A stretch of DNA of 64,000 nucleotides from Clostridia bacterium (GTDB lineage Bacteria > Bacillota > Clostridia > Peptostreptococcales > Anaerovoracaceae). The stretch is taken from contig JAILDT010000099.1 in the NCBI GenBank assembly GCA_024689085.1, forward strand, positions 1 to 64,000, written 5' to 3'. Position numbers and translations under genes: made by a program. Below the pieces are notes generated by a model. It did no database searches and had not been told where the DNA came from. It saw only the letters and a list, made by a program, of their open reading frames with translations. Numbering within the stretch: the stretch's first letter is position 1; every line of letters begins with the position of its first letter. This document shows positions 1 through 64,000 of the stretch, piece by piece.

Positions 1-570
1 CTTTCCGTCGCGAATGAGATTGCCTTTACCCAGGGTAATCTCATCATCTTCGCCGTAGAATACAGGAACCGCAGCTCTGCCGATTCTGAAGTAGCAAGGT
101 CCGTCCATTTCCACGATCTGGCGGAGCAGTTTCTTCGTCGCCACCGCGTCGGACGGATTCACAACTGTCATGCCCGGAATCGTTCTCATGAGCGCAATGT
201 CCTCGAAGGTCTGATGGCTCGCGCCATCCTCTCCAACGGTGATACCGGCGTGAGATGCACAAACCTTGACGTTAGCTCCTGTGTAGCCAATGGAATTCCT
301 TATGATCTCAAAGGCTCTGCCCGTGGCGAACATGGCGAACGTGCTGGCGCAAACAATCTTGCCGCTCAGTGCAAGTCCCGCCGCAGCACCATACATGTTC
401 TGTTCCGCAATACCCATATTGAAGAATCTGTCTGGAAATTCTTTGGCGAACATGCCTGTCTTCGTGGAACCCGAAAGGTCCGCGTCCATGACCACCAGAT
501 TGTCATATTCTTTTCCAAGCTCGACGAGCTCCTCGCCGTACGCCTGTCTTGTTGCGATTTTATCAGCCAT
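1..570 (-). CDS. Transketolase, C-terminal subunit (partial, runs off left edge)
   Basis: Minus-strand reading from ATG at 570 gives MADKIATRQAYGEELVELGKEYDNLVVMDADLSGSTKTGMFAKEFPDRFFNMGIAEQNM..., typical of the split transketolase C-terminal half; adjacent to the N-terminal subunit. Confidence 0.93.
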   Translation of the reverse strand, partial: MADKIATRQAYGEELVELGKEYDNLVVMDADLSGSTKTGMFAKEFPDRFFNMGIAEQNMYGAAAGLALSGKIVCASTFAMFATGRAFEIIRNSIGYTGANVKVCASHAGITVGEDGASHQTFEDIALMRTIPGMTVVNPSDAVATKKLLRQIVEMDGPCYFRIGRAAVPVFYGEDDEITLGKGNLIRDGK

Positions 571-581
571 AATGTTACTCC

Positions 582-1412
582 TTAATCAAGCGCAGCTCTC
601 GCTGCTTCCAGTTCTTCCAGAGCCTGCTCTGTCTGCTCATCATTCGGGGCCTTGCCGTGCCATCCGGCCTGATCTTCCATGAATGAAACGCCTTTTCCCT
701 TGACGGTTTCCGCTACGATAACAGTCGGTCTCCCCGCGCATTCTCTTGCTTTTGCAAAAGCATCGAGGATCTGCTGCATATCGTGGCCGTTGATCTCTAT
801 CACGTTCCAGCCGAACCCTGCAAACTTATCGCCGATCGGCGACACCTTCATGACGTCGTCGTTACGGCCGTCTATCTGCAGACCATTGTGATCCACGATG
901 GCGACCAGATTGTCCAGACCGTAATGAGATGCTGACATAGCCGTCTCCCAGACCAGGCCTTCCTGAATCTCTCCGTCACCGAGGACTGCGTATACCCTGC
1001 CCGGATCCCTGTCCAGTTTATTCGCCATGGCCATGCCGGCGGCTGCACTGAATCCCTGACCGAGGGAGCCTGTCGCCATCTCGATGCCCGGTATTTTCAT
1101 ATTCGGATGGCCTTGGAATCTGGATCCGATCTTACGAAGATTCTCCGTAAATTCATCCATATCGAAGAATCCTGCCAGGCCCATGGCCGACAGTTGAGCC
1201 GGGCCTGCGTGGCCCTTTGAGAATACACACTTGTCCCTGCCCTTCATCTGCGGATTCTTCGGATCGACGTTCATTTCGCCGAAATAGAGCGCCGTAACGA
1301 TATCGGCAGCGGACAGCGACCCGCCCGGATGTCCGGATCCTGCATTGTGGAGTGCCTTGATGATGCCAATACGCACATCGGCTGCAGTCTTTTCAAGTTC
1401 TCTGATGTCCAT
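582..1412 (-). CDS. Transketolase, N-terminal subunit
   Basis: GHPGGSLSAADIVTALYFGEMNVDP, TPP motif GDGEIQEGLVWE; 276 aa. Confidence 0.95.
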   Translation of the reverse strand: MDIRELEKTAADVRIGIIKALHNAGSGHPGGSLSAADIVTALYFGEMNVDPKNPQMKGRDKCVFSKGHAGPAQLSAMGLAGFFDMDEFTENLRKIGSRFQGHPNMKIPGIEMATGSLGQGFSAAAGMAMANKLDRDPGRVYAVLGDGEIQEGLVWETAMSASHYGLDNLVAIVDHNGLQIDGRNDDVMKVSPIGDKFAGFGWNVIEINGHDMQQILDAFAKARECAGRPTVIVAETVKGKGVSFMEDQAGWHGKAPNDEQTEQALEELEAARAALD

Positions 1413-1561
1413 ACGCTGGTGTCCTCCAAATATTGTTTATCTGTCTGTAAAAATACACATTCTATAACAAGATATAGTATACATGAAAGGAACTCCTATT
1501 ACAATAAGAGTTCCCCGAAATTCACACGATATTCACAATTCGTATTGTATTTTTTACGCAT

Positions 1562-2422
1562 TTACAGCGCTTTGAACGCTGCTGCGACGGCATCTGCGAT
1601 GTCTGCCGACGTCATGCCGTATTCTCCGATGTTCTCTGCCGCGATATCGCCCGCCAGACCGTGCAGAAATGCTGCTGCGCAGACTCTGTCGCCAGGCGCG
1701 GCTTTCAGATGTTTCTGTGCCAGAAGCGACGTGATCATACCGCTGAGCACGTCCCCGCTGCCGCCTGTCGCCATACCAGGATTGCCAGTCGGATTTTCCC
1801 AGACCTCCGGCATGTTCCCTGTTCCGTCACAGATCAGCGTTGGCGCACCTTTGAGCAGCGCGATGCCACCCGTCTTCAGTGCCAGTTCCGTGACCGCTTT
1901 CTCGCGACCGAGTTCCTTCCATGACGCCAATCCAAAAGCGCCAAGCATTCTGTCTGCCTCACCCGGATGCGGTGTGACGACCGTAATACCGTTCCGGTTT
2001 CTGAGTTCATCAAAAGCACTGTATCTGCAAAGGCAGTTGATCCCGTCCGCGTCAATGACGAGCGGTCCGGAATAATCGCAGATGACTCTGTAGATCAGTC
2101 TCATGCTCTCTTCGCTGACGCCCAGCCCCGGACCAATGCATATGGCGTCATAGACGCCCAAATCTGCTTTTGCGGCCTCTTCTCTGTCGATACACATGGC
2201 TTCCGGTACAGAAATCTGCAAGATATTGAAGAGTTCATCAGGGACTGAGACCTTGACCAGACCTGCTCCAGAATACAGAGCACCTCTTGCAGCCAGAACC
2301 GCCGCGCCGGCCATTCCTCTGCTTCCCGCGATGATCAGTACACGACCAGCCTGACCTTTATGCATGTCAGATGGCCTCTCCGTGATGAAGTTTTCCACAA
2401 AATCGGTTGTGATCTGATTCAT
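1562..2422 (-). CDS. nnrD: ADP-dependent NAD(P)H-hydrate dehydratase (YjeF C-terminal/NnrD type)
   Basis: GRVLIIAGSRGMAGAAVLAARGALYSGAGLVKV, TPHPGEADRML, NPGMATGGSGDVLSG motifs; no YjeF-N epimerase domain. Confidence 0.9.
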   Translation of the reverse strand: MNQITTDFVENFITERPSDMHKGQAGRVLIIAGSRGMAGAAVLAARGALYSGAGLVKVSVPDELFNILQISVPEAMCIDREEAAKADLGVYDAICIGPGLGVSEESMRLIYRVICDYSGPLVIDADGINCLCRYSAFDELRNRNGITVVTPHPGEADRMLGAFGLASWKELGREKAVTELALKTGGIALLKGAPTLICDGTGNMPEVWENPTGNPGMATGGSGDVLSGMITSLLAQKHLKAAPGDRVCAAAFLHGLAGDIAAENIGEYGMTSADIADAVAAAFKAL

Positions 2423-2432
2423 AGTATGACCC

Positions 2433-2750
2433 TCAATCCGCCATAGAACGCAGTTTATCTGCAGCCTGACGGTTCACGCGCATGAAAATCTTACCTCTGT
2501 GCTTGGTGTAAACAGCAAGATCTTCATGAAGGAACGCTTCATCCTTCGTTTCGACTCTGGCGATGTCACCGTCTCTGACCTCGAAGGTGATCGGATTGTC
2601 ATCGATCTGGACAAAAATACCTACCCGGAGCCGTTCGTTCGGGCTCACTGCGAAGTATTCCGTCTCTTCTTTTGTGATCAGCCAGTAGACGAAGCTGCCA
2701 TCGTAGCTTCCTCCTACCACTCTGCCAATTGGCGGAATATACTTAGCCAT
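2433..2750 (-). CDS. Hypothetical protein, 105 aa
   Basis: Intact ORF starting ATG at 2750 immediately upstream of nnrD, same strand; no family recognised. Confidence 0.7.
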   Translation of the reverse strand: MAKYIPPIGRVVGGSYDGSFVYWLITKEETEYFAVSPNERLRVGIFVQIDDNPITFEVRDGDIARVETKDEAFLHEDLAVYTKHRGKIFMRVNRQAADKLRSMAD

Positions 2751-2758
2751 GGATTACC

Positions 2759-3250
2759 TCACGCATTCAGCAGGCTGTATTCACCTGTCACAGTGTCAAA
2801 CAGTATGTGGAATACCTCCTTGTCATCATTCAGACATTCCACAATGAAGAAAGGTTTGTAGACCAGTTCATCGTTCACATACTCAATGTCAGGTATGTTG
2901 AGGACCCGCTTCGCCTTCTGGATCTCGCCGTATACCGTACGGGGAGCATCGTGAATGGCCTTGATCTTGTCGATTTTGACAGGAATCAACATACTCTCAT
3001 CCACATCCGTCATAACGAACTCGCCCCTGGACTTTGCCATGGAGTACTGCCCTTTCCACATATCGCACATGACCAGAACCTTCTCAGACAATCTCTCCAG
3101 CTTGCCCCTGTAGTTCACGTCAAACTCCATGAGGAGATAGGGATAAAACAGGATATCCATCTTCTCTATAGTGAAGTGTTTGCTTCTCTTGTACAGGCGC
3201 TCATAGGCATCCTGCATTTTGAATCCGTTTTTGATGCTCTTGATTTCCAT
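2759..3250 (-). CDS. Hypothetical protein (~163 aa from ATG MEIKSIKN)
   Basis: ORF 2759..3268 trimmed to ATG at 3250; tight spacing with the downstream gene; no family recognised. Confidence 0.65.
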   Translation of the reverse strand: MEIKSIKNGFKMQDAYERLYKRSKHFTIEKMDILFYPYLLMEFDVNYRGKLERLSEKVLVMCDMWKGQYSMAKSRGEFVMTDVDESMLIPVKIDKIKAIHDAPRTVYGEIQKAKRVLNIPDIEYVNDELVYKPFFIVECLNDDKEVFHILFDTVTGEYSLLNA

Positions 3251-3269
3251 GAATGTATTATAACACAAA

Positions 3270-3290
3270 GGCCGGGCGATTTGCCCGGCC
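3270..3290 (-). terminator. GC-rich hairpin downstream of the symporter gene
   Basis: ggccgggc-gattt-gcccggcc perfect inverted repeat. Confidence 0.6.
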
Positions 3291-3324
3291 TGTTAGTTTT
3301 TGTGTTTTTACTGATCTGCAGTCT

Positions 3325-4914
3325 TTATACCGGCTGGAATCCTCTCTCTTCCATGTAGGATGACTCCTTCAGGAATGTGAGAACGCCGTTCGTTTCAGGA
3401 GCGATGTCCTTGTAGTTAACAGTAGCAAATCCAGCAGGGATCTTGGTCTTGCAGGCTGCTCTGTCGACCAGATCCTGCATTTCCTTTGTCGGTGGCTTAC
3501 CGATCAGTGATCCGATAATGTAAGCCGCAACGGATACGATGATACCCATGAAGAACGTGTGCATTCCTGTCGGACCTGCCAGTCCGGCAGCCTCCCAGAT
3601 GATTGATACAATACATCCGGAAATCATGGACATGTAGCATCCGAGGGTATTGCCTCTCTTCCACCATACCGCTCCGACATAGGACGGCAGGAAAGAAGCT
3701 CCCAGCGTGCTGAATGAGAATACAACGATCTGGAATACTCCAGGAGGCTGAATCAGCGCGATGATGACGGAAATGACACCAACCGCCAGGATGCAGATTC
3801 TTGACACATTCATCAGCTGCTTATCGGAAGCATTCTTGTTGATGTATCTCTGATAGATATCACGGCCGAGCATGGTTCCCATGAGCATGAGCTGTGCATC
3901 AGCAGTACTCATGATCGCCGACATGATGGCAACGAGTACGATGGCTGCCAGAATACCTGGAAGCAGCATATACGCCAGTGACAGTACGACCATTTCAGGG
4001 TCTTCGATATTAGGCAGCAGCAGGATGCCCATCAGTCCCATGATATACGGAACGAAGATGAACAGCTGATTCCATACTGTTGCGATGACGACTGTCTGCT
4101 TGGCCAGTTTCGGGCTCTCCATCGCCATGTGACGGATGACGACGTGCGGCAGTCCCATGTAACCAATCAGATATACACCAACTGCACCTGCAACAACACC
4201 CCACTGACCCTGGTACATGTTGCCTTTGCCCCACATACCTGTGAGCGTCGGATCCAGTGCTGTCAGCTGCTCGTTCAGTCCTGTGAGTCCGCCGACCTGG
4301 TTCCACGCAAGTACGAAAATCATGACCATGGAACATACCATAACGATGCCCTGGATGAAGTCCGTCCACGCGACAGCCAGATAGCCGCCTGCGAATGTGT
4401 AGAATACGATTACGCCGGCGCCGATGATGATTGCTACAGGAAGAGGAACTCCCAACAGCGCGCACATGGTCTTTCCTGCGGACAGGAACTGCGCCAGTAC
4501 ATATCCATAAACAAAGCAGATAGCGATGACAGCAGCAATGGCTCTTGTCGCTTTGCCAGGATAACGTTTCTCAATGTACTCGATCGGTGAAAGACATCCG
4601 AGGAAGTATGACAGTCTTCTCATTCTCTTTCCCAGGATACCTACGTTGAAGATCGCTCCGCCTCCATCGCCGACAGCATACCAGAGAGTGAAATATCCTT
4701 CTCTGTATGTCTGCGCAGGACCTCCCATGAACATGTATCCGGACATGGACGTGGTCTGAAGGGTGAGTGCTGTCAGAACGGATCCGATCCTACGTCCGCC
4801 CAGCAGATAATCTTCGGAAGTTTTACTGTGTTTTGCCCAATAGACTCCAATTCCAATCATACCGATGAGGTAAATGAGCAGAACAACATATTCGGTTACG
4901 CCTCCGCCAATCAT
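3325..4914 (-). CDS. Sodium:solute symporter (SSS/PutP-like family)
   Basis: Multi-TM protein; SEDYLLGGRRIG, LTLQTTSMSGYMFMGGPAQTYREG, FAGGYLAVAWTDFIQG, all typical of SSS transporters. Confidence 0.92.
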   Translation of the reverse strand: MIGGGVTEYVVLLIYLIGMIGIGVYWAKHSKTSEDYLLGGRRIGSVLTALTLQTTSMSGYMFMGGPAQTYREGYFTLWYAVGDGGGAIFNVGILGKRMRRLSYFLGCLSPIEYIEKRYPGKATRAIAAVIAICFVYGYVLAQFLSAGKTMCALLGVPLPVAIIIGAGVIVFYTFAGGYLAVAWTDFIQGIVMVCSMVMIFVLAWNQVGGLTGLNEQLTALDPTLTGMWGKGNMYQGQWGVVAGAVGVYLIGYMGLPHVVIRHMAMESPKLAKQTVVIATVWNQLFIFVPYIMGLMGILLLPNIEDPEMVVLSLAYMLLPGILAAIVLVAIMSAIMSTADAQLMLMGTMLGRDIYQRYINKNASDKQLMNVSRICILAVGVISVIIALIQPPGVFQIVVFSFSTLGASFLPSYVGAVWWKRGNTLGCYMSMISGCIVSIIWEAAGLAGPTGMHTFFMGIIVSVAAYIIGSLIGKPPTKEMQDLVDRAACKTKIPAGFATVNYKDIAPETNGVLTFLKESSYMEERGFQPV

Positions 4915-5105
4915 TGTACCTCACCCCCTTCTTCGACCTTACCGTCTTTCAGTGACTCCTGCCACTTGTCATAAGCCTCCTCCCAGGCTTCTTCTTCCTT
5001 ATCGTGCTTGGCCATAACAATATACATGATAATCGCAATGACGATGTACGTTACCGGCCACGAAAGGAATGCGAAGAATACATGGGGTTCAAGTCCAAAA
5101 ATCAT
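4911..5105 (-). CDS. Small membrane protein, candidate symporter accessory subunit (64 aa)
   Basis: One hydrophobic segment plus acidic/basic tail; 4-nt overlap with the symporter start implies translational coupling. Confidence 0.7.
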   Translation of the reverse strand: MIFGLEPHVFFAFLSWPVTYIVIAIIMYIVMAKHDKEEEAWEEAYDKWQESLKDGKVEEGGEVQ

Positions 5106-5252
5106 ATCCTCCTCCTTTCAACGGTAATGGGTGAAATAACGAAAATTGTACGAACAATAATTTCTGGTTCATTATATCATAAAAACTTCACTTGATTAGC
5201 AAATTAAATTATTAACAATGCAGATTTGCATATTATCTGTTTTTTAATTGTA

Positions 5253-5283
5253 TAAAAAGGACCGATGCCGAAGCACCGGTCCT
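5253..5283 (-). terminator. Rho-independent terminator of gdhA
   Basis: Minus strand AGGACCGGTGC-TTCG-GCATCGGTCCT followed by TTTTTATA. Confidence 0.85.
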
Positions 5284-5321
5284 CCGTAAGTCATTCTGTT
5301 ATGCCGAATCAAAAGCCCTGA

Positions 5322-6689
5322 TTATACAAGACCCTGTTCCATCATTGCAGCAGCAACCTTTTCGAATCCAGCGATGTTACCACCCTGTACGAGCAGGTTC
5401 TTGTTGCCATAGTACTTCTCGGCAGCAGCAGCACTGTTCTTGTAAATGTTGATCATGATCTGGTGCAGCTGATCATATACATCCTGATGCTGATATACAG
5501 TGTGACCAGCGTTCTGTCCCATCTCGATGCATGAGCAAGCAACGCCGCCTGCGTTAGCAGCCTTAGCGGAACCAACAGCTGTCTCGTTCTCAATGAGATA
5601 CTCGAGTGCGTCGTTCGTTGTAGGCATGTTAGCGCCTTCACAGTAGAACTTGCAGCCGCCTTCTACGATCTGCTTAGCATGCTCCATGTGAACGTCGTTC
5701 TGCATAGCGCAAGGAATGAACATGTCAACCTTGATGCCCTCATCCTGCTGTACGCCCCAAGGCTTCTTTCCAGGATAGAACTTAGCGCCAGGGAACTTGT
5801 CTGCGTAAGGTGCGCAGATGTTCTTGCCGCTTGATCTCAGGTCGAGCAGGTAAGCAACCTTTTCGTCAGTGGTCAGACCATCTGGATCGTAGATGTATCC
5901 GTCCGGACCTGAAATCGTAACGCACTTAGCACCGAGGTCCTTCAGCTTCCAAGCAGCACCCCATGCAACGTTACCGAAACCGGAGATACCAACAACCTTA
6001 TCCTTGAAGTCTTCGCCGTTAGCCTTCAGCATTTCTTCTGCGTACCATACGATACCGAATCCAGTTGCTTCAGCTCTTCCAAGCAGTCCGCCGTATGAAA
6101 GGCCCTTACCAGTCAGAGTGCCTTCATATCTGTCAACGATTCTCTTGTACTGTCCGAACAGATAACCGATTTCTCTGCCGCCTACGCCCAGGTCGCCGGC
6201 AGGAACGTCAGTGTTAGGACCAATGTGTCTGTACAGTTCAGTCATGAACGCCTGGCAGAATCTCATTACTTCAGCATCGCTCTTTCCGTTAGGATCGAAG
6301 TCTGAACCGCCCTTGCCGCCGCCGATTGGCAGACCAGTCAGGGAGTTCTTGAAGATCTGCTCGAAGCCCAGGAACTTGATGATTCCAGGATATACGTTCG
6401 GAGCAAATCTCAAGCCGCCTTTGTAAGGTCCGATTGCGCTGTTGAACTGATATCTGTAGCCCTTGTTGACCTGTACTTTACCAGCGTCGTCAACCCATAC
6501 TACTCTGAAAGTTACGCCTCTTTCAGGCTCTACCAGTCTCTCGAGAAGAGCTGCTTCTTCGTACTCAGGGTGCTGTTCAACAACTGGGATCAGTGAAGTC
6601 AGTACTTCTTCTACAGTCTGATGAAATTCAACTTCGCCAGGGTTGTTAGCCTTGCACTGCTCAATGACTCTTTCTACATAGTTTGACAT
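5322..6689 (-). CDS. gdhA: NADP-specific glutamate dehydrogenase
   Basis: NKGYRYQFNSAIGPYKGGLRFAPNVYPGIIKFLGFEQIFKNSLTGLPIGGGKGGSDFDPNGKSDAEVMRFCQAFMTEL. Confidence 0.97.
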   Translation of the reverse strand: MSNYVERVIEQCKANNPGEVEFHQTVEEVLTSLIPVVEQHPEYEEAALLERLVEPERGVTFRVVWVDDAGKVQVNKGYRYQFNSAIGPYKGGLRFAPNVYPGIIKFLGFEQIFKNSLTGLPIGGGKGGSDFDPNGKSDAEVMRFCQAFMTELYRHIGPNTDVPAGDLGVGGREIGYLFGQYKRIVDRYEGTLTGKGLSYGGLLGRAEATGFGIVWYAEEMLKANGEDFKDKVVGISGFGNVAWGAAWKLKDLGAKCVTISGPDGYIYDPDGLTTDEKVAYLLDLRSSGKNICAPYADKFPGAKFYPGKKPWGVQQDEGIKVDMFIPCAMQNDVHMEHAKQIVEGGCKFYCEGANMPTTNDALEYLIENETAVGSAKAANAGGVACSCIEMGQNAGHTVYQHQDVYDQLHQIMINIYKNSAAAAEKYYGNKNLLVQGGNIAGFEKVAAAMMEQGLV

Positions 6690-6754
6690 TTTCCGTTTCT
6701 CCTTCTTTTAAATTAAATTAATTTATAAAGTATTTTAATGTCCTTTGCCCAATA

Positions 6755-6783
6755 ATGATAACACTTTGTGAAATTTCCGTCAA
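6755..6783 (-). promoter_or_regulatory. Predicted sigma-A promoter of gdhA
   Basis: TTGACG-17 nt-TATCAT on minus strand upstream of gdhA. Confidence 0.5.
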
Positions 6784-6862
6784 CGCAATTCAGAAGCGTA
6801 TTTTGATGTATACAAGCAATAAATATGCGTTTCTGCATACAAAAAATCTGTGCTTTTTTTCT

Positions 6863-6890
6863 TTGATTTTGCAAGGGCTTTTGTTATACT
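6863..6890 (+). promoter_or_regulatory. Predicted sigma-A promoter of mgtE
   Basis: TTGATT-16 nt-TATACT, then aaaggagg RBS before ATG 6938. Confidence 0.5.
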
Positions 6891-6937
6891 TGAATAAGTA
6901 TGGACCACTCAAATTTACAGAAAGGAGGTAACGTATC

Positions 6938-8407
6938 ATGACGGAAGAAAAGATCACGAATGATGTCTTCGAAGAAACAGAACAGACAACTGAAGAAATA
7001 GAACCAGTCGCGCTGGACATGGAGACCAAAAACCAACAGTTCGATGAAGACGTGGAAAAAGTCCTCGAGCTTCTTCAGAACGGCGATTATTTTGATACGC
7101 GAAGCCTCCTTCTGAGCTATAACGAAGTCGATATCGCGGAAATCTTCGAAGAGATACTCGATGAGCTCAGTATTGAAAAGGCCATCATCGCCTTCCGTAT
7201 GCTGCCGAAAAACGTGGCAGTCGAAGTGTTTTCCTATCTGCCGGGCGACGATCAGGTCAACATCATCGACGGCATCACCGATAAAGAAATCGCCTTCATT
7301 ATGGATGAGATGGACTTCGACGATAAGATCGACGTACTGGAGGAACTCCCTGCGAACATCGTCGACAAGATCCTTGACCAGACACCGCGTGAAGAACGCA
7401 AGCTGATCAACATCTTCCTGAACTATCCGGAAGACAGCGCCGGAAGCCTGATGACTCCTGACTACATCAGTCTTCAGGAGACGATGACAGTCAAGGAAGC
7501 CCTGGCCCATATCAAGCAGCAAGGCATGGACAGTGAGACGGTCTACACCTGCTACGTCAAGCACGGCGGCAGAGAGCTGGAAGGCATCGTTTCCCTCAGC
7601 GCTCTGGTAACAGCAGATGACGACATTCTCGTTTCCGACCTGATGCACAAGGATTACGTATACGTCAACGTCTATGACGACCAGGAAGAAGTCGCGGAAG
7701 TGTTTAAAAAGTACGGCTTCCTGGCTATTCCGGTCGTGGATAACGAAAACCGTCTTGTCGGTATCGTAACCGTAGACGACATCATGGAGGTTATCGAAGA
7801 AGAGACCACCGAGGATATCGAGCGTATGGGTGGTATCGTCGGTAATGAACCGGATGATAAGTATCTGGATATCGGTGTCTTCCGACACGTGCGAAACAGA
7901 TTGCCGTGGCTTTTGTTCATGACCGTCATGCTCATGATCACGGGATCTCTCATCGCCCAGTTTGAGGAAGTCCTGTCACAGGTCATCATCCTGGTCGCCT
8001 ACCTGCCGCTCCTCATGGGAACCGGCGGAAACACAGGTACACAGGCCGCGACCCTAATCATCCGTGGACTCTCCGTCGACGAAGTCGACCTGAAAGACGT
8101 CGGCAAAATCCTGTGGAAAGAACTCCGCGTCAGCATTATACTGGGTATCGTGCTCAGTGTATTCAACTTCCTGAAGATCGTCCTCGTGGATGGACAGTCA
8201 CCGCTCATCGCTCTGACCGTCGCCTTCTCCATGATCATGGTCATCGTATTCGCGAAGCTGCTGGGCGGAATGCTCCCGATGCTCGCCAAAAAAGTCGGCG
8301 TGGACCCTGCCCTTATGGCGACACCGATGATTTCGTCCCTGACAGATATGGTATCATCCTGCATCTATCTGCTGACCGCTTCGATTCTGCTGGGCATCGC
8401 ACTGTAA
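6938..8407 (+). CDS. mgtE: Magnesium transporter MgtE
   Basis: MgtE-N repeats, CBS domains (YGFLAIPVVDNENRLVGIVTVDDIMEVI), PLLMGTGGNTGTQAATLIIRGL TM motif. Confidence 0.96.
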   Translation: MTEEKITNDVFEETEQTTEEIEPVALDMETKNQQFDEDVEKVLELLQNGDYFDTRSLLLSYNEVDIAEIFEEILDELSIEKAIIAFRMLPKNVAVEVFSYLPGDDQVNIIDGITDKEIAFIMDEMDFDDKIDVLEELPANIVDKILDQTPREERKLINIFLNYPEDSAGSLMTPDYISLQETMTVKEALAHIKQQGMDSETVYTCYVKHGGRELEGIVSLSALVTADDDILVSDLMHKDYVYVNVYDDQEEVAEVFKKYGFLAIPVVDNENRLVGIVTVDDIMEVIEEETTEDIERMGGIVGNEPDDKYLDIGVFRHVRNRLPWLLFMTVMLMITGSLIAQFEEVLSQVIILVAYLPLLMGTGGNTGTQAATLIIRGLSVDEVDLKDVGKILWKELRVSIILGIVLSVFNFLKIVLVDGQSPLIALTVAFSMIMVIVFAKLLGGMLPMLAKKVGVDPALMATPMISSLTDMVSSCIYLLTASILLGIAL

Positions 8408-8415
8408 ATGAACAA

Positions 8416-8446
8416 CAAAAAAGGCTGCGCAACGCAGCCTTTTTAT
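8416..8446. terminator. Bidirectional terminator between mgtE and crotonase gene
   Basis: aaaaaaggctgcg-caa-cgcagccttttt. Confidence 0.85.
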
Positions 8447-8455
8447 AATGCTGTT

Positions 8456-9232
8456 TTACTTGTTTTTGAACTCTGCTGCCCTCTTCTCCAGGAACGCCGA
8501 CGTTCCTTCCTTCAGGTCTTCTGACGAGAAGGAAATGCCGAAGGAGTTGACTTCCAGCTCTGATGCGGATTTCATATCCATATCATAGCCGTTGTTGATG
8601 CAATGCTTGGCGACGCCAACAGCGATCGGAGCTTTGCTCATAATCGTCTTCGCAAGAGCTTCGCAAGTCGGCATCAGTTCTTCCGGTTCAACGACCTTCT
8701 CAACCAGTCCGATACGTCCGGCTTCTTCCGCGCCAATGACCTCGGCTGTGTAGATCAGATACTTGGCCATGCCTTTGCCGACCAGTCTGGAGAGTCTCTG
8801 TGTTCCGCCGAATCCAGGGATCAGACCCAGGCCAACCTCAGGCTGACCGAACTTGGCCTTTGCGGAAGCAATTCTGATGTCGCAGGCCATGGACAGCTCG
8901 CATCCGCCGCCCAGTGCGAAACCGTTGACCGCCGCGATGACAGGTTTGCTCACGTTCTCGATGAAGTTCATCGTTCTGTGTCCCGCTTTTGCAAATTCTC
9001 TGGCTTCCAGAGTGTTGAAGTTTGCCATCTCCGCGATGTCCGCACCGGCAACGAAGGATCTGCCGTCGCCTGTCAGGATCGCAACCCTGGCTTCCCCATC
9101 TGCATCAAATTCTGCAAAAGCATCATAGAGCTCTTTGATGACCTTTGAGTTGAGCGCGTTCAGCGCTTCCGGTCTGCAGACTGTGATGTAGGCAATGCCT
9201 TCTTTTACTTCGTATTTCAGTGTTTCGTACAT
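8456..9232 (-). CDS. crt: Enoyl-CoA hydratase/3-hydroxybutyryl-CoA dehydratase (crotonase family)
   Basis: NALNSKVIKEL, SFVAGADIAEM, GFALGGGCELSMACDIRIAS, GQPEVGLGLIPGFGGTQRL. Confidence 0.92.
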   Translation of the reverse strand: MYETLKYEVKEGIAYITVCRPEALNALNSKVIKELYDAFAEFDADGEARVAILTGDGRSFVAGADIAEMANFNTLEAREFAKAGHRTMNFIENVSKPVIAAVNGFALGGGCELSMACDIRIASAKAKFGQPEVGLGLIPGFGGTQRLSRLVGKGMAKYLIYTAEVIGAEEAGRIGLVEKVVEPEELMPTCEALAKTIMSKAPIAVGVAKHCINNGYDMDMKSASELEVNSFGISFSSEDLKEGTSAFLEKRAAEFKNK

Positions 9233-9286
9233 GATGTATCATTCCTTCCTTCCAAGTAATATTTATATATTTCTGTTCTGATTATA

Positions 9287-10195
9287 TCACAATCCGAGCC
9301 GTTCTTCATCCAGTTTGCCCTTTTCTCTGATGACGATATATCCCGCCGCAACGACGATGATACCGCCTACGATCTGGAGCGGAGTAATCGTCTCATGCAG
9401 AAAGATCACGCCGCATATAGCGGTGCTCACCGGCATAAAGTCCGAATAGATTGCCGCAGGCGTCGGCCCAATCACTTTGATGGCAAATACATAGATCACA
9501 AATCCGATGGCTGCGTTCACGATGCCCATGTACAGGACGATCGCCCACAGAGACGCCGGCCAGGCAGAAAGTGCCGGCATGCTGCGCAGAGCCAGCGGCA
9601 GCAGAATGAGACCTGCGCAAGTCAGCTGCAGGAATGCCAGGCTGATGGAATCATATTTCCGAAGCGCATCAGTGAGGAAATTGAAGATATTCCAGCATAT
9701 GACCGCACCAAAGGCGATCAGATATCCAATCAGCCTTCCCTCAAGAAGAATGCTGAAATCTGCGCCAATGACAAAGACGATGCCCACGATACAGCCAATA
9801 ATACCAATGATAATCTTTTTGTTGGCTTTGCGCTTGAAAACCACCCTCTCGACGAGGACCGAAAGAGCCGGCACAAAGGCAAGCAATATCGTGAGAAGCG
9901 AGACCGGCAGATACGACATGGCGTTAAACTCGCACTCAAAGTACAGAATCTCACCGAATATTGAACAGGCGATGACCAGAGGGATATCTTTTTTCGCAAA
10001 GAAACTTTTATCCCTGCGGATGACTTTGACGATGCCGAGGGCGATGGCGCCAATAGAGATCCTGGCAAAGAGAAGACAATTCGGCGTCAGATCGTACATG
10101 CCGAACTTGGCAACGACATAGTCGAATCCCCACAACATGACCAGAAAAATCATCAGAATATGCGCTTTGATTATCGTGTTTTTAGAGTTGCTCAT
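9287..10195 (-). CDS. EamA/DMT-family transporter
   Basis: 10-TM EamA pattern (MLWGFDYVVAKFG...; PTPAAIYSDFMPVSTAICGVIFLHETITPLQIVGGIIVVAAGYIVI); ATG at 10195 overlaps the upstream gene stop by 4 nt. Confidence 0.88.
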   Translation of the reverse strand: MSNSKNTIIKAHILMIFLVMLWGFDYVVAKFGMYDLTPNCLLFARISIGAIALGIVKVIRRDKSFFAKKDIPLVIACSIFGEILYFECEFNAMSYLPVSLLTILLAFVPALSVLVERVVFKRKANKKIIIGIIGCIVGIVFVIGADFSILLEGRLIGYLIAFGAVICWNIFNFLTDALRKYDSISLAFLQLTCAGLILLPLALRSMPALSAWPASLWAIVLYMGIVNAAIGFVIYVFAIKVIGPTPAAIYSDFMPVSTAICGVIFLHETITPLQIVGGIIVVAAGYIVIREKGKLDEERLGL

Positions 10196-11373
10196 AGCAT
10201 GTTCTCGGATACTTCGATTTCTGAGAGATGCAGGGTGTCTTTGATCTTTACGATTTTCGGATGATGCAGATCGATGCCGATGCACGTTTGCAGCGCAGCG
10301 CGAATCGCCTCTTCCTCGCTGTCCATGATGACCGGAATCTTCATGCCGTTGGTGTTGCCTGAAGCGATGCCGTTGGTGTATGTGACGCCGAGGTCAATCT
10401 TATCCAGCGCTGAACGGAGTATGAAATCCGCCATACCGAAACCGATGGCATTGCCGTGGGCCCCTTCCGTCAGGTCCTCGATGATGATGCGCTGCACGCG
10501 CGGCACAGCGCCCGGAAGCTGCCCGAAAGCGTCCCGGCCGATGATGTTCGGGTCCATACCTGTGCCGCTGATTTCTTTGCCGATCCGCTCCACGATAAGC
10601 ACATCAATATCATCGTACTTGATGCGCGGCATAAGGCTTTTGGCCAGATCCAGCAGCTTCGGTTCACGGGTCAGGATGTTTTTGCCCGGTACGGCTTCCA
10701 CAGTATGTGTTTTTTCAAAAGCGTTCTCGATGACGGCAAGCCCGAAGGGGATGTCAACTCTCCCGATGATGACCTCGGCCGCATCAGGGATTGTGTGCGC
10801 AAGAGCCGGAAATCCTTCTCTGTGAATCCGCGAGCACCCATTGTGCTTACCCCCGCCAATAGCCAGCATCTTACAGAGGCCGCTCTCGACTTTGCCTGTG
10901 AAATCCGTGTGCGGCTTGACGCGCCCGATCGGAATGACGTAGTCCGCAGCGAGAGCCGGTTTGGAGAAATGAACATCCATTCCGTCTTCTGTCTGCCCGA
11001 TGATCTCCGTTTCCATGGAGGAATTGATCGGTACGTCCATGGTCTCTGCTGTGATACCGTAACCTTTGAGAATCTCCTCTTGCCCTTCCGACGTCCCGCC
11101 TCCATGGCTTCCCATGGCCGGAATGATAACTGGCTTTACACCGGCATCTCGCAGGGTATCGACGACGGCTTTTGCAATGAGATTGATATCCGTGACGCCG
11201 CGGCTTCCGACAAGGACGGCCGCCGAGGCCCCTTCCCTCATCTGCGCAGCAAAAGGCGCAGCCTGTGCTTTCACAGCCGCAGCCGTATCTTCCAGATGTT
11301 CATCGGCGAAGACCTGTTCGACCTTCACCATCTTCGGTAATTGCAGATTTCTGACTGCTTCCGGGAGTATCAT
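10192..11373 (-). CDS. LarA/DUF2088-like protein (lactate racemase N-terminal-domain family)
   Basis: PAMGSHGGGTSEGQEEILKGYGI, RVKPHTDFTGKVESGLCKMLAIGGGKHNG, typical of DUF2088/LarA-like proteins. Confidence 0.7.
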   Translation of the reverse strand: MILPEAVRNLQLPKMVKVEQVFADEHLEDTAAAVKAQAAPFAAQMREGASAAVLVGSRGVTDINLIAKAVVDTLRDAGVKPVIIPAMGSHGGGTSEGQEEILKGYGITAETMDVPINSSMETEIIGQTEDGMDVHFSKPALAADYVIPIGRVKPHTDFTGKVESGLCKMLAIGGGKHNGCSRIHREGFPALAHTIPDAAEVIIGRVDIPFGLAVIENAFEKTHTVEAVPGKNILTREPKLLDLAKSLMPRIKYDDIDVLIVERIGKEISGTGMDPNIIGRDAFGQLPGAVPRVQRIIIEDLTEGAHGNAIGFGMADFILRSALDKIDLGVTYTNGIASGNTNGMKIPVIMDSEEEAIRAALQTCIGIDLHHPKIVKIKDTLHLSEIEVSENML

Positions 11374-11388
11374 GTTCTGCTCCTTCTC

Positions 11389-12663
11389 CTACAATTTCGT
11401 GTACAACACTTTGCCCGACGGGTTCCGCGGAATCTCGTCGATGTATTTGATGTGGACGAACCGCGGTCTTACCTGCCATTTGTCCATAAACATGCCGGCA
11501 ATCTCATATTCTCTGTCCGCCGTTTCCCGGCTGCTGGTGTGCACCGTGATGCCATCGTCATCGTTTCCCGTACAGATGATATCTTCACAGGCAAAAGCTT
11601 CCTGCAGGTCTTCCTGCACCTTGTCCAGGCTGATTCTCCTGCCCTGAATCTTGACAAAGCGCTTCTTACGTCCTGTGATGTAAAAGTACCCTTCTTCGTC
11701 CATCCGGGCCATATCGCCGGTCTTCAGACAGCCGCCGTTCACGTCGCCAAGGGCCAGATCTTCCCGCGACCGCGCATATCCGAGCGAGACGTTGGCGCCG
11801 AAATAGATCAGTTCGCCGTCTTCGGCGATAACCATGCTGCCGCCCGGCACCGGAATGCCGATGCTGCCGATCTTCGCAGCGCATTTTTCCGGCGGGATGT
11901 AGCTCATGCGGGCTGTTGCTTCTGTCTGCCCATACATAATGAAAAACCGTCTGCCGGTCTCAGCCGCCCAGTTAGCGTACTTCTTCTGCAGATCCTCGTT
12001 GAGGTGTCCGCCCGCCTGTGTCAGTGTCTTCAGGTGCGGCAGATTCATCTCACGAAGGTGCAGCCGCTCAAACATATCGTAGGTGTACGGCACGCCCGCC
12101 ATGGACGTGACTTCATATTTCTCAACCATCTCCCAGAATTCCTTCTGGAACAGGGTTTTGTTCGTCAGAACGATCGTTGCACCGACCGCAACATGGGAGT
12201 GGATCACGGACAGTCCATAGGTGTACTCCATCGGGAGCGTGGTGATCGGCCTCTCATCAGCCGTAATGCCAAGATACTCTACAATGGAATCGCAGTTGGC
12301 CTGGATGTTTTCATAGCTCAACCGTACGAGTTTCCGGTCGCCCGTACTGCCTGACGTGGAAAGCAACAGTCCCAGCTGTGGATTGACCGCATCGTCACCT
12401 TCATAGGTTTCCCGGAAAGACACTTTGACGTCCTCATCCAGATTTCTGCCGATGAGCAGGACCGGACAGCCCTTTCTCAGGAGCGCCAGATATCTGGCCA
12501 GACTCTCCGCGTCGTTGGAGCATTCGAGTATCACAACACCGCGGCAGTCTTCTGTGAGCGCGTCACCCATGTCCCAGATCTGCCCGTAGGTATACTCTCT
12601 GCCCTCGTCATCGATACAGATTATTCGGTCTTTGTATTCATCGTTTCGTTCAAAAAAGTACAT
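11389..12663 (-). CDS. AMP-binding (ANL superfamily) acyl-CoA/acyl-ACP synthetase-like ligase
   Basis: STSGSTGDRKLVRLSYENI, MYGQTEATARMSY, LKTGDMARMDEEGYFYITGRKKRFVKIQGRRI, NPSGKVLY; short N-terminal domain. Confidence 0.9.
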   Translation of the reverse strand: MYFFERNDEYKDRIICIDDEGREYTYGQIWDMGDALTEDCRGVVILECSNDAESLARYLALLRKGCPVLLIGRNLDEDVKVSFRETYEGDDAVNPQLGLLLSTSGSTGDRKLVRLSYENIQANCDSIVEYLGITADERPITTLPMEYTYGLSVIHSHVAVGATIVLTNKTLFQKEFWEMVEKYEVTSMAGVPYTYDMFERLHLREMNLPHLKTLTQAGGHLNEDLQKKYANWAAETGRRFFIMYGQTEATARMSYIPPEKCAAKIGSIGIPVPGGSMVIAEDGELIYFGANVSLGYARSREDLALGDVNGGCLKTGDMARMDEEGYFYITGRKKRFVKIQGRRISLDKVQEDLQEAFACEDIICTGNDDDGITVHTSSRETADREYEIAGMFMDKWQVRPRFVHIKYIDEIPRNPSGKVLYTKL

Positions 12664-14912
12664 GATAATAATGCAATCAGGTCCTTACGGTCCCATACGG
12701 TATTGAAATCCAACGCTTCTCCGGCGCAGACGACTCTGTCGACGCCTGCACAGTCCGCCCTGCGCATGTGTTCATAGATGTCCTTCTGATTGTCACCGCT
12801 GCTGACGATAGTCTGGATACGAGCCTCCATATAGCCTGCCAGTTCATTCAGACTTCCAATCTGCATCTCGTAGAACATACCGAACCGGGCTTCCAGATCC
12901 GTCAGTTTTCTTCCATCATTCGGGACCGGCACCACGTAGAGCCGGTTGCCCCAACGCTTCGCGGCGCCCAGATTCTTCTGCGTCGCGTACATCCTGCATA
13001 AGATCCTGTATTTTTCCGTGGCGATCCACGGCTGCAGATCATAGGTGGACGCTTCTTTCGCAAAGGCATCCCACCATCTGTTTCTGATTTCTTCGCTGTC
13101 CGAAGCGCCGTCCGTCAGCCAGAAGATGGTCTTCGGGCTGGAGCAGGCGTTCTGATCGGCTCCGTATGTATCATTGTAGAACATGTGGGCGAAATGCCCC
13201 AGCTCCTGATCGTCCATTTTTCTGAAGTCCTCCGTTCGGAACAATGCGACGGAGTACTTGTCCGGGAACGTGACGTCAACGCAGTCAGCCCCTTTCGGGA
13301 TGCTGCAGATGTGTTCTACCGTCCCATCGCCGCCCCAAACGATTCTGGCCTTTGCCTGCGACGAAATCTCTTCCAGCGTTTCATCTCCCCGCGGGAAAGT
13401 TACAAAGGCGTTCTGTTGCTTCAATAACGCAAAAGCCGGCCTGTCCAGAATCTTGCTGATTCCCTGGATTGCTACTTCTGTGATCTCAGAACTTCTGCCC
13501 GACACACGCACGATATTCGGATTGCCTGCCAACAGCGAAGCAATCCAAGAATAGGCGAACATCGTCGGCATGTTCGAAGGCGCAATGTGCAGCGTGAGAC
13601 CTTTTCCCCGTCTGTCTTCTGAGTCCGCATAACCGCTGCGGATCTTCTCCATGTGCGCGTGTCTGCACCAGAATCCAAGTGCGTAGAGTTCCGGATACTG
13701 CCGGTACATCGGTTCCTTCATGAACAGCTCGGACAGTTCCGCCAGAAACTCCATGACCGTATCATCGAATGCATTACGGATGGTCTCCGACGGCGGATAA
13801 GCCCCCGCCAGAACCTGCATCGCGCCTTCCGCATCGATGTCACCCGGAGTGCCTGTTGCTTTTGCAGCGCCTTCAAAGGTGTCGCTGCAGCCACGCACTT
13901 CCGCCTTGCTGATGCGGCCGCTGATCTCGAAGTACTTGCCTTTGCGTCCGCATGGGCAGTCATCGATGCCCAGAATCCTGCCCCAGTCTTCTGTAAGCAG
14001 CCGATGTCCCGGATAGGATTCCGGCAGAAGGGATTCCAGAGCGATCAGTCCCCACTCCCCTGTCCTACATGGAGAGAAATCCTCTGGATGCAAAACTGAA
14101 ATATCCGAATAGATGCTGGCGTGGAGATGCCCCTCCGGACACTGCATGAAGATGCTGCCTGTCTGCTCCGCCATGCCGTAATAATCGCTGACGCTGTCGA
14201 TCCCGCAAGTCTCCTGCAGCCCGCTTCGGAACACCTCATCGGAAACTTTTTTGTCCTGCAGTTTCTTCCATCCGCCGCCGTGGATCAGATGGCACCCTGC
14301 CAGGTCTACTGTTTTTGCATCCGCTTTCAGGCCGCCGTAGAGGTACTCCCAGATCATATAGGTGAATCCAAAGGCGAAAGTCGGCCCTTCTTTGGCAAGC
14401 TGCTGGAACTGTTCCAGCGACGCGTAGTCGATCCGCATGTTCTCGTCTAAAGCGTAGATGCGCTTCGACGCCATCATGGAAAATCCGAGAATGCCGGCGC
14501 CTCGGGCCGTGAATTTTCTCCTGTCCCGGAGCACATCCGGTGAATCGATGATCAGCATCGGTATGCGTTTTGTCCCGATGTAATCTCCTGTGATGCTGCA
14601 CAGGGCACGCTGCTGGGCTGCCGACGTATCGGCATCCAGATAGATCCGTGAGACCTGCTGACCTGTGGTTCCGGAAGAGGTGATCTTCCGGATGATCTGC
14701 TCATCAGGCACGCTCACAAGATCGATATCTTTGAACAGTGCAACCGGCAGGTAAGGAGCGTCCTCACCCAGCCCATTACAAATATCATCGTAAGCCGCAC
14801 AGGCTTTACGATGATCTTCTGTCATTTTCTTTAACTCTTTTCTATAGAATGATTCCTTGTCAGCCTGTGGTACGCTGTAGGGATCCATCTCCAGAAACTC
14901 AATGCGGTTCAT
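12621..14912 (-). CDS. LuxE (acyl-protein synthetase)-LuxC (acyl-CoA reductase) fusion protein
   Basis: N-half: KITSSGTTGQQVSRIYLD, HLIHGGGWKKLQDKKVS, YGMAEQTGSIFMQCPEGHLH (LuxE/PaaK-like). C-half: LTLHIAPSNMPTMFAYSWIASLLAGNPNIVRVSG, YGADQNACSSPKTIFW (LuxC/ALDH-like Cys). Single uninterrupted ORF; start trimmed to ATG 14912, preceded by AGGTGA. Confidence 0.88.
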   Translation of the reverse strand: MNRIEFLEMDPYSVPQADKESFYRKELKKMTEDHRKACAAYDDICNGLGEDAPYLPVALFKDIDLVSVPDEQIIRKITSSGTTGQQVSRIYLDADTSAAQQRALCSITGDYIGTKRIPMLIIDSPDVLRDRRKFTARGAGILGFSMMASKRIYALDENMRIDYASLEQFQQLAKEGPTFAFGFTYMIWEYLYGGLKADAKTVDLAGCHLIHGGGWKKLQDKKVSDEVFRSGLQETCGIDSVSDYYGMAEQTGSIFMQCPEGHLHASIYSDISVLHPEDFSPCRTGEWGLIALESLLPESYPGHRLLTEDWGRILGIDDCPCGRKGKYFEISGRISKAEVRGCSDTFEGAAKATGTPGDIDAEGAMQVLAGAYPPSETIRNAFDDTVMEFLAELSELFMKEPMYRQYPELYALGFWCRHAHMEKIRSGYADSEDRRGKGLTLHIAPSNMPTMFAYSWIASLLAGNPNIVRVSGRSSEITEVAIQGISKILDRPAFALLKQQNAFVTFPRGDETLEEISSQAKARIVWGGDGTVEHICSIPKGADCVDVTFPDKYSVALFRTEDFRKMDDQELGHFAHMFYNDTYGADQNACSSPKTIFWLTDGASDSEEIRNRWWDAFAKEASTYDLQPWIATEKYRILCRMYATQKNLGAAKRWGNRLYVVPVPNDGRKLTDLEARFGMFYEMQIGSLNELAGYMEARIQTIVSSGDNQKDIYEHMRRADCAGVDRVVCAGEALDFNTVWDRKDLIALLSCTFLNETMNTKTE

Positions 14913-15543
14913 GTTCTTCACCTTTGACGTATGATGGTCCATGTCCCGGACAGATTTTCATGCCGTCAGGGATTTTTTTCAGGATCGGCATAGTCAGTTT
15001 CTCATAATCATCGGCATCTCCGCCCCTCAGCCTCAGGGTTGTCTCTTCACCCGGAATCATGTAGTCTCCGCTGAAGAGGTACTCGTCATCCATCGTTATA
15101 AGCACGCTGCCAGGCGAATGACCCGGCGTCCGGATAAAATCGAAGTTGTGACCGCGCCATGTCATCTCGTACGTTTCTTCATATGTGATCTCCGCCTGTC
15201 TGCAGGTAAATCTCGGCGTTCTCTCTTCGGAGATAATGCCGGTTTTGAAGTAAGAAATCATGTCCCCGATCGTTGAAAGATTCTCCTTAGGATTCTCTAA
15301 ACGCTCACTGCATATTCTGCACGCTACAACGGGAACATCGTACTTGCTGCGAACTGTTTCCAGATTTTCGATATGATCAACGTGTTCGTGCGTCAGAAAT
15401 ACATACTCCGGAATCCATCCGTTCTTATCTATTTCCGCCTCCACGACTCCATTCTGTCCCGGATCGATTATCACAACATAACCATCCTCTTCAATCAGAT
15501 AGCTATTGCAGATTGTCTTTGGTGAGGTGAGTTTTGTAATCAT
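14899..15543 (-). CDS. MBL-fold metallo-hydrolase
   Basis: VFLTHEHVDHIENLE (HxHxDH), TPGHSPGSV, LFSGDYM, PGHGP. Confidence 0.92.
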   Translation of the reverse strand: MITKLTSPKTICNSYLIEEDGYVVIIDPGQNGVVEAEIDKNGWIPEYVFLTHEHVDHIENLETVRSKYDVPVVACRICSERLENPKENLSTIGDMISYFKTGIISEERTPRFTCRQAEITYEETYEMTWRGHNFDFIRTPGHSPGSVLITMDDEYLFSGDYMIPGEETTLRLRGGDADDYEKLTMPILKKIPDGMKICPGHGPSYVKGEEHEPH

Positions 15544-15550
15544 CTCTTAG

Positions 15551-15796
15551 CTATTCGTCGAAGTTCACTCCGTACTTCTCTGTCAGAATCCTGATACCCT
15601 TCTCATAGGTCGAAAGATCCAGCACGTCCTTGGTGTCCATCTGGATGCCATAGGCCGCCTCGATGTCGGCAATCAGATCCATGTGCCCGACGGAATCCCA
15701 CTGGATAATTCCCATGTATTCCAGCCCCGGCAGATCCTCTTCTTTCACTCTGAAATTCAGTACGAATGCTCTCTTGTATTTCTCGAGATTTGTCAT
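15551..15796 (-). CDS. Acyl carrier protein
   Basis: 81 aa; phosphopantetheine site WDSVGHMDLI; acidic helical ACP pattern. Confidence 0.88.
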   Translation of the reverse strand: MTNLEKYKRAFVLNFRVKEEDLPGLEYMGIIQWDSVGHMDLIADIEAAYGIQMDTKDVLDLSTYEKGIRILTEKYGVNFDE

Positions 15797-15826
15797 AGTA
15801 TGTCCTTTCTTTATCTCAAAACTTCC

Positions 15827-16705
15827 TCAGTCGATATCTTCCACAATCTGCTCCGGCGGCAAATCCAGCTTGTCCGGATCGCTGAAGCACTGCCGCAGCT
15901 TTCTGAACGCCGTCGCGAAGTAATATCCGTCCACAATCCTCTCATCCGTTGAGAGTGTGTAATCCATGTATTTTCTCTTTACGATCTCTCCGTTCCGGTC
16001 GATCTCATATTCCGTTCTCTTCGGGCCGGTAGCGCAGAACACCGGCACGTTTCCGAAGCTGTAAAGGTGATGGAAAATCGGAGGAATCCGCAGCGAACCC
16101 ATAGAGGTGATGAAAAAGCTGCCGTGGAACGGACTTACTTCCAGAAGCGATTTCGGAAGCAGCCCGAAGTAATCCAACAGTTTCAGAAACCATATGGAAA
16201 ACTTGAAAAACAGCTTTGGGAATTTCGCCAGCGTTGCCGCAACACCGTCAAAATCGCTGTCGTTTCCTCTGTTTTTTTCCTGATCAATGACCTCTTTCAT
16301 CTTGTAATAGACCTGTTCCGCCGTGTCCTCCGGACTGAGGATGATTTTGACACAGGTATTCGGTGCCTCCAGGGTCATCTCCTTTTTGATATCGATATTC
16401 ACTTCGATTCTGTCTCTGGCGTAAACTCTCTGACCGGAGACGAACCGGTTGACGGCGGGCATCTGCGATACGACCCGGACGTAGGATGCGACCATCACGT
16501 GCATCAGTCCGAATCCGCTCAGCCCTTCGTCCCTCTTTCTTCTAATGTATTCTTCCGCTTTGGAAATCTCGACTTTATCCTGTATGAAATTGGTTGCTCC
16601 TACTCTGTCGACAAGAATAAATGTTTCAACAACACTCATGGGTTCACGCGTACGCAGCAGTCTGCCGTCTTTGCGATCGCCCCGTCTTTTCTTTCTGCCT
16701 TCCAT
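15827..16705 (-). CDS. E2/CAT-like acyltransferase-fold protein (2-oxoacid dehydrogenase acyltransferase catalytic-domain family, no lipoyl domain)
   Basis: GSFFITSMGSLRIPPIFHHLYSFGNVPVF and DERIVDGYYFATAF correspond to E2 C-terminal motifs; ATG at 16705 has a better RBS (AAGGA) than the ORF start 16726. Confidence 0.72.
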   Translation of the reverse strand: MEGRKKRRGDRKDGRLLRTREPMSVVETFILVDRVGATNFIQDKVEISKAEEYIRRKRDEGLSGFGLMHVMVASYVRVVSQMPAVNRFVSGQRVYARDRIEVNIDIKKEMTLEAPNTCVKIILSPEDTAEQVYYKMKEVIDQEKNRGNDSDFDGVAATLAKFPKLFFKFSIWFLKLLDYFGLLPKSLLEVSPFHGSFFITSMGSLRIPPIFHHLYSFGNVPVFCATGPKRTEYEIDRNGEIVKRKYMDYTLSTDERIVDGYYFATAFRKLRQCFSDPDKLDLPPEQIVEDID

Positions 16706-16736
16706 ATATTCCTTTTCCTTACGCATTCCCCATTAA

Positions 16737-16765
16737 AATATATACTAAAACGAACCGATACGCAA
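16737..16765 (-). promoter_or_regulatory. Predicted promoter of the LuxE-LuxC operon
   Basis: TTGCGT-17 nt-TATATT on minus strand, ~30 nt before ATG 16705. Confidence 0.45.
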
Positions 16766-16793
16766 ATTCAATTCAAAGAAATTGATCCCCTGT

Positions 16794-17483
16794 TCACTTC
16801 TTTTTCAGTGTCTTCAGATACTCCTTCTGTTCCGGTGTAATGCGGTAACTCTCCCGCGCCTTCTGAATCGCCTTGTTATGGGTCCATATGTCCAGTCTTT
16901 GCTCTTCCAGGAATCGAATCGCCGTATCGTACTGTTTGGCCAGAGCCGTTGCGAAGTACCAGGCAATCATCATATTCACGTAGTACTCCTCCGAGCGAAT
17001 CTTCGCGACCGTCTCCGGATAACCCGGGCTGAAATCGTCGTCGAGAAAGTGCTGCATCAGCATGCCGATACCAAAGCGGATGATGTACGTCTCTTCTGAC
17101 TTCAGCCACTTCTCAATATGCAAAAGCAACTCGCTCCTGTGCTTCTTAAAGACTTTTGGAGAAAGCTGATCACAGGTTGCCCAGTTGTCGATGTACGGCA
17201 AAAACTCCTCTGCCAGTCCGATGCACCGTTCATAATCCTTCTCCTCGGAAATGAGAAACGCGTGCAGCTGGTTCTCATCGAAGTACTCGTGCGGAAGCGA
17301 CTTCAGAAACGCGTCCGCTTCCTCCGCTCTTTCCCTGTGCAGTTTCTTCGCCAGATTTCGCAGCTCCGGCGTCCGCACGCCGATGATTCTCTCCGGGTCC
17401 ACCGTCGGGAGCAGTTTCCTCTGAAAATCCCGGTATTTCACATCCTGCAGTTTGAACAGTTCTTCTCTGATGGAATCAATCAT
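16794..17483 (-). CDS. DNA alkylation repair protein (AlkD-like HEAT repeats)
   Basis: GVRTPELRNLAKKL, NWATCDQLSPKVF, WLKSEETYIIRFGIGMLM, WYFATALAKQYD. Confidence 0.92.
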   Translation of the reverse strand: MIDSIREELFKLQDVKYRDFQRKLLPTVDPERIIGVRTPELRNLAKKLHRERAEEADAFLKSLPHEYFDENQLHAFLISEEKDYERCIGLAEEFLPYIDNWATCDQLSPKVFKKHRSELLLHIEKWLKSEETYIIRFGIGMLMQHFLDDDFSPGYPETVAKIRSEEYYVNMMIAWYFATALAKQYDTAIRFLEEQRLDIWTHNKAIQKARESYRITPEQKEYLKTLKKK

Positions 17484-17520
17484 ATCTTTACTCCATGCCG
17501 GATCCCGGCTGATCGAAAAA

Positions 17521-17550
17521 AGAAAAAGCGGTGGTTGCCCACCGCTTTTT
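17521..17550 (-). terminator. Terminator of the NuoE/NuoF/GltD-Mo oxidoreductase operon
   Basis: agcggtgg-ttgc-ccaccgct followed on minus strand by a T-rich tract. Confidence 0.8.
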
Positions 17551-17559
17551 GATGTTGTG

Positions 17560-20500
17560 TTATGCTGTCGGATCAGCCATTACAGGCAGTCTCTCCGCGA
17601 TGGCGTTCATCAGCGAGTCTGTGCAAGGCAGCTGATCTCCGAATACGTCGCTTTCAGCAGCAACCAGTTTCGGCTCAGCCGGCTTCAGCACGCCGCCGAG
17701 AACTTCGTCCAGTACAGCGTACTTGTACGCAGGTACGCAGTCGTCCATCTCATCTGAGATATCCTCTGTCGATTCCCATCCGCAGTCTTCTTCGAAGATG
17801 CCTGCAATCGCTGCAGCAACTTCCCAATTGGACAGTTCGATGTCTTCGTCGATGGCTGCGTAAACAGGCTGCAGACGGCGTTCTGTATTGGTGTAGGTTC
17901 CATCAGTCGAAGCAAAGCCTGTTCCCGGAATGACAACGTCTGCCTTTGCAGCAAGCGCTGTCATATGCGTATCGCATACTGCCAGGAATTCAAGAGCATC
18001 TCTGTCAACGTCGAACTCTTCACCGAAGACGAAGAGCGCTTTGAGTCCTGCAAGCTGTTCCGCACCTTCCGTGATGCCCAGATCTACGAGGCCCTGTGAA
18101 TTGTTCTTGGCCTTGACCTGCAGGATACCGTCACGCGGCGTTCCGATATGACCGGACAGAAGCGCGATATCTGCGATCAGGCGAGCCGTATCGACCGAAA
18201 CGAGATTCTGGTTGAATACGATCATGGCCTTCTTCGCACCCAGATACATGTCTGCGATCTCCTTCGCATCATCGGATACTGCAACACCTTCCAGGCTCTT
18301 TGCAAAGGCATCGAATCCTTCCAGATCAGCGCCCTTGCCGGCGTCTACGATTGCCTTTGCAATCTCCTTGAGGAATCCCAGATCATCTGCGTAGACTTCC
18401 TTGGTCACGTTGTTCAGATGCTGCGGGAAGTCTCCCGGATTGATGAGCGCCAGCTTCGCGCCAGCTTCTGTTGCCTGCTTCATCTTGATCTGGATGACCG
18501 GATTGTCAACAGCGTTGTAGCCGACCGCCAGGATGAAGTTGGTTGAAAGCAGTTCGTTGATGGTGTTCGGGGAAGCGTCCATTCCCAGAACATCCTTCAG
18601 GCCGCTTGCGCGGTTGTTTGCGCAGAATACCTTCGCGCCCATGGCTTCTGCCATGACCTTGATTGCGTAAGCTTCCTCGTTGGTGTATCTGTCTGACAGC
18701 GCTACACCGATTTCATCGAAGCTGTACTTGGCAGCTGTCGACTGCATCTTCTTCGCGATGAGTGTCAGCGCTTCATGATAGTCAGCCTCTCTGAATGTGT
18801 CGCCGTCCTTGATAAGCGGATCTTCCAGCTTATCTTCCAGAACTGCGCAGTCGAAGCCCCATTTGCCCTTGCCGCAGGCAAGACCCGCGTTGACGAGACC
18901 GTCCTTATCCGGGTTCGCCTTAACAAGGATGTCGCCGTAGGATTCGAGTTTCAGTGAGCAGCCGACGGAGCAGTACGAACAGGTCGTATCTGTTTCCACG
19001 GTATCAAGAGGAACTTCTTTGGCCATAGTGGTTCTCTCCTGGAGCGCGCCCGTCGGACAAACGCTGACGCACTGTCCGCAGGATACGCATCCTGACAGAG
19101 CCAGAGGCTTTTCGAGGTTCGGCTTGACAACAGTATCGAAACCTCTGTGTACGAGGCCCAGAGCGCCAACGCCCATAACCTCGTCGCATACTCTGACGCA
19201 AAGTCCGCAGAGGATGCACTTGTTCGGATCTCTGACGATGAACGGATGCTCGTCGTCATAATCGATGGTATTCTTGTCGCCTGCGAATCTGCACGGCTCT
19301 ACGTCGTACTGATGCGCCAGGTCGATGAGTTTGCACTCGAAGTAGTCATGGCAGCCGCACTCCAGACATCTGTTGGCTTCTGCTTCTGCTTCCTCAGGAG
19401 TGTAACCATCAGGAATAACTTCGGAGAAGTTGCCCTTTCTTTCCTCAGCGGACAGCTGCGGCATTTCAGGTCTGCACATCTTCTCTCTGTCTTCGAATGT
19501 CTTCTCAGTAATATCGTCTCTGGTGACGAAGTACGGTTTCTCATACTTCACAGTTTCGCCAGCCAGATAGAAATCGATGATTTCCGTCGCCTTCTTGGCG
19601 TCCGCGATGGCTTCTACCGCGATGGAAATCTTGTCATTTCCGCAGTCGCCGCCGGCGAATACGCCAGGGATGGAAGTCATGAATGTTTCCTTATCGTATG
19701 CGATTGCGCCCTTTCTGGTCTTGTCGCAGTCGAACAGCTGCGCGTCGACAGCCTGTCCGATCGCCAGGATGACGTTGTCCAGCTGGATCGTCTCGGTCTT
19801 GCCTTCGATTGGTACAGGACGTCTTCTGCCTGATTCGTCAGGTTCGCCCAGTTCCATGCACTGGAGGACGACTTCCTTGACGTGTCCGTTCTCATCCTTG
19901 ACAATCTCCAGTGGGTTGGTCAGGTTCTTGAAGATAACGCCTTCTTCCTCGGCTTCTTCGATTTCGACCATATCGGCAGGCATCTCGTCCTTGGTTCTTC
20001 TGTAGATGTTGTAAACTTCATCAGCGCCAAGTCTGACTGCCGTTCTGCAAGCGTCCATTGCGGTGTTTCCGCCGCCTACGATGGCAACCTTCTTGCCAAG
20101 TTCGATCGGCTCGTTCCTGACAACCTTACGCAGGAAATCGATGCCGCCGATGACGCCGTCAGCGTCCTCACCCGGACATCCTGTTCCTGTGGAGATCCAT
20201 GCGCCGATACCGAGCAGCACTGCATCGTATTCGTCGTAGATGGTCTCAAACGGAATATCCTCGCCGATCTTCGTGTTGGTCACGATCTCAGCACCCATCA
20301 TTTCGATGGTCGCGATTTCGTCATCCAGCACTTCCTTCGGAAGTCTGTATTCCGGAATGCCGTAGCGCAGCATACCGCCGGCCTTCGGCATGGATTCGAA
20401 TACAGTGACGTCATGTCCCATCTGTCTCAGGAAGTACGCTGCTGACAGACCCATCGGGCCGCCGCCGATGATGGCTACGCTCTTGCCTGTATCAGGGCCT

Positions 20501-21063
20501 ACCTCAGGAATGAAGCGGTCCAGATCGCCCAGATCCTGATCTGCGGCGAATCTCTTCAGCCACTGGATGGATACCGGTTCATCGATGAGACCGCGTCTGC
20601 ATTCCTCTTCGCAAGGATGCGGACAAACTCTGCCCAGTGAAGCCGGAAGAGGAATCTTGTCCTTGACCAGTTCCAGTGCTGCGCCGTACTCGCCGTTGGC
20701 GATGAGTCCAACGTAACCCTGGCAGTCAGTCTGTGCCGGACATGCCAGTACGCATGGAGGTCTGCAGTCGCCGGTGTGGTTGGAAAGCAGCAGTTCCAGG
20801 TTTGTCTTTCTGGACTCGATGACTCTCTCGGTATCTGTTCTTACGACCATTCCAGGAGCGATGACAGTTGCGCATGCTTTGCACAGCTTCGGATTGCCCT
20901 CCACCTCGCACATGCAGATACCGCATGCACCGTAGATTCTGGTTCTTTCATCGTAGCAGAGAGTAGGAATGAAGATATCATTTTCTCTGGCAACTTCCAG
21001 TATAGTCTGACCCGGAACTCCGGTGACTTCTTTGCCGTTAATGTTCAGTCTGAATTTATCCAT
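17560..21063 (-). CDS. 2Fe-2S/GltD-like FAD-NAD(P)/4Fe-4S/molybdopterin-oxidoreductase-like multidomain protein (StnC/NuoG-like)
   Basis: N-term 2Fe-2S (CYDERTRIYGACGICMCEVEG); GltD module (GKSVAIIGGGPMGLSAAYFLRQMGHDVTVFE, VAIVGGGNTAMDACRTAVRLGA); 4Fe-4S (CILCGLCVRVCDE, CVSCGQCVSVCPTGAL); Mo-4Fe4S domain (CSYCSVGC...ACGKG). ATG at 21063. Confidence 0.88.
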   Translation of the reverse strand: MDKFRLNINGKEVTGVPGQTILEVARENDIFIPTLCYDERTRIYGACGICMCEVEGNPKLCKACATVIAPGMVVRTDTERVIESRKTNLELLLSNHTGDCRPPCVLACPAQTDCQGYVGLIANGEYGAALELVKDKIPLPASLGRVCPHPCEEECRRGLIDEPVSIQWLKRFAADQDLGDLDRFIPEVGPDTGKSVAIIGGGPMGLSAAYFLRQMGHDVTVFESMPKAGGMLRYGIPEYRLPKEVLDDEIATIEMMGAEIVTNTKIGEDIPFETIYDEYDAVLLGIGAWISTGTGCPGEDADGVIGGIDFLRKVVRNEPIELGKKVAIVGGGNTAMDACRTAVRLGADEVYNIYRRTKDEMPADMVEIEEAEEEGVIFKNLTNPLEIVKDENGHVKEVVLQCMELGEPDESGRRRPVPIEGKTETIQLDNVILAIGQAVDAQLFDCDKTRKGAIAYDKETFMTSIPGVFAGGDCGNDKISIAVEAIADAKKATEIIDFYLAGETVKYEKPYFVTRDDITEKTFEDREKMCRPEMPQLSAEERKGNFSEVIPDGYTPEEAEAEANRCLECGCHDYFECKLIDLAHQYDVEPCRFAGDKNTIDYDDEHPFIVRDPNKCILCGLCVRVCDEVMGVGALGLVHRGFDTVVKPNLEKPLALSGCVSCGQCVSVCPTGALQERTTMAKEVPLDTVETDTTCSYCSVGCSLKLESYGDILVKANPDKDGLVNAGLACGKGKWGFDCAVLEDKLEDPLIKDGDTFREADYHEALTLIAKKMQSTAAKYSFDEIGVALSDRYTNEEAYAIKVMAEAMGAKVFCANNRASGLKDVLGMDASPNTINELLSTNFILAVGYNAVDNPVIQIKMKQATEAGAKLALINPGDFPQHLNNVTKEVYADDLGFLKEIAKAIVDAGKGADLEGFDAFAKSLEGVAVSDDAKEIADMYLGAKKAMIVFNQNLVSVDTARLIADIALLSGHIGTPRDGILQVKAKNNSQGLVDLGITEGAEQLAGLKALFVFGEEFDVDRDALEFLAVCDTHMTALAAKADVVIPGTGFASTDGTYTNTERRLQPVYAAIDEDIELSNWEVAAAIAGIFEEDCGWESTEDISDEMDDCVPAYKYAVLDEVLGGVLKPAEPKLVAAESDVFGDQLPCTDSLMNAIAERLPVMADPTA

Positions 21064-21080
21064 CGTCTTTCCCTCCTCTC

Positions 21081-22829
21081 TTATTCTTTCACAATTGCGC
21101 CGAACTTGCAGTGATCCATACACTTGCCGCACTTGATGCACTTGTCATGATCGATGACGTGGACTTCCTTGACCTTGCCGGAAATCGCATCCACCGGACA
21201 GTTTCTCGCGCAGAGCGTACAGCCTTTGCAGGCGTCGGTAATGTTATACGTGATGAGTGCCTTGCAGGATTTCGCAGTGCACTTGTGGTTGTAAATATGA
21301 TCCTCGTACTCGTTTCTGAAGTAACGGATCGTGGTCAGTACCGGGTTCGGAGCCGTCTGTCCGAGACCGCACATGGAACCGTCCTTGATCTTGTTGGCCA
21401 GTTCCTCGAGCAGTTCAATGTCGCCGTCCTTACCTTCGCCGTTTGTGATTCTCTCCAGGATCTCGAGCATCCTCTTGGTGCCGATTCTGCAGTAGTTGCA
21501 CTTGCCGCAGGACTCGTCACGGGTGAAGTTGAGGAAGTATCTCGCCATGTCGACCATGCAGGTGTCCTCGTCCATGACGATCATACCGCCGGATCCGACG
21601 ATGGCTCCGGTCTTGGTTATATCTTCATATGTAACAGGAGTGTCTACCAGACTTGCAGGAACGCATCCGCCGGAAGGTCCGCCCATCTGTACGGCCTTGA
21701 ACTCTTTATCGTTCTTGATGCCGCCGCCGATGCCGAAGATAACTTCTTTGATGGTCATGCCCATCGGAACCTCTACCAGGCCGCCCTTCTTGATTTTGCC
21801 GGCCAGTGCGAATACTTTGGTGCCTGCAGATTTCTCTGTACCGAATTGTGCGAACGCAGCGCCGCCATTGTAGATGATCCACGGTACGTTAGCAAATGTT
21901 TCAACGTTATTGATGTTGGTCGGCTTCTGCCAGTAGCCCTTGGCTGCCGGGAATGGCGGCTTCAGACGAGGCATGCCTCTTTCACCTTCCAGGGAAGCGA
22001 TCAGCGCAGTTTCCTCGCCGCATACGAATGCGCCGGCGCCTGCCTTGATTCTGATGTCAAAATCCCATCCGCTGTCGAAGATGTTCTTGCCGAGGAAGCC
22101 CTTTTCTCTCGCCTGTTCCATGGCGATCTCCAGTCTCTTGATGGCCAGCGGGTACTCAGCACGGCAGTAGATGATGCCTTCACAGGCTCCCATCGCGTAT
22201 CCGCCGATGATCATACCTTCCAGCAGTGAATGCGGGTCGCCTTCCAGAACGGAACGGTCCATGAATGCGCCCGGGTCGCCCTCGTCAGCGTTGCAGACCA
22301 TGTACTTCTCATTTCCAGGGCTTGCTTTCGCGGCGTTCCACTTGAACCATGTCGGGAATCCGGCGCCGCCTCTGCCTCTGAGACCTGAGATCTTGATCTC
22401 TTCAATGACATCTTCCGGTTTCATTTCCTTCAGGACTTTTTCGATGGCTTTGTATCCGCCTACGGCGATGTAGTCATTGATGTCCTCAGGATTGATGACA
22501 CCGCAGTTTCTCAGAACAACTCTCTGCTGTTTGATGATGAACTGCTTGTCTTCTTCTGAAATAGCATCTTCCGCGACCGGCTTGCCGCCCGCAAGGTGCT
22601 CTTCTACAATCTTTTCTACTTTGTCCGGCTGTACTTTGACGTATCTCGTCAGTTCGCCGTCGTCTTCGTAAACGTCAACGATCGGTTCGAGATAGCAAGT
22701 GCCGACACATCCTGTAACGGATACAGGAATATCGAGTCCCTTCGCCGCGATCTGCTTCTCCAGTTCTGCGGCAGTCTTTCTGGCACCAGTGGCGACACCA
22801 CAGCTGCCCTGTCCTACTACAACTCTCAT
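21081..22829 (-). CDS. NuoF/HydB-like NAD(P)H-oxidising flavoprotein with C-terminal 2x[4Fe-4S]
   Basis: GLRGRGGAGFPTWFKW, NADEGDPGAFMDRSVLEGDPH, CGEETALIASLEGERGMPRLKPPFPA, ESCGKCNYCRIGTKRM, CKGCTLCARNCPVDAI. Confidence 0.93.
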   Translation of the reverse strand: MRVVVGQGSCGVATGARKTAAELEKQIAAKGLDIPVSVTGCVGTCYLEPIVDVYEDDGELTRYVKVQPDKVEKIVEEHLAGGKPVAEDAISEEDKQFIIKQQRVVLRNCGVINPEDINDYIAVGGYKAIEKVLKEMKPEDVIEEIKISGLRGRGGAGFPTWFKWNAAKASPGNEKYMVCNADEGDPGAFMDRSVLEGDPHSLLEGMIIGGYAMGACEGIIYCRAEYPLAIKRLEIAMEQAREKGFLGKNIFDSGWDFDIRIKAGAGAFVCGEETALIASLEGERGMPRLKPPFPAAKGYWQKPTNINNVETFANVPWIIYNGGAAFAQFGTEKSAGTKVFALAGKIKKGGLVEVPMGMTIKEVIFGIGGGIKNDKEFKAVQMGGPSGGCVPASLVDTPVTYEDITKTGAIVGSGGMIVMDEDTCMVDMARYFLNFTRDESCGKCNYCRIGTKRMLEILERITNGEGKDGDIELLEELANKIKDGSMCGLGQTAPNPVLTTIRYFRNEYEDHIYNHKCTAKSCKALITYNITDACKGCTLCARNCPVDAISGKVKEVHVIDHDKCIKCGKCMDHCKFGAIVKE

Positions 22830-22840
22830 GCTGTCACCTC

Positions 22841-23359
22841 CTATGCTCTCGCACGGATCTCATCGAGGACTTCTCTGACTCTGTCCTTGGTGAGGTTACC
22901 GTACGTTTCGTCACCTTCCGCACTCTTGACCATCATAACAGGCGCCAGTGAGCAGCATCCGAGACACGCTACGTTGTTCAGCGTGAAAATACCGTCTTCT
23001 GTCGTTTCGCCGTCCTGAATATCAAGGTGCTCACAGATCGCTTCTTCGATCATATCCGCTCCGTTTACGTGGCATGCGGTGCCTTTGCAGAGCATGATCA
23101 GATACTTGCCGATCGGCTGAAGTCTGAACTGTGCGTAGAAGGTCGCTACACCGTAGATTTTGGCAGGTTTGATACCGGTGCATTCAGAAATGTAGTTGAT
23201 CGCGTCCAGGGAAAGATACCCGTAGATCTCCTGCGTTTTCTGAAGGATGGTAATCAGACTGCCTGGCACTTTCGCATACTGTTCAAGTGTCGGAGCCAGT
23301 TCTGTGAACTGAGCCGCTCTCTCACTTGCGCAGTTGCAGCTGCAAGCTTTTTCACTCAT
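22841..23359 (-). CDS. NuoE/HydC-like 2Fe-2S thioredoxin-fold subunit
   Basis: SLITILQKTQEIYGYLSLDAINYIS, GVATFYAQFRLQPIGKYLIMLCKGTACHVNGA, CLGCCSLAPVMM; ATG at 23359. Confidence 0.93.
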   Translation of the reverse strand: MSEKACSCNCASERAAQFTELAPTLEQYAKVPGSLITILQKTQEIYGYLSLDAINYISECTGIKPAKIYGVATFYAQFRLQPIGKYLIMLCKGTACHVNGADMIEEAICEHLDIQDGETTEDGIFTLNNVACLGCCSLAPVMMVKSAEGDETYGNLTKDRVREVLDEIRARA

Positions 23360-23421
23360 GATAGTTTTCCTCCTGTTTGTCACCATTTTTGTCCATTTGT
23401 AATGGAACAATTATTAATCAC

Positions 23422-23450
23422 ATTTTACCGCAGCGTCGTCTTGTATACAA
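23422..23450 (-). promoter_or_regulatory. Predicted promoter of the NuoE/F operon with palindrome TTGTATACAA over the -35
   Basis: TTGTAT-17 nt-TAAAAT on minus strand; TTGTATACAA palindrome at 23441..23450. Confidence 0.45.
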
Positions 23451-23506
23451 TATCCAAGATAACTAAAACAATGTCTTTTTTTATGAACATGTTTTAACGT
23501 GTACAT

Positions 23507-23558
23507 GAAAAAAGACTTTCTGCATGCTGATATTGTATCAACATAAAAACAGAAAGTC
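23507..23558 (-). terminator. Terminator of the aro operon
   Basis: GACTTTCTG...CAGAAAGTC then TTTTTT on minus strand; loop contains a nested TTGATA-CAA-TATCAG hairpin. Confidence 0.6.
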
Positions 23559-23602
23559 CACGCATATACATCATGTATACAATATATGATGTATCCGCTG
23601 CC

Positions 23603-24028
23603 TTACTTACCGGCGAGGTACAATATAGCCTCCCGGTACCCTTCGAAGCCTTTGCCTTTGATCGTCTTCGCCGCTGCCAGCGACACATAGGAAATCTTCC
23701 GGAACGACTCCCGGCTGTCCACGTCGGACAGATGCACTTCTACCGTCGGGATCCCCACCGCTTTCAGTGCGTCCAGGATGGCGACGCTTGTATGCGTATA
23801 GGCTGCCGGGTTGATCACGATGCCGTCCGCATCTCCGATTGCCTTCTGAATGCGGTCCACGATTTCCCCTTCGTGATTGGACTGATACACATCCCCTTCC
23901 ACACCGGCTTCGGCAAACGCCTCTTCAATAAAATTCACCAGATCGGCGTAGGTTTCTGTGCCGTAGATCTCCGGTTCTCTGATGCCGAGCAGATTGATGT
24001 TCGGTCCGTTGATGACAAGTATCTTCAT
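23603..24028 (-). CDS. aroQ: 3-dehydroquinate dehydratase, type II
   Basis: MKILVINGPNINLLGIREPEIYG, QSNHEGEIVDRIQKA, INPAAYTHTSVAILDAL, EVHLSDVDSRE. Confidence 0.96.
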   Translation of the reverse strand: MKILVINGPNINLLGIREPEIYGTETYADLVNFIEEAFAEAGVEGDVYQSNHEGEIVDRIQKAIGDADGIVINPAAYTHTSVAILDALKAVGIPTVEVHLSDVDSRESFRKISYVSLAAAKTIKGKGFEGYREAILYLAGK

Positions 24029-26607
24029 AATTCTTCTCCCGGGCCGGTCTTTGCCGCAACCCTGATATCGCTCCAGTTTTCATATCTGTCCCGGCGGCGT
24101 TCAAACAGGGCTTCTACGCCCTCGCGCTGCGAGACCGGCCTTCCGTCTGTCGCCAGTTTGTCGAGATCCCATTCCAGATACAACACAAGACTGTTCTCAA
24201 GCAAAGGCACCAGATTCTCTTCTCGTTCGACACAGCCGCCCCCTGCTGCAAAAACAATACCCGGGGCAGATCCGTCCGGCTGCGGTCCGCGCCGCATGAC
24301 CTGACGGATGACCTCTGTTTCAATGGCGCGGAACTGCGCCAGGCCTTCCACGTTGATGATGTCCTCGGGCGTCCTGCCGTAAATCTCATGGATCATCTCA
24401 TCACTGTCGATGAAATCCTTACCCGTGATTTCCGCGATTCTCTTCCCGACGGTCGTCTTGCCGCAGCCCGGCATGCCGATCAGGACGATGTTCTCCAGTT
24501 CCCACTTCAAACTGTCCGTGACATGCTGTGTCACCGCCTCCGTATCCATCTCAACACCCATAAATAGTTCGTATGCTTTCGCAGCCTGGGCTGCCAGCAT
24601 GTGGAAACCGCCAAACGCCGGGATGCCGGCTGCGCGGGCGTCCAGCATAAGCTTCGTTCTAATTGGATTGTATATAACATCGAAGACTGCTCTGCAATGC
24701 GGGAACTGCCGAATGTCGACTGCCGCCTCACCAGCGTGCGGGTACATGCCCACCGGCGTTGCGTTCACCAGAATCTGCGCATCAAAATGTCTGCGCAGAT
24801 TCTCGTAGTTATCTACGCCGTTTCTGGAAATCACAACAACCGGATCGGCGCCCAGATCTTCAAGCACCTTCACCACGGTCCCGGAAACTCCGCCGCTGCC
24901 AAGAACAATCGTCTTCGCTTTCTTCACGTCGATGCCCGACGCGAGCACCGTACTGCGGAATCCGTAGTAATCTGTATTATCGCCGAAGCAGGTTCCATCT
25001 TCGCGCTTCACGATCGTGTTCACGCTGCCGCATGCTTTTGCAGTATCAGATAGTTCACTGCAGTACTTCATCACGTCCCGCTTGTAAGGCATGGTGACGG
25101 TGATCCCTTTGAAGTTCCCTTCTCTGAAAAACCCGTCAAGTTCCTCCGGCTCGCGGTCGAAGAGACAGAACCCATAATCGCCGATCAGCCGGTGGATCTG
25201 CGGGGAATAGCTGTGTCCCAGATGTCTGCCGAGAAGGCCGTATTCCAGACCGCTTCCCTGCTGCATTCTGCGATCCGCCTGATATCGTCTGCTCTGTGCC
25301 ATCACAGCGTTCATCGTTTCCGTAATGTACGGCGCTTTTTCTCTGCTGCAAAGGCCTTCGATCGCACTGCGTTTCTCCTGCTCTCTTTCTGCGTTGTATA
25401 CAGGAATGCCTGCCTTTTCTTTGCACGCGGCGATGCTGTCCACTGTTTCAAATCTCTCTTCCAGCAGGTTCACGATCGCCGCATCGATGCTGTCGATCTG
25501 CTGCCTGTCAGCGTTCAGATCTGCCTGGACACGTTCTTCTAAAAGCATATCAAAGACTGCGATGGCGGCGGCGGCTTCGATGCATGGGACCGCCCGCGGC
25601 ACAATGCACGGATCGTGTCTGCCGCCGACTGTGATTTTCACCGGCTCCATCCCGGATAAATCCACACTGTCCTGCTCGATTCCGATGGAAGGCGTTGGTT
25701 TCATAGCCACGCGAAAGACAACCGGCATTCCCGTTGTCAGTCCGCCCAGAATACCGCCATGGTGATTCGTCACGGTCGTAACCTTGCCATCTTTGATCTC
25801 ATAGGCGTCGTTGTTCTCCGACCCCTTCATTCTGCTTACGTCGAAACCGTCGCCGAAGGCAATGCCCTTGACCGCGGGAACCGCGAAGACAGCCTGACTG
25901 ATTCTGCTCTCCATGCTGCCGAAGACCGGCTCTCCAATACCTGCGTTCAGTCCGGTGACCATGCATTCTACGGTGCCGCCAATGGAATCTCCCGCATCTC
26001 TGACGCCGGCGATGAGTTTCTTCATCCATTCGCCTTCCTCCGCGTCGATGACCGGGAAATCATCCCTCACGACAGCGTCCTCTGTCATCGCGGCGTCCTT
26101 CACGTCACCGATGGATCCGATATGTCCTTTGACGCCTACGCCCTGCTCCGCGAGCCACTGGATGCAAAGTCCTCCCGCAACGCACAGCGGCGCTGTCAGT
26201 CTGGCGCTGAAGGGACCGCCGCCCGGTTCTATCGCCCCATACTTCACCCAGGCCGGATAATCCGCATGACCCGGCCGCGGAATCGTGATTGTCCTTTCAT
26301 AATCCTGCGGACGGGCGTCGGTGTTGTCGATCACCGCTTCGATAACATCGCCGTTCGTTACGTATCTGCACGATTGTTCACCATCCGATTTCTTCTCAAC
26401 GCCGGACAGGAACCGCGGCACATCCGCTTCTCTTCTCGCTGTGGACCAGTCGTTTCGTCCAGGCGCACGCCGGTCAAGAAATGCCTGAAGCTTTTGCATA
26501 TCAAAAGAAAGCCCCGCGGGCACACCGCGCATCCGCACTCCGACGCACGGCCCGTGGGACGTTCCGAAAAGTTCAATCTTCAGTTTTTCTCCGAACACTG
26601 CTGTCAT
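24025..26607 (-). CDS. Four-domain shikimate enzyme: chorismate synthase - chorismate mutase (AroQ class) - shikimate dehydrogenase - shikimate kinase
   Basis: One 860-aa ORF: GTSHGPCVGVRMRGVPAG/RPGHADYPAWVKYG (AroC); RQQIDSIDAAIVNLLEERFETVDSIAACKEKAGIPVYNAEREQ (CM); LLGRHLGHSYSPQIHRLI/GITVTMPYK/VLGSGGVSGTVVKVLEDLGA (AroE); VLIGMPGCGKTTVGKRIAEITGKDFIDSDEMI (AroK). ATG at 26607 overlaps the aroF stop (TGATG). Confidence 0.93.
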   Translation of the reverse strand: MTAVFGEKLKIELFGTSHGPCVGVRMRGVPAGLSFDMQKLQAFLDRRAPGRNDWSTARREADVPRFLSGVEKKSDGEQSCRYVTNGDVIEAVIDNTDARPQDYERTITIPRPGHADYPAWVKYGAIEPGGGPFSARLTAPLCVAGGLCIQWLAEQGVGVKGHIGSIGDVKDAAMTEDAVVRDDFPVIDAEEGEWMKKLIAGVRDAGDSIGGTVECMVTGLNAGIGEPVFGSMESRISQAVFAVPAVKGIAFGDGFDVSRMKGSENNDAYEIKDGKVTTVTNHHGGILGGLTTGMPVVFRVAMKPTPSIGIEQDSVDLSGMEPVKITVGGRHDPCIVPRAVPCIEAAAAIAVFDMLLEERVQADLNADRQQIDSIDAAIVNLLEERFETVDSIAACKEKAGIPVYNAEREQEKRSAIEGLCSREKAPYITETMNAVMAQSRRYQADRRMQQGSGLEYGLLGRHLGHSYSPQIHRLIGDYGFCLFDREPEELDGFFREGNFKGITVTMPYKRDVMKYCSELSDTAKACGSVNTIVKREDGTCFGDNTDYYGFRSTVLASGIDVKKAKTIVLGSGGVSGTVVKVLEDLGADPVVVISRNGVDNYENLRRHFDAQILVNATPVGMYPHAGEAAVDIRQFPHCRAVFDVIYNPIRTKLMLDARAAGIPAFGGFHMLAAQAAKAYELFMGVEMDTEAVTQHVTDSLKWELENIVLIGMPGCGKTTVGKRIAEITGKDFIDSDEMIHEIYGRTPEDIINVEGLAQFRAIETEVIRQVMRRGPQPDGSAPGIVFAAGGGCVEREENLVPLLENSLVLYLEWDLDKLATDGRPVSQREGVEALFERRRDRYENWSDIRVAAKTGPGEEL

Positions 26608-27374
26608 CAGACGATCGCCTCTCTGATTTTCATGATTTTGCGTGCGACTTCGTCGAACTGGTCCGGCGTAAGGGCCTGCGCCCCGTCGCAAAGAGCGTTT
26701 TTCGGATCGTTATGAACCTCGATCATGATACCGTCGGCCCCTGCCGCCGCAGCTGCCAGGGCCATCGGTTCTACAAGAGACGCCCGGCCTGCCGCATGAC
26801 TCGGGTCTACCACAACCGGCAGATCTGTCAATTCTTTCAGCGCGGCCACCGAAGAGAGATCGAGGGTAAATCTCGTATAGGATTCAAAGGTTCTGATTCC
26901 TCTCTCGCAGAGGATGACCTTGTCATTTCCTTCCGATGTGATGTATTCGGCGCTCATCAGGAGCTCCCGGAGGGTATTGGACATCCCGCGTTTGAGGAGG
27001 ATGACCTTATCGGTTCTTCCCAGCGCTCTGAGGAGTTCGAAGTTCTGCATGTTTCTGGCGCCCACCTGGATGATATCGACGTCATCAAACAGAGGCAGAT
27101 GCTCTTTGCTGACGATCTCCGTCACGACCGGCATGTCTGTGGCTTCCTTTGTCTTCAGAAGGAGTTCGATGCCTTCACGGCCCATTCCCTGAAAATCATA
27201 GGGGGACGTCCTGCCTTTGAAAGCGCCGCCACGCAGGATGCTTGCACCGGATTCTCTGACGCTCTGCGCGATCGTCAGAATCTGTTCTTCCGATTCCACC
27301 GTGCATGGTCCCGCAATCAGGGTGAAATTCCCTCCGCCTATCTTTATGCCGTTTACATCAAGCACTTTACTCAT
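26607..27374 (-). CDS. aroF: 3-deoxy-7-phosphoheptulonate synthase
   Basis: [82 protein letters not shown]. Confidence 0.95.
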
Positions 27375-28266
27375 CTGCTGTCTCCTTCTCCGCTTCTTTC
27401 GATGTGCCGACTTCCATGATCAATATGCTGGCCAGCATCATGACCATTCCTATGTAACTGCGCGGCAGCAGCCTCTCTCCTGCGAAGAGGAATGCCACGA
27501 TTGCCGCGAAAACAGGTTCTAACGTAAATATGACACCAACGTGTGTCGCTGAAGTGTACTGCTGTCCGATCACCTGTGCGATGAAGGCAACGCCCGTGCA
27601 GAACACCGTCAGGAAAACCAGGGAAGCCCAGCAGCCTCCCGACTGAGGCAGACTCATGTCCTCAAAAATCAATGCCAGAATCAGCATCCACAGGCCTGTA
27701 AATCCCATCTGGTAGATGCCCAACTGAAACGCGTCCACGTCATCACGCCGCACGCCCGCCTCATTGATCAGCAGGAACACCGAATAGGTGAAACCGCACA
27801 TGAGACAAAGGAGGTCTCCCAGCGCAATATGCAGTTGCGAATCCAGCGTCAGCAGCGCCATGCCCGCCGTACACAGCAGCACCACGAATATGATTTTCTT
27901 TTCCGGTATGACCTTCTTTAAGAAGAACGTCAGAATCGGCGTGAAAATCACCGCTGTAGAACACAGAAACCCTGCATTCGACTGGGACGTGTACTTGACG
28001 CCGTAAGTCGCGCCGATGTAGACGACAATCAGCGCCAGGGAGACGTAAAAAGCGTATTTCAGTGTCATCCTGTTCACATGAATCGCCTTCTTCGCCGCAA
28101 TCAACCAAGCCACAGCGAAGGCACCGAGAAACCGGTATGCGTTCAGTGTCAGCGGATCAATTTCCTCCAGACACAGGTCCATCATAAAATAGGAAACGCC
28201 CCATCCCAGCGTCACCAGCATGAGCATCAGATCCGCTTTCAGTTGTGCCATTCTGTTTCCCATCAC
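27367..28266 (-). CDS. EamA/DMT-family transporter
   Basis: [67 protein letters not shown]. Confidence 0.9.
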
Positions 28267-29387
28267 AGGCTTCCAATAAAGTATTCCAGCGCCAGTCTTC
28301 CCGGCATCAGACCGGATTTGACGTTCTTTTCAACTTTATATCCATTGGCGAGAGCCGTCTTCAGTTTCGCTGTTCCCATCCGGCTGCCGCTCTCGAGGGC
28401 TTTCTTTGTTCTGTACTCCGCGATTCGTTTGCCTCGGCCCAGATATCCTCCCTGCAGGGTCTTTTGTATTTCGACCAGACTCTTGCCGTCGTCCTTCATC
28501 TCGCAGGCTGTGAGCATGATCTCCAGCTGTTCGTTGATTCTTGCCAGAATGCTCATGTCCGGTTCTCCGTCTTGCAGCAGATAATGCAAAAGCCGCAGCG
28601 CCTCGTCTTTCCTGTTCTGCGCCAACGCATCGATCATGCGGAACACATTTTTCTCAGGGTTTGTCCCGATGACTTCCGAAACGTCCTCCGCTTTGATCTC
28701 CGGCGCGTCACCGCAGTAGGCGATGATTTTGCGCAGATCATTGTCCAGTTCGTAGAGTCCGTAGTCCGTATCCCTGCTTTCATAGCCTGTATCCCGCATC
28801 AGCATGGATACGATACCTGGGCTGTAGCTTTTGCCCGAGGCGCGCAGGCGTTTTTCAATGAAACCGCTGAGCTGCCGCCTGTTCAGAGGCCCGAAGTCAT
28901 AGACGCGGCCGATGCCTTTGCGTCCCTGTTTTGAGACTTTTTTATATATTTCCGAGTCCTTGAACGACCGCTCAGCCTTGTAATCCGATGGATTCGCGGC
29001 AGTGATGATCAGAAGTGTCGCCGCCGGATCAATCTTGTCCAGCTGTTCCGCCAGTTCTTTCTTCTCGGTTGAACTTTTGTCGATGGTCTTCGGCATCCTG
29101 CCTCTGCCGTCGTAAAACTCAGGCAGGAAGACGACTTTTCTCTCCGACAGGAACGGAACAGTCTCCAGATGGCCGATAATGTCAGCAGCCGCAGCCTTAT
29201 CCCGCTCTATGGTTGCCAGATCCAGCATGGCGCACGCTTCGCTGACATATTTGTCAATGAGCCGCTTGGCGTAGAAATCGACCAGGTACTCCTCGCTGCC
29301 GCAGAGCAACACAACAGCAGGGATATCTCCCGCTTTCATATCCTCTGTCAGCTGTTCATATGCGTGTTTTTCGTCTTTGTAAGCCAT
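28263..29387 (-). CDS. holA: DNA polymerase III subunit delta
   Basis: VVLLCGSEEYLVDFYAKRLIDKYV, ETVPFLSERKVVFL, ILARINEQLEIMLTACEMKDDGKSLVEIQKTL; typical HolA layout. Confidence 0.88.
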   Translation of the reverse strand: MAYKDEKHAYEQLTEDMKAGDIPAVVLLCGSEEYLVDFYAKRLIDKYVSEACAMLDLATIERDKAAAADIIGHLETVPFLSERKVVFLPEFYDGRGRMPKTIDKSSTEKKELAEQLDKIDPAATLLIITAANPSDYKAERSFKDSEIYKKVSKQGRKGIGRVYDFGPLNRRQLSGFIEKRLRASGKSYSPGIVSMLMRDTGYESRDTDYGLYELDNDLRKIIAYCGDAPEIKAEDVSEVIGTNPEKNVFRMIDALAQNRKDEALRLLHYLLQDGEPDMSILARINEQLEIMLTACEMKDDGKSLVEIQKTLQGGYLGRGKRIAEYRTKKALESGSRMGTAKLKTALANGYKVEKNVKSGLMPGRLALEYFIGSL

Positions 29388-29426
29388 AACAACCCCCGCA
29401 GCGTGATTATACCATGAAAACAGGTT

Positions 29427-31799
29427 CTATTCATCATGAATCATCGTTCTTACGTTCTGCATATTACCGTTCCTGATTTCCACCCCAACAGCACCCTGCA
29501 GATCGTTTCTGAAAACATCGATTCTGTGTGCGCTGAGTCTCTCCAGCGTTTCCGGCGTCGGATGGCCATACAGATTATTCTTTCCGACCTGAATCACGGC
29601 CATGTCAGGGCAAACGGCAGCCAGAAACTCCTCAGATGTGCTAGTCTTGCTGCCGTGATGACCGACTTTCAGGATATCCGTCTTCAGTTTTGATGCCGCC
29701 ACATGGCTGCGAATCAGCTCTTTCTCACCTTCTTCTCCCAGATCTCCGGTAATCAGTACGGATGTTTCACCACGGCGACCTGTAACATTGACCTTGAACA
29801 CGAGGCTGAGCAGATTCTCATCTGTATCATTTGCGATCATGCGCCCGTATTCTGCGTCGGAACGTCTGTCGGGATAAAGAATATCAACATATACAGAATG
29901 ATAGTTATGTCTATCACCTAGCGGAACAGTATCTCCCGCTCCCAAATAGATAATATCGCCCTTGGAAAGCCCTGTATCCTCCGCGATCTGCTCCGCTTTG
30001 CGCCGGTTTGCTTCGTAGACATAGACGTGATCCACCATTCCCAGCTGGGACAGCTCGCAGATGCCTTTGTAATGGTCTGTATGCAGATGTGTGACAAAGG
30101 CTCCGTCCACATGTGATATACCGTTCTTCAGCAGATATTCCCGCAAAATGCTCTTCCCTACGTTATAATCAGCACTTCCTCCGCCATCGAACAGGTAACA
30201 ACCGCTTTCTGTTCTGACGCAGATACAGTCACCCTGCCCTACATCTACAAACGTGATATCACAATCCTCGAATCCGTCCGATGCAAAAGCAGCAAATCCC
30301 ATGCTGAGCACCAGAATGAGAACTAGCATTCTCAGTACGTAGCGCCCCTTTCGCGCCGCTCTGAGCAGACCAAGCCGTCCTTCTTCCGTTGCAAACAGGA
30401 GCAGACACAGATAATAGACTGCCATGAGCCATAGCGGCGGGCTGGGGACCTGAAACGTGCTGATGCCATCTATCTGCGTGGTCTCGTTGAGCCGGATGAG
30501 CACGGCGCACAAGGGTTTCAGTATCGCAGCAGCCGGCACCAGCAGGCTGCCTGGGCTCAGCACCATGCATACGAGCGCCAGCGGCACGATCAGCCCCGTT
30601 AGGGCAACCACGGGAACATTGATGATCACCGCCAGCAAAGAAAGACTGTTGAAATTGTAGAGAATGAAAGGTCCCAGCCCTACCTGCACAGCGGCGCTGG
30701 CCAGAAAGATGCCGGTATAGATCCTTTTCATATAAGGCAGCACCAGCGTAAGGGAAAGCACGGCCAGAAAAGACATCTGAAAGCCCGCGTTGAACACCAT
30801 ATAGGGATGATGGACAATGACGCCGATCAGGACGAGAAATGCCGCGTTGGCGAGATCGTAGCGCCTGTTCCGGATGCCTGCTGCAATGTGCAGGAGCACC
30901 ATGATCACAGCCCTGGTGACGGACGGCGAAAAGCCGGCTGCCGCTGCGTAGAGCAAGAAAAAGACTGTGTTGAACAGTAGGAACGTCCATCCTTTTCTCC
31001 ACCGCCACAGTCTTAGAATGAATCCGTAAATGATACCGATGTGCAGGCCGCTGACTGCCAGAATGTGCGCTGTGCCGTTCTTCCGGAAAGACTCCAGCAC
31101 GTCTTCATCGAGGCTCCCTTTATCGCCGAACAGAACTGCCCGAATCAGCGCGCCGGTCAATGGATCTGTCTGCGCTGTGAGTCTTTGGATAAATCCTTCC
31201 CGAGCCAGGAAAATCTTGTTTTTGAGGAATGCCGGGGGATCCTCTGCGAAGGAGCTTACCGGAGATACTGTCACTGCGTCGCAGGTCATGGTCTTCGTCA
31301 CGCCCAGAGAACGCAGGTAGAGCGCATAATCGAAGCATCCCGGATTTCTCCTGACAGACGGGGCTTTGCACTTCCCCAGGGCTTCCACCCCGCAGCCTTC
31401 CGCCGCAACGCCATCGATTCGGCAGTTGTCGTAGCTTTTGCATAAAATCTTCCCGCAGTCTGTCTTTATGATCATCTGGAGACAGGGTTCGCCCGCCGCC
31501 GTTACCCGCTCTTCACAGTCGATGATCTCTCCGCAGATACTGTTTCCGTTAAGCCGCGACGCTTCTTCCATCAGCGTACGGTCCGCGTGCCAGAATGAAG
31601 CGCATCCGAGACAGTAAGAAATGAGAATCACCACGGCAACGGCTCTTCTTTTGCCTCGCCTTTCTTCCTTTCCGCGCAAATGCATCCCGCACGCGGCTGC
31701 TACCATCGCAGCAGTTGCCACGACAATACTGGAATAATATGAAATCACAATGGCCGCCACACAGCCGCAGGCGGCGAAAAGCATGGGTCTTCTCATCAT
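29427..31799 (-). CDS. comEC: DNA internalization-related competence protein ComEC/Rec2
   Basis: NGTAHILAVSGLHIGIIYG, AAAGFSPSVTRAVIMVLLH, VDVGQGDCICVRTESG, FVTHLHTDHYKGI, VGHHGSKTSTSEEFLAAV; start chosen at MMRRPML after GGGGG RBS (31799). Confidence 0.92.
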   Translation of the reverse strand: MMRRPMLFAACGCVAAIVISYYSSIVVATAAMVAAACGMHLRGKEERRGKRRAVAVVILISYCLGCASFWHADRTLMEEASRLNGNSICGEIIDCEERVTAAGEPCLQMIIKTDCGKILCKSYDNCRIDGVAAEGCGVEALGKCKAPSVRRNPGCFDYALYLRSLGVTKTMTCDAVTVSPVSSFAEDPPAFLKNKIFLAREGFIQRLTAQTDPLTGALIRAVLFGDKGSLDEDVLESFRKNGTAHILAVSGLHIGIIYGFILRLWRWRKGWTFLLFNTVFFLLYAAAAGFSPSVTRAVIMVLLHIAAGIRNRRYDLANAAFLVLIGVIVHHPYMVFNAGFQMSFLAVLSLTLVLPYMKRIYTGIFLASAAVQVGLGPFILYNFNSLSLLAVIINVPVVALTGLIVPLALVCMVLSPGSLLVPAAAILKPLCAVLIRLNETTQIDGISTFQVPSPPLWLMAVYYLCLLLFATEEGRLGLLRAARKGRYVLRMLVLILVLSMGFAAFASDGFEDCDITFVDVGQGDCICVRTESGCYLFDGGGSADYNVGKSILREYLLKNGISHVDGAFVTHLHTDHYKGICELSQLGMVDHVYVYEANRRKAEQIAEDTGLSKGDIIYLGAGDTVPLGDRHNYHSVYVDILYPDRRSDAEYGRMIANDTDENLLSLVFKVNVTGRRGETSVLITGDLGEEGEKELIRSHVAASKLKTDILKVGHHGSKTSTSEEFLAAVCPDMAVIQVGKNNLYGHPTPETLERLSAHRIDVFRNDLQGAVGVEIRNGNMQNVRTMIHDE

Positions 31800-31962
31800 A
31801 TTCCCAATCCCCCTCATGTTAAAACTACCACACGAAAATGGTAATTTCAAGCATGATTTCCTTATATTAACATTCTCTTTTTTCATGCTTTTTTTCACAT
31901 AAACCGCCGTACCTATGCTATAATTCTTATGTATGTTTTTTCTCAAACAGGGGGATAGAATT

Positions 31963-34900
31963 TTGGCTGACAAATATAATGAAACGAATGACGATTTCTT
32001 CGCGAAATTTGATGAAATAGCTGAGAAGGAAAACGGCAAAATTGCTGAGACGGACACCTACAGCGCCGATGCGGCTGACGCTGAATACTCTTACGGCTCT
32101 GCGTCCAGTTACCGCTCCGGATCATCGAAGGAAACTGTCTCGAGAAAGACCCAGCGCACCAAGACCAAACTGATCAAGACCAGCGCCAAAGCGGAAAAAG
32201 CGAAAAAGAAAAAGGCTGCGCTAAAGGCAGAAAAGTCTGCCGTAGAGGCGGAACTTGCTGCTCTGGAGGAAAAGCCTGTTCGGGCTGAGAAAAAGACTTC
32301 TGCCAAGGTCGAAAAAGCCAAAAAGAGCGCTTCCAGCGCCAGGGCCAGAGCTATCGCCGCTTCTTCCAAATTCGGCGGCAGTGCTTCCGGTAAGACCAAT
32401 CGCAAGCCACTCAAGAAAGAATCCCCATCGAAAGCATTCCTGAAGACCTTCGTGGCCCTCATGCTCATGCTTGTTTTTGCAATCGGTATTTATGTCGGCT
32501 TCATCTTTGTGAAAGCGCCTGCGATCAACACAGATGACATTTATTCACAGATCAGCCAGCGCTCCATCATGTACGATACAGACGGAAACGAAATAGAGAG
32601 TCTCTACTTCTCTAACGGCAACAGAACCGTCATCAAATACAAAGACATCCCTGAGAACATGGTCAACGCTGTCATCGCCATCGAAGACCACAAGTTCTGG
32701 ACCCACCACGGATTCAACTTCATTCGTATGGTCGGCGCCGTCAAGGAAAGTATCTTCGGCGGCGGCGAGGTCAGCGGTACGTCGACGGTTACCCAACAGC
32801 TCGCAAGAAACGTCTATCTGGCTGAAATCAAGAGCCAGCGAAGTATCTCGCGTAAGCTGACGGAGATGTACTGCACCATTGTCCTCGAAAAAGATCTGTC
32901 AAAGGAGCAGATCATGGAGGCCTATCTGAATACCATCTATCTGGGCTTCAATTCCTATGGTGTCGAAGCTGCTGCGGAATCCTATTTCTCAGAAAAGGCC
33001 AGCGACCTTACGCTTGAACAGTGTGCGGCTCTGGCTGCCCTTCCGCAGTCTCCTGACGTATACGCTCTTGTATACTCAGATTACTATAACAGCAATACTT
33101 CTCTTCCGAAAATCAAGAAAACTCCGGCTGTCACCTATCTCTATAATGGAGATATGACAAAAGACAGAAGAGAATACATCCTCAACACCATGTGCTCCAG
33201 CGGCAACATCACCGAGGAGCAGCGTGACAAAGCACTCAAAAAGGACATTCAGGATGAAATCAAGATCGGCACCACAGCGGACGCCAGCAAAATTTCCTAC
33301 TTTACGGACTACGCGCTGGATCGGCTGATCGATGATATTATGGAGGAATACGGCATCTCTGAAAACGACGCTGAGAACATGGTCTACACAAAGGGCCTGC
33401 AGATCTACACCTCCATGGATTCAAAAATTCAGAACATCATGGAAGAAGAGTTCGAAGATGACAGCAACTTCACTTCCATCTCCTACACCCGCACGAACGC
33501 CGACAACAATCTGATCAGTGAAAACGGCGTCGTGCTGGCATACGCATATTCTAACTACTTCAATGACAATGACGAGTTTACTCTGGCTTCTAACGAATAC
33601 AAGAAGAATAGCGACGGAAGCCTGAAGATACTCAAAGACAAGCGGCTCAATTTCTACCAGACCTCGTCTTCGGCGGGAGAAGATATCAGTGTGGAGTTCA
33701 AGAGCATGTACAAGAAGGAATCTGACGGCAAGTTCTACTTCATTGAGAGCGGCGCCCTCTCCATTCCTGCGGAGTATAAGACCCTTGACGAAAACGGCAA
33801 CTGCATTGTATCCGCACAGTTCTTTACAGATTTTCCGAACTTCTTCAAGAAGACGGAAGATGGTCTTACGGTAACAGATGACAACTATTCCCTGAAGCAA
33901 AAGGTCCGTCAGCCACAGGCTGCCGCAGTCATCATTGAGAACAAGACCGGAGAGGTCAAGGGCATGATGGGCGGCCGCGGGGCCACAGGTAAACAGCTTT
34001 ACAACAGAGCAGTCAATCCGCGTCAGCCGGGTTCCTCCATCAAGCCGATCGCGGTATACGGCCCTGCCATCCAGATGAGCTATGAATATCACAAGGCCAA
34101 CAAGAGACTCAGCCTCGATACGAGCGACGGCTCTGACTGGGGTAAATATGTCACTGCGGGAAGCGTCATCAACGATGCGCTGACCAAGGACGGAAACGGC
34201 AGGGTATGGCCGAAGAACGACGACCACGGTTACCATGGACCTACTACGGTAAGAGAGGCGCTACAACAGTCGCTGAACGTCTGCTCCTATAAGATTTTCC
34301 AGCAGATCGACCGCAATGTAGGCGCTGAGTACTGTCTCGATATGCTCAAAAAGAACGGCATTACCACCCTCAACGATGAGACCGACTGCAACCCTGCAGC
34401 CATCTCTCTGGGCGGCCTGACATACGGTTTGACACCGCTCGAAGAAGCAGCCGCTTATGAAACCTTCGTAAACGGCGGTGTATATAAGACGCCGATCTTC
34501 TACACCAAGGTCCTTGACTCGAACAACAATGTTCTATTTGAGAAACGTGCTGAAGAAACACAAGTCTACGATCCTGGCGTCGCCTGGATCATGACTGACG
34601 TGCTCAACACTGTCGTAACCAGGGGTATCGGCCGCAGCGCTTCCATCAGTTCGCAGCCTGCCGGCGGTAAGACCGGAACAACAAGTAACATGTACGATAT
34701 CTGGTTCTCCGGATTCACGCCTTACTACTCCATGTCACTGTGGATGGGCAACGACATCAACATGTCTGTATCCAACTACTCGTACAAAGCTGCAGGATTC
34801 TGGGCTGCGATCATGGGCCGCGTCTGTGAAGATCTTCCGCGCGCGTCCTTCTCCGAGAAACCTGCCACCGTACAGCAGGTTGCCGGTGAATACTACACCG

Positions 34901-35106
34901 AAGGCACCTACTCCAAGGTCGTGAAGAAGAAGACGAAGGAAAAGACAAAGAAGGAAAAGACAGAAGCAGAAACGACGATGGCTCCGACACTGGCTCCTGC
35001 AACAACAGGTCCCCCTCCGGCAACAACAGATGCCCCTGAATCATCACCTACGCTTCCTTCACCAACACAAACACAGGCCCCTAGCAGTGATGCGGATCAA
35101 CAATAG
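31963..35106 (+). CDS. Class A penicillin-binding protein (PBP1A-like)
   Basis: Glycosyltransferase AVIAIEDHKFWTHHGFNFIRMVGA/GTSTVTQQLARNVYL, transpeptidase RQPGSSIKPIAVYGPA, PAGGKTGTTSNMYDIWFSGF; likely TTG start at 31963 behind AGGGGGA. Confidence 0.94.
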   Translation: MADKYNETNDDFFAKFDEIAEKENGKIAETDTYSADAADAEYSYGSASSYRSGSSKETVSRKTQRTKTKLIKTSAKAEKAKKKKAALKAEKSAVEAELAALEEKPVRAEKKTSAKVEKAKKSASSARARAIAASSKFGGSASGKTNRKPLKKESPSKAFLKTFVALMLMLVFAIGIYVGFIFVKAPAINTDDIYSQISQRSIMYDTDGNEIESLYFSNGNRTVIKYKDIPENMVNAVIAIEDHKFWTHHGFNFIRMVGAVKESIFGGGEVSGTSTVTQQLARNVYLAEIKSQRSISRKLTEMYCTIVLEKDLSKEQIMEAYLNTIYLGFNSYGVEAAAESYFSEKASDLTLEQCAALAALPQSPDVYALVYSDYYNSNTSLPKIKKTPAVTYLYNGDMTKDRREYILNTMCSSGNITEEQRDKALKKDIQDEIKIGTTADASKISYFTDYALDRLIDDIMEEYGISENDAENMVYTKGLQIYTSMDSKIQNIMEEEFEDDSNFTSISYTRTNADNNLISENGVVLAYAYSNYFNDNDEFTLASNEYKKNSDGSLKILKDKRLNFYQTSSSAGEDISVEFKSMYKKESDGKFYFIESGALSIPAEYKTLDENGNCIVSAQFFTDFPNFFKKTEDGLTVTDDNYSLKQKVRQPQAAAVIIENKTGEVKGMMGGRGATGKQLYNRAVNPRQPGSSIKPIAVYGPAIQMSYEYHKANKRLSLDTSDGSDWGKYVTAGSVINDALTKDGNGRVWPKNDDHGYHGPTTVREALQQSLNVCSYKIFQQIDRNVGAEYCLDMLKKNGITTLNDETDCNPAAISLGGLTYGLTPLEEAAAYETFVNGGVYKTPIFYTKVLDSNNNVLFEKRAEETQVYDPGVAWIMTDVLNTVVTRGIGRSASISSQPAGGKTGTTSNMYDIWFSGFTPYYSMSLWMGNDINMSVSNYSYKAAGFWAAIMGRVCEDLPRASFSEKPATVQQVAGEYYTEGTYSKVVKKKTKEKTKKEKTEAETTMAPTLAPATTGPPPATTDAPESSPTLPSPTQTQAPSSDADQQ

Positions 35107-35108
35107 CC

Positions 35109-35789
35109 ATGATCATATTAGCTTCCGCCTCACCGAGGCGCATAGAAATGTTACAGAATGCCGGCTATGACCCCGTGGTCAGGCCGGCTTCCATCATAGA
35201 GAGTCTTCCCTTCGACATGAAGCCGGAATCCGCAACGATGTATCTGGCCATGAAGAAGGCTTTTGCTGTTGCCGATGAAATCACTCCTCTGGCAGAAGAC
35301 GGCGTGAGCGTACATAATCCGGTGCGGTTTTCCGTGAACACCGCCGCGTCCCCTGCCGGCGAGGACATCATCATTATCGGCGCAGATACGGTCGTTGTAC
35401 ACGATGGACGTATCATCAGCAAACCGAAGGACGAAATCGACGCATATCGCATTCTGAGCGCTCTCAGAGGCACTTCACATCACGTCGTGACAGGCTGCTG
35501 CGTCTGCAAAGTCTCCTACTACGGCCAGATGAAACTGGAAAACGCCAACCAGTATGAACTCACGGACGGCGTCAGGAGCGCACACTGTTTCTATGAAGAT
35601 ACCGAGGTCTTCTTCAAGTCCTATTCCAACGAAGAACTCCGGGCGTACGTCCGCACGGATGAGCCTTATGATAAGGCAGGCGGATACGCCATTCAGGGTA
35701 CCTTCGGGAAGTACATCGACCACATTGAAGGCGATATGGACAACGTGATCGGGCTGCCTCTCGCCCGACTGAAAGAATACATTGATTAA
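35109..35789 (+). CDS. maf: Maf-family nucleoside triphosphate pyrophosphatase
   Basis: ILASASPRRIEMLQNAGYD, IIGADTVVVHDGRIISKPKDEIDAYRIL, YDKAGGYAIQGTFGKYI. Confidence 0.94.
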   Translation: MIILASASPRRIEMLQNAGYDPVVRPASIIESLPFDMKPESATMYLAMKKAFAVADEITPLAEDGVSVHNPVRFSVNTAASPAGEDIIIIGADTVVVHDGRIISKPKDEIDAYRILSALRGTSHHVVTGCCVCKVSYYGQMKLENANQYELTDGVRSAHCFYEDTEVFFKSYSNEELRAYVRTDEPYDKAGGYAIQGTFGKYIDHIEGDMDNVIGLPLARLKEYID

Positions 35790-35801
35790 CGGAGGAAAAA
35801 C

Positions 35802-36974
35802 ATGAAATTCGGAATACTGAAGGACATCAAAAGCGGCGAATACCGCGTGATCGCTACGCCTACAGAAGTCGGAATCCTCGTCGGCGACGGCAACGAGGTT
35901 CTCATCTGCAGCGGCGCGGGCTTCAAGGCAGGATTCGACGATGAAGACTATGCAAAAGCAGGCGCAACAGTTGTAGACGACAACGAAACCATCTGGAAAG
36001 AATGTGATTTCGTTGCGAAGGTCAAGGAAATCGACCCGAGCGAATACGATCTGCTGAAAGAAAATCAGATTATCTACACCTGCATCCACCCTGCTGCCCA
36101 CAAGGAAGAAGTCGACGTTCTGCTCGAAAAGAAAGTCATCGCTTTTACGGCAGAAGACTCTCACCGATTCGGCTCTCCAAACTGCGAAGCAGCCGGCAAA
36201 GCAGGTGCGTTCATGGGCCTCTGGGCGATGATGAGCACCAATGGCGGCAGCGGCAAATTCGCTTCAGGACTTGCCGGCGCACCGGGTGTCAGCGCTGTCG
36301 TGTGCGGATGCGGCATCGTCGGTAAGGCGGCGATCGAAGTGCTGGTCAATCTGGGCTGCAAAGTTACCGTTGCAGACGTCAACGTAGGTGTCCTGCGCGA
36401 TATCAGCAGCAAGTACAACGGCAAAATCTCCACGATGATTTCCAACCGCATCAACATGCAGAACATCCTTCCGTCTACAGATATGGTCGTCAACTGTGTC
36501 CGCTGGCCAAAGGATGCCAAGGAGTACATGATCGACAGAGCCATGGTCGCCTCCATGAAGCGCGGCTCCGTCATTGTCGATATCAGCAATGATTACGGTT
36601 GCATCGAAACCTTCCACGAAACGACCCATGAGGATCCGGTCTATATTGAAGAAGGCGTTGTACACTACTGCGTCAACAATATCCCGGGTGCGATCGCCGG
36701 ATCAACGTCTGTTTCCTACGCAGCCTCTGTACTTCCTCACTTCAGGAACATCATCAACAACGGCGTTGCGGGAGCGTGTGTCAGAGACGGCTTCCTGAGG
36801 AGGAGCCTGACCGTTTACAAAGGCTATCTCACCCACGAGGAGACCAGCGGTATACAGAACAGACCGTGGATTCCGCCGGAAAAGATTCTCGGTATCGAAA
36901 ATGAAAAACTCGATCCGGCTCCAAAAACTACTCTCACCAGATCCGACAATTACTACGAATCAGTCGAGTTGTAA
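35802..36974 (+). CDS. ald: Alanine dehydrogenase
   Basis: MKFGILKDIKSGEYRVIATPTEV, VCGCGIVGKAAIEVLVNLGCKVTVADVN, CVNNIPGAIAGSTSVSYAASVLPH. Confidence 0.93.
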   Translation: MKFGILKDIKSGEYRVIATPTEVGILVGDGNEVLICSGAGFKAGFDDEDYAKAGATVVDDNETIWKECDFVAKVKEIDPSEYDLLKENQIIYTCIHPAAHKEEVDVLLEKKVIAFTAEDSHRFGSPNCEAAGKAGAFMGLWAMMSTNGGSGKFASGLAGAPGVSAVVCGCGIVGKAAIEVLVNLGCKVTVADVNVGVLRDISSKYNGKISTMISNRINMQNILPSTDMVVNCVRWPKDAKEYMIDRAMVASMKRGSVIVDISNDYGCIETFHETTHEDPVYIEEGVVHYCVNNIPGAIAGSTSVSYAASVLPHFRNIINNGVAGACVRDGFLRRSLTVYKGYLTHEETSGIQNRPWIPPEKILGIENEKLDPAPKTTLTRSDNYYESVEL

Positions 36975-37000
36975 ACCCCATTTTATGCAAAGGCAAACAA

Positions 37001-37030
37001 AAAGGGTGTCACATGAATGTGACACCCTTT
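37001..37030. terminator. Bidirectional terminator between ald and etfA
   Basis: aaagggtgtcaca-tgaa-tgtgacacccttt. Confidence 0.85.
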
Positions 37031-37080
37031 ATATGTTTTTGAACTTTCAACTGATTTAATGGTTTGAATTGATTGTCAGT

Positions 37081-38391
37081 TTATTCTTTCGTTGAAGCGT
37101 CATACAGTGCTTCTGCATTGTCCCACTCAGCAATGATTTCAGGAACTACCTTGTACAGGTCGCCTACGATACCGTAGTCAGCAACCTCGAAGATAGGAGC
37201 ATCGGAATCCTTGTTGATTGCAACGATGCAGTCTGAAGTCTGCATTCCTGCCAGGTGCTGGATCGCGCCGGAGATACCGCAAGCGAAGTAGATCTTAGGC
37301 TTTACAGTAGTACCAGTCTGTCCAACCTGGTGTGAGTGATCGATCCAGCCAGCGTCAACTGCCGCACGGGATGAACCTACAACACCGCCGACCTTGTCAG
37401 CGAATTTCTTGATGAGCTCGAATCCTGATGGATCGCCGAGTCCTCTTCCGCCGGAGCAGATGATGTCAGCGTCAGTCAGGGATACCATTTCCTTAGCGGA
37501 CTTAACAACGTCCTTGATCTTGATGTTGATATCGTCCTCGGATACTGTGGTCTTAACGTCGATGATTTCACCTGTTGCGCCTTCAACCGGCTCTCTCTTC
37601 TGCATTACGCCAGGACGAACGGTTGACATCTGAGGTCTTGTTCTCGGGCAGATGATGGTAGCCATCAGGTTACCGCCGAATGCAGGACGAGTCTGCTTGA
37701 TGCCTGTTGATGGGTCGTTAGGATCCAGTGTGGACGTATCGAGAGTTGTATTCTTCTTCGCATACTCGATGTAGCTTGATACCTTAACGTCCAGTCTTGT
37801 GCAGTCAGCAGTCAGACCAGTGTTGCATCTTGCAGCGATTCTCGGAGCGAAGTCACGTCCGATGTGAGTAGCGCCGTAGAGAACGATCTCTGGCTTGTAC
37901 TCGTCGATTGCTTCCTTCAGTGCGAATGTATATCCATCTGTTGTGTAGTGCTGCAGAACAGGGCTTGCAATCTTGTAAACCTTCTCTGCACCATACTTGA
38001 AGCACTCAGCAGCCAGCGGAGCGATATCCTCTTCTGAACCGATGAGAACTGCACATACTTCAGTATCTTCACTGATTTCCTTAGCCAGTCTGCGGCCTTC
38101 GCCGATGAGCTCCAGAGCAACGTTCATGAGCTTGCCGTCTCTCTGCTCTGCGAATACCCAAACGTGCTTGTATTCACCCAGGTCAGCCTGGACTTCTACT
38201 TTCTTTTCTTCGATAGCACCGAACTTACATGAGGTCAGGCACTGGTTACAGAAGTCGCAGCTAGGTCCGATGGCAGCTACTTTTCCAAGCTTATTGCCAT
38301 CATATGGTTCGAAATAAAATGCATCCTTAGGGCAGCTCTTGAAGCACTGTCCGCATCCAATACATTTTTCTTTGATAATGTTAATAGCCAT
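37081..38391 (-). CDS. etfA: Electron transfer flavoprotein subunit alpha with N-terminal 2x[4Fe-4S] ferredoxin domain
   Basis: [16 protein letters not shown] and [16 protein letters not shown], then EtfA; C-term [47 protein letters not shown]. Confidence 0.95.
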
Positions 38392-38409
38392 TTAAGTTTC
38401 CTCCTCCTC

Positions 38410-39216
38410 TTAGATAATGTGCTTGCCCTTAAGCTTGATCAGTAAGTTCTTAGCCTGTTCATTCTCGGTGTCGCCTTCGATTTTAACGCCCGGTTCTTTT
38501 GGAGCAGGTGTGAATGATCTGAATACGTTTGTAGGTGATGCTTCCAGACCTACCTTCGTCAGGTCAACTTCGATATCCTTGGCATTCCAGACTTTCATTT
38601 CCTTGTCGCCATAGATGCCGGCAATCGTCATGTATCTTGGAGTGTTCAGCTCTTTGATTGTAGTCAGCAGGCAAGGCAGTGCGACCTCGATGAGTTCATA
38701 TCCGTCTTCCAGCTGTCTCTTAACTGTAACAGTCTTTCTGTCGTCAGCGATCTCAAACTCTTCTACGTATGATACCTGAGGCAGTCCCAGCTTTTCAGCC
38801 AGCTGCGGTCCAACCTGCGCAGTATCTCCGTCGATAGCCTGACGTCCGGTGAAGATCAGATCGTAATCGCCATTGTCCTTGACCCATTTTCTTACTGCAG
38901 CTTCCAGAGTGTTGGAAGTCGCCCATGTATCTGATCCGCCTACTGCTCTGTCAGATACGAGGATGCCTTCATCAGCGCCCTTTGCGATACATTCGAACAG
39001 AAGATCGTTAGCCTGAGGAGGTCCCATTGAGATGACTGTGATGTGTACGTCATCAAACTTGTCTTTTATCTTCAATGCTTCTTCGAGAGCATTGGCATCG
39101 TCGTTGTTCAGGATACTTGGAACGCCGTCTCTGATCAGAGTACCAGTCTTAGGGTTGATCTTGATAACGTTGGTATCAGGAACCTGCTTTGCACATACAA
39201 TAATATTAAATGCCAT
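38410..39216 (-). CDS. etfB: Electron transfer flavoprotein subunit beta
   Basis: IIVCAKQVPDTNVIKINPKTGTLIRDGVPSILNNDDANALEEAL, GRQAIDGDTAQVGPQLAEKLGLPQVSYVEE. Confidence 0.96.
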   Translation of the reverse strand: MAFNIIVCAKQVPDTNVIKINPKTGTLIRDGVPSILNNDDANALEEALKIKDKFDDVHITVISMGPPQANDLLFECIAKGADEGILVSDRAVGGSDTWATSNTLEAAVRKWVKDNGDYDLIFTGRQAIDGDTAQVGPQLAEKLGLPQVSYVEEFEIADDRKTVTVKRQLEDGYELIEVALPCLLTTIKELNTPRYMTIAGIYGDKEMKVWNAKDIEVDLTKVGLEASPTNVFRSFTPAPKEPGVKIEGDTENEQAKNLLIKLKGKHII

Positions 39217-39235
39217 TTGTAATTCCTCCTATTGC

Positions 39236-40378
39236 TTATTTACCAAGAACTGATGCAGCGATGACCATTCTCTGGACTTCTGAAGTACCTTCATAGATCT
39301 CAGTGATCTTAGCGTCTCTCATCATTCTCTCTACCGGATAATCCTTCGTGTAACCATATCCACCGTGGAGCTGTACGCACTTGGTAGTTACATGCATTGC
39401 AGTCTCAGCAGCAAACAGCTTAGCCATTGCAGCAGCAGGTCCGTAAGGCAGGTGCTTGTCCTTCATGTCAGCAGCTCTGTAGACCAGCAGTCTTGCAGCC
39501 TGGATCTGAGTTTCCAGATCAGCTACGACGAACTGGAGCGCCTGGAACTTGGACAGGCTCTTTCCGAACTGCTTTCTTGCCTTCATGTATTCAACGGTAA
39601 CGTCGAGTGCGCCCTGAGCGATTCCCAGTGCCTGTGAAGCGATACCGATACGGCCGCCGTCCAGTGTTGACATCGCTACCTTGAAACCGTCGCCGATTTC
39701 GCCGAGGAGTCTGTCCTTAGGAATCTTGCAGTTCTGGAAGATCAGCTCTGTCGTTGAGGATGCGCAGATACCCATCTTGTCCTCAGTCTTACCGATTGAG
39801 AAACCTTCATCACCCTTCTCTACGATGAATGAGCTGATTCCGTGGTTGCCCTTTGACTTGTCAGTCATGGCCATGACTACGAATACGTCTGCGTAACCGC
39901 CGTTGGTGATGAACACCTTGGCTCCGTCGAGAATCCAGCAGTCACCGCCGTCGACCGCTCTCGTCTGCTGTCCGGATGCGTCTGTACCTGCGTTAGGCTC
40001 AGTCAGTCCGAATGCGCCCAGCTTCTTTCCTGAGAGAAGATCCGGCAGATACTTCTGTCTCTGCTCTTCCGTTCCCCAGTTGAAGATAGGCCAGCAGCAC
40101 AGTGAAGTATGTGCTGAGCAGATAACGCCTGTTGATGCGCACTTCTTGGAGAGCTCTTCAACAGTGATTGCATAGGAGATGTGGTCTCCGCCTGCTCCAC
40201 CATACTCAGTTGGGAATGGAACGCCGAGTAAGCCGTACTGAGCCATTTTCTCTACAGTCTCTTCCGGGAATCTGTGTTCCGCGTCGATGTCAGCTGCGAG
40301 AGGTTCAACTTCGGTTTCGGCAAAATCGCGTACCATTTTTCTTACGAATTCTTGTTCCTTCGTCAGTGAAAAGTTCAT
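39236..40378 (-). CDS. bcd: Butyryl-CoA (short-chain acyl-CoA) dehydrogenase
   Basis: GAFGLTEPNAGTDASGQQTRA, GRIGIASQALGIAQGALD, QLHGGYGYTKDYPVERMMRDAKITEIYEGTSEVQRMVIA; followed by etfB-etfA. Confidence 0.95.
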   Translation of the reverse strand: MNFSLTKEQEFVRKMVRDFAETEVEPLAADIDAEHRFPEETVEKMAQYGLLGVPFPTEYGGAGGDHISYAITVEELSKKCASTGVICSAHTSLCCWPIFNWGTEEQRQKYLPDLLSGKKLGAFGLTEPNAGTDASGQQTRAVDGGDCWILDGAKVFITNGGYADVFVVMAMTDKSKGNHGISSFIVEKGDEGFSIGKTEDKMGICASSTTELIFQNCKIPKDRLLGEIGDGFKVAMSTLDGGRIGIASQALGIAQGALDVTVEYMKARKQFGKSLSKFQALQFVVADLETQIQAARLLVYRAADMKDKHLPYGPAAAMAKLFAAETAMHVTTKCVQLHGGYGYTKDYPVERMMRDAKITEIYEGTSEVQRMVIAASVLGK

Positions 40379-40407
40379 TCTATTGCCTCCTTAAAATATT
40401 ATCATAT

Positions 40408-40425
40408 TTGTTATTTTTATAACAA
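40408..40425. promoter_or_regulatory. Rex-like operator upstream of bcd-etfB-etfA
   Basis: TTGTTATTTTTATAACAA, 12/14 of the defined positions of the Rex consensus TTGTTAANNNNTTAACAA; lies in a perfect 9-bp inverted repeat 40406..40427. Confidence 0.7.
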
Positions 40426-40449
40426 ATCATACCACTATAATTAAATCAC

Positions 40450-40477
40450 AAATCCCCCTCTTTTACAAGGGGGATTT
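40450..40477 (-). terminator. Hairpin downstream of the 112-aa hypothetical gene
   Basis: aaatccccct...agggggattt perfect 10-bp stem; weak T tract. Confidence 0.5.
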
Positions 40478-40516
40478 GCACATTAATTCACGCTTAATAG
40501 GCTACTTTTTTGCTCT

Positions 40517-40855
40517 TTACTTGTATCCGGTGAATTTCTTTTCTTTTGGCGTAGGACGCAGCACTTCCGCAGATGCCGGCTTTGGATTGTAGACTCTGTA
40601 ATCACCGTACTCCTGCCAGTCAGTGACAGGAATCAGACCTGACATGCTGTACCCTGCTCCGTCCGGCGTGCACTTCACTTTGAACAGATAGTTCTCGGTC
40701 CCGAGAATTCTGAGGACATCAACGGTAATCACGCCGCTGTCCGGATCCTTTTCGGAACCAACGATTCTGATCGATTTCAGATGCGTATTGGCCAGGCGCG
40801 TCTTGACGGCCTTCTCCGCGGCTTTGTCTCTGATGTTCTTTTCTTTCTTTGCCAT
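40517..40855 (-). CDS. Hypothetical protein (~112 aa, Lys-rich N-terminus)
   Basis: MAKKEKNIRDKAAEKAVKTRLANTHLKSIRIVG...; ORF trimmed to ATG at 40855 downstream of a good promoter. Confidence 0.65.
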   Translation of the reverse strand: MAKKEKNIRDKAAEKAVKTRLANTHLKSIRIVGSEKDPDSGVITVDVLRILGTENYLFKVKCTPDGAGYSMSGLIPVTDWQEYGDYRVYNPKPASAEVLRPTPKEKKFTGYK

Positions 40856-40880
40856 GAGATCGTACCTCCCGTATCTCTTG

Positions 40881-40924
40881 TATACCCCAACTCTTTTTAT
40901 ACTATATGTAGGGGTATAAGTCAA
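40881..40924 (-). promoter_or_regulatory. Promoter with flanking TATACCCC/GGGGTATA inverted repeat
   Basis: Minus strand TTGACT (40924-40919)-17 nt-TATAAA (40901-40896); perfect 8-bp repeats 40881..40888 and 40911..40918, 30 bp apart. Confidence 0.5.
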
Positions 40925-40934
40925 CTTGAAGTTG

Positions 40935-41918
40935 TCAGTCTCTGTCGCCCAGGATGCTGTCCTCATCCTTGAAGGCTTCCCTCCAGGCATCCTCTTTGCC
41001 GTCGCGCAGGTCGTCGAGATTATACGGCGTTGCCTGATACAGATAGTAGTTCAGCCAGTTGGAGAACAACAAGCTGGCATGCCCTCTCCAGCGGAACATG
41101 ATCTCCTGCTTCGGGTCATCGTTCCGGAAGTAGTTGGCCGGCACAGGGGTATCCAGTCCTTTGTTGATATCTCTGAAGTATTCGTCGGCAAGAGTCGTCT
41201 TGTCATACTCCTGATGCCCGAGCACGAAGATCTGCCTGCCGTTCTCGGTGGAGATGATGTGCGGACCGGCTTCTTCCGATTCTGCCAGAATCCTCAATTC
41301 AGGGTGCTTGAGGATGTCTTCCTTGCGCGTGATCGCGTAACGGGAATGCGGCGCGTAGAACAGCTCATCGAATCCCCTGACCAGCGGATTGTGCGGCCGC
41401 AGCGTGCGGTGCTCAAAAACACCAAACAGTTTCTCGTCCTGCACGATCTTCGGAATCCCGTAATAATAATACATGGCAGCCTGCGCGCCCCAGCAGATGA
41501 ACATATTGCTGTACACATGGGTCTTGGCGAACTCAAAAATCTCACAGAGCTCCGGCCAGTAGTCGGCCTCCTCGAAGTCCAGCGTCTCGATCGGCGACCC
41601 TGTGATGATCATTCCGTCGAAGTACTCCTCCTTGAACTGCTCCAGCGTTGTGTAGAAGGACAGCAGATGCTCCTGAGACGTGTGTCTCGACGTATGCATA
41701 TCCATGCCGACCAGCTGCATCTCGATCTGGAGCGGGCTGTTGGCCAGCACGCGGGCCAGCTGCGTCTCCGTCGCGATCTTCGTCGGCATCAGGTTCACGA
41801 TGATGACCTTCAGCGGACGGATGTCCTGGGACGCCGCTCTGGCGCCTGTCATGGTGAATATATTCTCGTCCTTCAGCGCGCCCGCTGCAGGTAGTTGATC
41901 AGGTATGATTAATGGCAT
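40935..41918 (-). CDS. metA: Homoserine O-acyltransferase (MetA family; probably acetyl-CoA-using)
   Basis: MPLIIPDQLPAAGALKDENIF, IVNLMPTKIATETQLARVLANSPLQIEMQLVGMDMHTSRHT, IITGSPIETLDFEEADYWPEL, WGAQAAMYYYYGI. Confidence 0.95.
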   Translation of the reverse strand: MPLIIPDQLPAAGALKDENIFTMTGARAASQDIRPLKVIIVNLMPTKIATETQLARVLANSPLQIEMQLVGMDMHTSRHTSQEHLLSFYTTLEQFKEEYFDGMIITGSPIETLDFEEADYWPELCEIFEFAKTHVYSNMFICWGAQAAMYYYYGIPKIVQDEKLFGVFEHRTLRPHNPLVRGFDELFYAPHSRYAITRKEDILKHPELRILAESEEAGPHIISTENGRQIFVLGHQEYDKTTLADEYFRDINKGLDTPVPANYFRNDDPKQEIMFRWRGHASLLFSNWLNYYLYQATPYNLDDLRDGKEDAWREAFKDEDSILGDRD

Positions 41919-41939
41919 TGTTTCTCCTAACTTACTCTA

Positions 41940-43244
41940 TTATTTTACTTTGTTCAGCGCCTGATCGAGATCGGCGATGATATCATCAACATTCTCCAGT
42001 CCGACGGAAAGTCTGATGAGACCCGGATCGATACCGGCAGCCCTCTGGGCTTCCTCAGACAGCTGTCTGTGAGTGGTGCTGGCAGGATGAAGTACGCTCG
42101 TATGGATGTCGCCTACGTGAACGACGATACTGCACAATTCCAGTTTCTCCAGGAACTTCTCTCCGGCTTCCCTGCCGCCTTTGACGCCGAAGCTCATCAC
42201 AGCGCTGGCGCCCTTCGGCATATACTTTTTGGCCAGATCATAGTATTTATCGCCCGGCAGTCCCGGATACACGATCCAGTCGACCATCGGGTGGTTCTGC
42301 AGGAACTCGGCCACTGCGACTGCGTTTTTAACGTGACGTTCCATTCTCACATCCAAAGTCTGCAGCCCCTGATGAGTCAGATAGGCGTTCATCGGGGACA
42401 TGGTGCAGCCCAGGTCTCTGACAAGAACAGCCTTCAGCCTGGTGCAGAATGCGGCCTGTCCGAATTTCTCGTAGAAATTCAGTCCATGATAGCTCTCGTC
42501 CGGCGCCGCCATTTCAGGGAACTTCAGTTTCCCGTCATCATCCTTCACCGCCCAGTCGAAGTTGCCGCCTTCAACAACACATCCGCCGATGCTCGTGCCG
42601 TGTCCGTCTGCGAACTTGGTGGTAGAGTGCGTGACAATGTGGGCGCCGTATTCGATCGGCCGGCAGAGGGCCGGCGTGGCCAGCGTATTGTCAACGATAA
42701 GAGGCACTTTCATCTCGTTTGCTGCTTTTGCGAACTTCTCGATGTCCAGCACGCTCAGGGCAGGATTGCCCAGGGTCTCGCCGAACAGCGCCTTGGTGTT
42801 CGGTCTCTGCAATTTCAGAATCTCTTCAAGTTCCATATCCTGATCGAAGAATTCTACGTCGATGCCCAGCCTTCTCAGGGTGACGTTGAACAAGTTATAT
42901 GTGCCGCCGTAGATATTCGTGCCGCTGAGTACGTGGTCTCCCGCCTTGCAGATGTTCAGCAGTGCGATCAGGTTCGCGGACTGACCGGAGGAAGCAGCCA
43001 TACCAGCTGTTCCTGACTCGAGCAGCGCAATCTTCTGTTCCAGATAATCCACTGTAGGGCTGCCCAGTCTGGCGTACATGTGGTTCGGACTGTCCAGATC
43101 GAAAAGCGCCGCAACGTCAGGCGCATTGTAGTATCTGTACGTAGTGCTCTGGATGATCGGCATGTTCTGCGGCGCGCCGCTCTCAGCCCTGTAGGATCCA
43201 TGCACACATTTGGTTTCAAATTGATTGTCTTTCATCTCTTTCAT
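41940..43244 (-). CDS. metY: O-acetylhomoserine aminocarboxypropyltransferase (sulfhydrylase)
   Basis: ETKCVHGSYRAESGAPQNMPIIQSTTYRY, SGQSANLIALLNICKAGDHVLSG, HSTTKFADGHGTSIGGCVVEGG, HPASTTHRQLSEEAQ; ATG at 43244. Confidence 0.94.
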   Translation of the reverse strand: MKEMKDNQFETKCVHGSYRAESGAPQNMPIIQSTTYRYYNAPDVAALFDLDSPNHMYARLGSPTVDYLEQKIALLESGTAGMAASSGQSANLIALLNICKAGDHVLSGTNIYGGTYNLFNVTLRRLGIDVEFFDQDMELEEILKLQRPNTKALFGETLGNPALSVLDIEKFAKAANEMKVPLIVDNTLATPALCRPIEYGAHIVTHSTTKFADGHGTSIGGCVVEGGNFDWAVKDDDGKLKFPEMAAPDESYHGLNFYEKFGQAAFCTRLKAVLVRDLGCTMSPMNAYLTHQGLQTLDVRMERHVKNAVAVAEFLQNHPMVDWIVYPGLPGDKYYDLAKKYMPKGASAVMSFGVKGGREAGEKFLEKLELCSIVVHVGDIHTSVLHPASTTHRQLSEEAQRAAGIDPGLIRLSVGLENVDDIIADLDQALNKVK

Positions 43245-43270
43245 TACCGTTCTCCTGTTTTGTATTCTGA

Positions 43271-43753
43271 TCAGACACCGAGTTTCTTGTCCGCGGCCTG
43301 TTCGTAGTTCACATGCATGAAACTGCCCGTTGAAACAGCGAGACAACTTCCCGTATCCTCGTCATATGCTTTTGCAATTAAGCGGATTACACGGCTCCCC
43401 ACCTGCACCGCTTCCGATTCGACGATGAAGGATTTGCCCCGGAATGGTTTCAGAAAGCTGATGGTCATATCCGAGGTAGATACGCTGCCGTCTGTCAGGG
43501 CGATGGCGTTGATGCCCATGGTCGTATCCATGATAGCGGAGATCACGCCTCCGTGGACCTCGCCGCGGCCGTTATCCTCCCACTTGAATTTCTTATATCT
43601 GACTTTGCATGTCATCTTCTCCGGATCGCAGGATACAAACTGCGGATCGATCATATCATTGAGCATGCCAAAGCCGTAGCCTTTGATCTCACCGATAATA
43701 TCTTTGACCTTCTGTTCAAAATCCGGTCTGCCGACGTTGTTTTTATTTGTCAT
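43271..43753 (-). CDS. PaaI-family hotdog-fold thioesterase
   Basis: GRGEVHGGVISAIMDTTMGINAIAL ... DMTISFLKPFRGKSFIVESEAVQVGSRVI. Confidence 0.88.
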   Translation of the reverse strand: MTNKNNVGRPDFEQKVKDIIGEIKGYGFGMLNDMIDPQFVSCDPEKMTCKVRYKKFKWEDNGRGEVHGGVISAIMDTTMGINAIALTDGSVSTSDMTISFLKPFRGKSFIVESEAVQVGSRVIRLIAKAYDEDTGSCLAVSTGSFMHVNYEQAADKKLGV

Positions 43754-43808
43754 TACTTATGTGACCTCCTGTTTTACGTTACCCGTTATTATACAACAAA
43801 CTGGGGCT

Positions 43809-45500
43809 TCAGTGTGCCATCTTCCACGAAATAATTTCATCTTCTTCGCTTCCCAGTCCGTAGATATGCTCGTCGATGAACATGCATCGTTCGATTCCCT
43901 GCTCTGTCTCGTATTTTTCCATCTCCTCCAGCGCCTGTCCGTTCACTCTGAATTGCAGTACGCCGCCTTCCTCTGTCTCCCAGCTGAAGTACGGGATCGC
44001 GTACCATCCTGCCTCTCTATTGACAGTCAGCGCTTTGTGATTGTACTGCACGTCGCTGGACCAGCCTTTGTACTCTATGCTGTCCAGAACCTTCGGCGAC
44101 TTCGGATCGCTGATATCGAACAGTGCGATCTTGACGCCGTCTTCCACTTCACCGATTTCCTCTTCAGACGTTGCTGTACCGATTCCGATCAGCATATTCT
44201 CTCCTGCCGGCACCAGCAGAGAGGAGAATCCGGTGATTTTCACACTGCCCAGCATTTCCGGTGCCGCAGGATCGCGCAGATCGATAACGAAGAGCGGATC
44301 CGTCTGTTCGTAGGTAATCACATAAGCCGTATCGCCCATAAACCTGACTGCCTTGATCTGTTCGCCCGCAGCGAAGCCCTTGACTTTGCCGACGGTTTTC
44401 AGATTCTCGTCCAGTATGTAGAGGTAATTGACGTCTTTGCCTTTGACGTAGGCTGTCGCCGCGACTCTGAAGTATCCGTCCTTCTCATCCATGGAAAACT
44501 GATCGTTGATCCATCCTCTCACAGAGCCCTGCGCCGCAAAATCAATCTCGCCGCTGCTGATCTCCGCTTTCATGATCCACGTGCGTTCATCCGCGCCCTG
44601 TTCCGTGAAATTGCGGTAGTCCACTTTGTAATCCGGCAGATAAATGGCGCTGCCGCTGCAGTAGATGTTGTCCGAAGAACCAAGGACAGCCTTTGTTTTT
44701 GTCTTCAGCTTTCCTTTTTCGGAGTCCGTCTTCACCGACCCGATGACAGCGTAGGATTTGCTGTACGGCTTCGGGAAGCAGAAGACGTGATCTGCCGGGA
44801 GTTTATCGTAGTTCTCATCCACGCCTGCCAGCGGGACGATTCTCTGCTCCTCGCTGCTCAGGTAGTCATTGGTAATCAGATAGAGATATCCGTCCGTGAT
44901 TCTTGCGGAGACATAGTTTCCGCTCTGCCGGTACTTGCCAATGAGTTCCGGCTTTTCCGGATCCGTAACGTCGTAGACACAGACTGCGGTCACCGTTGTG
45001 TATCCCGGGTCGTAGTATCCGACCTCTTCTTGATACTCGTTTCCCATAATCACCAGTCTGTTGCCTGTCAGAAACAGGTTCTCGGCCGAAAGTCCGAGTT
45101 CCTCTTCGGAAAGCACGGCAGACTCTTCGGTCCTGCCGTCTGTGACTTTGGCGATGATTACATCGTAGCCCAGCCGGGACGTGTAGTAGATGTATTTCCC
45201 GTCGGTCTTGATGATATCCGCCTCATCGACGCCTTCCACCTGGATGTAGGTATCCGAATGCTCCGCATCCTTGACTGCCAGATCCTCCTCGACCACAGGC
45301 TCGCCACCCATCGCGTATACGATCGGATTCTCTTCCTTGATCTCCCCGAGTACCTTCTGAATCTGGCTGTAACTGTTAAATTGTCTGATTCCGTCCGTGT
45401 TCTCCGTCTCATCGCCGCCGTACGTGTAGTAAATGACGATGCCGATCACGATTGCCGCGCAAACTGCGAACGCAGCCCCGGCCGCTGTTCTGATATTCAT
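43809..45500 (-). CDS. Membrane-anchored beta-propeller-domain protein
   Basis: N-terminal TM segment; TYIQVEGVDEADIIKTDGKYIYYTS, VYDVTDPEKPELIGKYRQSGNYVSARITDGYLYLITN, characteristic of secreted C-terminal beta-propeller proteins. Confidence 0.87.
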   Translation of the reverse strand: MNIRTAAGAAFAVCAAIVIGIVIYYTYGGDETENTDGIRQFNSYSQIQKVLGEIKEENPIVYAMGGEPVVEEDLAVKDAEHSDTYIQVEGVDEADIIKTDGKYIYYTSRLGYDVIIAKVTDGRTEESAVLSEEELGLSAENLFLTGNRLVIMGNEYQEEVGYYDPGYTTVTAVCVYDVTDPEKPELIGKYRQSGNYVSARITDGYLYLITNDYLSSEEQRIVPLAGVDENYDKLPADHVFCFPKPYSKSYAVIGSVKTDSEKGKLKTKTKAVLGSSDNIYCSGSAIYLPDYKVDYRNFTEQGADERTWIMKAEISSGEIDFAAQGSVRGWINDQFSMDEKDGYFRVAATAYVKGKDVNYLYILDENLKTVGKVKGFAAGEQIKAVRFMGDTAYVITYEQTDPLFVIDLRDPAAPEMLGSVKITGFSSLLVPAGENMLIGIGTATSEEEIGEVEDGVKIALFDISDPKSPKVLDSIEYKGWSSDVQYNHKALTVNREAGWYAIPYFSWETEEGGVLQFRVNGQALEEMEKYETEQGIERCMFIDEHIYGLGSEEDEIISWKMAH

Positions 45501-45573
45501 GATTTCACTTGTCCTTTCATCTTATTCCGATGATACAGACGACGACAATTGCCGCAGCTCACTTGTTACCTCC

Positions 45574-46257
45574 CTAGAACAGATGCGCCGCAATGATGCA
45601 CCAGATCGGCGGAACGATGAGGGCCGGCAGGAAGTTCACCGTCCTGCAGTCCTTCAGCCCCAGAATGCCGATGCCGGACATGGCGATCAGAAAACCTCCC
45701 ACGATTCCCAGTTCGCACATCATAGTGTCCGTTATGAAATTACCCAGAAGCAGCGTGAGTCCGTAGATGCCTCCCTGCCAGCAGAAGAGGACTGCAGCGG
45801 CAAGGCACATGCCCACGCCGTACGTACTCGCCAGCACCATTGCCGTCACCAGGTCAAGGGTGGCGTTGGTAAACAGAAATGTGTGGTCCTGATAGAGCGC
45901 GCTCTGCACCGGACCCAGAATCGAGAGCGTGCCGATACAGAACAGCAGGCATCCCGTAACGATGCCCTCGCCCAGTTTGCCATCGCTGCCCTTTCTCTTC
46001 GTGACGCTGTCCACTCTGTCCTGCAGTTTCAGCAGGGTCCCGACGGCGCCTCCCAGCGCCAGACTGACGATGAACAGCACCGGGTACTGACTGTGCGGCA
46101 TGTTCTGGACAACCGCATTGATGCCCAGACCGAAGGCAGCAAGACCCATGGCAATAAACAGAGCGTCATTGACCCTGTCACTCATGATCTTTTTGAACAG
46201 ACCGCCGATGAGGCTGCCGACGATGATTGTTCCGACGTTTACAAATGTTCCTATCAT
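45574..46257 (-). CDS. DUF554-family membrane protein
   Basis: MIGTFVNVGTIIVGSLIGGLFKKIMSDRVNDALFIAMGLAAFGLGI... typical N-terminus. Confidence 0.88.
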   Translation of the reverse strand: MIGTFVNVGTIIVGSLIGGLFKKIMSDRVNDALFIAMGLAAFGLGINAVVQNMPHSQYPVLFIVSLALGGAVGTLLKLQDRVDSVTKRKGSDGKLGEGIVTGCLLFCIGTLSILGPVQSALYQDHTFLFTNATLDLVTAMVLASTYGVGMCLAAAVLFCWQGGIYGLTLLLGNFITDTMMCELGIVGGFLIAMSGIGILGLKDCRTVNFLPALIVPPIWCIIAAHLF

Positions 46258-47327
46258 TTACCGTTCCTCCCGGTGATTCTCATCACCCGCTTGTATATAA
46301 CACAGGCTGCGAAGACCAGCCCGATATATCCGAGTACCGTATAGATTTTTCCCACCAGCTGCGCGAAAGGCAAAAGCCCCAGCAGGAACGCTGCCACACA
46401 GGTGCACGCAGCGAATATGTAGCTTTTGCGTGTCCCCTGCTCGACGAACCGCTCGCTCACGGTCCAGAGCATGGCGCTGCAGGAAGAGAAGATGCCCATG
46501 ATGAGGATGATGCTGAACACAGCGCCCAGGGAGTATGAGATTTTCCTGGTCAGAAACAGGGTCGGCACGTCCTGTACCGCTGTCTGTCCGATGTCCATCA
46601 GCATGGCGCAGTTCATCAGCAGAATCGCCGCCATCAGCGCGATGGTACCGATCACAGCGCCCCACAGAGCCTCCTTCGCCGTATTAGCCGATCTGCCCAG
46701 GGCCGAGTAGTATTTCGACCCGCCGCAGAGATTATAGGAGATATACAGCAGACCTGACAGCCAGGCAAACGGCACCGGCTGCTTCGCCTGCATCTCGGCC
46801 GGGTAGTCATTGACACAGGCCAGTCCGTCCGCGTCTCTGCACAGGGTCACAACCCCGATAACGACCACAAAGGCGATGATGGCGGGTCCGATGAAGGAAA
46901 CGACTTTGATGAATCTCTGGAAACCGGCGATATAGGCCGTCAGCGCCGCTGCTGCCATAATGAGCGCGCCCACGTAGTGGTTCAGTCCGTAGTATTCCTG
47001 CAGTGTGGCCCCGGACCCCGAGATGAGAATCACCATGCCGGCGAACATACTCACCGGCAGGAACCAATCGTAGAAGGTCCCTAGGCGCTTTCCGCAGAAG
47101 TACTGAAAGTGGCTTTCCTCCCCATTTTCGAAGCCTGCCTGAAGAATCATCGGACCGATGAGCAGAAAGCCCAGCAGGTTCATACCCACCAGGATCACGC
47201 TCGTATATCCATAACTTGTGAAGAACTGCAGGATCTCCTGGCCTGTGGCGAATCCTGAGCCCATGACCCAGGCCACATAGGCGCCTGCAATCTTGATTAC
47301 TGTACCCTTGCTGCTTTTCATTTTCAT
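46254..47327 (-). CDS. YkvI-like membrane protein (amino-acid-permease-like)
   Basis: IAGAYVAWVMGSGFATGQEILQFFTSYG...; overlaps DUF554 gene start by 4 nt. Confidence 0.82.
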   Translation of the reverse strand: MKMKSSKGTVIKIAGAYVAWVMGSGFATGQEILQFFTSYGYTSVILVGMNLLGFLLIGPMILQAGFENGEESHFQYFCGKRLGTFYDWFLPVSMFAGMVILISGSGATLQEYYGLNHYVGALIMAAAALTAYIAGFQRFIKVVSFIGPAIIAFVVVIGVVTLCRDADGLACVNDYPAEMQAKQPVPFAWLSGLLYISYNLCGGSKYYSALGRSANTAKEALWGAVIGTIALMAAILLMNCAMLMDIGQTAVQDVPTLFLTRKISYSLGAVFSIILIMGIFSSCSAMLWTVSERFVEQGTRKSYIFAACTCVAAFLLGLLPFAQLVGKIYTVLGYIGLVFAACVIYKRVMRITGRNGK

Positions 47328-47464
47328 ACACTCATTCATGCTGATATTAACATACACTCCTGCGCTCTTTCAAGGGAACGGTCCTCTCTTTCACACAATC
47401 TGCACAAAACCCTTTTTCCTTCTTCACGCTATCAAAAACCCCCTCATAATGCCGTAAATAGTGG

Positions 47465-47494
47465 TTGACAAACACATTGGCCCGCGTGTATACT
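47465..47494 (+). promoter_or_regulatory. Predicted sigma-A promoter of rpmF
   Basis: TTGACA-18 nt-TATACT. Confidence 0.65.
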
Positions 47495-47603
47495 TTCAAT
47501 GTTGCGACGCACGGCTTTTCGTGTGTCCTGAAATGATGAAATCAACTCGCCGATGCCATTCGGCGTAGGCGTGCGCATAACCAGGCACGAAGGAGGTGTA
47601 AAC

Positions 47604-47783
47604 ATGGCAGTACCAAAGAGAAAAACTTCAAAGGCAGTAACTCACCAGAGAAAGGCAGCTAACATGAAGAAGAAGGCTCCTGGCATTTCAATTTGTCCGC
47701 AGTGCCACGAACCAAAGCTTCCGCACAGAGTCTGCCCGAACTGCAACTACTATGATGGCAAAGACATCATGGAGAACGCATAA
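47604..47783 (+). CDS. rpmF: 50S ribosomal protein L32
   Basis: [59 protein letters not shown]; Cys4 (zinc) form. Confidence 0.97.
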
Positions 47784-47808
47784 GAGCGAAAACAACAAAA
47801 CGATATGA

Positions 47809-47836
47809 AAAAAGAGCACCTTGCGGTGCTCTTTTG
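47809..47836. terminator. Bidirectional terminator between rpmF and asd
   Basis: aaaagagcacc-ttgc-ggtgctctttt. Confidence 0.85.
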
Positions 47837-47857
47837 TTATGCCTTTGCGCTGCGTCC

Positions 47858-48865
47858 TTAATCAGGCAGCTGCTCCAGAAGCTTCTCCGCGATCTGCACA
47901 GCATTGGTGGCTGCACCCTTGCGGATGTTGTCGGCAACAACCCAGATGTTGATGCCGTTCTCGACAGAGTAGTCTCTTCTGATTCTGCCTACGTAAACCT
48001 CATCGGTTCCTGCCGCGTCCAGAGCCAGCGGATACACATTATTCTCCACGTCATCCTGCACGATCAGTCCCGGGAAGTTCCGGAAGCACTCCACAACATC
48101 CTCGAGTTCAAATGGTTTCTCGAGTTCGATGTTGATGGATTCGCTGTGTGAATCGAAGACCGGAACACGCACAGTCGTAGCGGTGACTTTGATATCGTCA
48201 TCATGAAGGATCTTGTGAGTCTCGTTGATCATCTTCATCTCTTCCTTGGTGTATCCATTGTCCAGGAACACGTCGATGTGCGGCAGGCAGTTGCCTGCGA
48301 TCGGATGCGCGTACGCCTGCAGATTCTCGTTATTGCCCTCCAGTCCGTTCTTCAGGTCATTGATGCCCTTGACGCCGGATCCGGATACAGCCTGATAAGT
48401 CGAATACACGACTCTCTTGATTCCGTACTTATCCTGGAGCGGCTTCAGCGCTACCATAGCCTGGATTGTCGAACAGTTCGGGTTGGCGATGATTCCTTTG
48501 TTCCACGCGATGTCTTCCGGATTGACCTCCGGCACGACAAGAGGAACGTCATCGTACATTCTCCACTGGCTGCTGTTATCTACGACAGTCACGCCGTGGG
48601 CGGCTGCGATCGGCGCGAACTTGGCGCTGGTGCTTCCGCCTGCGGAGAACAGTGCGATGTCGATCGGCTTATCAAAGGAATGTTCTGTCAGCTCCTCAAC
48701 AACATATTCCTTGCCTTTGAATGTGAGTGTCTTTCCCGCTGATTTGGCTGACGCCATCATATAGATATTCTCAAATGGGAAATCTCTCTCCTCAAGTACT
48801 TTCAGGAAGGTCGATCCAACGACTCCCGTTGCTCCTACTACTGCGATGTTTGGTTTTCTCTTCAT
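47858..48865 (-). CDS. asd: Aspartate-semialdehyde dehydrogenase
   Basis: NIAVVGATGVVGSTFLKVLEERDFP, ALFSAGGSTSAKFAPIAA, IANPNCSTIQAMVALKPL. Confidence 0.96.
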   Translation of the reverse strand: MKRKPNIAVVGATGVVGSTFLKVLEERDFPFENIYMMASAKSAGKTLTFKGKEYVVEELTEHSFDKPIDIALFSAGGSTSAKFAPIAAAHGVTVVDNSSQWRMYDDVPLVVPEVNPEDIAWNKGIIANPNCSTIQAMVALKPLQDKYGIKRVVYSTYQAVSGSGVKGINDLKNGLEGNNENLQAYAHPIAGNCLPHIDVFLDNGYTKEEMKMINETHKILHDDDIKVTATTVRVPVFDSHSESINIELEKPFELEDVVECFRNFPGLIVQDDVENNVYPLALDAAGTDEVYVGRIRRDYSVENGINIWVVADNIRKGAATNAVQIAEKLLEQLPD

Positions 48866-48897
48866 TGACTCTTACTTTTACCTCTTTGCTTTAACTC

Positions 48898-50103
48898 TTA
48901 TTTCATCTTTCCCGTTACGATTGCGAGAGTATCTCTGGCAATCATCAGTTCCTCATTGGTTGGGATCAGGATGAGCTTGACCGGTGAATCGTCTCTGGAA
49001 ATGATGCACTCCTTGCCTCTGATTCTGTTCTTGACGACGTCCAGCTTAATGCCCAGGTTACCCAGGTCGTTGCAGATGATGTCTCTCATGCCGATGTCGT
49101 TTTCGCCTACGCCCGCTGTGAATACGATGGCGTCGCAGCCGTTCATTTCAGCAATATACGCGCCGATGTAGAATCTTACCTTGTGCGCGAAGACCTTCAG
49201 CGCCAGCTGTGCTCTCTCGTTGCCTTCCTCAGCAGCGGCTTCCAGATCTCTGAAGTCGCTGGATACGCCGGAAATGCCCAGAACACCTGACTTCTTGTTC
49301 AGAATCTCATTGGCAACACCCTGATCCAGGTTCTCGCACTGTCTCATGTAAGTAACGATCGCCGGGTCGATATCGCCGGATCTTGTACCCATGACGAGTC
49401 CTTCCAGCGGCGTGAATCCCATGGAAGTGTCGATGCACTTGCCTCTCTTGATGGCGGATACAGACGCGCCGTTGCCCAGGTGGCATGTGATCAGCTTCAG
49501 GTCATCCAGATTGACGTTCAGGATGTCAGCGGCTCTCTCTGCAACGTACTTGTGTGAAGTTCCGTGGAAGCCGTATCTTCTGATGCCGTGCTTTGTATAG
49601 AACTCATACGGAATCGCGTATATATATGATTCAGGAGGCATTGTCTGATGGAACGCTGTATCGAAAACGCCGACCATCGGTGTTCCCGGCATCAGTTCCT
49701 GACAAGCCGCGATACCGAGAAGGTTTGGTGGATTGTGGAGCGGCGCCAGCGGCGTACACTCTTCCAGAGCCTTGATGACTTCGTCTGTGATGAGGACGGA
49801 TCTTGCGAACTTTTCGCCTGCGTGTACGACTCTGTGTCCTACTGCGCCGATCTCGCTCATGCTCTTTACTACGCCGTGATCCGCATCCTGGATCGCGTCG
49901 AGTACGTGACCGATCGCGTCTTTATGGTTCTCCATCGGAACTTCCAGTTTGAACTTATCCATTCCCGTCTTCTCGTGAGTAATCACGGAGCCGTCCATTC
50001 CGATTCTCTCAACGAGGCCCTTGCACTCCAGTGTTTCGTTCTGCATATCCAGAACCTGATACTTCAGTGAAGAACTTCCGCAGTTGATGACTAATACTTT
50101 CAT
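48898..50103 (-). CDS. ackA: Acetate kinase
   Basis: [86 protein letters not shown]. Confidence 0.97.
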
Positions 50104-50228
50104 TATAGGTTTCCTCCTGTCGATCATAGTTTGACTATCGTTTGTCTGCGCACAAACACGCATATTATTATAACACAAAAAACAGGCTCTGCAGCCCTTC
50201 GCAGAACATTTTTTGCGCATGGATGGGG

Positions 50229-51434
50229 TTATTTGATAAACGGAGTCCTGACGCGGTCAGACGCAGCATACAGATCCCTGCCGCACAGGAGATTGTAGAT
50301 GTCCGCCGCCTTCTCGTCGAGTATGAGCAGCTGCCTGTCCTCAGGCTGCAGGTTTTCGACCTGTTTGTTCATGTTCGTGATGATGGTGAACGCCGCGTTG
50401 TCACGCTCCCGCATGAATCGTCTGCCCCGTTCGCCTGCCGCCAGAAGTCTGCCGGCGCCCGGAATCTGCCCTGTGAGCGCATCGGCTGTCTCCCAATCTG
50501 TACCTGTGAGAATATGTGTCAGCGCCCGCCTGATGGTAGCGCCTGTGTATCGTTTCGATGTCAGTGCCGCAATGAGTTTCTCAGTACTCTCTGCCGTCCG
50601 GATCACTCTGATGATGCTGTTCTCCAGTCCCTCTCCTACACCGTCGATGCGGGCCAGTTCTTCCGGCGTACTCCTGAGCACCGTTCCCTTCAGAAGCTGC
50701 AGATACTTTTCCGAAAGACGGTCCACCTGTTCCCAACTGCAAATGGACGGCACATACCGGCTGATATCGCTGCCTTCCCGCAGCATCTTCCGCAGCGCCC
50801 CTGCGCCTGCGAAATCAATATCCTCCGCTGCGACAGCATCATATCCGCTGCCGAATCTCCTGACCATCAGATCTTCCACCCCGTATCCCAGGCCGCGCCA
50901 GTACCGGATCCGTTTCAGGTACTCGATGGCCAGGATGTTGTTCGGTGACAGCAGCAGTTTCACGGCCTCTTCTCCCGCGATCTCCGCAACGGCCAGTTCA
51001 TATGCCTTTGCAGCGGAACGACCCTGTTTCATGTAGGCGGTCCGACCCTCTCCGATGGCTGCCGCATCGCTGACGAGCACATCCGCCAGTTTCCGGAGCG
51101 CTTCCGGATCCTCCGCTTCGCAGCCAAAGGAAATCACGTCCGCCCCCAGTCTCACCAGCATGTCCACGGCGCCTGCAGCGTAACGGGACGCCCTGCTGCA
51201 TGCAAAAGCAAAAGGCAGTTCCAGGACGAGGTCCGCCCCGTTCGGAAATGCGGATACGGCTGCCTTTGCACGGGCCCACTTGTCGCAGACGGCAGGCTCA
51301 CCTCTCTGTGTGAAGTCGCCGCTCATGACGACAACTATGCAGTCCGCCTCCGTCAGTTCGCGCGTTCTGGCGATGTGATAGACGTGTCCGTTGTGAAACG
51401 GATTGTATTCAGCTGTGATTCCTGCGATTTTCAT
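50229..51434 (-). CDS. tmcAL: tRNA(Met) cytidine acetate ligase (YlbM family)
   Basis: [59 protein letters not shown]. Confidence 0.93.
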
Positions 51435-51451
51435 AGGTCTGATAAAAGAAA

Positions 51452-51478
51452 TGTGTCAGAGTACTCGCCCCTGACACA
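51452..51478 (-). terminator. Terminator downstream of the coiled-coil protein gene
   Basis: tgtgtcag...ctgacaca followed on minus strand by TTTCTTTT. Confidence 0.6.
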
Positions 51479-51502
51479 TCTGCACACTTATATGATGATT
51501 CC

Positions 51503-52096
51503 TTACTCTTCTTCCCCTCCGCCGATTGGATCCATATCCATATCAGGCAGCGGCGAATACTCCGGCTGGGCGTCCGCGCTGATCTGCGCCTTGTACGCCA
51601 TCTCCTGAAGTTCTCCTCTGTTGGCTGCGAGAGCTGTGTTGATTTCCTCGAATGCCTTCTCGATGCTGCCGAACATCTCGCCGAAGTAGATGGAATTCAG
51701 GTGTTCCATCTTGCCCTGGAAGTTGTAGAGGATGCCGTCCAGGTACTCGTATGTGCCGACCTTCAGCTGCTTGGCCGTTTCCTCTGTGACCTTCATCAGT
51801 TCGTCAGCTCTCAGCTTGGCCTGTACGGTGATGTCGTTGTTCTCCACCAGGTTTTCCGCCTGCTTCTGGGCGTCCTCGATGACCTGCTCATACTCGGACT
51901 TGGCCTGTGTGATGATTCTTTCGCGCTCGTTTTTGATCCACTGCGCCTGCTGGATCTCGTCAGGAAGTTCCGCTCTGATTTCTCTGACGATCTCAAGCAG
52001 TTCTTCAGAGTCGATCATAATCTTGCCTGTCAGCGGGAATCCTGCCGCTGTATCGACGATTTCTTCGATTTCTTCAAGTAATTCCAAAACTCTCAT
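51503..52096 (-). CDS. Coiled-coil protein (ATP synthase-subunit/DivIVA-like helical), conserved hypothetical
   Basis: Long helical region with ERERIITQAKSEYEQVIEDAQKQAENLV; sits next to coaD. Confidence 0.7.
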   Translation of the reverse strand: MRVLELLEEIEEIVDTAAGFPLTGKIMIDSEELLEIVREIRAELPDEIQQAQWIKNERERIITQAKSEYEQVIEDAQKQAENLVENNDITVQAKLRADELMKVTEETAKQLKVGTYEYLDGILYNFQGKMEHLNSIYFGEMFGSIEKAFEEINTALAANRGELQEMAYKAQISADAQPEYSPLPDMDMDPIGGGEEE

Positions 52097-52118
52097 TCGT
52101 GTCCTCCTGACAAAAAGT

Positions 52119-52592
52119 TTATCTGTTCATTCTTTTCAGTATTTCATCCGGCACAAGACCGCTGACATCTCCCCCAAGCGTGAATACTTCTTTGACAACG
52201 CTTGAGCTGATATATGAGTACTGCGGATCGGTCATCAGGAACACAGTCTCCACTGTATCGTTGAACAGTCTGTCGTTCATCTGCGCCATTTGGATCTCGT
52301 AATCGAAATCCGTCGTGGAACGGAGTCCTCTGACGACGACATTGAAATCGTTCTGATTGACGTAATCCGCCAATAGCCCGGAAAAGTGATCCACATGGAC
52401 ATTGTCGAAGTCCTTAAAGATCTCTCTGATCATATCTTCCCTCTCTTCAAGGGTGAACATGGACGCCTTCGACGGATTGACGCCGACGCCTATGACCAGC
52501 TCGTCATAAAGCTTCGCCGCCCTTGTGATGATGTCCATATGTCCCATGGTCAGCGGATCGAAAGAACCAGAATATAATGCCTTCGTTCTCAT
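52119..52592 (-). CDS. coaD: Phosphopantetheine adenylyltransferase
   Basis: MRTKALYSGSFDPLTMGHMDIITRAAKLYDELVIGV, VVRGLRSTTDFDYEIQMAQMN, YSYISSSVVKEV. Confidence 0.96.
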   Translation of the reverse strand: MRTKALYSGSFDPLTMGHMDIITRAAKLYDELVIGVGVNPSKASMFTLEEREDMIREIFKDFDNVHVDHFSGLLADYVNQNDFNVVVRGLRSTTDFDYEIQMAQMNDRLFNDTVETVFLMTDPQYSYISSSVVKEVFTLGGDVSGLVPDEILKRMNR

Positions 52593-52647
52593 AAAAATCC
52601 TCCCGCAGCTACTAAAAAATGATATCACAGTCTTTTTTATAAATCAA

Positions 52648-53214
52648 CTACATATTGTTGTAAATTGAAAGCTTCACCACACCATATCGTCTTTCTTTGG
52701 ACCTGATGAATCCGTGGAGTTCTTCCGGAAGTTCCTCCTGTTTCCGATGCTCTGCTACGATGAGTCCATCGTCCGCCAGAAGTCTTCCTTCCGCGATGAG
52801 CCGAAAGGCGTTGTCCATCAATCCGGCGTCGTACGGAGGGTCCAGCAGAATGATGTCAAAAGGCTCCTCCAGCCCCTCTTCGACCCGGCGGGTCAGGTTC
52901 CTGAGAATCTTGGCGTAGTCCCCCGCCGCCACTCTCGTTTTTTCCTCCACAGCGCAGTGGGCCAGATTGGACCGGATGAGATCCAGACTCCTCCTGGATG
53001 AATCCGCGAAGAGACAGTAGGACGCGCCGCGGCTCAGCGCTTCGATGCCCAGACCGCCCGATCCCGCGAAAAGATCCAGCACCCGCGCGCCGTACAGCTC
53101 ATTTGTCAGGATGCTGAACAGCGCCTCCTTGACTTTGTCCGTCGTCGGGCGGACGGTGCTGTCCTCCGGGGAGTTCAGTTTCCTGCCTTTGTATTTTCCT
53201 GCGATTACTCTCAT
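52648..53214 (-). CDS. rsmD: 16S rRNA (guanine(966)-N(2))-methyltransferase RsmD
   Basis: MRVIAGKYKGRKLNSPEDSTVRPTTDKVKEALFSIL, VLDLFAGSGGLGIEALSRGA, ILLDPPY. Confidence 0.95.
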   Translation of the reverse strand: MRVIAGKYKGRKLNSPEDSTVRPTTDKVKEALFSILTNELYGARVLDLFAGSGGLGIEALSRGASYCLFADSSRRSLDLIRSNLAHCAVEEKTRVAAGDYAKILRNLTRRVEEGLEEPFDIILLDPPYDAGLMDNAFRLIAEGRLLADDGLIVAEHRKQEELPEELHGFIRSKERRYGVVKLSIYNNM

Positions 53215-53233
53215 GGTATCTCTCCTTGCCGGG

Positions 53234-55273
53234 TCACAGATTCAGCGTCAGATCCTCGCCGAAGAGTTTCTCCACACGCCGTTTCAGCGGCCCGTTTTCA
53301 GGTTTTGTCAGATGGGGATCCTCCTCCAGCAGCGCCTTTGCCTCGTCTCTGGCAGCGTTCAGGACATCCATGTGCCGGACCATATCCGCCAGTTTCATGT
53401 CCGGCAGACCGTGCTGCCGCGTGCCGAAAATCTCACCGGGTCCCCGCAGTTTCAGATCTTCCTCCGCAATGTAGAATCCGTCAGCGGACGCCTCCATGAT
53501 CTTGCCGCGCTTTTCCGCCAGTTCCGACTGTCCTTCGTTGATAAGGAAACAGTAGGATTGCCACTTTCCTCTTCCGACGCGTCCCCGCAGCTGATGCAGC
53601 TGGGCCAGGCCGAACCGCTCCGCGTTCTCGACCACCATCACCGAAGCATTCGGTACGTTGATGCCTACTTCAATGACCACAGTAGAAACCAGAATATCGA
53701 TTTCTCCCGCGCTGAATCTGGCCATGATGTCATCCTTTTCGGCTTGTTTCATGGCTCCGTGGATCATCTCGGTCCGCTCGAACCGCTTCGCCAGCTCCTC
53801 ATAAACCTGTGTGACAGACCGCGCGTCCATGGCCTCTGATTCATCGATCAGCGGCGTGACGACGTAAGCCTGCCGCCCCTGCCGGATCTGGCGCTCAACA
53901 AAATCGTAACACTTCTGACGCGCATTCTCGCCCGACAGGCAATAGGTAATGATCGGGATCCTTCCCGGCGGCATTTCGTCGATGACGGACACGTCCATAT
54001 CCCCATACAGCACCACGGCCAGTGTTCGCGGAATCGGCGTGGCTGTCATGACCAGTACGTTCGGGCTCTCGCCCTTATCCTTCAGCTTGATGCGCTGGCT
54101 GACGCCGAAGCGATGCTGTTCGTCCGTGATGACCAGTCCCAGATTGTGGAAGCTCACATCCGGCTGAATGACCGCATGGGTACCGATGAGAACCTGTATG
54201 GTCCCGTCTGCGACCTCCTCCAGCACTTGCCGCTTCTCAGCCGCCTTCATGCTGCCTGTCAGAAAACCGGTCCTGATTCCAAACGCCGCAAAATCCCGGC
54301 CGATGCCTTCGTAATGCTGCCGCGCCAGTATTTCCGTCGGCGCCATCATGACCGCCTGATAACCGCTTCTGACGGCTTTGAACATGGCCACCTGAGCCAC
54401 TGCTGTCTTACCCGAACCTACATCGCCCTGGATCAGACGGTTCATCGGTCTGGCTGATAAGAGATCCGCGGTGATTTCCTCCACGCAGCGCGCCTGGGCC
54501 TTCGTCAGAGGATACGGCAAAGACGCCACAAACTCTTTTTCAGAGCCGTCATCGGCAAACCGGGTGCCCTCCTCCTCATACCGCTCGTTCATTTTTGAGG
54601 CCATGAGACCTGTCTCCAGCGCCATGAACTCATCGAAGATCAGTCGGTATTTGGCCTGCAGATACTGCTGCCGTTCCTCCGGAAAATGGACGTTCCTGAT
54701 AGCGAACTCCATATCGCACAGATTGTTCCGCTGCACCGTCTCTTCACTCAGAATGCTTTCCGTCTGCCCGTACATTGGCGCTACCAGCTTTTGCAGTCTG
54801 CGCATCTCCCGCTGGGTGATGCCGCTGGTCAGCGGATAGATCGGCAGGATCCCCGTCTGAACTGTCTCTTCCTTCTCAAACTGGGGATGCACCACCTGCA
54901 GGCGGTCCCTGTTCATGACCGGCTTGCCGAAGAAAGCCAGCCGGTCGCCGCGGTGAATGGTCTTCGCCAGATAGGCCGCATTAAAAAATACAACCTCAAT
55001 CGAGCCTGTATCGTCTGTAACGAGCATCCGAAGCACCCGGGAATTCCTGCCTCTGGTGAATCCTCCCGTCCTGATGGCGTCCACCTCGCCCGCGAAGAGA
55101 GCCGTCTCGCCCTCTTTCAGCTGCTCGATGGGAAGGATGCTCTTCCTGTCTTCATAGATTCTGGGAAACGTGAATATGAGATCCTCAATGGTCTCGACGC
55201 CGAGCCGCGCGAAAGCCTCCGCCTTCTTCGGACCCACGCCCGGTAAAGTTGTGATCCTGTCCTGCAGTTCCAT
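53234..55273 (-). CDS. recG: ATP-dependent DNA helicase RecG
   Basis: LPGVGPKKAEAFARLGVETIEDLIFTFPRIYEDR, QGDVGSGKTAVAQVAMF, MTATPIPRTLAVVLYGDMDVSVIDEMPPGR, QLRGRVGRGKWQSYC. Confidence 0.97.
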   Translation of the reverse strand: MELQDRITTLPGVGPKKAEAFARLGVETIEDLIFTFPRIYEDRKSILPIEQLKEGETALFAGEVDAIRTGGFTRGRNSRVLRMLVTDDTGSIEVVFFNAAYLAKTIHRGDRLAFFGKPVMNRDRLQVVHPQFEKEETVQTGILPIYPLTSGITQREMRRLQKLVAPMYGQTESILSEETVQRNNLCDMEFAIRNVHFPEERQQYLQAKYRLIFDEFMALETGLMASKMNERYEEEGTRFADDGSEKEFVASLPYPLTKAQARCVEEITADLLSARPMNRLIQGDVGSGKTAVAQVAMFKAVRSGYQAVMMAPTEILARQHYEGIGRDFAAFGIRTGFLTGSMKAAEKRQVLEEVADGTIQVLIGTHAVIQPDVSFHNLGLVITDEQHRFGVSQRIKLKDKGESPNVLVMTATPIPRTLAVVLYGDMDVSVIDEMPPGRIPIITYCLSGENARQKCYDFVERQIRQGRQAYVVTPLIDESEAMDARSVTQVYEELAKRFERTEMIHGAMKQAEKDDIMARFSAGEIDILVSTVVIEVGINVPNASVMVVENAERFGLAQLHQLRGRVGRGKWQSYCFLINEGQSELAEKRGKIMEASADGFYIAEEDLKLRGPGEIFGTRQHGLPDMKLADMVRHMDVLNAARDEAKALLEEDPHLTKPENGPLKRRVEKLFGEDLTLNL

Positions 55274-55275
55274 GG

Positions 55276-55647
55276 CTATTCGTCGATCTCCACGTGACGT
55301 CTGGCAATTTCCTTCTTGGACTGTACGCCTGTGACGACGATTTTCACGTAGTGCGGTCTCTCGCCCATGACCTTCTCCACATTGTCGTAGATGTGTTCCA
55401 ACATCTGCTTGGAATACCGTCCGATACCGGCGCCAAAAGCGATGACAACGTACACGGTAATATCGATGCCGTCATCCGTCTGCTCAATGGTGTAATCCGA
55501 GCCGGGCACGACGCGCATGTACTTCCCTTTGTAGTTGCTGAGGAACACCTTGCCGTCGCATTCGCTGACAGCATCCTTGATGATCCTCTCTATGACACTG
55601 CGGGAGAAGTGTATCTGTCCTAAATCCGTTTCCTTCTCAAACATACA
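55276..55647 (-). CDS. Asp23/Gls24 family envelope stress protein
   Basis: GQIHFSRSVIERIIKDAVSECDG, DITVYVVIAFGAGIGRYSKQMLEHIYDNVEKVMGERPHYVKIVVTGVQSKK. Confidence 0.88.
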   Translation of the reverse strand, partial: CMFEKETDLGQIHFSRSVIERIIKDAVSECDGKVFLSNYKGKYMRVVPGSDYTIEQTDDGIDITVYVVIAFGAGIGRYSKQMLEHIYDNVEKVMGERPHYVKIVVTGVQSKKEIARRHVEIDE

Positions 55648-55671
55648 TGGATTGTACCATAAAAACAGCAA

Positions 55672-55699
55672 TAAAAAAACACCTGCGGTACGCAGGTGT
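55672..55699 (-). terminator. Terminator of rpmB
   Basis: acacctgcg-gta-cgcaggtgt with T7 on minus strand. Confidence 0.85.
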
Positions 55700-55709
55700 A
55701 TAGGCCGGT

Positions 55710-55901
55710 TTACAGAGCGCGCTCAACTTTGCCTGATCTGAGGCATCTTGTGCACACCTTGGCTTTTCTTACCGTTCCGTTGTCATTGATTCTGACGGTC
55801 TGAATATTCGCATTCCACTTTCTCTTCGTATGTCTGTTTGAGTGGGATACGTTGTTACCGGAAACCTGACCTTTTCCGCATATTTCGCACTTGTTTGACA
55901 T
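55710..55901 (-). CDS. rpmB: 50S ribosomal protein L28
   Basis: MSNKCEICGKGQVSGNNVSHSNRHTKRKWNANIQTVRINDNGTVRKAKVCTRCLRSGKVERAL. Confidence 0.97.
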   Translation of the reverse strand: MSNKCEICGKGQVSGNNVSHSNRHTKRKWNANIQTVRINDNGTVRKAKVCTRCLRSGKVERAL

Positions 55902-56015
55902 CAGTCGCACCTCCTTGTTTCTGGTATATCAATGCATTACGCATAGTTTCTGACTCGAACATTTGAGATTATAGCACACAGACCCTGCCTATGCAAGAAA
56001 ATATTTCAACTCTTT

Positions 56016-56525
56016 TCATCCTTCCCAGAGGATCACGCGTCCCTCTTCCCAGGTCTTCGGCATGTCGATCAGGCGCTGATTCGAGCTGCCCCTGAACTGC
56101 AGGGTCAGATCCCGTTTCGCCTTGACGAAAGGACCATCGATGAGCAAATCGCACATGCGCAGGAGTTCCTCCACATGCTTGTCCTCCACGGCCATCTTCA
56201 GAAGCTGTTCCAGCGTGTAGCCGCTATAGATGGTGATGGTTTTGCCTCTCTCTTTGATGCCTCTTCCCAGTGCCGCGAACCCCTCCGCCTGGCACATTGG
56301 CTCGCCGCCGGAAAAGGTGGCTCCCGCCAGGAGCGGGTTCTTATCGAATTCTTCCAGGAGTCTTTCGACTGACACTTCTGTGCCGCCGGCGAAATCATGC
56401 GTTTCCGGATTGTGGCAACCCGGGCAATCGTGAGGACAGCCCTGGCAAAAGACTGCAAATCTGATGCCCGGGCCGTCAACGATCGATTCTCTCATTATGC
56501 CGGCGATTCTGATTGAATCTGCCAT
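56016..56525 (-). CDS. nrdG: Anaerobic ribonucleoside-triphosphate reductase activating protein
   Basis: Radical SAM CQGCPHDCPGCHNPETHDF, FSGGEPMCQAEGFAALG; next to nrdD. Confidence 0.95.
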   Translation of the reverse strand: MADSIRIAGIMRESIVDGPGIRFAVFCQGCPHDCPGCHNPETHDFAGGTEVSVERLLEEFDKNPLLAGATFSGGEPMCQAEGFAALGRGIKERGKTITIYSGYTLEQLLKMAVEDKHVEELLRMCDLLIDGPFVKAKRDLTLQFRGSSNQRLIDMPKTWEEGRVILWEG

Positions 56526-56531
56526 TTGCTG

Positions 56532-58886
56532 TTACCCCTCAATCTGCTCCATGCCTTCGTTGCCGAGAGAGTGCTTGACTCTGTCCTTCTCCTCGGCTGT
56601 CTTGGCGTCGTTCCAGTGATCCATCGTGCCTACCAGGTATCCGGTGATACGTCTGATTCTCTCAAATCCCATGTCACCGTCGTCCTCGGTTCTGCCGCAG
56701 CATGGGCACTCGTTGTCGATGATGCCTGTGTAGCCGCATACCGGGTCTCTGTCTACCGGATGGTTGATGGAACCGTAACCAACGCCGCTCTCCTTCATGC
56801 ATCTTACCACCTGCTCAAAAGCATCCAGATTCTTGGTCGGATCTCCGTCCAGTTCTATGTAACTGATGTGACCTGCGTTGGTCAGAGTGTGGTAAGGCGC
56901 TTCCAGTCTGATCTTCTCGAAGGCATTGATGTTGAAGTAAACAGGAATGTGGAAGGAGTTCGTGTAGTACTCTCTGTCCGTAACGCCTTCGATCACGCCG
57001 TACTTGGCTCTGTCGATTCTGACGAATCTTCCTGACAGACCTTCCGCCGGCGTGGCCAGCAGCGTGTAGTTGAATCCTGTTTTCTTCGACTCCTCATCCA
57101 GTCTCCTTCTCATGAAGCCGATGATCTCCAGTCCCAATGTCTGCGCTTCAGGGCTCTCTCCATGATGCACGCCTATGAGCGCCTTCAGGGTCTCAGCAAG
57201 ACCGATGAAGCCTACGCTCAGTGTGCCGTGCTTCAGGACTTCGCCGACCGTGTCGTCTTCCTTGAGCTTGTCGGAATCCAGCCACACACCCTGTCCCATG
57301 AGGAACGGGTAGTTGCGGACCTTCTTGCTCGCCTGGATCTTGTAACGCTCCATGAGCTGGTCGATGGCCAGATTCATCTTGCGGTCTAGTTCCTCGAAGA
57401 ACATGTCGATGTCGCCGTGGGCTTTGATCGCGATCCTAGGCAGGTTGATCGATGTGAAACTGAGGTTTCCTCTTCCGCCGACGACCTGTCTGGTAGGATC
57501 GTAAACATTGCCGATGACTCTCGTTCTGCATCCCATGTAAGCAACTTCCGTGTTCGGGTCGCCTTCCTTGTAGAAAGCGAGGTTGAACGGCGCGTCGATG
57601 AACGCGAAGTTCGGGAAGAGCCTCTTGGCGGAGACCTTCATGGCCAGTTTGAACAGGTCATAGTTCGGGTCTTCCGGATTGTAGTTGATGCCTTCCTTCA
57701 CCTTGAAGATGCTGACCGGGAAGATGGCCGTTTCACCGTTTCCGAGACCGGCTTCGATGGAGAGAAGAATGTTCTTGATAACCATTCTTCCTTCCGGGGA
57801 AGTGTCGGTGCCGAAGTTGATGGATGAGAACGGAACCTGTGCGCCTGCTCTGGAGTGCATTGTGTTCAGATTGTGCACGAATGCTTCCATCGCCTGATAG
57901 GTCGCTCTGTCGACTTCCTCGTTGGCATACTTCGTGGCCTTCTTCTGAATGGTCGGAATGTACTTGGCATCGATGATCTGCTCCAGATACTGACGCTCGA
58001 TATCCTTGTACCCGTTATCATCCGCGAGGATAGGCCATACCCCGTATTCATCCATGATTTCCTTGCCGATGGCCTTGACCTTTTCTACGCCTTCCTCGAT
58101 ATCGAAGAGAAGGTTGAGCATCTTGCCGACGTTGGTCCAGTAGAGCTTCCTGTAAGTCTTCACGACGCCGTGGGCCATACCGTAATCGAAATCAGGTATG
58201 CTCTGTCCGCCGTGCTGGTCGTTCTGATTGGACTGAATCGCGATGCAGGCCAGGGCTGAATAGCTCTGGATGTCATTCGGCTCTCTCAGGTGGCCGTGGC
58301 CGGTCGAGAATCCGCCCTTGAAGAGCTTTTCTATATCTATCTGACAGCAGGTGGTGGTGAGTGTCAGGAAGTCCATATCGTGGATATGGATATCGCCCTC
58401 CCTGTGGGCTCTGGCATGCTCCGGCTTGAGGACGAACATCTCGTAGAACTGCTTGGCTCCTTCGGAACCGTACTTGAGCATGGTGCCCATCGCAGTGTCG
58501 CCGTCGATGTTGGCGTTCTCACGCTTGGTGTCATTGTCCTTGGCATCCTTAAATGTAAGGTCTTCATAAGTCTTCATGAGCCTCGTATTCATGTCTCTGA
58601 CTCTGGTACGTTCGGCTCTGTAAAGGATGAATTCCTTCGCGGTTCTGGCGTGACCGTTTTCGATCAGTACCTTTTCTACAGTATCCTGGATCTGCTCAAC
58701 GGTAGGGATTTCGTTGTGCATCACCTCTGTCAGATACAGTTCGACCTGTCTTGCCAGATAATTGGATGTATCTCTGTCCTGACCTCCCAGAACTTCCGCT
58801 GCCTTGTATATAGCATCTGATATTTTCGAGATATCGAAATCGACGGTTCTGCCGTCTCTTTTGATGATTTGCTTAATTTCACTCAT
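56532..58886 (-). CDS. nrdD: Anaerobic ribonucleoside-triphosphate reductase
   Basis: ATP-cone VIKRDGRTVDFD-like N-terminus, CGYTGIIDNECPCCGR zinc motif, RRITGYLVGTMDHWNDAKTAEEKDRVKH glycyl-radical region; ATG at 58886. Confidence 0.96.
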   Translation of the reverse strand: MSEIKQIIKRDGRTVDFDISKISDAIYKAAEVLGGQDRDTSNYLARQVELYLTEVMHNEIPTVEQIQDTVEKVLIENGHARTAKEFILYRAERTRVRDMNTRLMKTYEDLTFKDAKDNDTKRENANIDGDTAMGTMLKYGSEGAKQFYEMFVLKPEHARAHREGDIHIHDMDFLTLTTTCCQIDIEKLFKGGFSTGHGHLREPNDIQSYSALACIAIQSNQNDQHGGQSIPDFDYGMAHGVVKTYRKLYWTNVGKMLNLLFDIEEGVEKVKAIGKEIMDEYGVWPILADDNGYKDIERQYLEQIIDAKYIPTIQKKATKYANEEVDRATYQAMEAFVHNLNTMHSRAGAQVPFSSINFGTDTSPEGRMVIKNILLSIEAGLGNGETAIFPVSIFKVKEGINYNPEDPNYDLFKLAMKVSAKRLFPNFAFIDAPFNLAFYKEGDPNTEVAYMGCRTRVIGNVYDPTRQVVGGRGNLSFTSINLPRIAIKAHGDIDMFFEELDRKMNLAIDQLMERYKIQASKKVRNYPFLMGQGVWLDSDKLKEDDTVGEVLKHGTLSVGFIGLAETLKALIGVHHGESPEAQTLGLEIIGFMRRRLDEESKKTGFNYTLLATPAEGLSGRFVRIDRAKYGVIEGVTDREYYTNSFHIPVYFNINAFEKIRLEAPYHTLTNAGHISYIELDGDPTKNLDAFEQVVRCMKESGVGYGSINHPVDRDPVCGYTGIIDNECPCCGRTEDDGDMGFERIRRITGYLVGTMDHWNDAKTAEEKDRVKHSLGNEGMEQIEG

Positions 58887-58974
58887 TTTTACTTCCTCAC
58901 TATATCTTGTGGTCATTTTGACGTTCACGAAAAATTATACACAAAATATTCTACCCGTCAATAAGAAATTCATC

Positions 58975-59008
58975 AAAAAAACAAGAAAACTTCGAAATAA
59001 TCGAAGTT
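58975..59008 (-). terminator. Terminator of the GNAT gene
   Basis: Minus strand AACTTCGA-TTATT-TCGAAGTT then TTTCTTGTTTTTTT. Confidence 0.75.
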
Positions 59009-59127
59009 AACTGTATAAAGTTTTATGTGAAGGAGGCGCAGACCCTTTTGTGCCTTGCGACTGGTATTTCTTTCCTACCCTTTTTGTGTCGCTTCGCTCC
59101 TGTTTTTTTGTGTATTTTTTTCCCTCG

Positions 59128-59670
59128 TTAACCGTAAATGCGGAAGTATTCGTCCCGGAGAATGGACATCAGATTCAGATCGTAATAGATTCCATCCTTC
59201 GAGCAGGCGTTTCTGGCCACTCCTTCATCCACAAATCCCAGCCTCCGGTACAGCTTTGCTGCTTTTGTATTGCCTGTGAAGTAGTCCAGGGTAACGCGCT
59301 GCATCCCCTGTTCCTCAAAGAAGTACTTCAACAGCCCGGCGAGAACCTCGCTGCCGATGCCTGTTCCCCTCAGATCGCCGCCAACGTAGATCTTGGTGAT
59401 GTCCAGAGACTTGTAATGCGGCTCGATCCTGGAGATGATCACCCTTCCGAGGGGTTGGCCGCTGTCTTTTTCCGTGATGGTGAGATCCAGCACGCTCTTA
59501 TCCTCTTTGAAGGCAAATCCTTCTGTCACCACGTCTTCATAGGTCCTGCCGGCGTCCAGGGCGAAATACCTGGTCATATCAGGGTCTATTTCCCACTCTG
59601 CGAAGTACTCGTAGTCGCTGAAACACACGTCACGGGTGATGAAATTGTCTGTTTCGATTCTCACTGCCAT
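59128..59670 (-). CDS. GNAT-family N-acetyltransferase (RimJ/RimL type)
   Basis: TKIYVGGDLRGTGIGSEVLAGLLKYFFEEQGMQRVTLDYFTGNTKAAKLYRRLGFVDEGVARNA. Confidence 0.92.
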   Translation of the reverse strand: MAVRIETDNFITRDVCFSDYEYFAEWEIDPDMTRYFALDAGRTYEDVVTEGFAFKEDKSVLDLTITEKDSGQPLGRVIISRIEPHYKSLDITKIYVGGDLRGTGIGSEVLAGLLKYFFEEQGMQRVTLDYFTGNTKAAKLYRRLGFVDEGVARNACSKDGIYYDLNLMSILRDEYFRIYG

Positions 59671-59782
59671 ATTTTCATACCTTCTTCACGGTTTTTTAAC
59701 ATTTAATAAGTTTTGTGAATTATACTGTTTTGTGTGATATCATTATATTGACAACTGACAGCAAGCACAAGGAGAATCTCAC

Positions 59783-61174
59783 ATGAAAAGGTTGCTTCTA
59801 TTATTAATATCGTTCATTTTTATCTTCTCATTCACCCTTTCGGGATGCAGCGATCCCGACCGTAAGGGAGAACTCAGAGAATTCTTAAGTTCCAATGAAG
59901 ATGCATACAGTGAAGCGTTCCCGGAAGAAGAAAGTGAGTTCAGCGCCTTCGCTGACTATATGAAACAGTGGGCTGCGGTCAACGATGTCGATGTTGCTTT
60001 CGAAGGAGAACACGCCATCGTCCTGAAGAACAGCGCCACGGAAGGATTCAAATCGGAACCTTCCTGCGTCCTTCTGTGCGGCTTCAACACGCAGAATGCT
60101 TCCGGCGGAAAAGCCGTGATTTCCACGGCGCAGACGGCCCTGCTGGGTCCTACGGAACACGGCGACATCTCTCTGGCCATTACGGAACGCGCGGGAACAC
60201 AGCTGATCGGCATCGATGAACTGCCTGCTGAGTATCTGACAGCGGACAGCCTCATCAGTCTTAATACAGGAAACAACAACACCATTCTCACCGCTGGTCC
60301 TGTGGCTGCCAAGTGCAGTTTCCTGAACACCGGCACCTACGAACCGTCAACCTACGACCAGGCCTTCGCGATCACCTTCTCCATGCCTGAGTACACCGAC
60401 CCGTTCGATTTCGTGAAAGACAACAATTACCCGAATCCGATCAATACGATCGGAAGCTTCCTGGCGTCCAGCAAAAGTGCCGGCAAACTCTTTCACATCG
60501 CTTCCTTCACGAGCAAGGACCACGCAGGCTATGCGCCTTATTATGCAAAGGCAGTCATCGTCGTTGATTCGAACAACATTGAAAGCCTCAAATCGAGATT
60601 CGAAAAGTCCTATAGCAACATGGAAGACAAATTCGAGGATCTCGAAGCAGAATTCGAATACACCATGGAAGAAACCGATATGCCGGAGAAAGTCCTCAGC
60701 GATGAACTGGCAGATAACCTCGTCAGCCTCATGTACACCCTCAACACGGGCGTGTGCCAGCAGGACGAAGAATCCGGCCTCATCTATGCGGCTTCCTACA
60801 TCAAGTCCATTTCTACAAAAGAAGGCGACCTGGAGCTGAAGATGGGCATCAGAGCCCGCGGCGAGAGCTATCTGGACAGCCTGTCCGCCGAATATGAGAC
60901 CACTGCAGGCCTGTGCAGCACAAAGTACGAATTCAGCAAGAGCGGACGCATCTGGGCGACAGACGAAAAAAGCAGCCTGGTTCAATACTTTACCGGCTGC
61001 GTTCCTCTCCAGGGCCCGGCGGAAACCGCCGTCAGCCTCAGGACCTATGAGAACGATCTGATCGCCAAGGATCTTCCTGATCAGGAGATGATCATCTACA
61101 CCTTTGAAAAGGGAGACCGGAAGACCGTCCTCGAGAATCTTGTCGACTACACAGACCCTTCCATACAGAAGTAA
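59783..61174 (+). CDS. Secreted lipoprotein resembling an inactive PepD/M20-family peptidase
   Basis: Signal peptide and lipobox FTLSGCSD; collinear similarity to PepD by eye (SATEGFKSEPSCVLLCGFNT, EHGDISLAITERAGTQLIGIDELPAEYLTADSLISLNTGN) with metal-ligand positions substituted. Confidence 0.8.
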   Translation: MKRLLLLLISFIFIFSFTLSGCSDPDRKGELREFLSSNEDAYSEAFPEEESEFSAFADYMKQWAAVNDVDVAFEGEHAIVLKNSATEGFKSEPSCVLLCGFNTQNASGGKAVISTAQTALLGPTEHGDISLAITERAGTQLIGIDELPAEYLTADSLISLNTGNNNTILTAGPVAAKCSFLNTGTYEPSTYDQAFAITFSMPEYTDPFDFVKDNNYPNPINTIGSFLASSKSAGKLFHIASFTSKDHAGYAPYYAKAVIVVDSNNIESLKSRFEKSYSNMEDKFEDLEAEFEYTMEETDMPEKVLSDELADNLVSLMYTLNTGVCQQDEESGLIYAASYIKSISTKEGDLELKMGIRARGESYLDSLSAEYETTAGLCSTKYEFSKSGRIWATDEKSSLVQYFTGCVPLQGPAETAVSLRTYENDLIAKDLPDQEMIIYTFEKGDRKTVLENLVDYTDPSIQK

Positions 61175-61194
61175 ATCAAAAGCAAATGCAAAAG

Positions 61195-61222
61195 AAAAAA
61201 GCGGCTCGCGCCGCTTTTTTTA
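61195..61222. terminator. Bidirectional terminator between lipoprotein gene and murA
   Basis: aaaaaagcggc-tcgc-gccgctttttt. Confidence 0.85.
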
Positions 61223-62491
61223 ATCGTCTACTCTCTCAATATCCGCACCCAGAGCTTTGAGCTTGTCCACGAAGTGCTCATAGCCTCTGTCGATATGGTA
61301 GATCTGGGATACTTCCGTCGTGCCTTCCGCCACGAGACCTGTCAGAACAACGGATGCACCAGCTCTCAGGTCAGTTGCGATGACCTGAGCCCCCTGCAGC
61401 TGCCGGCCGCCAGGAATGATCGCGCACTTTCCTTCCGTTCTGATATTCGCTCCCATGCGGTTGAACTCCGCCACGTGCATGAATCTGTTTTCAAAGACAG
61501 TCTCCATGACCACGCTCGGGCCTTTTGCAACAGTCAGCAGCGCCATGAACGGAGACTGCATATCGGTCGGGAATCCCGGATACGGCAGTGTCTTGATGTC
61601 CGTGGAAACGATGGTGTTCTGGCTGCCGTCCACGATCACGCCCTCATCTGTCATCTCAACGATGACGCTGCACTCTCTGAGCTTGGCGATAACTGCTTTC
61701 AGGTGGTCAGGCAGCATGTTCTTCACCAGAACGCGTCCTCTCGTGATGGCCGCGCCAACCATGAAGGTACCTGCCTCGATTCTGTCAGGAATCACGTGGT
61801 GGGATACGCCGTGGAGTTTCTCGACGCCCTCGATCTTTATCGTGTCCGTACCGGCGCCTTTGATCTTCGCCCCCATCTTGTTCAAAAAGTTGGCCAGATC
61901 GACGATTTCAGGCTCCTGAGCGGCATTCTCCAGTACCGTAGTACCCTCTGCCAGCGAAGCAGCCATGATGATGACCTCCGTAGCGCCAACACTTGGGAAG
62001 TCCAGATAAATGGTCGCGCCCTGCAGCTTGCCTGCCGTCGCATCAACGATTCCCTTTGAGAGGGACTGTTCGTTGATTTCTGCGCCCAGCGCGCGCAGGC
62101 CTTTCAGGTGCAGTTCGATCGGACGCTCACCGATTGCGCATCCGCCCGGCAGGTGAATGAGCGCTCTGCCGCTTCTGATCAGCAGTGCGCCAAGCACCAG
62201 AATGGATGCACGCATCATCTTGACCAGTTCGAAAGGCGCTTCATCCTTGATCTCGCCTTCCGCTTTGACTTTGACCAGGTTATTGTCAAGGTCGCTCTCT
62301 ACGTTTGCGCCGAGACTTGTGAGCAGATCGCACATGACGTCCACGTCTCGAAGGGCCGGTGCGTCCTTGATCACACACTCCTCATCCGTCAGGAGCGTCG
62401 CCGCCAAAATCGGCAGCACAGCGTTCTTGGAACCGCTTATCTTCACTTCCCCATGAAGAGGACCGCTTTTTCTTACAATTAATTTTGCCAC
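61220..62491 (-). CDS. murA: UDP-N-acetylglucosamine 1-carboxyvinyltransferase
   Basis: [85 protein letters not shown]. Confidence 0.96.
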
Positions 62492-62531
62492 GTCTTATCT
62501 CCTTAATGGCTAGCTGCTAGCCGTATATGTA

Positions 62532-62561
62532 AAAAAAGGGCAAATGAATTGCACCTTTTTC
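62532..62561 (-). terminator. Possible terminator of the AbrB-like gene
   Basis: Minus strand AAGGTGCAA-TTCAT-TTGCCCTTTTTTT, imperfect stem. Confidence 0.45.
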
Positions 62562-62584
62562 TTTTCTCTATTGCTATGACCGGT

Positions 62585-62827
62585 TTACAGTTCCTGTAAC
62601 TCTTTAATGCATTTAGCGCAGACGTTCTTTCCGTGGATCTGCTTAACACCATCGGAGCTGCCGCAGAAAATGCAAGCCGGCTGATACTTCTTCAACATGA
62701 TGGATTCACCGTCAACATAGATTTCCAGCGGATCCCTGATATCGATGTTCAGCGTTCTTCTCAATTCAATCGGAAGCACGATTCTTCCGAGCTCGTCTAC
62801 TTTTCTTACTATTCCTGTTGCTTTCAT
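62585..62827 (-). CDS. AbrB/MazE/SpoVT-like transition-state regulator
   Basis: MKATGIVRKVDELGRIVLPIELRRTLNIDIRDPLEIYVDGESIMLKKYQPACIFCGS. Confidence 0.93.
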   Translation of the reverse strand: MKATGIVRKVDELGRIVLPIELRRTLNIDIRDPLEIYVDGESIMLKKYQPACIFCGSSDGVKQIHGKNVCAKCIKELQEL

Positions 62828-62853
62828 ATGTAAACTCCTTTCGGTTAAGTTTC

Positions 62854-63177
62854 CTACTTTTTATCGGACATCATGCCTTTGATTGACGCCGCTGATTTGG
62901 CAATACTGGCAATGGCGGATACGGTCGACTGGTTCCCCTTAACCGCGTCGGACAAATCTGCAACTGTCCCTGAGACATTCGAAATAATGCCGTCCAGATC
63001 CTGACTGCGTTCCGCAGCAATGCCGGAAACCACCTCGCAATCTTCCAATACCTTATTCAGGTGCGTCAAAGTCACAAAGAGTCTCTTGATCAACACAATC
63101 ACATAGATGATCAGAACGATCAGCGCAATGAGAACCAGCGCAATCAGTAATGTCTGTAAATCCAACGTAATACTCAT
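62854..63177 (-). CDS. Single-TM protein, DUF948-like hypothetical
   Basis: N-terminal TM (LLIALVLIALIVLIIYVIVLIKRL) followed by helical segment; ATG at 63177. Confidence 0.65.
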   Translation of the reverse strand: MSITLDLQTLLIALVLIALIVLIIYVIVLIKRLFVTLTHLNKVLEDCEVVSGIAAERSQDLDGIISNVSGTVADLSDAVKGNQSTVSAIASIAKSAASIKGMMSDKK

Positions 63178-63227
63178 ACTATTCCCTTGCCTCCTGTATA
63201 TGCTATTATTGCACAATTTGGAAATTA

Positions 63228-63965
63228 TTACAATATATTTTTTTCGTATATTTTCATGATCTCGGGGCTGTAATTCCCCTCTTCATCATAGACATACAGA
63301 TCCGGCATATGATCCAGTTCCCGGCCGCCGCCCCGCACACAGTGCAAAAGCATAATGTTCGGTTTCGCGCCCTTTCTCGGTGTTACGAAACGGATATGCT
63401 TCGGCTCCAGCGCATATTTTCTGCAGAAGAAGAAAATATCCACCATTCTGGATGGCCTGTGGACCAGGAAGAACTGTCCCCTGTCTTTGAGCAGGAACGC
63501 AGCCGCTTTCACGAACTCCTCAATGCCCGCCGTCGTCTCGTGACGGGAGATGAACTTGCTGTCCCCCTCGTTGATCAGGCCTGCGCCCTTTGCCACGTAC
63601 GGGGGATTCGAAACCACAGCATCGGCCGTGCCGCGCAGATGCGGCAGTTCTTCAGAAAGATTCGCCACATCGCACTGCAAAAGCTCCATTCTGTCTTCGA
63701 GTCCGTTCAGCGCCCGGCTTCTACTGGCCAGATCGATTGCTTTTGCCTGCACGTCGATCCCCGTGATGGAAGCCTTCTGGTTTTTGTGGCTGATGATGAA
63801 GGCAGCCGCGCCGTTTCCCGTTCCCAGATCCACGACCTGTTTCGCGTCCGGGCAGAATCTGCACGCGAAGTCTGCCAGCAGCACCGCGTCGATGCCGAAC
63901 CGGAAGCCTTCTTCACTCTGCAGCAGTTTCAGCCCGCCGAAACCGATCTCTTCCAAGCTCTCCAT
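63228..63965 (-). CDS. tRNA1(Val) (adenine(37)-N6)-methyltransferase family protein
   Basis: QSEEGFRFGIDAVLLADFA, VVDLGTGNGAAAFIIS, AVVSNPPYVAKGAG (NPPY), FFLVHRPSRMVDIF. Confidence 0.9.
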   Translation of the reverse strand: MESLEEIGFGGLKLLQSEEGFRFGIDAVLLADFACRFCPDAKQVVDLGTGNGAAAFIISHKNQKASITGIDVQAKAIDLASRSRALNGLEDRMELLQCDVANLSEELPHLRGTADAVVSNPPYVAKGAGLINEGDSKFISRHETTAGIEEFVKAAAFLLKDRGQFFLVHRPSRMVDIFFFCRKYALEPKHIRFVTPRKGAKPNIMLLHCVRGGGRELDHMPDLYVYDEEGNYSPEIMKIYEKNIL

Positions 63966-63977
63966 AGCGCTTCTCCA

Positions 63978-64000
63978 TCAATCCTTGAGCAGTTTCTCGA
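63978..64000 (-). CDS. C-terminal end of an upstream gene (partial, too short to identify)
   Basis: Minus frame ...EKLLKD* ends at 63978, in line with the compact operon. Confidence 0.3.

Follow-up and report, generated by a model that had tools for sequence, protein, structure and literature searches.

A conserved cassette of acyl carrier protein, hydrolase, LuxE-LuxC fusion and ligase genes in a clostridial operon: a candidate carrier-protein-based route from acid to aldehyde

Of the seven genes at positions 9287-16765 of the window (the whole stretch of clostridial DNA analysed, 64,000 nucleotides), four form a conserved core: an acyl carrier protein (ACP), a metallo-beta-lactamase-fold (MBL) hydrolase, a LuxE-LuxC fusion and an ANL-type AMP-forming ligase. 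With a probability of roughly 55%, this core makes an aldehyde by carrier-protein-based, ATP-dependent reduction of a short hydroxy or enoyl acid, probably of C4 type, the MBL hydrolase acting as a LuxD-like thioesterase. The acid-to-aldehyde chemistry is well supported by the sequences; the substrate, the product, its export, the order of steps and the thioesterase role are what we infer around it.

Results

Layout of the locus

The seven minus-strand ORFs of the preliminary description, with their tiny gaps or overlaps, were all found by ORF calling at the coordinates claimed earlier. From the E2-like gene through the EamA gene, the spacings are 30, 7, -14, -43, 15 and -4 bases. Every gene of the set is under purifying selection (dN/dS 0.04-0.12), which excludes chance ORFs. 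The terminator scan found strong minus-strand terminators only at 17550-17523 and 8444-8418; hence, the whole unit may span 17483>8456. Both are intrinsic terminators with 12-pair stems on the minus strand. The upstream one (17523..17550) follows a formate-dehydrogenase-type operon and precedes a gene for a DNA alkylation repair-like protein (16794..17483, minus strand; PF08713), and the other (8418..8444) closes the unit. The repair-like gene lies on the same strand as the cassette with no intervening terminator; it is present at six genus loci, is missing from others, and is probably an unrelated upstream neighbour. At the other end, no terminator was found between the cassette and a crotonase gene before 8444-8418. 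Transcription probably extends past EamA into this short-chain enoyl-CoA hydratase gene (8456..9232, minus strand; PF00378, 5e-70; PRK05809 family, 348.8 bits), which would then end the unit. The crotonase gene is downstream of the cassette in 11 genus loci and was not seen in G018, G017, G010 and G002.

A promoter had been thought plausible at 16737..16765. The candidate there (16765..16737, TTGCGT-17-TATATT) has only 8 of 12 matches, under the scan threshold, and shuffled sequences gave more promoter-like sites than the scan itself, so that this promoter is a candidate at most.

Conservation within the genus

Wherever the locus is intact in the genus, the ACP, MBL, LuxE-LuxC and ANL genes follow one another in the same order on the same strand; the carriers are uncultured anaerobic bacteria, probably from the rumen. 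The E2-like, LarA22 and EamA genes are at the locus in part of the genus alone. The seven genes therefore do not form a conserved set, as had been supposed: three of them are not kept with the rest, and the four-gene core is. In most relatives, a MaoC hydratase gene stands in front of the cassette and a 4Fe-4S aldo/keto reductase gene behind it. Both are missing at the locus of the window species. The search of the window genome gave no MaoC at all, and a homologue of the aldo/keto reductase (59%) lies on its contig C69. LuxE is fused to LuxC in carriers throughout the genus, and such fusions are known from two further families as well; the LuxE tree is compatible with a single or an independent origin of the fusions outside the genus. 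Some relatives have PTS_EIIC_2, isochorismatase and 3H-domain genes close to the cassette; these resemble a niacin salvage set and were left out of account.

The core proteins

The largest core protein is the LuxE-LuxC fusion (14912>12621, minus strand; 763 aa; PF04443, E=2.5e-40, and PF05893, E=5.1e-24), and it bears out the earlier account: an acyl-protein synthetase domain (residues about 1-350) and an acyl-protein thioester reductase domain (about 370-750) are joined in one protein, and both acyl-carrying cysteines are present. In the LuxE domain, C342 aligned with C364 of LuxE (7xc6_E) and is invariant in 11 relatives, as are the adenylation motifs T78-S-S-G-T82, YYG-EQTG and TED in the relatives. 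In the LuxC domain, C590 aligned with the cysteine of DQQACFS in LuxC (7xc6_A) and is invariant in the genus. The best match of the fold model was again 7xc6_A, LuxC as solved together with LuxE (E=2.2e-14); as the model has a pLDDT of 64 and its LuxE half is weak, the LuxC match alone was used.

The ACP (15796>15551, minus strand; 81 aa) has no Pfam match and was recognised by its family profile, which finds solved ACPs. The phosphopantetheine serine would be Ser35 in WDSVGHM, the WDSxGHM motif is kept, and identity across the genus is 64-99%. The ANL ligase (12663>11389, minus strand; 424 aa; PF00501, E=1.5e-34; best NCBIfam match TIGR03098) has the motifs STSGSTG, YGQTEA and PRNPSGK and is 56-85% identical across the genus; we propose that it loads the acid onto the ACP. 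The sequences support the earlier proposal that an acyl group is activated and that the cysteine of a LuxE-type domain hands it to a reductase of LuxC type, the pathway having an ACP of its own.

The MBL hydrolase (15543>14899, minus strand; PF00753 Lactamase_B, E=1.5e-20) is glyoxalase-II-like: solved hydroxyacylglutathione hydrolases are among its nearest structures, and the sequence shows the metal ligands HEHVDH, H, D and H. We propose that it is an acyl-ACP thioesterase, in the manner of LuxD. This role is supported by locus L096, where a type II thioesterase (PF00975), placed between the ANL and LuxE-LuxC genes, fills it.

The absence of a ketosynthase near the operon was borne out. So was that of a luciferase, as Pfam and NCBIfam searches found no luxAB in the operon or directly beside it.

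The lineage additions

The first gene of the seven encodes a protein of the E2/CAT fold without a lipoyl domain (16726 or 16705>15827, minus strand, the start being probably 16705). Its Pfam match (PF00198, E=1.2e-7) covers just a C-terminal piece of the family, and its predicted fold is that of E2 catalytic cores (best match E=5e-13). The catalytic His of HxxxDG is replaced by Glu (DERIVDG), as in every homologue shown. As the catalytic His is missing and the E2 orthologue of G031 is on a contig other than the cassette's, membership of this gene in the pathway is doubtful, and it may be unrelated.

The product of 11373>10192 (minus strand) is a nickel-pincer-nucleotide isomerase of LarA group 22 (LarA22), scoring 493.6 bits against NF052515, 'nickel pincer cofactor-dependent isomerase, group 22' (cut-off 400). 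Aligned with the canonical LarA of locus L097, it keeps the two catalytic His and the NPN-anchoring Lys, at active-site positions given in PMC7583248. The genome carries LarE (261 bits) and LarC. A second LarA on its contig C37 led us to reject the idea that the lar genes serve this operon through group 22 as the sole nickel-pincer enzyme. The EamA/DMT-family exporter (10195>9287, minus strand; PF00892, E=8.8e-42) is at the locus only in G000, G015, G007, G017 and G031.

The seven genes could accordingly hold two functions side by side: the ACP-MBL-LuxE-LuxC-ANL cassette, and an unrelated LarA22-EamA pair handling 2-hydroxy acid or sugar-acid isomers, with an unrelated E2-like gene. We regard this reading, which is compatible with our explanation of the core, as a serious contender that falls somewhat short of even odds. 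It accounts for the patchy presence of the three genes at the locus and the unlinked E2 gene of G031. Elsewhere, LarA22 lies beside TRAP/TTT transporters, DapA-like aldolases and UxaA-like dehydratases, in sugar-acid or 2-hydroxy-acid catabolism; this usual setting and its distribution ruled LarA22 out as a core gene. On the other hand, the ORFs overlap or almost touch on one strand with no terminators, and seven species in the clade of the window have LarA22 at the same place beside the cassette. G325, of another family, can be read both ways: its LarA22 is about 4.7 kb from the cassette, but the intervening DNA holds arsenic-type genes unrelated to either. Co-occurrence of LarA22 with the cassette was counted three times against 0.86 expected.

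The cassette outside the genus

In other genera the cassette turns up here and there, in two settings: islands of 4-hydroxybutyrate/crotonyl-CoA fermentation in three families, and glycan islands. In Clostridium cadaveris it is unfused, as MaoC-ACP-MBL-LuxE-LuxC-ANL. Of the 14 other clostridial genomes that carry the cassette, 5, belonging to three families, encode 4-hydroxybutyryl-CoA dehydratase in the 20-kb stretch; the chance of 3 of 14 carriers having this gene nearby is about 1e-4. The dehydratase of G325 matches 1u8v with 805 bits, and in G300 the cassette is beside crotonase, 3-hydroxyacyl-CoA-dehydrogenase-like, thiolase-like, AbfT, AbfD and 4hbD-like genes. An AbfD-AbfT-4hbD operon is also present in the window genome, on contig C70. 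The 4-hydroxybutyrate genes near the cassette in three families and this abf operon support a C4 substrate. Against it stand the lack of MaoC in the window genome, the position of the abf operon, which does not adjoin the cassette, and the presence of abf in genus members without the cassette. The sugar-acid and 2-hydroxy-acid company of LarA22 elsewhere is likewise at odds with a 3- or 4-hydroxy acid. No literature report of a link between the cassette and this fermentation was found.

The glycan islands (in other Clostridia, Deinococcus, Rhizobium and Elusimicrobia) hold the same ACP, ligase, LuxE and LuxC genes next to NeuB, TPP enzymes, a split transketolase, a sugar transferase and glycosyltransferases. 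These sister cassettes suggest a different use of the aldehyde, as a building block for a cell-surface glycan, joined in trans by a transketolase-like or glycosyltransferase step; cassettes of this kind also occur in flagellin glycosylation islands (PMC7874193, PMC4875605). For the window's genus, this appears rather unlikely: no glycosyltransferase or transketolase pair was recognised beside the cassette in the genus loci, where the neighbours are formate-dehydrogenase-type and butyrate-pathway genes.

Discussion

The aligned LuxE and LuxC cysteines, the LuxC-chain fold match, the conserved gene order and the purifying selection support an acid reductase. In the mechanism that we propose, the ANL ligase would spend ATP to load a free acid, probably drawn from 4-hydroxybutyrate/crotonyl-CoA metabolism, onto holo-ACP. 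In most relatives, MaoC would then hydrate or dehydrate the acyl group at its beta carbon while it is bound to the ACP, a ketoreductase being used in the glycan-island versions. The MBL hydrolase, in LuxD's place, would hydrolyse the thioester; this intervening step is an assumption, made since the ANL ligase and LuxE both activate acids with ATP. The LuxE domain would re-activate the acid with ATP and carry the acyl group on Cys342, and the fused LuxC domain would accept it on Cys590 and reduce it with NAD(P)H to the aldehyde. In most relatives the adjacent 4Fe-4S aldo/keto reductase would turn the aldehyde into an alcohol; in the window species this step may be encoded elsewhere (the C69 homologue) or be missing.

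A wider proposal is speculative, and we think it improbable as a whole: Clostridia fermenting 4-hydroxybutyrate or GABA would divert a C4 acid, hydroxy or enoyl, to an ACP reserved for it. Reduction by a Lux-type enzyme, at the expense of two ATP, would give an exported hydroxy-aldehyde or diol, its stereochemistry set by the nickel-pincer isomerase in the window's clade. This would be a branch of anaerobic C4 metabolism unrecognised before.

Lux LuxE and LuxC act on tetradecanoic acid, and homology to them might point to a Lux-type reduction of fatty acids, yielding long-chain fatty aldehydes as precursors of lipids, waxes or plasmalogens. We abandoned this as a leading idea and consider it very unlikely: the cassette has its own ACP and ligase, MaoC and aldo/keto reductase partners and a link to C4 fermentation, no lipid or wax synthase genes lie beside it, and the scores are low (139 and 85 bits for the LuxE and LuxC Pfam families). 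Equally hard to credit is a detoxifying run towards the acid, from an aldehyde oxidised to a LuxC-bound acyl group through the ACP to release by MBL: LuxC does have the aldehyde dehydrogenase fold, which is usually oxidative, but the ATP-binding motifs kept in LuxE and ANL would be wasted and the aldo/keto reductase partner of the relatives is of a reductase family.

LuxE/LuxC-ACP-ligase cassettes occur in Clostridia, Alphaproteobacteria, Deinococcus and Elusimicrobia and, by published work, in Gammaproteobacteria, and no known product of any of them was found in the literature. Because the fermentation-linked form is small, with few partners, and because the culturable C. cadaveris has it, the chemistry of all these cassettes could be approached most readily here. 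If our reading of the core is true, strict anaerobes have a natural ATP-dependent route from free acid to aldehyde, useful for making alcohols and diols. The cassette also gives the group 22 isomerase a testable setting.

Comparison with known systems

No described pathway emerged from the literature when it was searched for LuxE/LuxC cassettes, for LuxE together with transketolase, for 4-hydroxybutyryl-CoA dehydratase together with ACP, or for LarA group 22. The pathway had been put forward as a candidate for an undescribed one. This stands for the MBL-containing, fused, fermentation-linked form, of which no description was found; it does not for the combination of ACP, SDR (3-oxoacyl-ACP reductase), AMP ligase, LuxE and LuxC, already described from flagellin glycosylation islands of Aeromonas group II and Enterobacteriaceae (PMC7874193, PMC4875605). 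Those cassettes, compared together with loci L157-L159, likewise unite ACP, AMP ligase, LuxE and LuxC. Unlike them, the window operon has no SDR; MBL and MaoC (the latter lost here) stand in place of the ketoreductase, LuxE and LuxC are fused, and formate-dehydrogenase-type and crotonase genes are the neighbours instead of glycosyltransferase and nonulosonic acid genes.

With the LuxC-LuxD-LuxE system of Photobacterium and Vibrio, the operon shares a LuxE acyl-AMP/acyl-Cys synthetase and a LuxC thioester reductase with aligned catalytic cysteines, as well as a hydrolase that could release the acid before they act. It differs in the fusion, in having its own ACP and ANL ligase, in lacking luciferase, and in its hydrolase, which is of the MBL fold, no LuxD-type alpha/beta hydrolase being at the locus. 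The similarity is weak (LuxE NF052244, 46.6 bits against a cut-off of 550).

The clusters of C. cadaveris (L042) and G320 (L100) have MBL-LuxE-LuxC-ANL in the same order, the former with MaoC and ACP, the latter with AbfD and AbfT; in both, LuxE and LuxC are separate genes and LarA22, EamA and E2 are absent. The isomerase resembles LarA group 22 in its score above the cut-off and in the NPN catalytic and binding positions kept, but here its companions are the acyl-reductase genes of one operon, not genes for aldolases and the transport of sugar acids. Finally, the carboxylic acid reductases CAR and Lys2 also proceed from ATP activation through a carrier thioester to an aldehyde. In the window operon, these functions would be divided among separate proteins, with a second ATP step at LuxE, and the reductase would be a LuxC of the aldehyde dehydrogenase fold rather than an SDR-type R domain.

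Gene content and transcription unit

The seven minus-strand open reading frames of the preliminary description, with their tight spacing, all proved to be real, and dN/dS values of 0.04-0.12 against the nearest orthologues indicated purifying selection on every gene. The domain assignments also held: LuxE and LuxC in a single 763-aa protein (14912>12621), an AMP-forming ligase (ANL, 12663>11389), a metallo-beta-lactamase-fold hydrolase (MBL, 15543>14899), an EamA transporter (10195>9287) and an E2-type C-terminal piece (16705>15827). The LarA-like protein (11373>10192) could be placed more exactly, passing the NCBIfam NF052515 cut-off for nickel-pincer isomerase group 22 (LarA22). The 81-aa protein (15796>15551) had no match in Pfam; its family profile retrieved solved ACPs, and its motif W-D-S-x-G-H-M, which holds the Ser to be phosphopantetheinylated, was invariant.

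Strong minus-strand terminators lie at 17550-17523 and 8444-8418, with none of equal strength on the operon strand between them. Consequently, the crotonase gene (9232>8456) is probably co-transcribed with the cassette; the transcript may also include the DNA-alkylation-repair-like gene upstream. The promoter proposed at 16737..16765 matched only 8 of 12 consensus positions and does not stand as evidence.

The LuxE-LuxC fusion

By phmmer, fusion residues 31-346 aligned with the LuxE chain of the LuxC-LuxE complex from Photobacterium phosphoreum, placing C342 on Cys364, the known acyl site. The sole match of the LuxC-half profile was the LuxC chain of that complex (2e-24), the profile alignment placing C590 on the cysteine of DQQACFS. 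The same chain was the best structural match of the predicted fusion model, itself of modest confidence (pLDDT 64), and the LuxE adenylation motifs were invariant among relatives. From the aligned cysteines, the structural match and these motifs, the protein very likely both activates and reduces acyl groups.

Conservation within the genus

About 20 of 37 genus genomes (window genome counted) have the fusion, complete or in large part, and the order ACP-MBL-LuxEC-ANL was identical in all intact loci. In most relatives the cassette is flanked by genes for the hydratase MaoC, immediately before ACP, and, immediately behind the cassette, for an aldo/keto reductase that has a 4Fe-4S domain at its C terminus. 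No MaoC was found in the whole assemblies of the window species and genome G015, and these two and G007 have lost the reductase from the locus. A homologue 57-59% identical lies elsewhere in the window genome (59%; contig C69, L203:7797-10277) and in G015, adjoining a gene like 4-hydroxybutyrate CoA-transferase (AbfT). In the window's clade E2 and LarA22 accompany each other, five species have EamA at the locus, a crotonase follows the cassette in 11 genus loci, and in G031 the E2 orthologue is on a contig other than the cassette's. This patchy distribution of MaoC, reductase, E2, LarA22 and EamA argues for a core of four genes around which other genes were lost or gained by lineage, not the seven-gene unit first proposed.

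Stand-alone E2/CAT-fold proteins like that encoded at 15827-16726, with Glu in place of the catalytic His (DERxxDG), are present in 34 of 49 genus genomes, mostly as distant paralogues; by sequence they have no close solved structure. In genome G018 (L055:13045-17367), saccharopine-dehydrogenase-like, unknown, Asp/Glu-racemase-like and octopine-dehydrogenase-like genes replace the aldo/keto reductase, possibly changing the end product.

The nickel-pincer isomerase

In alignment, LarA22 keeps the catalytic and cofactor positions given in PMC7583248, and the window genome holds LarE, LarC and a second LarA. Neighbours at 20 other group 22 loci, their family names mostly read from sequence starts, often include TRAP or tripartite tricarboxylate transporters, DapA-like aldolases, dehydratases and 2-hydroxy-acid dehydrogenases; in G225 the gene adjoins CoA-transferase, 2-hydroxyacyl-CoA-dehydratase-like, Etf and lar genes. 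Judging by these neighbours, the probable substrate of this isomerase is a 2-hydroxy or sugar acid. Several genomes have two or three group 22 copies (L208 in G169, L213 in G175, L209 in G141), and two in G169 lie close together on one contig, adjoining different transporters; the group probably spans several substrates.

LarA22 may still be functionally linked to the cassette, since in G325 LarA22 lies about 4.7 kb from it, with arsenic-type genes between, and co-occurrence slightly exceeds chance (3 observed versus 0.86 expected, P = 0.047).

Carriers outside the genus

LuxE was present in 15 genomes (11 genera) of an evenly drawn class sample of 392 genomes from 223 genera. Its surroundings were mainly of two kinds: glycan islands, carrying NeuB, TPP enzymes, split transketolase and SDRs, and 4-hydroxybutyrate fermentation islands. 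Five genomes of three families (G300, G320, G408, G225 and G325) have 4-hydroxybutyryl-CoA dehydratase (AbfD) within the cassette's 20-kb stretch, and four of them also AbfT. The island dehydratases are 77-89% identical to that of G325, which matches the solved gamma-aminobutyrate-metabolism dehydratase 1u8v (805 bits); the G325 CoA-transferase matches the solved 4-hydroxybutyrate CoA-transferase 3gk7 (553 bits). Among 14 carrier genomes, three independent linkages of cassette and dehydratase would arise by chance with a probability near 1e-4. On contig C70, the window genome carries a dehydratase operon as well; this is a setting and not proof, because genus members without the cassette have it too.

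C. cadaveris carries MaoC-ACP-MBL-LuxE-LuxC-ANL, with LuxE and LuxC as separate genes. At its N terminus this MaoC bears a cysteine-rich domain, which elsewhere forms a separate protein next to the dehydratase. AbfD/AbfT operons (L115:7702-9972 on C70; L100, L101, L103, L154-L156) also hold an NFU-domain protein and a cysteine-rich protein of ~90 aa (CGGCNPRY...GCSRSC), possibly an iron-sulfur maturation pair for the dehydratase; the latter kind is fused to MaoC in L042 (C. cadaveris) and L097.

In G118 (L091/L092) and G193 (L093/L094) a single glycan island carries a fused LuxE/LuxC set as well as a split one, alongside genes for an HMGL-like aldolase, a TPP enzyme and SDRs and what are probably transketolase halves. 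An aldehyde could there be an acceptor for two-carbon transfer.

Proposed scheme and known relatives

In the simplest scheme that gives each of the four core proteins a step, ANL would load an acid onto ACP, MBL would release it, LuxE would re-activate it and LuxC would reduce the activated acyl group. MaoC or an SDR would modify the beta carbon of the ACP-bound group, and the aldo/keto reductase would make an alcohol. The nearest solved relatives of MBL are annotated as hydrolases of a glutathione thioester, and G322 has a genuine thioesterase in the corresponding place. We infer all substrates; the neighbouring genes and the absence of lipid genes point towards short C4-type acids. The earlier inference of an acyl group activated, processed and reduced to an aldehyde holds in outline; the export step does not stand as evidence.

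In lux systems, LuxD frees the acid that LuxE then activates; MBL would be the corresponding hydrolase here. In flagellin glycosylation islands of Aeromonas and enterobacteria this cassette has been described together with a ketoreductase, LuxE and LuxC being listed there as separate genes, and the authors suggest a liposugar (PMC7874193, PMC4875605). Versions also occur on plasmids of Ponticoccus, Deinococcus and Rhizobium, so this kind of cassette is already known, though uncharacterised. The version in the window is a new form of it, with LuxE and LuxC fused, an MBL, a setting outside glycan islands and a link to C4 fermentation.

Follow-up and report, generated by a model that had tools for sequence, protein, structure and literature searches.

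We found LuxE and LuxC fused on a single chain in a 64,000 nt window of clostridial DNA (the window being the whole stretch analyzed here), and this fusion is real and widely conserved within one genus. Judging from the domains and conserved residues described below, the LuxE=LuxC protein very probably operates by an acid-reductase mechanism, the catalytic steps of which we infer. The fuller statement, that of a single-chain acid reductase with a C4 substrate class, is one that we hold with about even confidence.

A LuxE and a LuxC domain on one chain

The fusion gene (12621..14912, on the minus strand like all features given below) encodes a protein of 763 aa, recognized as an ORF and by Pfam, in the single uninterrupted frame claimed for it in a preliminary description of this DNA; the plus strand of the same interval gave a translation full of stops. 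A possible alternative start, an ATG at 14942, lies 10 codons upstream, and MNRIEF at 14912 is the start kept in relatives. Full-length homologues (~59-79% identity) were present in ~20 genome bins or species of the window's genus, which excludes an assembly join as the source of the fusion, and the same frame in many genome bins likewise rules out a chance ORF. The sequence motifs quoted in the preliminary description were all recovered exactly, with SSGTTG at aa 79-84, CPCGRKG at 319, RGCSD at 340-344 and DQNACSSP at 586-593. The host is a gut/rumen-type Clostridium relative.

Profiles for both families matched this one protein above their curated cut-offs, bearing out the earlier proposal that LuxE and LuxC lie on one chain. 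The LuxE domain (acyl-protein synthetase, PF04443; aa 9-347, 13872..14888) was matched at 2.5e-40, with 139 bits against a cut-off of 24.9. The adenylating motif attributed to the N-half, the predicted adenylate-forming P-loop SSGTTG (14661..14678), lies inside this match. The NCBIfam equivalog for LuxE (NF052244, long-chain-fatty-acid--protein ligase) scored 46.6 bits against a cut-off of 550, and by these scores the N-half is a member of the LuxE family and not the bioluminescence equivalog. In Foldseek, the LuxE half matched PaaK-type ligases, and on its modelled fold it is a distant ANL/PaaK relative. A LuxE profile of 15 diverse sequences matched 7xc6_E, the LuxE chain of PDB 7xc6, at 1.9e-39. 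In the resulting alignment, Cys342 (RGCSD; 13887..13889), a candidate acyl-carrying residue that is invariant in the 15 diverse LuxE sequences, falls on the GCS cysteine close to the C-terminal end of Photobacterium phosphoreum LuxE, which we take to be the known acyl-transfer cysteine, Cys364. The preliminary description had quoted RGCSD without interpretation and overlooked the position of Cys342 at the hinge.

The remainder of the chain (~aa 364-750, 12663..13823) is assigned to LuxC, an acyl reductase domain of ALDH fold. The PF05893 match, whose absence was to have counted against a fusion, was present at 5.1e-24 (85.3 bits against a curated cut-off of 21) and covers aa 423-627 only. A LuxC profile matched 7xc6_A, the LuxC chain of the same structure, at 4.2e-19, and 7xc6_A was also the top Foldseek match for a model of the whole fusion, followed by aldehyde dehydrogenases and PaaK-type ligases. 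By profile alignment, Cys590 (DQNACSSP; 13143..13145) lies over the DQQAC cysteine of 7xc6_A and is invariant in 15 diverse LuxC sequences. This agrees with the LuxC/ALDH-type nucleophile cysteine proposed for the C-half and makes Cys590 the candidate catalytic nucleophile, its placement at the active site being judged by the alignment to 7xc6_A. In the structural match (Foldseek), only 15% of residues are identical to those of the solved LuxC. Such large divergence, together with a catalytic role that is predicted, would fit a conserved domain pair with some other role, either catalytically degenerate or catalyzing the reverse reaction, aldehyde oxidation. We regard this as very improbable, however, because neither the motif residues nor the two cysteines vary, which would be unexpected in a dead enzyme. 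Both cysteines are also kept in the genus homologues wherever the region is covered.

The AlphaFold2 model of the fusion (mean pLDDT 82.5) has two folded parts joined by a disordered hinge (aa 334-363, 13824..13913; pLDDT < 50), and Cys342 sits within this hinge. Past RGCSDTF the linker is hypervariable, with length and sequence differing freely among fused homologues. The closest solved system is the LuxC-LuxE fatty acid reductase complex of P. phosphoreum (PDB 7xc6), for which both subunits were recognized by profile, LuxC also by fold, and both catalytic cysteines align with Cys342 and Cys590 of the fusion. Unlike that complex, the window protein is one chain, in the order LuxE-LuxC, and the acyl-carrying cysteine, which is near a free C-terminus in a separate LuxE, would become an internal tether fixed at both ends.

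Operon organization and history of the fusion

The usual operon in the genus is MaoC-ACP-MBL-LuxE=LuxC-ANL-AKR-crotonase; most of the members sampled have the aldo/keto reductase (AKR) gene in this operon. The window operon has lost both MaoC and AKR, so neither is obligatory at that place. Upstream of the fusion gene are genes for an MBL-fold hydrolase (14899..15543; glyoxalase II-like, a candidate thioesterase or lactonase), which shares 14 nt with the fusion gene, and for an acyl carrier protein-like protein of 81 aa (15551..15796), with Ser35 in WDSVG, which has a weak Pfam/NCBIfam match and is conserved in relatives. Downstream are a stand-alone ANL (AMP-binding) ligase (11389..12663), which has 43 nt in common with the end of the fusion gene, and an enoyl-CoA hydratase/crotonase (8456..9232), a cassette neighbor conserved in the genus. 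The window's subclade adds a CAT/E2-like acyltransferase-fold protein (PF00198; 15827..16726), found only there, a subclade-specific nickel-pincer-nucleotide isomerase of the LarA superfamily (10192..11373) and, in some members, an EamA-type exporter (9287..10198). We assigned the isomerase to "group 22", a name for nickel-pincer isomerases that was not found in the literature searched. Because the intergenic gaps are only -43 to +54 nt, the arrangement suggests that the operon genes form one transcript. No luciferase or LuxD was found among the identified operon neighbors; in contrast to the lux system, the context here is acyl-CoA/ACP metabolism. A role in bioluminescence was ruled out by the missing luciferase and by the LuxE equivalog score far under its cut-off.

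We also compared fused and unfused forms across the sample. LuxE and LuxC are separate adjacent genes in Clostridium cadaveris, in an Elusimicrobia genome and in many Clostridia, and fusions occurred in the window's genus and, apart from it, in three genomes from two other families (G058, G135, G265) whose protein is 42% identical to that of the window. A single origin of the Clostridia fusions was tried and rejected, with AU tests on both domains excluding one fused clade (LuxC, p = 9.2e-5; LuxE, p = 0.02); on these trees, therefore, the LuxE-LuxC fusion arose at least twice in Clostridia. The second fusion has the same LuxE-LuxC order and the same ACP and ANL partners but, besides its separate origin, differs in its surroundings, which are clusters of the sugar type that hold transketolase halves and ThDP enzymes, with glycosyltransferases in two of the three. 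In two further Clostridia, LuxC is fused to an ANL domain.

Fused or not, LuxE/LuxC belong to a widespread cassette, and across phyla no partner in it is more constant than ACP and ANL, a point that the preliminary description did not bring out. The cassette occurs in two settings. Setting A, the sugar-type, consists of ACP, SDR, transketolase halves, ANL, LuxE and LuxC, often with glycosyltransferases, and resembles published flagellin-glycan islands. Setting B, to which the window cassette belongs, consists of (MaoC)-ACP-(MBL)-LuxE-LuxC-ANL accompanied by acyl-CoA genes; a search of it for glycosyltransferases found none.

A further comparison is with Vibrio, where RfbN is annotated as LuxE and LuxC in one protein and is accompanied by the carrier protein RfbK and the ANL protein RfbL (PMC4772473, PMC12208996, PMC11264103). 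A LuxE domain is documented for RfbN (PMC4772473), and in V. cholerae RfbL and RfbK handle 2,4-dihydroxybutanoate for O-antigen (PMC12208996). A table for V. vulnificus gives neighboring RfbN pieces of 672 and 131 (PMC4772473; PMC11264103), figures that we took to be residue counts, the ACP entry being 77. By annotation, RfbN, which the preliminary description did not mention, appears to be a further, long-known LuxE/LuxC fusion and, since it is known from Vibrio O-antigen genes, the fused architecture is not new as a kind. RfbN serves O-antigen tetronate, and its likeness to the window fusion is judged by annotation.

These parallels raise the possibility that the window protein is of the RfbN type and makes a hydroxy-acyl group with which a polysaccharide, glycolipid or other acceptor is decorated, in which case LuxE=LuxC with a reductase would produce a hydroxy acid, ANL would load it on ACP and the CAT-like protein would transfer it. 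The ACP and ANL partners common to the window and the O-antigen tetronate cassette fit this scheme, as does the acyltransferase-like gene of the window; so do the flagellin glycosylation islands of Aeromonas and Enterobacteriaceae and a Deinococcus plasmid locus, all with ACP, SDR, ANL, LuxE, LuxC and glycosyltransferases. We consider this scheme unlikely, however. No glycosyltransferase or sugar gene, the context expected of an RfbN-type cassette, was found in the window cassette or the genus homologues, the LuxE and LuxC trees keep the window clade apart from the sugar-type fusions, and the CAT-like gene is limited to the window's subclade.

Association with 4-hydroxybutyrate genes

Outside the genus, five unfused loci (L012, L038, L039, L042 and L043, from C. 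cadaveris, G243, G263, G121 and G210) each had abfD within ~7 kb. The C. cadaveris AbfD protein matches the 4-hydroxybutyryl-CoA dehydratase 1u8v at 807 bits, and the copies at these loci share 78-84% identity with it. AbfT-like (4-hydroxybutyrate-type) CoA-transferases were found in the same stretches as abfD at all five, a PrdR-like sigma-54 activator at four of the five, and a variable set of thiolase, crotonase, 3-hydroxyacyl-CoA dehydrogenase, acyl-CoA dehydrogenase with ETF, Fe-ADH and acylating ALDH. At ten other, mostly setting-A loci (L013, L014, L035-L037, L040, L041 and L094-L096), abfD was nearby in none. The difference between the five loci and these ten gave a Fisher p of 3e-4 (1.4e-3 if L044, where the locus is cut, is counted as a miss), values that are only indicative, given the small number of loci, the origin of two of them in a single family and an A/B split drawn from gene content. 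Within the genus, the idea that the fusion tracks abfD was not supported, the gene being present in 38 of 49 genomes with the fusion present or absent. This speaks against the link to C4 metabolism, as does the location of abfD in the window genome, on a contig other than that of the fusion. In favor of the link, the AKR orthologue (60%) of the window genome lies 15 nt from a butyryl/4HB-type CoA-transferase.

The proximity of unfused relatives, but not of the sugar-type cassettes, to 4-hydroxybutyrate/butyrate genes makes a short C4 acid likelier than a fatty acid. That the substrate is a short (~C4) carboxylic or dicarboxylic acid and not a long-chain fatty acid is thus plausible, at somewhat less than even confidence. 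G243 also carries an acylating aldehyde dehydrogenase, and for that reason LuxE/LuxC would not be needed there merely for succinate semialdehyde. By comparison across the class, 4-hydroxybutyrate/butyrate loci emerge as a concrete setting, other than luminescence, for the LuxE/LuxC of anaerobes; neither a link of LuxE/LuxC with 4-hydroxybutyryl-CoA dehydratase nor an earlier description of these proteins in a 4-hydroxybutyrate/butyrate role was found in the literature searched.

Proposed mechanism and comparison with carboxylic acid reductases

For the following scheme, we infer every catalytic step, its direction, the aldehyde product and the substrate class. The LuxE half would use ATP to convert a free acid to acyl-AMP, and the acyl group would then be transferred to Cys342, at the start of the flexible internal linker. 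The linker would swing Cys342 to the LuxC half, where Cys590 would take the acyl group, and NAD(P)H would reduce the resulting thioester to the aldehyde. In operons of the usual genus type, AKR would reduce the aldehyde further, yielding an alcohol or a hydroxy acid. The acid taken up by the LuxE half would be linked to 4-hydroxybutyrate/crotonyl-CoA metabolism, with the ANL ligase and ACP loading the product or a precursor on the carrier and the MBL hydrolase releasing it. More doubtfully, this phosphopantetheine-free, single-chain reductase, with its internal cysteine tether made by the fusion, might feed a C4 semialdehyde/alcohol branch of 4-hydroxybutyrate/butyrate fermentation in rumen/gut Clostridia.

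LuxE requires its acid in free form, and the place of ACP may therefore be on either side of the reductase step. ANL and ACP could follow it, as would be the case for RfbL/RfbK, or ACP and the MBL hydrolase could precede it, in the manner of LuxD in lux. In the lux system, LuxD first hydrolyzes the ACP-bound acyl group, and LuxE re-activates the free acid. The constancy of ACP and ANL as partners across phyla would also accord with a direct acyl-ACP donor, whereby ANL charges ACP and LuxC reduces the acyl-ACP, leaving the LuxE half mainly a transferase or scaffold. This arrangement strikes us as quite unlikely, given that the LuxE half keeps both its adenylating P-loop and the invariant Cys342, and that the MBL hydrolase could free the acid here as LuxD does before LuxE in lux. 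We favor the route through a free acid and acyl-AMP.

If active by this route, the fusion would serve as a compact catalyst for turning acids into aldehydes at the expense of ATP and NAD(P)H; unlike carboxylic acid reductase (CAR), it would work without phosphopantetheinylation, and it would offer a natural test of the acyl hand-over from LuxE to LuxC. The suggestion in the preliminary description that fusion spares the two enzymes from having to assemble is plausible. The likeness to CAR would consist in having adenylation, a covalent thioester arm and a reductase on one chain. No PP-binding carrier domain (PF00550) was matched on the fusion chain, and the hinge is disordered there. In CAR, the reductase is of the SDR type and the adenylation domain is an ANL domain. 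The fusion is thus an enzyme that would work like CAR and is not a member of CAR. The different ancestry from CAR proposed in the preliminary description stands clearly for the reductase half, which is LuxC/ALDH-like and not of the SDR type; it does not carry over to the LuxE half, since the Foldseek matches place this half at a distance within the same ANL relationship as the adenylation domain of CAR.

Other LuxC fusions and unfused cassettes

An AMP-binding domain and LuxC were also found on one protein in two other Clostridia (loci L045, 89-2563, and L046, 1339-3930). These proteins are built from the same kind of parts as the LuxE=LuxC protein of the window but represent a different fusion. 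Split transketolase halves and SDRs were repeatedly paired with LuxE/LuxC (loci L014, L040, L041, L094, L095, L035 and L050); in these sugar-type clusters, ketol transfer might lengthen an aldehyde made by LuxC. The 4-hydroxybutyryl-CoA dehydratase (abfD) and CoA-transferase (abfT) genes adjoin unfused LuxE/LuxC cassettes in L012, L038, L039, L042 and L043, with a PrdR-like sigma-54 activator in four of these five loci, possibly constituting a 4-hydroxybutyrate regulon that includes an ACP/acid-reductase module.

The neighbouring nickel-pincer isomerase

The window isomerase gene (10192-11373, minus strand) matched the nickel-pincer-nucleotide isomerase group 22 model NF052515 above cut-off, a group for which no account was found under that name in two papers on LarA. 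Ni_insertion (LarC-type) genes are present elsewhere in the same genome. In locus L005, two neighbouring frames make up the group 22 isomerase (8424-9727), possibly due to a frameshift or assembly error.

A four-domain aromatic-pathway fusion

Chorismate synthase, chorismate mutase type II, shikimate dehydrogenase and shikimate kinase domains were observed on a single 888-aa frame of the window (24025-26691, minus strand), adjoined by a DAHP synthase gene (26607-27374). This four-domain fusion protein is AROM-like.
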